Assembly: GCA_030537295.1 (NCBI GenBank)
Contig: JAUNNU010000019.1
Location: 1 to 33,475 of the forward strand
Source: Bacteroidia bacterium
GTDB lineage: Bacteria; Bacteroidota; Bacteroidia; Bacteroidales; F082
Length of the DNA stretch: 33,475 nucleotides
Direction of reading: 5' to 3'
This document shows positions 1 to 33,475 of the stretch, piece by piece. The stretch's first letter is position 1. Each line of letters starts with the position of its first letter. The notes beneath the pieces are model-generated. The model was not told the DNA's origin. It did no database searches and saw nothing but the letters and a program-made list of their open reading frames with translations. Both the position numbers and the translations under genes were made by a program.

Positions 1-92
1 TATCACCATCATTCAGTCATTTTCACTGAAAAAAGTGATGCGTATCACCATCTTTCAGTCATTTTCACCGAAAAACATGATACGTATCACCG
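1..92. repeat. 42-bp tandem repeat with operator-like palindromes
   Basis: Two nearly identical 42-bp units (1-42 and 43-84) and the start of a third (85-92). The unit junctions form near-perfect 14-bp palindromes of the form GTGATACGTATCAC at 35-48 and 77-90, and bases 1-6 look like the right half of another one cut by the window edge. Inside each unit TTCAGT and ACTGAA (12-17 with 25-30; 54-59 with 67-72) can form a 6-bp stem. The change in the second copy leaves a G-U pair if the minus strand is transcribed but a mismatch if the plus strand is. The 42-bp spacing equals about four helical turns, so the palindromes would lie on one DNA face. Function unknown. Confidence 0.75.
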
Positions 93-108
93 AAAACGCT
101 GGCTTTGT

Positions 109-216
109 CTATTTCTTCGTGCTGTCGCGGTGCGACTTTGCGAGGTTGTTGCATTCGTCGATTATGTCTTCGACCATTTTGAGTTCGGGCCGGTACAGTA
201 TTTTACTGTTATGTGT
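109..216 (-). pseudogene. Possible C-terminal gene remnant
   Basis: An open stretch of 35 sense codons ending in TAG at 109-111. It starts after an in-frame TAA at 217-219 and has only one internal ATG. The translated residues (for example RPELKMVEDIIDECNNLAKS) are charged and helix-like and look like the tail of a real protein, but there is no plausible start and no upstream reading frame. It lies in a different frame from the small ORF at 342-479, so the two may be pieces of one decayed gene, but that is a guess. Bases 217-341 between them show nothing else I can support. Confidence 0.25.
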
Positions 217-341
217 TTAGGTTTAACGTATGAATGTTGTTTTGATGTTTCCGACGGCAAAAACATGCAAAAGCCATGACGCTTTCAGGTGGTTAGGTGA
301 TCGGGAAATTCAGAATCGAGAATGCAAACCATTTCCATCAC

Positions 342-479
342 TTATTCCTTCACCCACTTCCCGCTCTCGGCCTCGCTCCCGTCCTTTATGGAGTCGAAAA
401 CATATTCGAACTTATGCTGCGCAGAAGCCTTGCCGCCCAAGACGAGCAGCAAGGTGAGGATTATGGAAAGTTTCTTCAT
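342..479 (-). CDS. Small secreted peptide (45 aa), or truncated gene
   Basis: An ATG at 479 opens a 45-codon frame that begins MKKLSIILTLLLVLGGKASA followed by a mature part of about 25 residues (QHKFEYVFDSIKDGSEAESG and then KWVKE). The N-terminus is a textbook Sec signal peptide with an AxA-Q cleavage site like those of other exported proteins in this window, which argues that the frame is real. The mature peptide is short and acidic, with no cysteine and no recognised motif. No clear promoter was found in the AT-rich upstream bases, and GC content is higher than in the flanking DNA. It may be a genuine small secreted peptide or the 5' end of a gene broken downstream (see 109-216). Confidence 0.45.
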   Translation of the reverse strand: MKKLSIILTLLLVLGGKASAQHKFEYVFDSIKDGSEAESGKWVKE

Positions 480-693
480 ATCCCATAATTTTATTTTAGT
501 TATAAACTATTGAATTACAATTTTTTGTCACTGTTTTGTTTTTTGACATAAAAGTCAAATTTTCACATAAACCGAATCTCTCGAATGAGGTGTGTTGGTT
601 ATTATGGCTATCAAAGATCTCCCTCAAATTGACATTTTTTTAATCATTTAGAAAGACCATCCTAACCCGACCTTAAAACTTTTCAACCTTCAT
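480..693. other. AT-rich intergenic stretch
   Basis: This is the gap between the end of the five-gene operon and the small secreted-peptide ORF. It contains a small inverted repeat TTGAC-N6-GTCAA near 543-558 but no terminator-like stem with a T-tract and no TAnnTTTG element that I can defend. No coding potential was seen on either strand. Confidence 0.5.
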
Positions 694-1296
694 CTATTTT
701 TCCCTTAAGTCATAAAAGTTGTGATCCTGTACGCTTACATCAAAACGGCCGTCATAAATCGAATGCGGTTGGTTGTCAACGATGAACTTCATTGAGAAAT
801 AACCTGAAAGCACTGTCCCGCTCACAATTTCGTCGATTCTAAACGGTTGGACTTTGTGAAATTCTATCTCACCATCAATCAATTGATAATCAACAGGCGT
901 GCCGTCACGATAAAGTGCGAACGACGAATTCGGCTCTTTGAAATTGTAAGTTTTCCCGTCAAGGACAAGAAGTTCGGCATAATTGCTTGGAAACATGTCT
1001 TTCAGTTTGAAATCAATGGCGACCGTTCCGTATGGATAAAGTACAAAATTAAGTTTGAAGACCGACATCGTGTCTGTTGTGATATAGACAAAACCGGAAT
1101 TATATTGATATTGTGATTTTGTCATGCTGTTGTCGTCGAACATTGCGCCGAATGAGTTGTACCCAGATTCGGAATAAATCGGCAGCGACGGGTTTGCCGG
1201 GTCGGGGATAATATATGACCCGCTTAATGTAGTCTCTTTTTTGCAGGACATGAATATCAGTCCTAACACACTTATTATCAAAAAACATTTTTTCAT
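694..1296 (-). CDS. Hypothetical lipoprotein (200 aa)
   Basis: Not recognised as a named family. The N-terminus MKKCFLIISVLGLIFMSCKK is a lipoprotein signal peptide with the acylated Cys at position 18. The acid-rich residues that often direct Bacteroidota lipoproteins to the surface are not obvious after the Cys. The rest is beta-rich in character (alternating hydrophobic and polar residues, several Gly/Tyr turns) with no transmembrane segment. It is the last gene of a five-gene minus-strand operon, only 3 nt after the stop of the upstream putative outer-membrane protein. That spacing suggests the two are translated together and may act as a pair at the outer membrane. Function unknown. Confidence 0.75.
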   Translation of the reverse strand: MKKCFLIISVLGLIFMSCKKETTLSGSYIIPDPANPSLPIYSESGYNSFGAMFDDNSMTKSQYQYNSGFVYITTDTMSVFKLNFVLYPYGTVAIDFKLKDMFPSNYAELLVLDGKTYNFKEPNSSFALYRDGTPVDYQLIDGEIEFHKVQPFRIDEIVSGTVLSGYFSMKFIVDNQPHSIYDGRFDVSVQDHNFYDLREK

Positions 1297-1299
1297 GGC

Positions 1300-2061
1300 T
1301 TATTTTTTTACAGGTAATTTATATTCAAATGTAAATCCGATTATGTCGTTTGTATCTATTATTCCGCTGCTTTTTTCGTTTGTCAGATAAGGGAACAAGA
1401 ACTGCAGGCTGAATTTCTGTTCTCCCGGTTTTCCGAACTGCATCCCGATTCCGGCATACCATGTCGTATAGTAAACATCAGATTTCTTAAAGTCTTTCCC
1501 GATGCTTTTCACGGCATCTTTAAATTGAGAATCAAAGGCTTTCACGTGTACATTTTCATGAATTCGCACATTAAGTTCAACTCCGAGTTTGAAATATATC
1601 CTACAGAATTTGTTTTTTGACATCGGAAGCAGCACCAACTCCAACGGAACGCCGAGGTATCCGGTGTTCTGAATCACTATTGTAATCCTGTAATAATCAA
1701 CACTATTCGTGTTTGTTGTGTTTTGCAGATACAGATAATTTTCCGTAAAACCGTTTCCGTCCGCCGCTTCAATTTTCTTGAAATGCAAAGCGTACCTCAA
1801 CCCCGTCTCGAATCCGACTTTCTCGTTTTTGGAAAAGATGGCGAATTTCCCGCCGACCTGATAACGTCTTCCAAATGTATAAATATTGACTGACGAATAT
1901 CCGTCATAACAATTTCTCAACGGGATATTACGTCTGAAAGACGTATTGCCGAAGCCGCTCAAGGTTGCATCGAATCCGTAATACATCGGATTCCGATCTT
2001 GTGCCAACACCATGGTTGACAGCAAGATACAAATTGTGAAGATTGTTAATTTTGTCCTCAT
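1300..2061 (-). CDS. Putative outer-membrane beta-barrel protein (253 aa)
   Basis: The N-terminal signal peptide is MRTKLTIFTICILLSTMVLA with cleavage before QDRNP. The mature part has the signature of a small barrel: stretches of alternating hydrophobic/polar residues with aromatic girdles, Gly-rich turns (for example TWYAGIGMQFGKPG near the C-terminus), and a last strand GFTFEYKLPVKK. The size (about 230 mature residues) fits an 8- to 10-strand barrel of the PorT/OmpW-like kind, but I cannot assign a family. It lies 14 nt after the FGE-like lipoprotein gene and 3 nt before the last lipoprotein gene of the operon. Outer-membrane location is inferred from pattern only. Confidence 0.65.
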   Translation of the reverse strand: MRTKLTIFTICILLSTMVLAQDRNPMYYGFDATLSGFGNTSFRRNIPLRNCYDGYSSVNIYTFGRRYQVGGKFAIFSKNEKVGFETGLRYALHFKKIEAADGNGFTENYLYLQNTTNTNSVDYYRITIVIQNTGYLGVPLELVLLPMSKNKFCRIYFKLGVELNVRIHENVHVKAFDSQFKDAVKSIGKDFKKSDVYYTTWYAGIGMQFGKPGEQKFSLQFLFPYLTNEKSSGIIDTNDIIGFTFEYKLPVKK

Positions 2062-2075
2062 ATTTTAGATTTATA

Positions 2076-2885
2076 TTAGTTTCTTTTTGTAATGGCAAGC
2101 CGGAAACCTGTGTAAATGTCGTTATGTGTCGGGTCTGCGTAGTGGCCGCGATAGAAGACGTTGGCTTTTGAGGCGTCGTCGTTCCAGCTGCCGCCACGGG
2201 TCACAATGTTGTCTGATTTTCCGTAGTTTCCGTATGAATTCGAGCAGTATTCCCAGACATTTCCTTTCATGTCGAAAAGCCCTAAATAATTCATGAGTTT
2301 TTTCTTCACGAGATGTGTGGTCTCGCTGCTGTTACTTTTAATCCAGGCCTCTTGCCCAGGTTCACAGCACAAGCCGCCGAGCAAGCCGCCACGAGCCGCA
2401 AATTCCCACTCCGCTTCTGTAGGCAGACGGAATTCACAGATGCCAATCTCATTGATTTTGTTTATAAACTCCAAGACCTCTTCATAACTGACGTTTTCCA
2501 CTGGATAATCCGGGTTGCCATAGTTGAAATAACTCGGGTTGCTTCCCATCACCGCCTCCCACAATCCCTGTGTAACTTCATTTTGGCAAAGATAGAAATC
2601 ATGTACGGTCTCAACATGTACAGGCGTGTCGTCACAAGCCAGAGAATCATAGTTGATTCCTTGTGGATCAGTATTTTGCGCTCCCATATAAAATGTACCG
2701 CCCGCTATATATGAGAAAAACAAATCATGTCCATAAATCTCAACGACCCGCCAAGAAACATTTTCTCCACCAGCTCCATGTAAATGAAAATTATCATCAT
2801 CAGAATAATCAACTTTTTGGCACGAAACCATCAGCAAAAATGGCACAATTATGGCTGTTTGTAAATAAATTTTAACACATTTCAT
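2076..2885 (-). CDS. FGE-sulfatase (SUMF1/EgtB-type) domain lipoprotein
   Basis: The signal peptide ends in the lipobox LLMVSC (Cys22), so it is a lipoprotein. Residues about 57-266 form a formylglycine-generating-enzyme-like domain: GGTFYMG (62-68), NEVTQGLWEAVMG (102-114), the family hallmark RLPTEAEWEFAARGG (153-167), GNVWEYC (208-214), RGGSW (230-234) and the closing GFRLA (260-264). The paired cysteines that make true FGE catalytic are absent: the matching region reads ANVFYRGHY. It is therefore more likely a non-catalytic or divergent member, of the type used in Bacteroidota surface complexes such as gliding/T9SS lipoproteins of the GldJ/GldK kind, than a sulfatase activator. No sulfatase gene is nearby. 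It starts 3 nt after the TPR regulator gene. Confidence 0.85.
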   Translation of the reverse strand: MKCVKIYLQTAIIVPFLLMVSCQKVDYSDDDNFHLHGAGGENVSWRVVEIYGHDLFFSYIAGGTFYMGAQNTDPQGINYDSLACDDTPVHVETVHDFYLCQNEVTQGLWEAVMGSNPSYFNYGNPDYPVENVSYEEVLEFINKINEIGICEFRLPTEAEWEFAARGGLLGGLCCEPGQEAWIKSNSSETTHLVKKKLMNYLGLFDMKGNVWEYCSNSYGNYGKSDNIVTRGGSWNDDASKANVFYRGHYADPTHNDIYTGFRLAITKRN

Positions 2886-2888
2886 CCT

Positions 2889-4382
2889 TTATATATCCTT
2901 AATAATTTCTTCAAAAGAACGTTCATCGTCATTCATTTTCAATTGTTTGATACGTTTCTTGCGTTTGTAGAACGAGTCGGTCTGCGTGTCGAGCAATATT
3001 GAAATGACGCTGTTCTGGAACTGATGTTTTGCGAGGCAGCAGATTCTGACATCCCATTTTGTCATCTTCGGATAAAGTTCCGTCAGACGTATGGTGAAAT
3101 CGCTGAAAGCCAGGTCGGTGAGTTTCACGAAATCCTCCCAATCGTTTTCTGTCAACGTGAAATTCAGTGTCTCGGCTGTGGTGTGCTTCGTCAAAGCTTT
3201 CGCAGTATTCAATATCTTGTTGTTCGCTGAAATCATGTTTATCATCGAGGCTTCCTTGTCGGAAACATTATGTTTCAGATTTGAAAGCTGTTCGTTTTTA
3301 TTCACGAGGTCTTCTTTTTCCCTGACAAGTTCTGAAATGCGTTTCTGGTTTCGTTCCATCTGCAACCTGAACTGTTCGGTTTCAAGTCTGTTTTGGGCCA
3401 ATTTCCTGTTTATGACTATCAGCAGCACGAGCATGACAATTACTATTGCCGCGGCAATCGAAAACATCTTCAGGTTCCTGACTTTCTGTTTTATCATAAT
3501 CTCGTTTTCCTGTGCTTTCAGGTCGTAGTCAGCCTTTATGCGCTGCATGTTATCGCTGCGGTGTTCACTTTCCATCTGCATCATGTTTTGCGTGAACAAC
3601 TTCTGATAATCAATTGCTTGACGCATATTGCCGAGTTTGTATTCAATCGCATAGAGTGTCTGGTAGCACGACATTTTCAGTCCGGCACGTTCGCTCCGCA
3701 GGGCATCGTTGAGATGTTTCCTGGCGAGTCCGTAATCTTTTGTGTAATAATACAATACGCCAAGTGTCATGTTGCAGATGTCAACGTCATTGTCACGTTC
3801 AGCATCGTTGTCGCTCCGCCGCATGTCAAGTGCCGTGAGCAACATTTGGATTGCTGTTTCATATTCACCTTTTTCGAGATAGTAATCGCGTGCGAGATCA
3901 ATATATGTACCGTGTTCAAGTATTTGATTTGCAATTGTCTTTGATAATTCTATTGTTTCTTCGTAATATTTTTTCGCTTCCTCCAGCTGTCCGCACGAAG
4001 CCGCCGCCCTGCCGCAGTTTCTGATTGCATAGACCTTGTTTTCATCATCGCCGGTTTTTGAGAAATCCGACACGGCATCCTGATGGCATTTCAGAGCCTC
4101 TTCCATCAGATTGTGTTTCCAATACATGGCGCCGAGGTTGTCAAGAACCAGCCCGCGCAGACGCAGCATCTCAACGTCGTCTTCGGCAACATTCCTGTTT
4201 ATAATGTCAAGTGCGGCGTTGAAATCCTCTGCGGCTGATTCCGACAGTCTCTCGTCTTTCTTCTCCAAACCGTCGTGATATAACGTATTGGCCTCATCAT
4301 ACGCCGCATCACGCGAAACGCACGATGTCATTGCCAGCATAAATACCGCAACAATCAACAATATGTGATTTATCAATTTCAT
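2889..4382 (-). CDS. TPR protein with membrane segment, coiled coil and C-terminal HTH-like domain
   Basis: A membrane-anchored regulator architecture common in Bacteroidota. The N-terminus is a signal or lipoprotein peptide (lipobox-like MLAMTSC, Cys21). Residues about 27-275 are helical TPR-type repeats (for example the EAAxxYYxxAL-like units around 92-150 and 170-230). A single transmembrane helix lies at about 306-325 and a charged coiled coil at about 328-385. The C-terminal 412-482 segment (ENDWEDF...YPKMTKWDVRICCLA...SVISILL...FYKRKKRIKQ) has the spacing of a LuxR-like helix-turn-helix. The likely role is to sense an envelope signal through the TPRs and regulate transcription, possibly of this operon. 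The start overlaps the stop of the preceding gene by ATGA (4379-4382), indicating coupled translation. DNA binding is inferred. Confidence 0.8.
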   Translation of the reverse strand: MKLINHILLIVAVFMLAMTSCVSRDAAYDEANTLYHDGLEKKDERLSESAAEDFNAALDIINRNVAEDDVEMLRLRGLVLDNLGAMYWKHNLMEEALKCHQDAVSDFSKTGDDENKVYAIRNCGRAAASCGQLEEAKKYYEETIELSKTIANQILEHGTYIDLARDYYLEKGEYETAIQMLLTALDMRRSDNDAERDNDVDICNMTLGVLYYYTKDYGLARKHLNDALRSERAGLKMSCYQTLYAIEYKLGNMRQAIDYQKLFTQNMMQMESEHRSDNMQRIKADYDLKAQENEIMIKQKVRNLKMFSIAAAIVIVMLVLLIVINRKLAQNRLETEQFRLQMERNQKRISELVREKEDLVNKNEQLSNLKHNVSDKEASMINMISANNKILNTAKALTKHTTAETLNFTLTENDWEDFVKLTDLAFSDFTIRLTELYPKMTKWDVRICCLAKHQFQNSVISILLDTQTDSFYKRKKRIKQLKMNDDERSFEEIIKDI

Positions 4383-5227
4383 CTGTTTATAATCAACACT
4401 TCACCTTTATTCCCCACTTTAAAAAAGTAAGTTCCGGCTGTTAAATCAGACACATCAATATATCCATCGCAATTTTCATGTTTCCTGACCAAGACCCCCA
4501 TCATATTGAAGATTTCAACAGACACCGGATCCGATGTATTCCGGTTGTTCTGCGGTAACTTCAAAAACACGGCATCCCGTGCCGGATTCGGATAAATCAC
4601 GAATTCCGCACCTTCATTCTCCTCCAGATCGTAAAACGTCTCACAATCCGACAAGCCGTGTTTGTAAAGCAGCTCGCCATTAAGCCAATAGCATCTTAAC
4701 CCGTTGACTCTGTAGTCATTACCAAGCAACTCCTCCGGAAAGAAACTCTTCAGATGACCTATTCCGTAAACTATCAAGCCGTTATAATTATCAGCACGGT
4801 CTCTTGCATGTATGACTTTTCGCATAACACCCATATAATCAAGATAATTCACGAAATCGACCTTCATGTTGACGGCGGTGTCGAGTACATTTATGCACCA
4901 TCCATCATTGGCTTTGGCCGTGAAGTCGTAAAGGACGGTGAAATCACCAAGTTTTTTGTTATACCAATATACAATGCTGTCTTCTTCATAAATATACTCA
5001 ATTTCAGTTGACAACGCCTCCTTATTATATAATGTGTTCGATTTGATGATAATCTTCACATCTTCGTCATTGACAGTCGTGTCGCCCTGACAACTCAAAT
5101 ATTGGTACGACACCTTTCCGCCGCTCACAATTTCATAATACCACTCCGAACCTATCGGGATGGCATCTTGAGCGAAATTCTTCAAACTCAAAAAGACAAG
5201 GAATAATATCAAAAAAAATCTCTTCAT
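4379..5227 (-). CDS. Secreted protein with T9SS type A sorting domain (282 aa)
   Basis: The signal peptide is MKRFFLILFLVFLSLKNFAQ. The N-terminal about 190 residues are not recognised and contain a few Cys. The C-terminal about 80 residues (FVIYPNPARDAVFLKL, VEIFNMMGVLVRK, DLTAGTYFFKV, ending in INR) are a standard type A sorting domain that directs export through the type IX secretion system to the surface or medium. I chose the ATG at 5227; a frame can be extended 9 nt to a TTG but the ATG gives the normal signal peptide. First gene of the five-gene operon; its stop overlaps the start of the TPR regulator gene. Confidence 0.85.
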   Translation of the reverse strand: MKRFFLILFLVFLSLKNFAQDAIPIGSEWYYEIVSGGKVSYQYLSCQGDTTVNDEDVKIIIKSNTLYNKEALSTEIEYIYEEDSIVYWYNKKLGDFTVLYDFTAKANDGWCINVLDTAVNMKVDFVNYLDYMGVMRKVIHARDRADNYNGLIVYGIGHLKSFFPEELLGNDYRVNGLRCYWLNGELLYKHGLSDCETFYDLEENEGAEFVIYPNPARDAVFLKLPQNNRNTSDPVSVEIFNMMGVLVRKHENCDGYIDVSDLTAGTYFFKVGNKGEVLIINR

Positions 5228-5248
5228 AAAATTCAATCAATTCGAGGG

Positions 5249-5256
5249 CAAAGTTA
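5249..5256 (-). promoter_or_regulatory. Bacteroidota -7 box for the five-gene operon
   Basis: On the minus strand the bases read TAACTTTG, a full match to TAnnTTTG, about 21 nt upstream of the ATG at 5227. A well-placed -33 TTTG was not found, so this rests on the -7 element and position. Confidence 0.5.
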
Positions 5257-5391
5257 CAGATGTTTCTCAAACAAAAAGACATTTGTCAAGCCCAAAAACA
5301 TAATGTCCTTATTTTTTTATTTTCATACCATTGATAATTAAAAACTTACAATTAGACAAAAATAAAATTGTCCTTATTTTTCATTAAAGAA

Positions 5392-5427
5392 CGTGGCGGT
5401 GATGAGAATTTTTTCATCGCCGCCACG
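5392..5427 (-). terminator. Strong hairpin after the C69 dipeptidase gene
   Basis: A 14-bp stem (5392-5405 with 5414-5427) with one non-Watson-Crick position and an 8-nt loop, 33 nt beyond the stop of the dipeptidase gene. The T-tract after it on the minus strand is weak (GTTCTTT), so it may be an inefficient terminator or a 3'-end stabilising stem. It separates two minus-strand transcription units. Confidence 0.5.
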
Positions 5428-5459
5428 CACTTTCTACTTTCTACTTTATAACTTTCAAA

Positions 5460-7196
5460 CTAATACACTTTCAGCTTGTCGCCGGTCTGCTCGATGATCG
5501 CCTTATAGAACTCATCGCTGTATTTCGGCTGCTCGACTTTCGGAGCGTAATATTTGTACCCTTCGGGTTTTTTCTGAGCCGTCTTGACATTTCCGTCCAT
5601 GTATTTCACGAAGAGGTGTCTGTAGAACATCTTCCAGTCGGCGCAGAGGTTCTCGGCTGCCGAATTTGAATATTGCATGAGGTTTTTCATGACACCTTTT
5701 TCGCCTTCAGTCTCGTAAATTCCGACAAATTTTTCCCTGAAAGCGGCTGTCTCCTTAATCCACATTCCTTCATAATAGTCTTGTTTTTCAGCTATTTCCG
5801 GATGGATATAATCGTATTTCGTGTAAGCGAAATTTGAAACCTGATTGAAGATCCAGAAAGCGGCCGTCTCCGAATATTCCATCATTGAGCCGTTGCCTTC
5901 GCGGAAGCAGAGCGGGATTTCTGTCATCGTCGTGTACATCGGGCAATATACGGTGCTTGCCGCGTCATCGACGCCGAACCAGATGATGCCGCCCATTCCG
6001 GGGATGTTCTGGCTGTTGCTCTGCGTGACGAACGAGAAGCCGGTCTGCTGTGTGGCCGTCGTCCTCTCGTGGCAGTAAGCCTGTCCGTCAACCTCGAAAT
6101 CCATCGGGCGCCAGCGGTACGGGCAGTGGAAAGGGCCTGCGCCGAGGTCAACAGACATGTCGAGTTCGGTGCCTTCGAGGTGGTCGCGCATGAAGTTCAT
6201 CATATCGCGGACGCTCACCTTCTCCTTCGGGAGAACCCAGAGAGGCATTCTGTTTGAAGGGAAGTTCTCGACTGTCTGCGGCTGTCCTTTGACGTACGGC
6301 TTCGCGCGTTTGATGTCGCGTCCGGTGGCATAGTCCCAATAGGCGTCCATACCGTCGGCGACTTTGTTGAACATCGCCCATACGCGGAGGTCGCAGCCAC
6401 GTGCGCCGCTGAAATCAACGGGAGCGTAAACGTCTGAGAATGAGAAGTCTTCGTCTTTTCCGACATAAAGATTATTAGCTTTTGCGAAGGAGATGACATC
6501 TTCGGCATAGATGCAATCGACTTTCTTGTTTGTCATGAACTTGTCGAAGTCCTTAGAGGTGAGGACGTTCTTGCCTTTAAGCGGGAAAGTCTGGATGCGT
6601 GCCTGGTTAGCGTGGCCGCTGACATATCCGTCGGGGATGCGGCGTGCGACCCACACCATGCCTTTGCCGAACTTGCCTTTGCCGATCACTTCCATGATCC
6701 AGACCTCTTCGGTGTCGGCGATGGAGAACGACTCGCCTTCGCTGATGTAGCCGTATTGCGCGGTGAGTTCGGCGATGTTACGGATGGCTTCGCGAGCCGT
6801 CTTGCAACGCTGCAACGAGATGTAAATCAACGTGCCGTAGTCCATCAGGCCTTCGCCTTCCCAGAGACATTCGAGGCCGCCGTAAGTCGTTTCACCGATG
6901 GCGAGCTGCCATTCGTTCATATTGCCGACAACGTTATAAGTATGACGGACTTCCGGAATCTGACCGAGGTAACGGCCGCTGTCCCAGTCGTAAAGGTCAC
7001 GCATCGCGCCTTCAGGGTAATCGGCTGCCGGATAATGATACAACTCGCCGTAAAGTACGTGAGAATCAGCGGCATACGAAATCATTGTCGAACCATCAGC
7101 CGATGCACCTTTGGTGATGAGGAAGTTGGTGCAGGCATTAACCTTAACTGTTGAGAAAAGGCAGATAATTGTGATTAATGCTAAGAGTTTTTTCAT
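5460..7196 (-). CDS. Secreted dipeptidase, peptidase family C69 (PepD type)
   Basis: A 578-residue Ntn-hydrolase of family C69, which cleaves dipeptides and releases amino acids. After the signal peptide (about residues 1-21, ending VNA) the mature protein begins directly with CTNF, placing Cys22 as the exposed N-terminal nucleophile expected for this family. Supporting segments are GASADGSTMISYAADSH (30-46), NEWQLAIGETT (about 94-104) and the dipeptidase segments EGESFSIADTEEVWIMEV and GYVSGHANQARI. Length agrees with bacterial C69 enzymes. The start overlaps the stop of ribF by ATGA (7193-7196), so it is probably translated from the asd-ribF message. Location periplasmic or extracellular; no T9SS tail is present. 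Confidence 0.93.
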   Translation of the reverse strand: MKKLLALITIICLFSTVKVNACTNFLITKGASADGSTMISYAADSHVLYGELYHYPAADYPEGAMRDLYDWDSGRYLGQIPEVRHTYNVVGNMNEWQLAIGETTYGGLECLWEGEGLMDYGTLIYISLQRCKTAREAIRNIAELTAQYGYISEGESFSIADTEEVWIMEVIGKGKFGKGMVWVARRIPDGYVSGHANQARIQTFPLKGKNVLTSKDFDKFMTNKKVDCIYAEDVISFAKANNLYVGKDEDFSFSDVYAPVDFSGARGCDLRVWAMFNKVADGMDAYWDYATGRDIKRAKPYVKGQPQTVENFPSNRMPLWVLPKEKVSVRDMMNFMRDHLEGTELDMSVDLGAGPFHCPYRWRPMDFEVDGQAYCHERTTATQQTGFSFVTQSNSQNIPGMGGIIWFGVDDAASTVYCPMYTTMTEIPLCFREGNGSMMEYSETAAFWIFNQVSNFAYTKYDYIHPEIAEKQDYYEGMWIKETAAFREKFVGIYETEGEKGVMKNLMQYSNSAAENLCADWKMFYRHLFVKYMDGNVKTAQKKPEGYKYYAPKVEQPKYSDEFYKAIIEQTGDKLKVY

Positions 7197-8131
7197 GATA
7201 ATTTATTTAAGATATTAATGATTGTCTGTTCATCAATGTTAATCTGACGTTTCAACTCATCGAGACCGTTGAATTTCCTTTCGTCTCTCACCCGGTCCAC
7301 AAACCTGAGTGTCAATTGTTTGCCATAAAGATCGCCGTCGAAGCCGATGAGATGCGACTCTATTGTTGCGGGGCGGTTGTCGTTCACCGTCGGACGGCGA
7401 CCGATATAAGTCATCGCAGGCATCGTCTTGCCGTCGAAATCGACGAAAGTGGCATAGACGCCAGGCTTCTCGATAAGACGATATTCGAATGCAACCTCCA
7501 GATTAGCAGTAGGATAGCCCATCTGACGACCCAAACCCATGCCGTGAACCACGATTCCGGTGTTTGAAAACTGATGTCCAAGAAGATTGTTGGCGTGACG
7601 GATGTCGCCCATCTGCAAGGCGTGACGGATTTTTGTCGAGCTAACCACGACATTATCAACATCTTGCACAGGAACTTTCTCCACTTTGAAATTGTTTTTC
7701 TCACCGAGTTCTTTCAGCATTTCAAAGTCGCCGAGACGGTTGTTTCCGAAATGATGGTCATAACCGATTATCAGCACTGCCGGTTTGATTTTTTCGACGA
7801 TGTAATTCCTGATAAAATCCTCTGAAGACAATGTTGAGAACTCTTTCGTAAACTTTATAACTATCAGATTGTCAATGCCCAAGGCATCCATCTGTTTTAT
7901 TTTCTCTTCCTGTGTGGAGATGAAACGGAGGCTGTTGTCGCCGATGCAAAGCACCTGCCGAGGATGCGGATAGAACGTCACAACAACGGTTTCTCCTCTG
8001 ATTTCCCGCGCCTTTTTCACCATGTCATTCAGGATAAACTGATGCCCGCGATGCACGCCATCGAATGTCCCGATGGTTACAACCGCATTTTTTACAGGCT
8101 TGAATTCTAATATGTTATGATAAATCTTCAT
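7193..8131 (-). CDS. ribF: Bifunctional riboflavin kinase / FAD synthetase
   Basis: Converts riboflavin to FMN and FMN to FAD in the cytoplasm. The N-terminal FAD synthetase half has the nucleotidyltransferase motif TIGTFDGVHRGHQF (about 20-33) and the segment VVSSTKIRHAL (about 162-172). The C-terminal riboflavin kinase half has GMGLGRQMGYPTANLEV (about 197-213) and KPGVYATFV. Length of 312 aa is normal. Upstream is asd (gap of 29 nt containing an 8-nt-period TAGG repeat whose last AGG sits about 6 nt before the ATG and may act as a Shine-Dalgarno). Downstream it overlaps the dipeptidase gene by ATGA. Confidence 0.96.
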   Translation of the reverse strand: MKIYHNILEFKPVKNAVVTIGTFDGVHRGHQFILNDMVKKAREIRGETVVVTFYPHPRQVLCIGDNSLRFISTQEEKIKQMDALGIDNLIVIKFTKEFSTLSSEDFIRNYIVEKIKPAVLIIGYDHHFGNNRLGDFEMLKELGEKNNFKVEKVPVQDVDNVVVSSTKIRHALQMGDIRHANNLLGHQFSNTGIVVHGMGLGRQMGYPTANLEVAFEYRLIEKPGVYATFVDFDGKTMPAMTYIGRRPTVNDNRPATIESHLIGFDGDLYGKQLTLRFVDRVRDERKFNGLDELKRQINIDEQTIINILNKLS

Positions 8132-8135
8132 TATT

Positions 8136-8171
8136 CCTAATAACCTAAAAACCTAACCACCTATCTACCTA
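8136..8171 (-). repeat. 8-nt-period TAGG repeat at the asd/ribF junction
   Basis: On the plus strand CCTA occurs at 8136, 8144, 8152, 8160 and 8168, exactly 8 bases apart, so the message carries five TAGG units. It runs through the asd stop codon (8161-8163) to just before the ribF ATG. A shorter two-unit TAGG copy with the same period is at 31266-31277 on the plus strand. Confidence 0.7.
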
Positions 8172-9150
8172 ACAACATAATCACCTCTTTCGCAATCTGC
8201 ACCGCATTGGTGGCCGCGCCTTTGCGTATGTTGTCGGTCACGACCCAGAAATTGAAGCCGTTTTCGATGCTGTTGTCGCGGCGCATCCTGCCGACGAAGA
8301 CCTCGTCCCTGTCGTAAGCCATCAGTGGTGTCGGATAAATATTCTGGCTTGGGTCGTCTGCTATCACGATGCCCGGAAACTTCGCAATTTCCGCTCTAAG
8401 TTCCTGTAAATCGTATGGTTGCGCAAACTCAACATTGACCGACTCCGAGTGTCCGCCGTAAGCCGGGACGCGTGCCACCGTCGCCGAGACTCTAATGTCG
8501 GAGTGCATGATTTTGTTCGTTTCAAAAACGAGTTTCTCTTCTTCCGTGGTGCTGCCGTCATCGTTGAAGGTGCCGCCGTGAGGGAGGATGTTTTCATGAA
8601 TCTGATGCGGATAAGCCGGATTTTCGGCTTTCTCGCCGCGTTGTTCGCAATGAAGCTGGTTGAGACCTTTGAGACCGCTGCCGCTCACCGACTGATACGT
8701 TGAGACCACAATACGTTTTATCCCATAGCGTCGGTGCATCGGCGCGAGAGCCATCACAAGCCCGATTGTAGAGCAATTTGGATTCGCAATTATATGAGTA
8801 TCAACGTTTATGTCGTTCGCATTTATTTCAGGCACCACAAGCGGAATGCCATCTTTTCTGCGCCAGGCCGAACTGTTGTCGATGACGTAAGTGCCTTTCT
8901 CTGCAAACAACGGCGCGTATTTCAGTGAAGCGTCGGAGCCGGCCGAGAAAATCGCGATGTCAGGACACATCTCTATCGCCTGTTCAACCGAAACCATTGT
9001 ATATTCTTCGCCACCAAATGTGATTTTCTTGCCTATCGAACGCTCCGAAGCCGCCACAATCAGCTCATCGATGTGGATTTTCTGCTCTTCAAGCACCTGC
9101 AACATCTTCTGTCCAACCAATCCGGACGCTCCAATAACCGCTATTTTCAT
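8161..9150 (-). CDS. asd: Aspartate-semialdehyde dehydrogenase
   Basis: Reduces aspartyl phosphate to aspartate semialdehyde with NADPH, the branch step to lysine/diaminopimelate, threonine and methionine. The N-terminal Rossmann motif is GASGLVGQKM (7-16). The nucleophile Cys126 lies in NPNCST, with SGSGLKGLNQL (157-167) and the substrate/acid-base segment RVPAYGGHSE (227-236, His234). Length of 329 aa is typical. It is the first gene of the asd-ribF-dipeptidase unit. No clear TAnnTTTG element was seen in the AT-rich 168-bp region shared with the divergent surface-protein gene. Confidence 0.96.
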   Translation of the reverse strand: MKIAVIGASGLVGQKMLQVLEEQKIHIDELIVAASERSIGKKITFGGEEYTMVSVEQAIEMCPDIAIFSAGSDASLKYAPLFAEKGTYVIDNSSAWRRKDGIPLVVPEINANDINVDTHIIANPNCSTIGLVMALAPMHRRYGIKRIVVSTYQSVSGSGLKGLNQLHCEQRGEKAENPAYPHQIHENILPHGGTFNDDGSTTEEEKLVFETNKIMHSDIRVSATVARVPAYGGHSESVNVEFAQPYDLQELRAEIAKFPGIVIADDPSQNIYPTPLMAYDRDEVFVGRMRRDNSIENGFNFWVVTDNIRKGAATNAVQIAKEVIMLLGR

Positions 9151-9273
9151 CTTTTTTCTTAAATTTTTTTTACAATTAACCCCTTTTTTGTAAAAATTAT
9201 TTTACAATTCAACGATTTTCCGATTTTCAGTGTAAATTTCTTTTACATTTGAAAATATCCGGATTTTTTGTTA

Positions 9274-9281
9274 TACTTTTG
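9274..9281 (+). promoter_or_regulatory. -7 box (TACTTTTG) for the lamin-tail protein gene
   Basis: A full match to TAnnTTTG, with a TTTG at 9248-9251, 22 nt upstream, as a possible -33 element. It lies 38 nt before the ATG at 9319. Its position makes the earlier in-frame start at 9268 impossible for this promoter, which decides the start. Confidence 0.6.
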
Positions 9282-9318
9282 CGCAAAAGTACATAAATTT
9301 TTCAAATCATTGGCAGTT

Positions 9319-11886
9319 ATGAAAGTAAAAATATTATCGATACTCTTTGCACACCTTATTGTATTAATGGGGTTGTCAATTTCAGCGCAAATAACCGATA
9401 ATTTCTCCGATGGAGATTTCACGGAAAACCCGGCGTGGACAGGCACTGACACCATATTTATCGTGAATGCCAACAAGCAGCTTCAACTCAATGCAAGTGC
9501 CGGCGGATATGCCACGCTGTCTGTTGAAAACGCCTTGATGCCGTGCCTGTCCGAAACGGGTTTGAAAAACGAAGATTTAGAGTGGCGTTTCTGGATAAAG
9601 GAGGCTTTCGCCCCGTCATCGAAAAATTTCACCGACGTGTTTCTGTGCGACAATTATTTCATCCGTTTCGGTGAAGCCGGAAACCAAGATGTGGTTGACT
9701 TACAACGTGTTGACGGCACTACAATCGTCAGTATCTGCCGAGGTTCCGACACATTCATTGCCTCACCTTTTTCAACATCCGTAAAGGTGACAAGAAGTGC
9801 TGCCGGACTTTGGCAGATTTTTATCGACAAAAACGGGAATGACGATTATTCCTTTGAGGCTCAATGTGTTGACAGCACTTATATTCCGACAGGCGACTTT
9901 GGATTTCATATAACTTTCAGCAAAAGCAACGCCCAAAAAGTATATTTCGATGATGTCTATATCGGACCGAAAATCGTTGACACCACTCCGCCGCAGCTCG
10001 AAAACCTGATTGTATTGAACGAACACCAAATTCAACTGTTTTTCAGTGAAAACATCGATGAATCCGCTTTGCAAAACGACAATTATATTGTTGACAATCA
10101 ATTATATTCCCCAGAAAAAACCGAGTTTTCAGAAAATAAATCACAAATAATTCTGACATTCTCTGACATAATTCAAGAAGATTTTTATTACACATTGACA
10201 ATCAATAAAATACAGGATTTAAACAGCAATGTCTCCGAAAAAATTAAAAGTACGTTTCTACGACATAAAACACATGAAAACGATTTGGTTATCAATGAGA
10301 TAATGGCCGACCCGGAACCTTCTGTCGCACTTCCGCAGTGTGAATACATCGAAGTTTACAACGCAAGTGAGTTTCCAGTTGATTTGAAAAACTGGTTTTT
10401 AGTTATCGGGACAAGCGAAAAAGAAATCACCGAAAGCGTTGTAATTCAACCGAATGAGTTTTTGATTTTCTGTAAAAACGACATGGTCGAGACATTTTCA
10501 AACTATGGAAATTGCTACGGGTTTTCGAGTTTCGGGATAACCAACGCCGGCGTGAAAATCGAACTAAGAGACAAAGATTTCGGGATGATTTCGGGGGTGA
10601 ATTTCGATTTGTCGTGGTATCGCGACAAAGACAAAGAGGAAGGCGGCTGGTCGTTGGAACAGATTGACCCCGAAGCACCGTGCGCCGGCAAGGAAAACTG
10701 GCGAGCCAGCACCGACCCGCGAGGAGGCAGCCCCGGCGAAACAAATTCTGTCAACGCAGCCAATCCGCTGATTCCAAACATTGATTACATTGACGTTATA
10801 TCCGACAACTGTATTGAAATCGTCTTCAACCAGAAAATGAACCCCGAATCTTTAGACGACATCGAGAACTATTACATAAACGAATTTGATTCAAACCCGT
10901 CGGAAACCGCAACCTTCTCCGAAAAAACAAACGTCGTCCAGCTGACATTCATTCAAAATTTTGAGATTGGTCGTGTTTATAATATCCTGATAAACAATGT
11001 TTTAAATTGTTCTGGCATTTCTATTTCGGAAGACACCAAATATGGTTTCGGACTTCCTGATGTTCCAAAACCCAAAGATATTATCATCAACGAAATACTC
11101 TTCGACCCCATTGAACCTGCTGGTGATTATGTTGAACTTTTCAATAAATCTGATAAGATTTTCAACCTTTCGGAACTCAAAATCGGTTTGGTTAAATCGA
11201 CCTTTCCTAATCCGCCCGACACAACAGCCAGGCAGATTTGCACTGAAAACAGGCTTTTTTTACCATTTTCCTTTGTTTTATTAACAAATACCGCAGAAGA
11301 AATCGAACGGCAATATGAATGTAAGACCGACAACTTCATTGAAATGCAAGGTTTTCCGCAGTATCCGAACAACGGAGCTACAGCGATTCTTCTTCACGAA
11401 TCCGAAACCATTGACGTAATCGGTTATTCCGAAGAATGTCACCATCCGCTTTTGACCGAAACGAAAGGCGTTTCTCTCGAAAGGATTGATGAAAGCTGGC
11501 ATTCCGCGGCGGCGCCATTATACGGAACACCTGGCTTCACAAACTCGTCAAGCGTTGAAAACGAAGACATTGACAAAGAAATTGAAATTATTCCGTCAAT
11601 TTTTTCACCAGACGGCGATGGTTTCGACGACATCACCGGCATTCATTACAATTTCAATGAGGCCGGTTTCGTCATTAACATCAAAATTTTTGACTCTTAC
11701 GGAAGATTTGTAAAACAGTTAGTTGACAATAATTTAGCTTCCACAAACGGGCATTTTATTTGGGACGGCGTTGATGAAAACGGAAAATTGGTGCAACCAG
11801 GAATATATGTTATTCTTACAGAAGTGTTTAATTTACAAGGAGTTTTTAAAAAATATAAAAATGCTGTCGTTGTCGCTATGAAATGA
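9319..11886 (+). CDS. Lamin-tail-domain surface protein with gliding-type C-terminus (855 aa)
   Basis: A large exported protein. The signal peptide is about residues 1-24 (MKVKILSILFAHLIVLMGLS then ISAQ). It has a concanavalin-like N-terminal region (about 25-220), then two copies of an Ig-like plus lamin-tail unit: Ig-like about 223-315 (TPPQLENL...) and about 490-580 (NIDYIDVI...); lamin-tail domains start at about 321 (DLVINEIMADPEPS) and about 585 (DIIINEILFDPIEPAGDYVE). The last about 100 residues (FSPDGDGFDDITGI...GRFVKQL...WDGVDENGKLVQPGIYV) are the gliding-motility-associated/CHU-type C-terminal domain, used as a T9SS type B signal. The ATG at 9319 fits the promoter and signal peptide better than the earlier in-frame start. 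Likely a surface adhesin or structural protein; ligand unknown. Confidence 0.88.
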   Translation: MKVKILSILFAHLIVLMGLSISAQITDNFSDGDFTENPAWTGTDTIFIVNANKQLQLNASAGGYATLSVENALMPCLSETGLKNEDLEWRFWIKEAFAPSSKNFTDVFLCDNYFIRFGEAGNQDVVDLQRVDGTTIVSICRGSDTFIASPFSTSVKVTRSAAGLWQIFIDKNGNDDYSFEAQCVDSTYIPTGDFGFHITFSKSNAQKVYFDDVYIGPKIVDTTPPQLENLIVLNEHQIQLFFSENIDESALQNDNYIVDNQLYSPEKTEFSENKSQIILTFSDIIQEDFYYTLTINKIQDLNSNVSEKIKSTFLRHKTHENDLVINEIMADPEPSVALPQCEYIEVYNASEFPVDLKNWFLVIGTSEKEITESVVIQPNEFLIFCKNDMVETFSNYGNCYGFSSFGITNAGVKIELRDKDFGMISGVNFDLSWYRDKDKEEGGWSLEQIDPEAPCAGKENWRASTDPRGGSPGETNSVNAANPLIPNIDYIDVISDNCIEIVFNQKMNPESLDDIENYYINEFDSNPSETATFSEKTNVVQLTFIQNFEIGRVYNILINNVLNCSGISISEDTKYGFGLPDVPKPKDIIINEILFDPIEPAGDYVELFNKSDKIFNLSELKIGLVKSTFPNPPDTTARQICTENRLFLPFSFVLLTNTAEEIERQYECKTDNFIEMQGFPQYPNNGATAILLHESETIDVIGYSEECHHPLLTETKGVSLERIDESWHSAAAPLYGTPGFTNSSSVENEDIDKEIEIIPSIFSPDGDGFDDITGIHYNFNEAGFVINIKIFDSYGRFVKQLVDNNLASTNGHFIWDGVDENGKLVQPGIYVILTEVFNLQGVFKKYKNAVVVAMK

Positions 11887-11990
11887 TTTATTTACAATTG
11901 ATTACAAAATTAGCAGTTCCAAACGAAATTTCATATTTTCAAAATAACGATAAAAATAATGTAAAAACCGTCATTGTCAATAATTTTTAT

Positions 11991-11998
11991 TATCTTTG
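11991..11998 (+). promoter_or_regulatory. -7 box (TATCTTTG) for the LysE-family gene
   Basis: A full match to TAnnTTTG located 19 nt upstream of the ATG at 12018. It lies inside the longer frame that opens at 11883, which supports the later start. Confidence 0.6.
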
Positions 11999-12017
11999 CG
12001 GTTTAAATTTTGAATTT

Positions 12018-12722
12018 ATGACTTTCTTATCAGGAGCATTACTCGGTTTATCGTTGGCAACGGTTTTAGGTTTGGGGCCTGCTTTTTTCACTCTTATACA
12101 AACAAGTCTCAGCAAAGGTTTCAAAAGAGCTTTGTTTTTTGATGCCGGCGTTATGTTGAGCGACATCGTTGTTGTAATTTTGATGATGATGACATCTATA
12201 CGCTTTGATTTCAACAGTGGAAACAGAAATGTCATGCTCGCCGGAATCGCAGCCGGAGTAATCGTCATCATCTTTGGAATAGTCACATACAAAACAAAAC
12301 CGGAAAGAGTCGTTGAACGTTCAAAACGTAAAAACGATGATTTTGCGGAAGTAGAGAAGAAACTCGAAAGGCACAACCCAAAATTTGAAGAAACATTTGA
12401 GGACAAAAGCAAAGGTACCGGTTGGTATATTTATCTGCTTAAAGGATTGTGTATCAATATTGTAAATCCTTTCATCTGGTTCTTTTGGATGACATGTGTC
12501 GCCACAGCTTCGGGAATCTACAACGGTGACAAACACAAACTCTTGTTTTATTTCCTGGGAACATTCACCACGGTGCTTATAATTGACTTGCTGAAAATCA
12601 TCGGGGCATACTCACTGAAACGTTTCTTCACAGAAGAGAGAATGAAATTATTTAACCACATTATAGGTATCATATTGATAACCTGTGGGGTAATCCTTAT
12701 CGGCAGAGTTTTGTTTGGCTAA
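12018..12722 (+). CDS. LysE/RhtB-family amino-acid exporter (234 aa)
   Basis: A polytopic inner-membrane protein with the LysE-type N-terminus MTFLSGALLGLSLATVLGLG followed by PAFFTLIQTSLSKGF. Hydrophobic segments lie near residues 5-28, 38-60, 68-88 and in the C-terminal half (NIVNPFIWFFWM..., the family NP motif, then LLFYFLGTFTTVLIIDLLKI and IIGIILITCGVILIG). Between the halves is an unusually long charged linker (about 93-133, rich in Lys/Glu/Arg) expected on the cytoplasmic side. A frame continues upstream to 11883 but the -7 box at 11991 places transcription start after it. Substrate cannot be inferred. It converges on recJ with only 7 nt between the stops. Confidence 0.88.
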   Translation: MTFLSGALLGLSLATVLGLGPAFFTLIQTSLSKGFKRALFFDAGVMLSDIVVVILMMMTSIRFDFNSGNRNVMLAGIAAGVIVIIFGIVTYKTKPERVVERSKRKNDDFAEVEKKLERHNPKFEETFEDKSKGTGWYIYLLKGLCINIVNPFIWFFWMTCVATASGIYNGDKHKLLFYFLGTFTTVLIIDLLKIIGAYSLKRFFTEERMKLFNHIIGIILITCGVILIGRVLFG

Positions 12723-12736
12723 AATAATCTTATTTT
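12721..12736. terminator. Shared AT-only palindrome over the two stop codons
   Basis: AAAATAA-TC-TTATTTT spans the end of the exporter gene stop (12720-12722) and the whole recJ stop (12730-12732). It could be a weak bidirectional termination element; the stem is AT-only. Confidence 0.3.
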
Positions 12737-14505
12737 TGGTCCTGAAACTTGATGTCTTTGACATTAAGTTGTAAGTTTGTCTTTCCCAACCAGAAGTTTT
12801 CCTCGACGTAATAGCACATCGAGAACGGTTCTTTTTCGTGAATACGTTCATACATATCGCCTTTCTGGAACGCGATTCCCGCAAAAGTGTTTTCGGCATC
12901 ATTATTCTGCATAACAGTGAGTTTCAGATGCTTACGATTTCCGACGGCTCTTGAATAACCAGTATCGACGACGTTATCAGTAAGGAAAACTGGCGAAAGG
13001 TTGCCTGGTCCGAACGGAGCAAACTGTTTCAAAATCCTGACAAACTTCGGAGTGATATCAGAGAAATTAAGACGAATATCTACATTAAGTTCCGGCACAA
13101 GTTCTTCATCTTCAAGATGTTCCGAAACATATTTCTCAAAACGTTCGGCAAATTCCGGCAGGTTTTCCGGTTTTAATGAAAGTCCGGCGGCATATTTATG
13201 GCCTCCGAAATGCTCAAGCAAGTCGGAACAATCGTCGATGGCGTCATAAATGTCGAAATTGCGTATCGATCTGGCGGAACCTGTTATCAGATTGCCTGAA
13301 CGTGTGAGGACGATGGTCGGTCTGTAATACGAATCCGTCAGGCGCGACGCCACGATGCCGATAACACCTTTGTGCCAGTTTTCGTTGAAGATCACGGTGC
13401 TCTTGGCGTTACGCATTTTCTCGTCATCATGAATCATCTGAAGAGCTTCTTCCGTGATGGCGTTGTCGAACTCACGACGTTTTGAATTCAAATCGTTGAT
13501 GCTCGAAGCAAGTTTCTCTGCGTGTTCGCGATTGCTCGCTATAAGCAGACGCACCGAATCGCTTGCTTTCTCAAGACGGCCGGCCGCATTGATTCTTGGT
13601 CCGATCAGAAACACTAAATCACTGACTGTCAACTCTCTTTCGAGAACGTTTTGGGATTCATTTTCAGGATGCTGGCTTTCATCGCGGCGACGTATGTTTG
13701 CGTGACGCAAGATGGCCTCGATGCCAGGACGCAGACGCCTGTTGAGAAGTTTCAAACCGAAATACGCCAAGACGCGGTTTTCACCTGTGATGGGTACAAT
13801 GTCGGCGGCGATACTCACAGCCACGAAATCCATCAAGGCATAAACCTCTTCAATAGGTCTCCCGAGACGCATTGACAAAGCTGTGACGAGCTTGAATCCG
13901 ACACCGCAACCTGACAATTCCTTATAAGGATATTGACAATCATTGCGTTTTGAATCAAGAACTGCCACTGCGTTCGGTATCTCATCACCCGGACGGTGAT
14001 GGTCGCAGATGATGAAATCGACACCTTTTTCGTTGGCATATTCGATTTTCTCGACCGCTTTTATGCCGCAGTCAAGAACGATTACAACTCCGAAGCCATT
14101 TTCGGCGGCGTAGTCGATGCCTTTATATGAAATCCCATACCCCTCCTCATAACGGTCGGGAATGTAAAATTCTATTCTCTTTTTGTTGACTAAATTTTTA
14201 AGGTAGGTGTAAATAAGCGCGACCGCCGTCGTTCCGTCAACGTCATAATCGCCGTAAATGAGGATTTTCTCACCATTCTGCATCGCAAGCTGAAGCCTGT
14301 CAACAGCCTTATCCATGTCTCTCATTAAAAATGGATCGTGGAGGTGCGAAAGCGACGGACGGAAAAAGTCACGAGCCTCTTCATACGTTGTAATTCCACG
14401 TTGGACAAGCAAAGTGGCAAGATTCTCATCGATGCCTAAAGCATCCGACAAGCTCTTAACATTTTGTTTATCAACCTCTTGGGCAATTATCCAACGTGTT
14501 TCCAC
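12730..14505 (-). CDS. recJ: Single-stranded-DNA-specific exonuclease RecJ
   Basis: A 5'-3' ssDNA exonuclease of recombination and mismatch repair. The DHH-family metal motifs are visible: YGDYDVDGTT (84-93), LDCG (144-147) and CDHH (167-170). DHHA1 is marked by FGGHKYAAGLSL (about 430), and a C-terminal OB-like domain follows. Length of 591 aa is normal. The start codon is GTG at 14505; no in-frame ATG gives a better N-terminus, and the translated start METRWII is typical. It is transcribed away from purH, and the 267-bp AT-rich gap between them must hold both promoters. Confidence 0.95.
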   Translation of the reverse strand: METRWIIAQEVDKQNVKSLSDALGIDENLATLLVQRGITTYEEARDFFRPSLSHLHDPFLMRDMDKAVDRLQLAMQNGEKILIYGDYDVDGTTAVALIYTYLKNLVNKKRIEFYIPDRYEEGYGISYKGIDYAAENGFGVVIVLDCGIKAVEKIEYANEKGVDFIICDHHRPGDEIPNAVAVLDSKRNDCQYPYKELSGCGVGFKLVTALSMRLGRPIEEVYALMDFVAVSIAADIVPITGENRVLAYFGLKLLNRRLRPGIEAILRHANIRRRDESQHPENESQNVLERELTVSDLVFLIGPRINAAGRLEKASDSVRLLIASNREHAEKLASSINDLNSKRREFDNAITEEALQMIHDDEKMRNAKSTVIFNENWHKGVIGIVASRLTDSYYRPTIVLTRSGNLITGSARSIRNFDIYDAIDDCSDLLEHFGGHKYAAGLSLKPENLPEFAERFEKYVSEHLEDEELVPELNVDIRLNFSDITPKFVRILKQFAPFGPGNLSPVFLTDNVVDTGYSRAVGNRKHLKLTVMQNNDAENTFAGIAFQKGDMYERIHEKEPFSMCYYVEENFWLGKTNLQLNVKDIKFQDQK

Positions 14506-14742
14506 TTCTATAAATTTTTAACCCGTAAAATTATTAAAAAATTCTTGGTTTTTGACATTTTTTAAAAATTATTTTTTCCTTAACAATACTTTAATATTCA
14601 ATTATTTAGAATTATCAAGCAGAAACATTTGCATTTTTGTTTTTCCTATAAGTCATTTTTTACGAGAAAAATATCTCTTGAATGTTGAAAAACTCTTGAA
14701 AAAAATACTTTGTCAAAAAGTCTGCAATTCACATTTTTTTAG

Positions 14743-14750
14743 TATAATTG
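14743..14750 (+). promoter_or_regulatory. Possible -7 box (TATAATTG) for purH-mre operon
   Basis: Matches TAnnTTTG except for one base and lies 22 nt before the purH ATG, the same distance seen for other genes here. No convincing -33 element. Tentative. Confidence 0.35.
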
Positions 14751-14772
14751 CAGTTTTAAACCCGTAAAAAAC

Positions 14773-16278
14773 ATGGCACTAAAAAAAATATCAAATTGTT
14801 TAATATCAGTATTTTACAAAACTGATCTTGATAAAATTGTTGGATTACTCAAAAAAAATGACGTACAAATCTACGCTACAGGCGGAACATTGGACTTCAT
14901 AAAAAAGATTGATGACAGCGTCCGTTCCGTTGAATCGTTGACCGGGTATCCATCAATTCTTGGCGGTCGCGTGAAGACCTTACATCCGAAAGTGTTCGGC
15001 GGCATCCTCGCACGTCTCGACAACGAGACCGACATTCAGGAAATGCAGAAATACGAGATTCCAGCTTTCGACCTTGTCATCGTTGACCTCTATCCTTTTG
15101 AAGAAACAGTGAGAAACACCGACGACAAAGCACAGATTATCGAGAAAATCGACATCGGCGGCATTTCACTCATCCGTGCCGGCGCAAAGAACTTCAATGA
15201 CTGTCTCATCGTCCCTTCATCGGCTCATTATCAAGAGTTTATGGAGATGTACGAACGGCAGAACGGATGCACTTCGATTGAAGACAGAATGCGTTTTGCG
15301 AAATATGCTTTCCAGACAAGCTCACATTACGACACGGCAATCTTCAATTGGTTTGACGGCAAGAGCGGCGAAAATCAAGCATCTACGTTGAGATACGGCG
15401 AAAATCCTCATCAGCAGGCCGTCTTCAACGGAAACCTCGATGACGTTTTCGAGAAATTACACGGCAAAGACCTTTCATACAACAACCTGTTAGACCTTGA
15501 CGCCGGATTGAATCTCATCCGCGAATTTGAAGAGCCGACTTTCGCTATTTTGAAACACAACAATCCTTGCGGAATCGCCTCTCGAAGCAACATCCTCGAC
15601 GCTTACAACGCTGCGTTGGCCGGCGACCCTGTTTCAGCTTTCGGCGGCGTTATGGTAAGCAATCAACCAATTGATATTCAGACAGCTACGGAAATGAACA
15701 AGATGTTCTTTGAAGTCTGCGTGGCTCCTGATTATGATGAAGGCGTCCTCGACATCCTCTTCACAAAGAAAAACAGAATCGTTCTGAAACTGAAATCCAA
15801 CAAATTTCCGTCGAAGATTTACAAATCCGCACTCAACGGAATTTTGGAGCAAGACCGCGACCTTCATGTGGAAACGGCTGCTGACTTCAAGCCCGTGACC
15901 GAGAAACTCGTTGAAAACCAGAACGATATTGATGATTTGATTTTCGCGAACAAAATTGTGAAACACAGTCGTTCAAATGCAATCGTCCTTGCGAAGAACA
16001 AACAGCTGTATGCTTCCGGAATCGGTCAGACTTCGCGTGTTGACTCATTGCGTCAGGCGATAGCGAAGGCTGACAGTTTCAACTTTGACCTCAAGGGCGC
16101 GGTTTTAGCGTCTGACGCTTTCTTCCCGTTCGACGACTGCGTGACAATCGCCAACGAAGCCGGAATTAAATCCATCATCCAGCCTGGCGGCTCGGTACGC
16201 GACCAAGACTCAATTGATGCCTGCAACAAATTCGGCATCGCAATGGTATTCACTGGATTCAGACATTTCAAACATTAA
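14773..16278 (+). CDS. purH: Bifunctional AICAR transformylase / IMP cyclohydrolase
   Basis: Catalyses the last two steps of IMP synthesis. The N-terminal MGS-like cyclohydrolase domain (about 1-195) shows YATGGT (34-39), GGRVKTLHPKVFGGIL (about 64-79) and DLVIVDLYPFEETV. The AICAR transformylase domain carries RYGENPHQQAVF (about 209-220), the catalytic LKHNNPCGIAS and the tail PGGSVRDQDSI with FTGFRHFKH at the end. The 501-residue length is slightly shorter than many family members but complete. It heads a run of five plus-strand genes; mreB begins 13 nt after its stop. purH upstream of mre genes is, as I recall, a common Bacteroidales arrangement. Confidence 0.97.
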   Translation: MALKKISNCLISVFYKTDLDKIVGLLKKNDVQIYATGGTLDFIKKIDDSVRSVESLTGYPSILGGRVKTLHPKVFGGILARLDNETDIQEMQKYEIPAFDLVIVDLYPFEETVRNTDDKAQIIEKIDIGGISLIRAGAKNFNDCLIVPSSAHYQEFMEMYERQNGCTSIEDRMRFAKYAFQTSSHYDTAIFNWFDGKSGENQASTLRYGENPHQQAVFNGNLDDVFEKLHGKDLSYNNLLDLDAGLNLIREFEEPTFAILKHNNPCGIASRSNILDAYNAALAGDPVSAFGGVMVSNQPIDIQTATEMNKMFFEVCVAPDYDEGVLDILFTKKNRIVLKLKSNKFPSKIYKSALNGILEQDRDLHVETAADFKPVTEKLVENQNDIDDLIFANKIVKHSRSNAIVLAKNKQLYASGIGQTSRVDSLRQAIAKADSFNFDLKGAVLASDAFFPFDDCVTIANEAGIKSIIQPGGSVRDQDSIDACNKFGIAMVFTGFRHFKH

Positions 16279-16291
16279 AAAATGATATAAT

Positions 16292-17314
16292 ATGGGACTT
16301 TTCTCATTCTTCAACAAAGAATTGGCAATCGACCTCGGTACAGCTAACACCATCATCATTTACAACGACAAGGTGATGGTTGACGAGCCTTCTATCGTGG
16401 CGTTGCAGCGCGACACCCAACAAATTATGGCTGTTGGCAAACGCGCCATGATGATGCATGGAAAAACACATGAAAACATCAAGACTATCAGGCCTTTACG
16501 CGACGGTGTCATCGCCGACTTCCAGGCTGCGGAATTCATGCTCCGCGAAATGATAAAGATGATTAACTTCCACAACTCGATATTTCCTCCCGCGCTTAAG
16601 ATGGTCATCTGCATCCCGTCTGGAATCACGGAAGTGGAAGAGAGAGCCGTGAAAGACAGCGCAGAGCAAGCCGGTGCAAAGGAAGTGCGACTCATCCACG
16701 AGCCAATGGCAGCCGCCATCGGTATCGGCATCGACGTCCTGGAACCGATGGGAAACATGATTGTTGACATCGGAGGCGGCACTTCGGAAATCGCCGTCAT
16801 AGCACTCGGCGGCATCGTCACAAACAAGTCGATACGTGTGGCCGGCGATGACTTCACCGAAGAAATCGTTGACTACATGCGCAAGGAGCACAACATGAAC
16901 ATCGGTGAACGCACCGCCGAACTCATCAAAATAGAAGTCGGCGCAGCCATTCAGAACCTCGACAACCCGCCTGATGAATATGCAGTTCACGGCCGCGATA
17001 TGTTGACAGGTATTCCGAAGGAAATAAAGGTGAATTACAAGGAGATAGCGCATTGTCTCGACAAAAGCGTTTCGAAGATCGAAGCCGCAGTGCTGAACAC
17101 ACTTGAGACAACACCACCTGAACTTTCAGCCGACATCTTCCGCACCGGCATCTACCTCACTGGCGGCGGCGCATTGCTCAGAGGTCTCGACAAACGTCTG
17201 CACGACAGGACCCAACTCCCGATTCACGTCGCCGAAGACCCGCTGCGCGCCGTGGCTCGCGGCACAGGCATCGCACTGAAAAACTTCGACAAATTCCCGT
17301 TCCTAATCAAGTAA
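16292..17314 (+). CDS. mreB: Rod shape-determining protein MreB
   Basis: An actin-like ATPase that forms membrane-associated filaments guiding lateral cell-wall synthesis. Nucleotide-binding motifs are DLGTANTIIIY (about 14-24), VDIGGGTSEIAVIALGG (phosphate 2, about 159-175) and YLTGGGALLRGLDKRL (adenosine motif, near 288-303). An amphipathic N-terminal MGLFSFF is present. Length of 340 aa is normal. It lies 13 nt after purH and 12 nt before mreC, so it is surely co-transcribed. Its presence implies a rod-shaped cell. Confidence 0.97.
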   Translation: MGLFSFFNKELAIDLGTANTIIIYNDKVMVDEPSIVALQRDTQQIMAVGKRAMMMHGKTHENIKTIRPLRDGVIADFQAAEFMLREMIKMINFHNSIFPPALKMVICIPSGITEVEERAVKDSAEQAGAKEVRLIHEPMAAAIGIGIDVLEPMGNMIVDIGGGTSEIAVIALGGIVTNKSIRVAGDDFTEEIVDYMRKEHNMNIGERTAELIKIEVGAAIQNLDNPPDEYAVHGRDMLTGIPKEIKVNYKEIAHCLDKSVSKIEAAVLNTLETTPPELSADIFRTGIYLTGGGALLRGLDKRLHDRTQLPIHVAEDPLRAVARGTGIALKNFDKFPFLIK

Positions 17315-17326
17315 CGGAATATTGAA

Positions 17327-18127
17327 ATGTACAATCTGCTTGTCTTTTTAAAAAAATACAAAGCTGTATTGATGTTTTTACTGCTGGAAATAATCTGTAT
17401 CATTTTGATACTGAATAGTTTGTCGTATCATAACAGGAAATTTGTCAGCTTTTCAAACAGCATTTCAGGCAACTTGCATTCAACATCGTCGAATATTGGC
17501 AATTATTTCAACCTTAAAAACGAAAATGAATTGCTGATTCATCATAATGCCTTGTTAATGAATGAATTGGAAAAATACAGGTTTCCCGTTGACTCCGTAA
17601 GGCACGATGAAACTTTCTCTTACATTCCGGCACACGTAATCAGTAACAGCCTCAACAAGGTGAATAATTTCATTCTCATCGACAAAGGCCGGTTTGATGG
17701 CATTGAAGCCGACATGGGAGTTATTTGTGACAACGGAGTCGTCGGGAAAGTCGTGAATGTCAGCAATCATTATGCTTCCGTGATGAGCATGCTCAATTCG
17801 TCGTCAATCACGAGTGTCAGATTCGCAAGCAACCAGAACATCGCAAGCGTTGTCTGGAACAGCGACGGTTACAAGTTCAGCACCGTAAAAGACATCCCCG
17901 CTCACCTTAAGATAAACAAAGGCGACACCCTTGTCACAAGCGGCTACTCCAACACGTTCCCCGCCGGAATAATGGTCGGGACAATTGAAGAGGCCTCTTT
18001 CGATGAGAGGTCTGACTTCAATGCGGCGAAAATGAGATTCTCTACGGATTTCAGCACGCTGCAATACGTTTACGTAGTTAAAAACAACTTCAAGGCAGAA
18101 ATTGATTCATTATGTATAACACGTTGA
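17327..18127 (+). CDS. mreC: Rod shape-determining protein MreC
   Basis: A bitopic inner-membrane protein linking MreB to periplasmic wall synthases. It has a short cytoplasmic N-terminus, one transmembrane helix (about residues 13-31), a coiled-coil-like segment with the ENELL motif (about 65-85), then the MreC beta-domain pair (PAHVISNSLNKVNNFILIDKG, VGKVVNVSNHYASVMSML, KGDTLVTSGYSNTFPAGI). Length of 266 aa is normal for the phylum. The last 16 bases overlap the start of mreD, indicating translational coupling. Confidence 0.95.
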   Translation: MYNLLVFLKKYKAVLMFLLLEIICIILILNSLSYHNRKFVSFSNSISGNLHSTSSNIGNYFNLKNENELLIHHNALLMNELEKYRFPVDSVRHDETFSYIPAHVISNSLNKVNNFILIDKGRFDGIEADMGVICDNGVVGKVVNVSNHYASVMSMLNSSSITSVRFASNQNIASVVWNSDGYKFSTVKDIPAHLKINKGDTLVTSGYSNTFPAGIMVGTIEEASFDERSDFNAAKMRFSTDFSTLQYVYVVKNNFKAEIDSLCITR

Positions 18128-18627
18128 TTAAGAATATTTTAATATTCATCGGACTGTTTTTACTCCAAGTCTTGGTGTTCAATAACATCCGGATCGGAAA
18201 CTATCTGCATCCGATAATCTATGTCCTTTTCATCATGGTTCTGCCTTTCAAAACGCCGAATCTACGGCTTATTATTTATGGTTTTCTAATCGGAATGGCC
18301 GTTGACATCTTCGATGGGACACCGGGATTAAACGCCGCCGCGACAGTTTTGATCGCCTATTTGAGGCCGTACATCATCGGACTTATGACAAGAAAAAGCG
18401 AATTGGAAGAAAAAAACGAACCTACTGTCAACAAGATGGGATTTCTGTGGTTTTTTGTATATTCGCTTATCATCCTGCTGATTCATAACTTCACCTTATT
18501 TTTTCTTGAAGCCTTCAGTTTCAAGCTGTTAGGAATTGTATTGCTCGAAGTTTTGATAAGCGTCCCCGTTTCTCTGTTTGTAATTATGCTTATCTCTTAT
18601 TTGTTTAAACCAATAAAAAAGAATTAA
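18112..18627 (+). CDS. mreD: Rod shape-determining protein MreD
   Basis: A polytopic inner-membrane partner of MreC. Of its 171 residues most are hydrophobic: about five membrane segments, including 8-28, 32-50, 55-75 (with GFLIGMAVDIFDG, the typical conserved Asp segment), 110-130 and 140-165. It starts inside the end of mreC. In many Bacteroidales, as I recall, mrdA (PBP2) and rodA follow mreD; here a thioredoxin-fold lipoprotein follows instead. Confidence 0.92.
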   Translation: MYNTLIKNILIFIGLFLLQVLVFNNIRIGNYLHPIIYVLFIMVLPFKTPNLRLIIYGFLIGMAVDIFDGTPGLNAAATVLIAYLRPYIIGLMTRKSELEEKNEPTVNKMGFLWFFVYSLIILLIHNFTLFFLEAFSFKLLGIVLLEVLISVPVSLFVIMLISYLFKPIKKN

Positions 18628-18638
18628 TTTAATTTAAA

Positions 18639-19646
18639 ATGAAAAAGTTACTTATTGCATTATTTGCTGTCATTTGCCTCGCATCTTGCAGCAGCAATTC
18701 ATTTAAAATCAATGTAAATCTTAAAAATTCAGACGGTAAGACCGTTTATCTGAAACATTATGTGAATGAAGAAATCGAGATTTTGAACTCTTTGGTTGCG
18801 AAGAATGACAAAGTTGTTTTCAAAGTTCAAAAAGGCGAAAATCTTGATTCATATCTCATCGACATCGACGGTTGGAAGAGACCTCTGCCAATTTTCACTG
18901 AAAATCAAGATGTCATGATTACAGGAGATTGTCAGAACTATAACAAAATCAATGTGAAAGCTGGTCCGAAACAAGATGAACTCAACACTTTCGCTGAAGA
19001 TTTCAACAAGATTGAAGATGAGACTGAAGCCATGTACGCAGCAATGGGAATGGTGAAAGAAAACCGTGACAACGTGCTCGGTGCTTACGCCTTGTACCGT
19101 TACAAATGGGCTTTCAGCCTTGATGATTTGTACAGGCTCATCGATTCATTTGAAGGTGAAGCCAGAAACAGCGGTTACACCAAAGTTATCAAGAATTACA
19201 TCATGGGTCTTGAAAGTGTCTCCGTCGGACATAATTTCACTGATTTCAAACAGGAAAAAGTTGACGGTGAAATGATTGCATTAAGCGAAATCGTCGGCAG
19301 CAACGAACTTTTGATGATTGATTTCTGGGCGTCATGGTGCCCCGACTGCCGCAAGGAAAACCCGAATGTCGTCGCGGTCTATAACGCTTTCAAAGACAAA
19401 GGTTTTGACATTTTGAGCGTTTCGTTGGACACCGACAAGGCGGCGTGGGAGAAGGCCATCGTTGACGACAACCTTTCGTGGGAAAATCACGTCAGCGACC
19501 TCAAAGGCTGGGAAAACAAGGCGGCGGCTTTATATAGCATCGCTTTCATCCCGCAGAATGTCATCATCAACAAAGACGGCGTCATCGTGGCGAGAAACTT
19601 GAGCGGCGAGGATTTGATGAATTTTGTCAGTGATTATTTGAAGTAG
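18639..19646 (+). CDS. TlpA-like thiol-disulfide oxidoreductase lipoprotein
   Basis: The lipoprotein signal peptide ends in ICLASC (Cys17). Residues about 22-120 resemble the DUF4369-type N-terminal domain found with Bacteroidota thioredoxin proteins. The C-terminal thioredoxin fold (about 205-335) has the redox motif WCPDC (233-237) in DFWASWCPDCRKE and the cis-Pro loop near AFIPQNVII. It is likely to reduce or exchange disulfides in periplasmic or surface proteins. It is the last gene of the purH-mreBCD run, 11 nt after mreD and followed by a clear rho-independent terminator. Partner unknown. Confidence 0.9.
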   Translation: MKKLLIALFAVICLASCSSNSFKINVNLKNSDGKTVYLKHYVNEEIEILNSLVAKNDKVVFKVQKGENLDSYLIDIDGWKRPLPIFTENQDVMITGDCQNYNKINVKAGPKQDELNTFAEDFNKIEDETEAMYAAMGMVKENRDNVLGAYALYRYKWAFSLDDLYRLIDSFEGEARNSGYTKVIKNYIMGLESVSVGHNFTDFKQEKVDGEMIALSEIVGSNELLMIDFWASWCPDCRKENPNVVAVYNAFKDKGFDILSVSLDTDKAAWEKAIVDDNLSWENHVSDLKGWENKAAALYSIAFIPQNVIINKDGVIVARNLSGEDLMNFVSDYLK

Positions 19647-19678
19647 TCACCACGAATTGCATAAATTTCACGAATGAT

Positions 19679-19705
19679 AAAGACGGGCGCAGGTCCGTCT
19701 TTTTT
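19679..19705 (+). terminator. Rho-independent terminator of the purH-mre operon
   Basis: Perfect 8-bp stem AAAGACGG (19679-19686) with CCGTCTTT (19695-19702), 8-nt loop, followed by an unbroken T run. It lies 32 nt after the TlpA-like gene stop. Confidence 0.9.
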
Positions 19706-20025
19706 GGTGTGCAGGTCAAATTTTTCTTTTTAATATCATAATATTCCGATAGTGCGCAGGTAAAGAGTCCTATTCAGCTTTTCAAAATGCTTATGTACAT
19801 TACTTTACCTATTAATAGTACAGTTTTAGGTTCGTATGTTACATTTTAAAAAAATTTTCTGAAGAATTTTAAAAGCATCAAAAAATCAGGACAGAGGTGA
19901 GGCTGTCCTGAATTTGGGATTGAAAATTAAATTGTGTGAGATTTCATCTGTGTTGATCACGAATTGATTTTGATAAAGTTTGTTTTACGAAATAATTTAC
20001 TTAAAAAATAAACAAAAACAGCATA
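19706..20025. other. Convergent intergenic region, no gene
   Basis: The 320-bp gap between converging operons holds the reverse terminator at 19880-19911 and a long-range inverted repeat GGTAAAG (19759-19765) / CTTTACC (19803-19809). No coding frame or promoter that I can defend was seen. Confidence 0.5.
19880..19911 (-). terminator. Rho-independent terminator of the C10 protease operon
   Basis: On the minus strand a perfect 9-bp stem (19886-19894 with 19903-19911, core CAGGACAG/CTGTCCTG) with an 8-nt loop is followed by T6. It lies about 115 nt after the lipoprotein stop. Confidence 0.8.
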
Positions 20026-20451
20026 TTATTTATTAGATACACTGGCGGACAAAACTTTTAAAGAAAAATTAAATTTCTTTTTTGGTGGATTGACTTTACA
20101 TCTGAATGGAGTTTTGGCAGACTTTACAATACCATTAAAAGTAACAATTTCATTTTTAAGTAAAATACCATTTTTTGATTCGTATGATATTTGTATTACA
20201 ACATTACTATAATTTACGTATGACGCAATACTTGAAATTTCAGCATTCATTTCGTATTCATCATCTGAAAAAAGATGCGTTTCTTTAACACCTATTTCAC
20301 CATTTACTTTAATATAATTCTGAACCTTTAATGCTTCTTCAGACTTGATTTTTTCAATGCGTTGTTGTTCTTCGGCTTGTTTGTTTTCTTCAATTTGTCC
20401 ACAGCCTACAAGAAAAACAAGGCCGACACACAACAATAATAATTTCTTCAT
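20026..20451 (-). CDS. Small lipoprotein next to C10 protease (141 aa), candidate inhibitor
   Basis: The signal peptide MKKLLLLCVGLVFLVGCGQI has the lipobox LVGC (Cys17). A charged helical segment (about 20-50, Glu/Lys/Gln-rich) follows. The remaining about 90 residues look like a small beta-rich domain (VVIQISYESKNGILLKNEIV, FNFSLKVLSASVSNK). No family recognised. It begins 14 nt after the stop of the C10 protease gene and shares its terminator, so the two are one transcript. In streptococci and in some Bacteroides, C10 proteases are paired with a small inhibitor gene; this position would fit such a role, but no sequence similarity to the protease propeptide is visible, so the function is inferred from context only. 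Confidence 0.75.
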   Translation of the reverse strand: MKKLLLLCVGLVFLVGCGQIEENKQAEEQQRIEKIKSEEALKVQNYIKVNGEIGVKETHLFSDDEYEMNAEISSIASYVNYSNVVIQISYESKNGILLKNEIVTFNGIVKSAKTPFRCKVNPPKKKFNFSLKVLSASVSNK

Positions 20452-20465
20452 GATAATTTGATTTT

Positions 20466-23087
20466 TTATTTAACAATAATTTTTTTTGTGATAATCTCAT
20501 CTTTTAAAACAAGTTTCATAATATAGCTGCCACTTTGCATGTCATCTAATGAAACCGTATATGTTCTACTTTGATTTTCAATATTTTCACTTCGGACCAA
20601 TTTTCCTGTGATGTCAAACAACGACATTTCTCTAATTTCTCCATGATTTTCAGGAATTTCAATATTCACAAAATCTCTTGCTGGATTTGGATAAATACTG
20701 ATTTCTGAAAGATTGTTTTCATCAACAGATGTTATTGGCGACCGTGCCAATGATAACGAAAGCAAATATGTTCCCGTCATTCCTGAATAATAAGGTGAGA
20801 CAACAAAATATACAGTGACAGGACCATCTATTGTAATATTCCCACTCATCACATCATCATAAGTGGTTGAATAGTTATTACCATTTACTGAATATGAAAA
20901 CATTGCATCGATGGTGTAGTTTTGCCCATTTCCACTATTATATGAATCGTGCAATCTCGGAGTAATTGTATAACCATAACCTGCTGGCAATACTACCTTA
21001 TAATAGTCAATATCATTACCAACATGAATATTGGAACCTGACGTGCTTGCCGTTGCATGATTGTTTGACCAATTCAATATTAGGCTTCTCGCCTGACTTT
21101 GAATGTTGTTTGTTTCGTACGAATCTGGATTTAAAGGAGCAGCCTCAACAACAATTATTATTGGATTACAATAATCTGATGCTCCTGCATAATACCATGA
21201 ATTTGAACCACTTTCCTTATATACAACTGACATATGATATGTTCCTGGTCCTGCCGTTATATTTCCTGTGAAATTTAAACCGTTAGTATAGTGATAGTTA
21301 TATTGCAGCCCATCTATATCTTTAATTTGGATTGTTTGTACAAAACTTCCATCCAAATTTGACAAGGACACCCTAACCTGGCCATAAAAAGTACTGTAAT
21401 CTGTATTCAATATATCAACATTAACCGTGGCGGATTTTCCTTGTATTAGCCTCCCTCCATTGGTTGTAATTGTAAAATCAGAGTTCACTTCTATGTCAGA
21501 GTAGTAATAGATATCAAAATCTTCAAGATTGTAATAATTGCCGTCGTCAACAATTATCCAACTTTCATTGTTTGATGTGGCATAAAAAATTGCAACCATA
21601 TAATAACCAGGAACAAATACCATGCTGCCAGGATTCGTAAATGCCAAATTTTTATACATTCCTGCTTGAATTGATGTTGAACCTTTTAGTATATAATCAA
21701 CAAAATAACCATTTTCATCAAACACAGCCGCACACACATAACCATTAAAATCACTATTTCCATAATTTGCAATACTAACTATAGCCTCAATCTCATCGCC
21801 AAACCATATTTCATCATCAATATTGATGTTTGAATAAAGTCTTAAATCGTATGATGGTGGATTTGAATTATCTGGTTCAATTCCAAAAATTGCTTGTTGA
21901 TTACTAGTGAAGCTATACGAACCTCCACCTGCACCACCACTGCCTGGATTCAGTGCCGACAATGAAAAGTATCCGTCATTTTGTCCACTCCAACCCCAAT
22001 TAAAGTGAAAATAATTGTTATTGTCATAACCATCGCATACAAAACAATGTCCACCACCTGTTCCACAACCACAGTATATTATCGGTTTTGATGAATTTAG
22101 ATCTGTCTTTAGTTTATTTATCCATACATTATTCGTATAATTGTCTTTACACAAACCTTGTAATGTATTTTTATATCCAAAATACGTTTTCAGAGCATAT
22201 TCAGCACAATTTTGGATTGGACTATCACTTGAAATTACATAAGCTCCACTACCTCCAAGACTACCTAAACCATAATCCATATTAACACTGACTCCACAAT
22301 GATACATTAATGTAGCTACCGCTTCTTTTTGAACAGAACTACTCGAAGAAGTCAATTTATTAGGCATATGACTCCAATCGTAATATGTCGCACCAAAGTT
22401 GGCAGATTGTGTGCCATACCAAAATGAATTATATGAATGATATCCAGTACCTTTAACAGGAAAATTCCAATATTTCATAACTTGAGCCATCGCAGTTGCA
22501 ACACAACCAGTAACCGTGCGCTCATTAGCCAAGATATTGTATGGACAAAATTGATTATAATAAGGACTCTGGTCCCACTGTGTTGTAAGCAGTGGTCCAA
22601 CACTTGCTCCAGACCTATTATCAAATTCGGTTGATATTCCATTTTCCAATTCATCCCACTGAAATGCAGTTTTTTCATCAGCTACAACATCATTGTCAAG
22701 TCCGAATTGAATTTCACGATTATAGCCAGACAGCCATTCTTTCATGTTGATGGGAATGCTGTCGATTTTAATGTTTCCCACATTTGAATAACCAAGAACA
22801 GGAATGAAACGGTCATCATCAGAAATAATAACCCAACCTTGGTTGTCATTCAAATTAAACATGTAAAAATGATTATTCTCTGAGAATCGTTCAGTATCAA
22901 CTTGCTTAAGTTCAATGTTTTTGAACAATTTAAGATTTTTGCCTTTAGATGTTGTGAACGTCTTTTTCTGAATAATAAAATTCTTAGCAACTTGACTGGC
23001 TTTTTCAGCCGTCACATGTTCTGCGGACAGATTACTTTGCATGGATGTAACCAGCAATGCAAGTAATAACAATCTAATCTCTCTCAT
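20466..23087 (-). CDS. C10 family (streptopain-type) cysteine protease with T9SS sorting domain
   Basis: An 873-residue secreted cysteine protease. Signal peptide about 1-22; inhibitory propeptide about 23-160 (starts VTAEKASQVAKNFI, contains GWVIISDDDRFIPVLGYS as in the Spi/streptopain prodomain). The catalytic domain is about 161-415, with the nucleophile Cys195 in VTGCVATAMAQVMKYW, His347 in GGGHCFVCDGY and the conserved NWGWSGQNDGYFSL (363-376). Two or three beta-sandwich domains (about 420-640) and a pre-peptidase C-terminal-like segment (about 660-775) follow. The tail (ISIYPNPARDFVNIEIPENH...IIVK) is a T9SS type A sorting domain. It is probably activated by propeptide removal and degrades host or dietary protein outside the cell. 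Co-transcribed with the lipoprotein downstream and preceded by a structured leader (23131-23345). Confidence 0.94.
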   Translation of the reverse strand: MREIRLLLLALLVTSMQSNLSAEHVTAEKASQVAKNFIIQKKTFTTSKGKNLKLFKNIELKQVDTERFSENNHFYMFNLNDNQGWVIISDDDRFIPVLGYSNVGNIKIDSIPINMKEWLSGYNREIQFGLDNDVVADEKTAFQWDELENGISTEFDNRSGASVGPLLTTQWDQSPYYNQFCPYNILANERTVTGCVATAMAQVMKYWNFPVKGTGYHSYNSFWYGTQSANFGATYYDWSHMPNKLTSSSSSVQKEAVATLMYHCGVSVNMDYGLGSLGGSGAYVISSDSPIQNCAEYALKTYFGYKNTLQGLCKDNYTNNVWINKLKTDLNSSKPIIYCGCGTGGGHCFVCDGYDNNNYFHFNWGWSGQNDGYFSLSALNPGSGGAGGGSYSFTSNQQAIFGIEPDNSNPPSYDLRLYSNINIDDEIWFGDEIEAIVSIANYGNSDFNGYVCAAVFDENGYFVDYILKGSTSIQAGMYKNLAFTNPGSMVFVPGYYMVAIFYATSNNESWIIVDDGNYYNLEDFDIYYYSDIEVNSDFTITTNGGRLIQGKSATVNVDILNTDYSTFYGQVRVSLSNLDGSFVQTIQIKDIDGLQYNYHYTNGLNFTGNITAGPGTYHMSVVYKESGSNSWYYAGASDYCNPIIIVVEAAPLNPDSYETNNIQSQARSLILNWSNNHATASTSGSNIHVGNDIDYYKVVLPAGYGYTITPRLHDSYNSGNGQNYTIDAMFSYSVNGNNYSTTYDDVMSGNITIDGPVTVYFVVSPYYSGMTGTYLLSLSLARSPITSVDENNLSEISIYPNPARDFVNIEIPENHGEIREMSLFDITGKLVRSENIENQSRTYTVSLDDMQSGSYIMKLVLKDEIITKKIIVK

Positions 23088-23130
23088 ATTTTAACAATTT
23101 TAAGTTTATTCCAATTTTTCAAAATGATAA

Positions 23131-23345
23131 TAAAAAAACCGTGAAACTTTTTGTTTAACACTGAGGCTCTGGTAAACCTAACTACAAAACAAGAAAGCTC
23201 ACGGTAAAACCGCAAGCGTTTCAACTTCCTTGTGTAGTTATAATTGAAATTTACCAGATTTCAGTGTTACAAAGCAAAGCAAAAACGCCTTATTTATTTA
23301 TGTCTTTATTTTTTAAAATTCTCTTTTTCTTAATTCAATTTTTCA
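23131..23345 (-). ncRNA. Structured leader / candidate transcription attenuator of the C10 protease operon
   Basis: Read on the minus strand from the promoter at 23351-23383. After an A-rich start, bases 23268-23229 can pair in blocks with 23193-23157: AACACTGA/TCAGTGTT, a 9-bp TCTGGTAAA/TTTACCAGA block, AACTAC/GTAGTT and ACAAG/CTTGT. This gives a long imperfect hairpin (structure A). Alternatively 23205-23187 pairs with 23156-23138 (7+4+6 bp blocks, ACCGTGA/TCACGGT at the base), giving a terminator stem directly followed by T7 (structure B). The loop of B (23157-23186) is almost exactly the 3' half of A, so A and B cannot both form. That is the geometry of an antiterminator/terminator switch about 45 nt before the protease ATG. 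It could instead be a free-standing small RNA ending at the U-tract. No riboswitch or Rfam class recognised. Confidence 0.6.
23132..23205 (-). terminator. Terminator hairpin inside the protease leader
   Basis: Stem 23187-23205 with 23138-23156 (17 pairs with one bulge and one small internal loop), 30-nt loop, then a run of seven T on the minus strand. It lies upstream of the C10 gene, so it must be conditional or leaky, or else define an independent small RNA. Confidence 0.6.
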
Positions 23346-23350
23346 AGTCG

Positions 23351-23383
23351 CAAATGTAGCAATATTTTTTAATAATCCACAAA
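23351..23383 (-). promoter_or_regulatory. Consensus Bacteroidota promoter of the C10 leader
   Basis: On the minus strand: TTTG (-33, at 23380-23383), 21-nt spacer, TACATTTG (-7, at 23351-23358). This is the best two-part match in the window. It reads toward the C10 protease gene 264 nt away and lies just beyond the stop of the DUF3990 cassette. Confidence 0.75.
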
Positions 23384-23392
23384 GGAAATTTT

Positions 23393-23623
23393 CTAAATCA
23401 AATATATTTTATTTTCACCTGAAAGTTCCTCTTCCAGAACTTCATAATTGTAATCAGCACTTTGAATATACAAACCCGTTTCTGTGTCTATGATTTTCTT
23501 ATAAGTTTCAGAGTTATATAGAATATTGAGGGCTTCCTGTATGGAAACATTCTTGTTTTCTATGATAAGATTCACAACGCCCGACAGCAATGTGTCAGTT
23601 ATGAAAATTTGTTCTTTACTCAT
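23393..23623 (-). CDS. Small helical protein of DUF3990 cassette (76 aa)
   Basis: Not firmly recognised. It is a 76-residue, mostly helical acidic protein (QEALNILYNSETYKKIIDTE, then TGLYIQSADYNYEVLEEELS). The pattern of an alpha-helical N-terminus followed by a NSETYxxIxDxxTGLY motif recalls small proteins that accompany DUF3990 genes, possibly DUF3791-like. No signal peptide, so cytoplasmic. The ATG overlaps the stop of the DUF3990 gene (23620-23623, ATGA), so translation is coupled. A partner or antitoxin role is inferred from this arrangement only. Confidence 0.75.
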   Translation of the reverse strand: MSKEQIFITDTLLSGVVNLIIENKNVSIQEALNILYNSETYKKIIDTETGLYIQSADYNYEVLEEELSGENKIYLI

Positions 23624-24099
23624 AACACTTGAAGTTTTGAGATTGCTTTTTCCGTGCCAAAGAAATACTGGTCATTCAAATCACGCCAGCGAAGTGCCTC
23701 AACCAATTGGTTCATACTAATTAGATTCATCTCGTACAAATCCAATTGCTGGACGACGCCGTCATCTGCTATTGGACCAATTACGATGTCGTAATCATGG
23801 TGAAAACCAGTCCTTGATGCCTTACGGTTTTTAAGGATAAATTCTGCCCATTCTGCACTCACTTCAGTAAACTGTTTAATCTTCAACTTATTGGATAACA
23901 ATACGGAATTATCAAAATAGAATTCTGTTACAACAGGATTTGTTCCTAAATATTGTTTTGCCTTTCTCTTCGCCATCTCCTCTGCTTGACTTTTGACGGT
24001 TGTCAAGTAAAATCCCTTCCCAAAATCTTTGTTGATACGTCCTTTTGACAAATCGATTTTTTCAATCTTTATATTTGAACCGTGGTACAATTTAAGCAT
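23620..24099 (-). CDS. DUF3990 domain protein, ADP-ribosyltransferase-like
   Basis: A 159-residue cytoplasmic protein covering a whole DUF3990 domain. Family features: LYHGSNIKIEKIDLSKGR (4-21, with His6), DFGKGFYLTT (25-34, Tyr31) and the following helix QAEEMAKRKA, DIVIGPIADDGV in the middle, and QYFFGTEKAISKL (144-156, Glu150). His, Tyr and Glu at these places resemble the H-Y-E triad of the diphtheria-toxin/PARP-type ADP-ribosyltransferase fold, so it may transfer ADP-ribose to a protein or nucleic acid. It overlaps both neighbours (8 nt with the DUF3791-like gene upstream, 4 nt with the small gene downstream), the layout of a toxin-antitoxin operon. Activity is inferred. Confidence 0.85.
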   Translation of the reverse strand: MLKLYHGSNIKIEKIDLSKGRINKDFGKGFYLTTVKSQAEEMAKRKAKQYLGTNPVVTEFYFDNSVLLSNKLKIKQFTEVSAEWAEFILKNRKASRTGFHHDYDIVIGPIADDGVVQQLDLYEMNLISMNQLVEALRWRDLNDQYFFGTEKAISKLQVL

Positions 24100-24310
24100 A
24101 TTTCAACCCTCCTCCGTTGTTTTCACAAACTCTCGTCAGATCTTCTATGGCATCATCAAACGACAATGTGTGTTCCGCTTCATAGCAATCGTCAAGGAAA
24201 GAGATACCACCATATTTTTTCAAATATTGATAGGATTCTTTCCAAGCTATCGAATAATGCTCCGCAAACTTGCGAATTGTCATTATAATGTATGTCGTTT
24301 TAAAATTCAT
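24092..24310 (-). CDS. DUF3791-like small protein (72 aa)
   Basis: A small cytoplasmic protein with the segment ESYQYLKKYGGISFLDDCYE then AEHTLSFDDAIEDLTRVCEN, matching my memory of DUF3791 proteins (YL-KxxGI-FL-xxYExEHTLSFDD). I chose the ATG at 24310 because MNFKTTYII aligns with the usual start of the family; the frame extends to a TTG at 24325 that sits inside the -7 box, and an internal ATG at 24268 is less likely. With the -7 box at 24323-24330 the message would be nearly leaderless. First gene of the three-gene cassette, overlapping the DUF3990 gene by 8 nt. Likely partner or antitoxin of the DUF3990 protein. Confidence 0.8.
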   Translation of the reverse strand: MNFKTTYIIMTIRKFAEHYSIAWKESYQYLKKYGGISFLDDCYEAEHTLSFDDAIEDLTRVCENNGGGLKYA

Positions 24311-24322
24311 GTTTTTTTTTTG

Positions 24323-24330
24323 CAAAAGTA
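24323..24330 (-). promoter_or_regulatory. -7 box (TACTTTTG) of the DUF3990 cassette
   Basis: Full match to TAnnTTTG on the minus strand, only about 13 nt before the ATG at 24310, implying a very short or absent leader. No clear -33 element. The same core TACTTTTG occurs before the lamin-tail, rpiB and M28 genes. Confidence 0.55.
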
Positions 24331-24408
24331 ATAAAAATATCGCAGAACGTAATAATTTTGTTCTTTGTTCTTAAAATTCATTTGCGCCCAATATTAATCT
24401 GAAATTTT

Positions 24409-24420
24409 GACCTATAGGTC
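24409..24420. promoter_or_regulatory. 12-bp perfect palindrome upstream of the DUF3990 cassette
   Basis: GACCTATAGGTC is a perfect palindrome, about 80 bp upstream of the cassette -7 box and between two minus-strand transcription units. It might be an operator; one site by itself is weak evidence. Confidence 0.3.
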
Positions 24421-24468
24421 TTAAATAACGCATGTACTTCGGTCAAATTAAACATGAAATCAGTCATT

Positions 24469-24518
24469 AAAAATAAAACAAGGCCGGCGCAGTTGATATA
24501 AACCAACATGCGCCAGCC
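24469..24518 (-). terminator. Rho-independent terminator of the PNGase F-like gene
   Basis: Stem 24482-24491 with 24509-24518 (GC-rich, one wobble-type position), extended by GTTG/CAAC in the loop, then a T-rich run (TTGTTTTATTTTT) on the minus strand. It starts 16 nt after the stop. Confidence 0.85.
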
Positions 24519-24533
24519 CCCTTTATAAACTTT

Positions 24534-27119
24534 CTATTCCTTCACAAATTTCCTTGTCACAACCTGTCCGCCAATGAAACTGACCATATAGACACCTGAA
24601 GGAAGGTCTTCGATATCGATTGTCGTCTCGCCTTCAAAAACGAAGTTGCGGATTTCCTGACCCTGCATGTTCAAGATGTGACAGCAGATACGACCTTTAT
24701 CGTAATTCGTTGAAAGTCTTAATGTTGACTTTGCAGGATTTGGTCTCATGCTGACCTCAAACGGGTCGTTGTGGTCAATCAAGGTAGGAACATCATCAAC
24801 CACTGCGATGCTGTTGCTGTAGCTGACGACGGCACCTGACAACCTTAATATCGGGTTGTCGGCGGCACTGCAATTCGGGCAGTTGTTCTGGCCGTTCACA
24901 CAGTCAGGATAGTTAGGATGGCATTGGTCGATGTATGTCGGATCGAACTGATAGAAAATGTTTGCATTTCCGTTGCCGACATATTCGCTGAGGTCGAAAT
25001 CCCAAACCATACCCATTGAACCCGGGCACCATCCTGAACGTTCGTATGTCCATGTGCCGTTCTGCGGCTGGCAGCCGTAAGGGTTAGGATTGCATGTCAA
25101 CCAGTTGTGCTGGTCATATTTCTTTGTTCCGTTGACATAAACATGATGTGTGTTATTGCTGAATTCAGCTGCGTTGTCGGTGTTGTATGCGCCGTTGGTG
25201 CCGCTGCTCCAGTTGTGACCTGTGGTGATAACCTTCAAGTTTGCCTTCTGTGTCCCATCAGGGAATGTGTAATTGATTTCAGGAACTGGCTGTTGATTTG
25301 CATAATCGCCAAAATCGTAGATACCGAACCATAACTCATTCATATCCACATATTTATATTCCGGAGTTCCTTTCGTATAGCTGAAAGTGGCGATAGGGGC
25401 ATAACCGTTGCCGCTCCATGTCTGGAAATAAAGTTCGAACTCAACGAGACCCTGAAGCAATGTCGTGTAGTCTGTGACGTCGAGGTCGGCTTCGCATTCC
25501 ACACCGAACGGAGCGATGTAACGGAAGAGTTCAACCCATTCGCCACGGTAGTTCTTCACGCGGCAATAACCGACACGGTCATACGGGTCGCAACCGCCGA
25601 CACACTGATGCTGATAATTCAATCTGATGTCGTTGAAAGCGTTGACGTGTGAAGGGAATACATATTCAGCTGTGTTTGTCTGCTGATTCGGTGTCACCAC
25701 GAGGTCGCCGTTAAAAGCGGTCACTTCAATATTGTTATATTCGTTAGTAACTGTAAATGAATTATTTGCAGTTGTTGTCTTTCCTCCGCTCTGTGTGATG
25801 GAAGCCGTCATGTCGAAGCTGCCGTAAGATGTCGGAGTCCATGTCGTGTACCAATAACCGTTTGAAGGATCGTCAGGATAAGCCGTTGAAAGTTCCATTG
25901 TCTCGCCGTTGATTGACATTGTAACGTCTTCAAATTTGATGGCATCGCCGTGTTCGATGTATGCACTGAGAACAAGGAGAATCGGGTCGTTCAATGTAGG
26001 TGCATAGACTGTCGTGCCGTTATAAGGGCGGCGGATTGTTATTTCCGGAGTGTATGCATCCGGGTCAACGACTTCGAATGTACGTGTTACTGACGGAGCC
26101 GGTTGCCAGTTTGCGTCGCCTTCTTGAACAGCTTTCACTTTCACCACGCCCGGAGTGCCATTGAGTGTCAATGTGTTTCCGTTGACTGAAGCAGGACCTG
26201 AAACGACTTCAAAACTTACAGGAAGTCCTGATGAAGCGGTCGCCACAAGTTGTATCGGGGAAGCTGATGTCAGTTTGTCTGAAATCGCCTGAAAATCAAT
26301 AAACTGTGAAGCGAGTCCGGCTGGAATTGTACGAAGTACGAAGTTGTCGTAACCTGCATGGCTGCTGTTGAGGAAGAACACGCCGTCCCACATCGCCGGG
26401 TCGAAGCGGTCACCTGAACCTGGAGTAAGTCCGCAGTTGACACCTTGGATTTCAGGAACCGGCTGGAACTCGCCTGAACATTCCGGATCAATAAACATTG
26501 AAACGCTGCCCTGACCGTTGTTGGCTTCGAGGTCAATCATCATTTTCCAGCGCATCCAACCATCGTAATCGTAGTCATAATCAACAGCTAAAGTATTGTT
26601 AGGCAACACTATACCATTGATAAAGCGATCATCGTTAGTATTGTTATACGTTGTGGTGAACCAGATACCGCCGTCCTGTGTGGGAAGGTTCGGGTTCGGT
26701 TTCGTTGTTTCATAACTCATCGGAGGGAGCACCGAGCCGTCGCCGTCAGCGTCGTAGCCGACACCGAACACTGTTCCCCAGTAGTTACGATACATGTCAA
26801 TTTCGATTTCGATTGTACCGCCTTGTGAGAAATCGAAATTCCAGCCGTTGGTGGCTTTGTGTGTGGCAATCTCACCGAAATTTGTATTGGCAGCATCGAA
26901 GAATACGCCGAGTGTCTCGTCAGGCGTTGTAGTGCCGTCGCCGCCGACATATTCGATTTTCAGCACGCCGCCGCCAGCACTGTGTTTCACAGCTTTCCAA
27001 CCGCCCTGGCCGTTGAAAGTGCCTTCCGTGTAACTGTTGAAATCATCTGTGATCTCAACCTGCGCAAAAAGTCCCAGACTTGTGAGCGCAATAAGCAAGA
27101 ATAAAGATAATTTTTTCAT
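24534..27119 (-). CDS. PNGase F-like glycan amidase with T9SS sorting domain (861 aa)
   Basis: Signal peptide MKKLSLFLLIALTSLGLFAQ. N-terminal lectin/jelly-roll-like domain (about 21-265), a Big/MBG-like beta domain (about 270-352), an Ig-like domain (about 358-460), then a region matching both halves of peptide-N-glycosidase F (about 480-770): CVGGCDPYDRVGY (506-518), GEWVELFRYIAPFGV, LDVTDYTTLL, ELYFQTW (562-568), NAAEF (649-653), NPYGCQPQNGTWTYERSGWC (679-698). By alignment from memory, Asp514 and Glu652 match catalytic Asp60 and Glu206 of PNGase F, while Glu118 is replaced by Gln566. The C-terminal RPNPAKSTLRL...FVKE is a type A sorting domain. It probably removes N-glycans from glycoproteins outside the cell, if active. 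The ATG at 27119 gives the signal peptide; the longer frame does not. It starts 26 nt after lutB. Confidence 0.85.
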   Translation of the reverse strand: MKKLSLFLLIALTSLGLFAQVEITDDFNSYTEGTFNGQGGWKAVKHSAGGGVLKIEYVGGDGTTTPDETLGVFFDAANTNFGEIATHKATNGWNFDFSQGGTIEIEIDMYRNYWGTVFGVGYDADGDGSVLPPMSYETTKPNPNLPTQDGGIWFTTTYNNTNDDRFINGIVLPNNTLAVDYDYDYDGWMRWKMMIDLEANNGQGSVSMFIDPECSGEFQPVPEIQGVNCGLTPGSGDRFDPAMWDGVFFLNSSHAGYDNFVLRTIPAGLASQFIDFQAISDKLTSASPIQLVATASSGLPVSFEVVSGPASVNGNTLTLNGTPGVVKVKAVQEGDANWQPAPSVTRTFEVVDPDAYTPEITIRRPYNGTTVYAPTLNDPILLVLSAYIEHGDAIKFEDVTMSINGETMELSTAYPDDPSNGYWYTTWTPTSYGSFDMTASITQSGGKTTTANNSFTVTNEYNNIEVTAFNGDLVVTPNQQTNTAEYVFPSHVNAFNDIRLNYQHQCVGGCDPYDRVGYCRVKNYRGEWVELFRYIAPFGVECEADLDVTDYTTLLQGLVEFELYFQTWSGNGYAPIATFSYTKGTPEYKYVDMNELWFGIYDFGDYANQQPVPEINYTFPDGTQKANLKVITTGHNWSSGTNGAYNTDNAAEFSNNTHHVYVNGTKKYDQHNWLTCNPNPYGCQPQNGTWTYERSGWCPGSMGMVWDFDLSEYVGNGNANIFYQFDPTYIDQCHPNYPDCVNGQNNCPNCSAADNPILRLSGAVVSYSNSIAVVDDVPTLIDHNDPFEVSMRPNPAKSTLRLSTNYDKGRICCHILNMQGQEIRNFVFEGETTIDIEDLPSGVYMVSFIGGQVVTRKFVKE

Positions 27120-27145
27120 TGTTTGAATTTTGTTGTTTATAATTA

Positions 27146-28495
27146 TTATTCTTTTATACCATTCGCTTCTTTCCAAAGTTGTGAAAATGTCTTCTCCGCA
27201 AAAACAGGAACAGCACGTTTCAAACCCCAGTTTTTCTTCATCAACTGCTTGTATTGCAAGTTGTTAAGAATATTGTTCTTATCCATTGCCTTTCTGTTTT
27301 CAACTTTTTTTATCATGAAATTGAAAATATTTCTCTCATCAATCAACGAATCATTTTCTCTAACGATGTCCATTCTGTTGCGAAGAATCAAATCGCTTAT
27401 CTTTATGTTGATTGGGCAAATCTCATCGCATTGATGACATGAGGTGCAGAGCGTCGCAAAATGTGAAGCCTTTTCAAAACCATCCGTAATTGGCTTAACC
27501 ACTGTCCCGACTGGTCCCGGAACCGCCATTTCATAAACGTGTCCGCCTATTGTATTGAAAATAGGACATATATTGTTACATGCGCCGCACTCAATACACG
27601 TGAAAATCTGCCGCTGATACTCTTTTTCGAGAATGTCAGAGCGTCCGTTGTCAACCAAAATCAAAAAATCAGGTTTGTTTACAACAGTGTAAACCGCTGA
27701 CACTCTGTTCTTTGAAACTTCAAAAATCGATGAAAGCGGCAACAACTTTGACATATCTTCGAGTGAAGCCACCAATTTGTCAATGCCTGTCAAGACGATG
27801 TGTTTTTTCGCTGACGCTATGGACTTCAAGACGTTTCCTTCATCTTCCGAAAAGACAACGCTGCCTGTGTCTGAAGTTATGAAATTAGCTCCAGTAATGG
27901 CAAATTCTGCATCTATATATTTATTTTTCAATACTTTACGCACGACTGTCATAAGCTGCTTCGGTTTCAGGTTCTGCTGCACTGAAAACTTTTCAACGAA
28001 ACGTTCAGAAATCTCATTATACGAAACATGTGCCGCCGAATGCTGCGGGTCGGAAGGACGCTCGTTTTCGGCATAGCAAATAAAATCGCCTGAATCTGTT
28101 TCAGTTACGTTCATTTTCTTCATCTCTAAATATGAAAGCAAACCTATCTCTTCGGCGACATTATTCTTCGTCTTGATGACATTTTTAGCCTTTTCCTTGC
28201 TGATGATTTCAAAAATCATTTGTTTAGCCTCTTCAGCGTCTTTTGCCCATTTCACGACAACTCCGTTGGCAACACAGTTGGTCTCAAAATCAACCAAAAG
28301 TTTGTCGTAATTTCTGAAAGTCTTGTTGCGGATGTTGAAAGCCCTTGATTTTTCAAGTTCAAAATCAGAGTAATGACTTGCGCGGTTTTTTGCGACCATC
28401 TTGAAAAAGTCGTAACGTGATTCCATCTTACGAAGGAAATCATTATCATTTACCATACGGTCAACGTTTTGCTTAAAAACCGAACTTTCCGCCAT
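27146..28495 (-). CDS. lutB: LutB-type lactate utilization iron-sulfur protein
   Basis: A 449-residue cytoplasmic protein with an N-terminal LUD domain and two 4Fe-4S clusters: C300/C303/C306/C310 in CIECGACNNICP and C350/C353/C356/C360 in CTSCHQCDEICP. The tail after residue about 380 (DUF3390-like, KNWGLKRAVPVF) is as in LutB/YkgF. In other bacteria LutABC oxidise L-lactate to pyruvate. Here lutA and lutC are not adjacent; the neighbours are rpiB (63 nt upstream) and the PNGase F-like gene (26 nt downstream). It may act with LutA/LutC encoded elsewhere or in another redox complex. Confidence 0.9.
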   Translation of the reverse strand: MAESSVFKQNVDRMVNDNDFLRKMESRYDFFKMVAKNRASHYSDFELEKSRAFNIRNKTFRNYDKLLVDFETNCVANGVVVKWAKDAEEAKQMIFEIISKEKAKNVIKTKNNVAEEIGLLSYLEMKKMNVTETDSGDFICYAENERPSDPQHSAAHVSYNEISERFVEKFSVQQNLKPKQLMTVVRKVLKNKYIDAEFAITGANFITSDTGSVVFSEDEGNVLKSIASAKKHIVLTGIDKLVASLEDMSKLLPLSSIFEVSKNRVSAVYTVVNKPDFLILVDNGRSDILEKEYQRQIFTCIECGACNNICPIFNTIGGHVYEMAVPGPVGTVVKPITDGFEKASHFATLCTSCHQCDEICPINIKISDLILRNRMDIVRENDSLIDERNIFNFMIKKVENRKAMDKNNILNNLQYKQLMKKNWGLKRAVPVFAEKTFSQLWKEANGIKE

Positions 28496-28558
28496 ACTAT
28501 TGTTAATAAATTTTTACAATTTCATATTTTCAGACGTGCTGCGGCACATCTTTACGAA

Positions 28559-29002
28559 TTAAATTTCTTGTTTTTCAATTTTTTCAATTCTGCGTTCATG
28601 GCGTCCGCCTTCAAAATCAGTTGTCAGGAAAGCCTGCGCTATCTCCCACCCGAGTTCGTTGCTGATGAAGCGACCGGGCAAAGAAAGAATATTTGCGTTG
28701 TTGTGCTGGCGTGCCAATTTGCCGAGTTCGACGTTCCAGCAAAGAGCCGCGCGGACATTGTGATGATGATTTGCCGTCATCTGGGCACCGTTTCCGCTAC
28801 CGCAAAGAATTATTCCAAGCGGATATTCACCATTTTCTATATCCTTCGCCAAAGGATGTATCATGTCAGGGTAATCCACACTCTCCTCCGAATAGCAGCC
28901 GTAATCCTTCACTTCATAGCCGCTATCTTTCAGTCTTTCAATAATATACCGCTTCATTGCGAAGCCACCGTGATCAGATGCAATAGGAATAATCTCTTTC
29001 AT
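28559..29002 (-). CDS. rpiB: Ribose 5-phosphate isomerase B
   Basis: Interconverts ribose 5-phosphate and ribulose 5-phosphate in the pentose phosphate pathway. Family motifs: ASDHGGF (8-14, Asp10 and His11), YPDMIHPLAKDI (44-55), the anion hole/catalytic ILCGSGNG (65-72, Cys67) and RQHNNANILSLPGRF (98-112, His100). Length of 147 aa is complete. It has a consensus promoter just upstream (29027-29034) and is probably co-transcribed with lutB, 63 nt downstream. Confidence 0.96.
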   Translation of the reverse strand: MKEIIPIASDHGGFAMKRYIIERLKDSGYEVKDYGCYSEESVDYPDMIHPLAKDIENGEYPLGIILCGSGNGAQMTANHHHNVRAALCWNVELGKLARQHNNANILSLPGRFISNELGWEIAQAFLTTDFEGGRHERRIEKIEKQEI

Positions 29003-29383
29003 AAAACAAATGTTGAAAAATTTTTACAAAAGTAGAAAAAATTTCAAAACGCCGACAATCCTTTTTCTCTAATTTTGAACAAGTTATAAATATCTAATTT
29101 ATTTTAGAATTTTATAACCTTTTGACAATCAATATTAGAATTTTATCAACAAATAATCTTTAAATTTGTTCATAACTTTATTGATAAAATTTCATTACTT
29201 TTCTAACAAGTTGAAATCTTTGAAAAATGAAAAGTTTTGAAAAGTTATAATCTTGCATTTAACAGGTTTTTCAACAGTTTTCAACAATTCATCAGTTTGG
29301 TTTTCAAGTCATTGGTGAGTTATCAACAAAGACTTATTAATGCCATTTTTTTATTTTTCTTATTAATTTAAAATCAAAAATAA
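29003..29383. other. AT-rich noncoding region with DnaA-box-like repeats
   Basis: This gene-free 381-bp segment holds the rpiB promoter and then a very AT-rich stretch with TTATCAACA at 29143-29151 and 29320-29328, TTTTCAACA at 29268-29276 and 29278-29286 (10 bp apart), and TTATGAACA on the minus strand at 29167-29175. TTATCAACA differs from the DnaA box TTATCCACA at one position. The clustering beside an AT-rich tract recalls an origin of replication, but no gene typical of an origin is adjacent. No coding frame was seen. Confidence 0.35.
29027..29059 (-). promoter_or_regulatory. rpiB promoter
   Basis: On the minus strand TACTTTTG at 29027-29034, with ATTG at 29056-29059 giving a 21-nt spacer, the same spacing as the C10 leader promoter. 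It lies 24 nt before the rpiB ATG. Confidence 0.6.
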
Positions 29384-29947
29384 TCAGATAAATCCGAGAT
29401 GTTCGAAAAGTATTTTCGTGCCGAGCAGAATCAGAATAACGCCGCCGGTGATTTCTGCGGGTTTGGAATAGCGCGACCCGAAAAAGTTTCCGATTGCGAC
29501 ACCGCCGAAACTGAAGAAGAAAGTGGTGACACCGATGATGAAAACAGAAATCCAAATGTTGACTTGCAGGAACGCAAACGAAACTCCGACGGCCAAAGCG
29601 TCGATGCTTGTTGCAATTGCAAGCATAAACATCGTCTTAAAAGCTGTCGTCGAGTCGGCTTGATCTGCTTCCTCACCTTTCACGGCTTCGCGAATCATGT
29701 TCGCACCTATTAATAAAAGCAGCCCGAAGGCAATCCAATGGTCGATGGCGACGATGAGATGCTCAAACTGCGCTCCCAAAAAATATCCGAAGACTGGCAT
29801 CAGAGCCTGAAAACCGCCAAACCAAAGTCCGCAGATGATTGCTGTTTTCAAAGAGAACTTCTTGGTTGCTAATCCTTTACAAATTGAAACTGAAAAAGCG
29901 TCCATTGAAAGTGCTATGCCGATGCCGAGTATTGTAAGAAAATCCAT
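29384..29947 (-). CDS. mntP: Manganese efflux pump MntP
   Basis: A 187-residue inner-membrane protein with six predicted membrane helices in two repeats. Each repeat carries the family acidic motif: SMDAFSVSICKG (14-25) and TSIDALAVGVSFA (about 112-124), whose Asp residues serve in Mn2+ export. The closing GGVILILLGTKILFEHLG is typical. It reads divergently from the M28 peptidase gene across 58 bp. No yybP-ykoY riboswitch could fit in that space, so Mn control, if any, must act at the promoter or elsewhere. Confidence 0.93.
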   Translation of the reverse strand: MDFLTILGIGIALSMDAFSVSICKGLATKKFSLKTAIICGLWFGGFQALMPVFGYFLGAQFEHLIVAIDHWIAFGLLLLIGANMIREAVKGEEADQADSTTAFKTMFMLAIATSIDALAVGVSFAFLQVNIWISVFIIGVTTFFFSFGGVAIGNFFGSRYSKPAEITGGVILILLGTKILFEHLGFI

Positions 29948-29966
29948 ATTAAATTTTTAAAATTGC

Positions 29967-29974
29967 AAAGTTAA
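29967..29974 (-). promoter_or_regulatory. mntP -7 box (TAACTTTG)
   Basis: Full match to TAnnTTTG on the minus strand, 19 nt upstream of the mntP ATG. It lies back to back with the M28 gene -7 box at 29983-29990. Confidence 0.6.
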
Positions 29975-29982
29975 AATTTTTT

Positions 29983-29990
29983 TACTTTTG
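29983..29990 (+). promoter_or_regulatory. M28 peptidase -7 box (TACTTTTG)
   Basis: Full match to TAnnTTTG, 15 nt before the ATG at 30006. Only 8 bp separate it from the opposing mntP -7 box, so RNA polymerase cannot occupy both promoters at once. Confidence 0.6.
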
Positions 29991-30005
29991 CAAAAAAATA
30001 TAGTC

Positions 30006-31259
30006 ATGAAAAGATTATTTGCAATTGTAATTATTTATTTAGTTTCAGTACACTTTGTTGAAGCTCAAATTGTTAATAAAATTTTACCTCCTCATCTTTA
30101 CAACCATACTTTTCCGGAAATTTCCGAACCAGATTCAAGAATTCAGGCGATGATTGAAGATTTGAAAGTTGAGGAACTTCAGGCTGATGTTGACCATCTT
30201 TGTTCGTACCACAACCGTCGGGCTAAAGGTCCATATATTTATGAAGTTCAGGATTGGTTAGTATCTGAATTTCAATCATTTGGAATTGATACTGTTGTTC
30301 TTCACCAATTTAAGCCTATAAATACTTGGGGATATGAATGGGGATTTGAGACGGCGGCCAATGTCTTGGCTGTTCAAAAGGGGACTAAATATCCGAATGA
30401 ATATGTTATATGTGGGGGTCATTACGATTCTACTGTAAAAGTTTATGAATATGATGACCCATACGCTGACACACTTCGTTCGCCTGGTGCCGATGACAAC
30501 GCTTCCGGTACTGCAGGAATTCTCGCAACTGCAAGAATATTAAGTAAATACAATTTTGAACGCACTATCATTTATGCTGCGTGGAATGCCGAAGAATGTG
30601 GACTTTGCGGCAGCAGCGAGTTCGCAAAGGACTGCGCCGCCGACAGCATCGATATCGTCGCTTACACAAACCTCGACATGACAGGCTATCTCGAACCAGG
30701 CAACGAAATGGTTATCAATCTTTTATATACTAAATGCGATTCGCTTCTCGGCAATTTCATGAAGCAGGTTGTTAATGTTTATTATCCTGAAATAAGAGTG
30801 TGGCAGGAGTGGCTGAGCAGCGGCGACACTGATTATTCTTCGTTCAATCGCAATGGTTATCAAGCGATTTCACTCAGTGAAGATGTTAATAACATGTCGC
30901 CGTTCATTCATTCAATCAACGATATTGTCGGAGTCAGTTTGAATAATTACGAACAATCCATGCTTTTCACAGGAGTGACTTTGGCGGCGGTGGCGGAACT
31001 CGCAGGCTTGTCGGATCTTTCCGTTGACGAAAATGTTAAGGAAAATTTACAAGTATTTCCAAACCCGGCTTCAGATATTGTTAAAATTAAAGGCGATTTT
31101 CAAAGTATTGATGTTTTTGACCTGACCGGAAAACAGGTCTTTAGTACCGAAAATCAAGATGAAGTTGATGTAAGTAATTGGAATACAGGAATTTATATTA
31201 TTAAGTCCGTTACTTTTGACGGTATGGTTTTTACTAATAAATTTTTCGTAAAACACTAA
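30006..31259 (+). CDS. M28 family zinc aminopeptidase with T9SS sorting domain
   Basis: A 417-residue secreted metallopeptidase. Signal peptide about 1-20 (ends VEA-Q). The M28 zinc ligands are all visible: His139 in GGHYDS, the bridging Asp164 in GADDNASG, Glu196/Glu197 in NAEECGLCGS (general base and ligand), Asp224 in NLDMTG and His302 in PFIHSINDI. The C-terminal segment about 338-417 (LQVFPNPASDIVKI, IDVFDLTGKQVFS, NWNTGIYIIKS, NKFFVKH) is a type A sorting domain. It should remove N-terminal residues from peptides outside the cell and would complement the C10 and C69 enzymes of this window. The ATG at 30006 is chosen; the longer frame starts at a TTG inside the -7 box. Confidence 0.94.
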   Translation: MKRLFAIVIIYLVSVHFVEAQIVNKILPPHLYNHTFPEISEPDSRIQAMIEDLKVEELQADVDHLCSYHNRRAKGPYIYEVQDWLVSEFQSFGIDTVVLHQFKPINTWGYEWGFETAANVLAVQKGTKYPNEYVICGGHYDSTVKVYEYDDPYADTLRSPGADDNASGTAGILATARILSKYNFERTIIYAAWNAEECGLCGSSEFAKDCAADSIDIVAYTNLDMTGYLEPGNEMVINLLYTKCDSLLGNFMKQVVNVYYPEIRVWQEWLSSGDTDYSSFNRNGYQAISLSEDVNNMSPFIHSINDIVGVSLNNYEQSMLFTGVTLAAVAELAGLSDLSVDENVKENLQVFPNPASDIVKIKGDFQSIDVFDLTGKQVFSTENQDEVDVSNWNTGIYIIKSVTFDGMVFTNKFFVKH

Positions 31260-31301
31260 CACTTTTAGGGTTTTAGGAATTGACATTTAAATTTATTGTC
31301 A

Positions 31302-31309
31302 TAATTTTG
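31302..31309 (+). promoter_or_regulatory. -7 box (TAATTTTG) for the sensor kinase gene
   Basis: Full match to TAnnTTTG, with a TTG at 31280-31282 giving a 19-nt spacer. It lies 15 nt before the first ATG (31325) and 57 nt before the second in-frame ATG (31367). Confidence 0.5.
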
Positions 31310-31324
31310 CAAAAAATTCATTTT

Positions 31325-33475
31325 ATGAAATGCAAAAATGACAATGGTCAAGTCCTGAAAAATACGATGGCGATATTGATTTCAATATTGTCGGTGTTTC
31401 AACTTGTTTCATGTTCAAAAAACAAACCCCTCTCCCCTACCCAAAAATCAATTGTTTATCTTAATAATCAATCATTTAACGAAAGACTTTACGATTCAAA
31501 ACTGTCGTTGAAATACGCTGATTCGGCACTTTTTATTCTTTATCAGGATTCGACGAACTTGATTAAAAATGCGTCTGATTTTTATTATAATAATGTTGCA
31601 AGAGCTTTAAATTCAAAGGCTTACGAAAATTTTCTTCTTTCAAATTTTGAAGAAGCAAAGAAAAACATTGAAGACATCAATTCCATTAAAAATTCTTATC
31701 CGAATAAGAAAACCGAGCTGACGATTTCGAAGATTACGGAGGCGAAGATGCTCATGCGGCTTCGTATTTCATGGGATGCCGAGAAACTTTTGAAGTCGGG
31801 AAGCGTCCACAAACATTGCGACGACACGATTTGCAGATGGGCGCAGGGTCAGTTTTACATCACCAAATTGTTTTTGAATTGCTTTTACCGTGACGGAAAA
31901 TATCAGTATTTCGAGTTGAAGAAAACACTTTCAGAAATTGAGAAAAACGATGTTTTTCAACGACTTATGGTTGATGAAACGCAAACTTATTCGCTTTATT
32001 ACGCACTTATGGAATCGTACAGGATTCTGTCGAGAGTATCTGAATTTTATCAGAATGAAGAAGAAAAAAATGTGATTTACCTAAAGAAATCTATTTCGTA
32101 TTTGAAGAAAAGTTTCGAGTTGATGGTTGAAAATGAAAGAGTTAGCAAATACGATCTCGCAAATAACTTTCAGACTTTGGCCGGAACGGTAAATGACTTT
32201 AGAAAAACGGCTGACACAACTTTCATTATTGAAGATTTGAATCGTATAATGTTGATTCTCAATGATAACAAAGAAAAATTCGGCATAGATTACAATATTC
32301 CTGACAATTTTTGTGACATTGATTTTGTGATGAACATGCTTCTTCACGCCGACAGACTTTTCCACGAAATGGAAAATCCTTATCAGATAATTGCTTCAAA
32401 ATCAATGGTTGCCGATTTTTACATTAAGAATGGCTTCAATGAAAAGGCGCGTCCGTTTCTGCTTAACGCCTTGAATTTCATGGATTCCATTGACAAAGCA
32501 GAGCGTCAGGACTTGCCGAGCCGGTATAAATTCAGAAATACGACTTCAAAAATGGCTGAAAGATTGTATAACGGCCTGATAAAAACGCAGGCTTCGCAAA
32601 ACCCGGAAGTGCTTTTGAGATGGTATTCTCTTTATCAGTCGGAGATACACAAGGCTTTCGAAAAAGAAAAATATGACTTTAACTATATGGAAATCAGTAA
32701 TGTAGAGAAAGAAAACGAGAAAAAAATGATTTATCTGATCCTTTCTTTGATTCTTCTTTTCGTGATTTCAGCAATATTGTTTATTTTCTTCAACTACGCT
32801 CATCGCAACAACAAACTGTTGAAAAGACAAAAGGAACTTGACCTTGAACGCATAGCAAATGTTGAGACCTGTCTTTCTATTTTCCGCCATGACATGTCGC
32901 CGTTCATCAATTTTTTACAACGTGAAAATCTGCCTGAAGAAATTCGGCGTGACGCTCTTAACAAATTGATTGTCACGTTGAAGAACACAATGAGATGGAT
33001 AAATCTCTCGACGCCAAACGGACTGCCTTTCAAGAAAACGAATTTTGTGCTGAACGAGGTTTTCGAAGCCGTTACAAAAGGAATAACCGAGCCGAATGAA
33101 AAAGTGAAATTGTTTTTCAGTCCCGCGCCATGCTGCGTTTGCGGTGATAAAATTCTGATAGAGATTCTTCTTAGAAATCTGATTAACAATGCGTTGCAAC
33201 ATACGACAGAAGGCTATGTAAGAATTTATGCCGAAAAATACGAACATAACGAAGATTTTGTGAAGATAACTGTTGAGGACACTGGATGCGGCATTCCGCC
33301 GGAGCAGCTTGATGAACTTTTCCGTTCTGACAAGTTTATCGAATCGGAAAATTCGGCAGTAACGGGTCATCATGGCTTCGGACTGATGCTTTGCGCTTAT
33401 ATCATTAAGAAACACGACGATGAGACCAAACGCGGCTGCAAAATATGGGTTGAGTCGGAAGTCGGAAAGGGTACA
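31325..33475 (+). CDS. Sensor histidine kinase, DUF5112/DUF5113-like, cut by window end
   Basis: An open frame of 717 codons with no stop before the window ends. The N-terminus has a signal-like segment and a lipobox-like LVSC (Cys30); the second ATG (codon 15, 31367) would give the better signal peptide. Residues about 35-460 are a helical, TPR-like sensing region typical of Bacteroides/Prevotella DUF5112/DUF5113 kinases. One transmembrane helix lies at about 468-492, and a dimerisation helix has the phosphoacceptor His522 in FRHDMSPFINFLQ. An HATPase domain follows with the N box LLRNLINNALQHT, G1 EDTGCGIPPEQL and G2 GHHGFGLMLC. The missing part should be only the end of the ATPase domain and perhaps a fused output domain. 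No response regulator is visible before the edge. Confidence 0.88.
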   Translation, partial: MKCKNDNGQVLKNTMAILISILSVFQLVSCSKNKPLSPTQKSIVYLNNQSFNERLYDSKLSLKYADSALFILYQDSTNLIKNASDFYYNNVARALNSKAYENFLLSNFEEAKKNIEDINSIKNSYPNKKTELTISKITEAKMLMRLRISWDAEKLLKSGSVHKHCDDTICRWAQGQFYITKLFLNCFYRDGKYQYFELKKTLSEIEKNDVFQRLMVDETQTYSLYYALMESYRILSRVSEFYQNEEEKNVIYLKKSISYLKKSFELMVENERVSKYDLANNFQTLAGTVNDFRKTADTTFIIEDLNRIMLILNDNKEKFGIDYNIPDNFCDIDFVMNMLLHADRLFHEMENPYQIIASKSMVADFYIKNGFNEKARPFLLNALNFMDSIDKAERQDLPSRYKFRNTTSKMAERLYNGLIKTQASQNPEVLLRWYSLYQSEIHKAFEKEKYDFNYMEISNVEKENEKKMIYLILSLILLFVISAILFIFFNYAHRNNKLLKRQKELDLERIANVETCLSIFRHDMSPFINFLQRENLPEEIRRDALNKLIVTLKNTMRWINLSTPNGLPFKKTNFVLNEVFEAVTKGITEPNEKVKLFFSPAPCCVCGDKILIEILLRNLINNALQHTTEGYVRIYAEKYEHNEDFVKITVEDTGCGIPPEQLDELFRSDKFIESENSAVTGHHGFGLMLCAYIIKKHDDETKRGCKIWVESEVGKGT

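Follow-up and report, generated by a model that had tools for sequence, protein, structure and literature searches.

To our knowledge, the cis-acting RNAs described from Bacteroidia are few, and it is poorly understood how this class sets the expression of its many accessory genes. The closest described systems are the trp-type attenuators, in which four segments pair as 1:2, 2:3 and 3:4 and an intrinsic terminator precedes the first gene; we group the Bacteroid-trp RNA (RF01692) with them. The leader element described here is built likewise. However, it has no leader peptide over segment 1, is not tied to amino-acid genes and has no Rfam match. In T-boxes and terminator-antiterminator riboswitches, two folds also compete for one strand, with premature termination upstream of the gene, but the element has no such match at gathering score and its genes are not linked to one metabolite. 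UpxY and LoaP leaders belong to surface or accessory operons on which a NusG-like protein acts. As far as is known, these leaders are locus-specific or simple hairpins, whereas the element is one two-state family found at many loci.

Flavo-1 (RF01705), the DUF805 RNA (RF03081), 6S-flavo (RF01685) and Bacteroidales-1 (RF01693) are structured RNAs as well, none of which matched the element in the scanned copies. Table 1 of PMC2864571 lists Flavo-1, 6S-flavo and Bacteroidales-1, and not the DUF805 RNA, for Bacteroidetes or Bacteroidales. In Flavobacterium psychrophilum, 64 structured 5' regions have been described, some of them conserved and without Rfam matches (PMC9723704, main text). No description of the family was found in the literature covered, which included the main-text parts of PMC9723704, PMC7366714, PMC11109978, PMC2864571 and PMC8040213; supplements were outside this scope, and an unnamed listing is possible, for example among the Bacteroidetes candidates of PMC8040213. 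PMC2965389 did not contain the terms that were sought.

We consider it very probable that the element is a cis-acting transcription attenuator that works without a leader peptide, and that its leader serves as a portable cassette. As far as can be told, it represents a new family of portable, multi-copy attenuators free of leader peptides.

The leader of the C10 peptidase gene

The starting point was a leader in the window, by which we mean the whole stretch of 33,475 nt that was analysed. Positions 23131-23291 (minus strand) are one member of a multi-copy RNA family, whose copies have in common a two-state fold of about 160 nt, and lie upstream of a C10 protease gene. An earlier note on this DNA had proposed a promoter, a leader of about 260 nt and two mutually exclusive folds, A (antiterminator) and B (terminator), controlling a C10 operon. 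The promoter boxes are present as described, the upstream one TTTG and the downstream one TACATTTG, which we take to follow the consensus of the Bacteroidota-type -7 box. If transcription is assumed to start near 23346, the leader measures about 259 nt up to the ATG at 23087. The parts are as follows.

23380-23383, minus strand: -33 promoter box TTTG, 21 nt from the -7 box
23351-23358, minus strand: -7 promoter box TACATTTG, Bacteroidota type
23131-23291, minus strand: whole conserved RNA element, from segment 1 to the U-run (151.3 bits with model R1, 133 bits with model R2)
23276-23291, minus strand: small 5' hairpin of the ON fold, sharing part of segment 1
23269-23289, minus strand: segment 1, pairing with segment 2 in the OFF fold
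23262-23268, minus strand: P1 5' strand, base of the antiterminator (both-sided changes in 7/7 P1 pairs)
23246-23262, minus strand: hairpin H1 (GAAA..UUUC), with the P2 5' strand in its loop; nearly invariant, with no two-sided changes
23250-23258, minus strand: P2 5' strand (both-sided changes in 7/7 P2 pairs)
23233-23239, minus strand: P3 5' strand (from the alignment fold and the covariation scan)
23215-23233, minus strand: segment 2, consisting of the P4 5' strand and the bulge GAAACGCU
23210-23217, minus strand: P5 5' strand, GCUUGCGG (three-strand covariation)
23187-23204, minus strand: segment 3, the shared strand, whose partner is the P5 5' strand and segment 2 (antiterminator) or segment 4 (terminator)
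23180-23186, minus strand: P3 3' strand
23164-23179, minus strand: hairpin H2 (AGGY..RCCU), inside the terminator loop; the H2 loop holds the P2 3' strand (23168-23176)
23157-23163, minus strand: P1 3' strand
23139-23156, minus strand: segment 4, the 3' arm of the terminator
23131-23138, minus strand: U-run of the intrinsic terminator
20466-23087, minus strand: downstream C10 peptidase gene, 873 aa, with an I69 propeptide and a T9SS sorting tail
20026-20451, minus strand: second gene, 141 aa, without a Pfam match

Structure A was found where it had been placed (23262-23268 with 23157-23163, 23250-23258 with 23168-23176, 23233-23239 with 23180-23186, and inner helices). Structure B, in which 23187-23204 pairs with 23139-23156 and seven T follow, was also recovered, and no linker separates the 3' end of A at 23157 from the 3' arm of B at 23156, as had been said. 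All three regions are more stable than shuffled sequence: none of 200 shuffles was as stable as the leader (z -4.46), the terminator (z -5.53) or the antiterminator region alone (z -6.33).

The window contains no tRNA genes. Upstream of the leader, positions 23620-24099 encode a DUF3990 protein with weak similarity to the ADP-ribosyltransferases of polyvalent proteins. Also near the C10 protease gene, positions 24534-27176 encode a secreted protein with a peptide-N-glycosidase F C-terminal domain and a T9SS sorting tail.

A multi-copy RNA family in Bacteroidia

A search with the leader in 60 genomes of the window's genus retrieved many related leaders, several per genome in a number of cases, and a profile run on the first 60 fetched loci gave 62 matches. 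The seed alignment consisted of 45 distinct, full-length, strong copies. RNAalifold predicted 38 pairs in it, with both-sided changes in 23. Every seed copy (45/45) has a strong terminator hairpin (-20.0 to -28.6 kcal/mol), which runs directly into a U-rich end in 44 of the 45, the exception being L019. The locus survey started from 231 model matches in fetched loci, which were reduced to 201 without duplicates and 197 distinct copies. At least six T in eight positions occurred at the place of the U-run in 189 of the 197 copies, compared with 23 of 197 at random upstream places.

Model R1 detected the element in 93 of 99 genomes of the genus (E 1e-3), in 67 of 173 genomes of the family, confined to two of 16 genera (1e-8), and in 99 of 393 genomes and 64 of 206 genera of the order (1e-6). 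Model R2, built from 49 diverse copies, detected it in 69 of 295 genomes of the class at 1e-7, 63 of them outside the order Bacteroidales, and in 20 of 198 genomes of a phylum sample at 1e-6, 16 of them within the class. The E-values of R1 and R2 are rough, and since 7 to 30 candidates were scored per genome, these counts are lower bounds. The element thus occurs through Bacteroidales and in other orders of the class. Elsewhere in the phylum there were four weak matches (52-62 bits), which were not relied on as members outside the class. Deeper scoring of 15 hand-picked genomes, most of them rich in copies, gave 5 to 32 copies each, and the window's own genome has 12.

At gathering score, Rfam 15 gave no match in the whole window or in 20 of the 60 divergent loci from the order. 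A relaxed search of the leader returned six low matches, the best being WsnRNA46 on the other strand (19.6 bits, E 0.24), and a relaxed search of 11 loci from the class gave no match over the element. An identity with 6S or Bacteroidales-1 RNA was rejected by these searches. The proposed switch had been open to refutation by a hit to a known free-standing RNA, and none of the known families gave a match in the scanned copies. Near some copies there are Flavo-1 and DUF805 RNAs, which do not overlap the element. DUF805 (RF03081) and DUF805b (RF02914) RNAs were seen in two loci carrying the element (L243, 1091-1156, and L223, 3016-3050). In L243 the DUF805 RNA starts 126 nt 3' of the element and before the next gene, forming a tandem of two candidate cis-regulatory RNAs.

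Covariation in both folds

In an unbiased covariation scan of the 49-copy alignment, the top 14 column pairs all belonged to P1, P2, P3 or the terminator, with others mixing in below; the terminator pair 104-188 ranked eighth among all column pairs (z 12.7). The 25 pairs of the ON fold were paired in 93.5% of cells, compared with 73.9% in shuffles, a value that none of 500 shuffles reached, while slid versions of the fold gave 29-45%. All 14 pairs of P1 and P2 showed both-sided changes. In further pair types, 12 of 500 shuffles equalled the ON fold. Across H1, H2 and the terminator, 89.7% of cells pair, compared with 85.6% in shuffles. Cells with two-sided changes in the OFF fold numbered 39, compared with 14.7 in shuffles, and the number of OFF-fold pairs with two-sided changes was not above shuffles (318 of 500 reach it). 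Within H2, the Y-R pair covaries (T-A 132, C-G 38, T-G 13 and C-A 3 in 186 parsed copies, with 11 of the 197 unparsed).

The shared strand was followed through triples, each consisting of a base that extends both P5 and the terminator, together with its two partners. Among 169 parsed copies, G-C-G occurred 113 times, A-U-A 13, C-G-C 13 and U-A-U twice; all four middle bases were seen, and the triple paired both ways in 149 copies and one way in 20. The remaining 28 of the 197 distinct copies were unparsed, five of them ending in GAAGCCCAC, which by eye looks like a different terminator arm. These covariation counts are not independent events because the copies share descent. The middle strand covaries with both partners, which, with the ranking of P1, P2, P3 and the terminator in the scan, supports the mutually exclusive layout that had been proposed; a lack of covariation among relatives had been named as a ground for dropping it. 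The comparison of copies supports the view that selection acts on each of the two pairings open to this strand.

Promoter and position before genes

The exact -7 box TANNTTTG was found 40-120 nt upstream of 152 of 195 copies, compared with a mean of 7 (maximum 16) in base-shuffled controls and 19 on the other strand. TTTG preceded the exact -7 box by 17-23 nt in 58 of the 195. Between the U-run and the ATG, the window has no exact -7 box, and 11 of 167 copies have one; a separate promoter for the C10 gene in this interval, which would have spoken against the switch, was therefore not seen by sequence. A short ATG ORF over segment 1 was present in four of 195 copies, and leader-peptide attenuation of the trp type was ruled out on this count.

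Some ORF of at least 40 aa starts within 300 nt downstream in 189 of 201 copies. The gap from the element to the first ORF has a median of 44 nt and measures 30-79 nt in 118 of the 189, most commonly 40-49 nt. Within 120 nt downstream, 142 of 180 copies have the start of a same-strand ORF of 100 aa or more, compared with nine of 180 in the mirror test. The earlier note had offered as an alternative an independent small RNA, which would be about 215 nt long, end at the terminator and act in trans. We regard this as very unlikely: an upstream promoter, a strong terminator and multiple copies would all suit such an RNA, but the same-strand ORFs and the preferred gap disfavour it, and a plain terminator needs no covarying antiterminator strand.

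Placement between promoter and gene, a strand shared by two folds and selection on both pairings are the marks of a transcription attenuator, and comparative sequence supports each of them here, along with the helices of both states, the terminator and the position before genes. The element would probably decide whether each downstream gene is read.

Genes behind the element

The 189 first ORFs fall into 75 clusters and have no function in common. Seventy-one of the 75 cluster representatives, cut at 620 aa, were scanned; those omitted were one of 331 aa and three that were short or truncated. HKD-Snf2 proteins (46 loci) together with restriction-modification proteins of types I, II, IIG, III and IV account for 74 of the 189 loci; loci were assigned by cluster representative only, and 46 of the 74 represent one gene family, mostly from one genus. 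One of the clusters counted here (six loci) matches methyltransferase models only weakly. Models from PADLOC were met by first-gene proteins (167 families, 71 proteins) and also by upstream control proteins (109 families, 70 proteins), so part of the defence signal reflects the neighbourhood; among the 25 control families listed, methyltransferase models match one protein each. Since the survey grew from the window copy, the gene proportions are not an unbiased sample.

Outside the defence genes, a signal-peptide-like start, scored by a simple rule, was found in 67 of 115 first ORFs, compared with 35 of 153 upstream control ORFs. The secreted-looking products include BspA-type LRR proteins, C10 peptidases and proteins with lipoprotein-like starts, and a second C10 peptidase lies behind a copy in another family (L228). 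In other orders, TonB-dependent receptors follow copies at long gaps (226-272 nt), and type II and III methyltransferases are among the first genes. Eight of the 11 other copies in the window's genome were read. They precede genes for a C5 cytosine methylase (gap 50 nt), an IetA-like ATPase (63), an HTH protein (52), a LytTR protein (137), two membrane proteins (21), a 94-aa ORF (129) and ACP synthase III (254). A switch before the C10 operon is supported, but not its restriction to C10 genes: the element is portable and stands before many unrelated genes. Two copies in the window's genome (L291 and L292) precede very similar multi-pass membrane proteins that by eye resemble MBOAT acyltransferases; one cut piece of these was scanned and gave no Pfam match.

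With no function in common, the genes do not point to any ligand. A riboswitch, in which a small molecule would bind the P1-P2-P3 domain with its conserved internal loops, would be a special case of the attenuator, and its compact conserved domain and long-range pairing coupled to an expression platform would fit. However, the 75 clusters share no pathway that would point to one metabolite, and no Rfam riboswitch matched at gathering score; we consider this version unlikely.

Predicted folding order and proposed mechanism

It had been claimed that structure A forms first during transcription. This was not borne out: folding of the growing window transcript places a hairpin between about 23269-23289 and 23215-23233 (segments 1 and 2) before A. 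At 132-148 nt this hairpin has the lowest energy of all folds; P5 is first seen at 148 nt, and P4, P3, P2 and P1 displace the hairpin from 156 nt. The predicted order is thus segment 1:2, followed by A. Taken alone, the window copy of the hairpin is mildly more stable than shuffles (z -1.94; 10 of 200 as stable). In the copies inspected (three of them printed), forcing the terminator made the 5' half form a long hairpin, in which segments 1 and 2 pair with each other and enclose H1. Among 39 representatives (less than about 72% similar) from 180 parsed copies, segment 1 pairs better with its own segment 2 (mean -18.2 kcal/mol) than with foreign ones (-14.6), and none of 20,000 permutations was as good (p 5e-5). 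When the region between the segments served as the partner, own and foreign did not differ (-5.7 and -6.0). By this comparison, there is a third alternative helix, between segments 1 and 2, that the earlier note had missed.

In 153 of the 162 copies that were computed, forcing P5 gave a more stable fold than forcing the terminator, with a mean difference of 9.8 kcal/mol. At equilibrium the gene would therefore nearly always be on, so that termination would be set by kinetics or by a factor holding the 1:2 form.

In the mechanism that we propose, RNA polymerase would start at the upstream promoter, and segments 1 and 2 would pair first, with H1 inside, an order predicted from folding only. In the ON state, segment 3 would invade segment 2 and zip up P5, P4, P3, P2 and P1 into the antiterminator. 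In the OFF state, it would stay free until segment 4 emerges, whereupon the terminator hairpin would form in front of the U-run. A trans-acting signal, which may be a protein, a ligand or an RNA that holds segment 1:2 and H1 or hinders zipping, would set the ratio of the two.

A fixed attenuator would do without such a signal: with kinetic competition at a constant ratio, costly genes would be expressed weakly, or variably from cell to cell. This is possible, although we lean against it. Many conserved residues do belong to one of the competing helices, the downstream genes lack a common function, and the terminator is conserved although the ON fold is more stable. However, H1 (GAAA/UUUC), H2 (GG/CC) and segment 1 are more constant than pairing alone would require, which suggests that something recognizes them.

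With a regulated attenuator, all copies in one cell may answer to the same signal, and the regulon may join virus-defence and surface genes. Taken furthest, one ancient RNA switch would define a class-wide regulon of Bacteroidia, in which a single signal, acting on up to dozens of copies per genome, governs TonB-dependent receptors, secreted proteins and defence genes, including those for restriction-modification of types I to IV; we advance this tentatively and with some doubt. If it is true, defence against viruses and the surface exposed to them would be switched together by transcription attenuation, and the nascent RNA would be reading a new signal, be it the state of the polymerase, a second messenger or a protein. 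A family that reaches 32 copies in a genome, has no match in Rfam and stands before genes for restriction enzymes, further defence functions and surface proteins would make a large RNA regulon. Both the signal behind polymerase read-through and a joint response of defence and surface genes become testable, and the portable leader may serve as a tool to measure or set expression in gut bacteria.

Cassette boundaries and possible movement between genomes

Copies before unrelated genes resemble one another within sharp limits. For pairs at least 75% identical whose downstream genes belong to different clusters, the BLAST match starts at a median of -10 nt (5% at -73) and ends at the end of the element (median 0 nt, 5-95% -56 to +29), a few of these pairs stemming from a wrongly picked ORF (e.g. 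those with L221). In same-gene pairs, by contrast, the match continues to a median of +281 nt, with the flank cut at 300 nt. The copies L062 and L167 are 93.7% identical, yet the ORFs behind them belong to different clusters. Similarity that typically stops at the terminator suggests that the leader acts as a portable cassette, and the start of the match suggests that the promoter lies mostly outside the shared block. Some copies are found no more than about 700 nt from a contig end (e.g. on the G345, G188 and G242 contigs), which suggests that repeats beside the elements break the assemblies.

A selfish or mobile repeat that had landed before genes by chance could account for many copies per genome, cassette-like boundaries, copies near contig ends, and helicase and nuclease neighbours. 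Such a mix is treated as a sign of mobile repeats in one ncRNA pipeline (PMC11109978, main text). Nevertheless, the promoter, the orientation, the gap to the start codon and the two-state covariation argue against chance insertion, and we judge it very unlikely; an attenuator with a portable leader is the reading we prefer. The patchy spread of the family suggests horizontal movement. A DNA-similarity search of plasmid and phage collections retrieved one plasmid and one partial phage match (29% of the query), and the window copy as the query gave no match in the plasmid collection. A Chryseobacterium shandongense plasmid (NZ_CP033916.1, L289) carries a copy at 93.7 bits, and a viral contig (IMGVR_UViG_3300001686_000010, L288) carries a good one at 859-1021 (113.6 bits). 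On the plasmid, a 120-aa ORF at 6189-6551, absent from the record's gene table, begins 41 nt past the end of the element. The copy on the viral contig directly precedes a small protein with a signal-peptide-like start.
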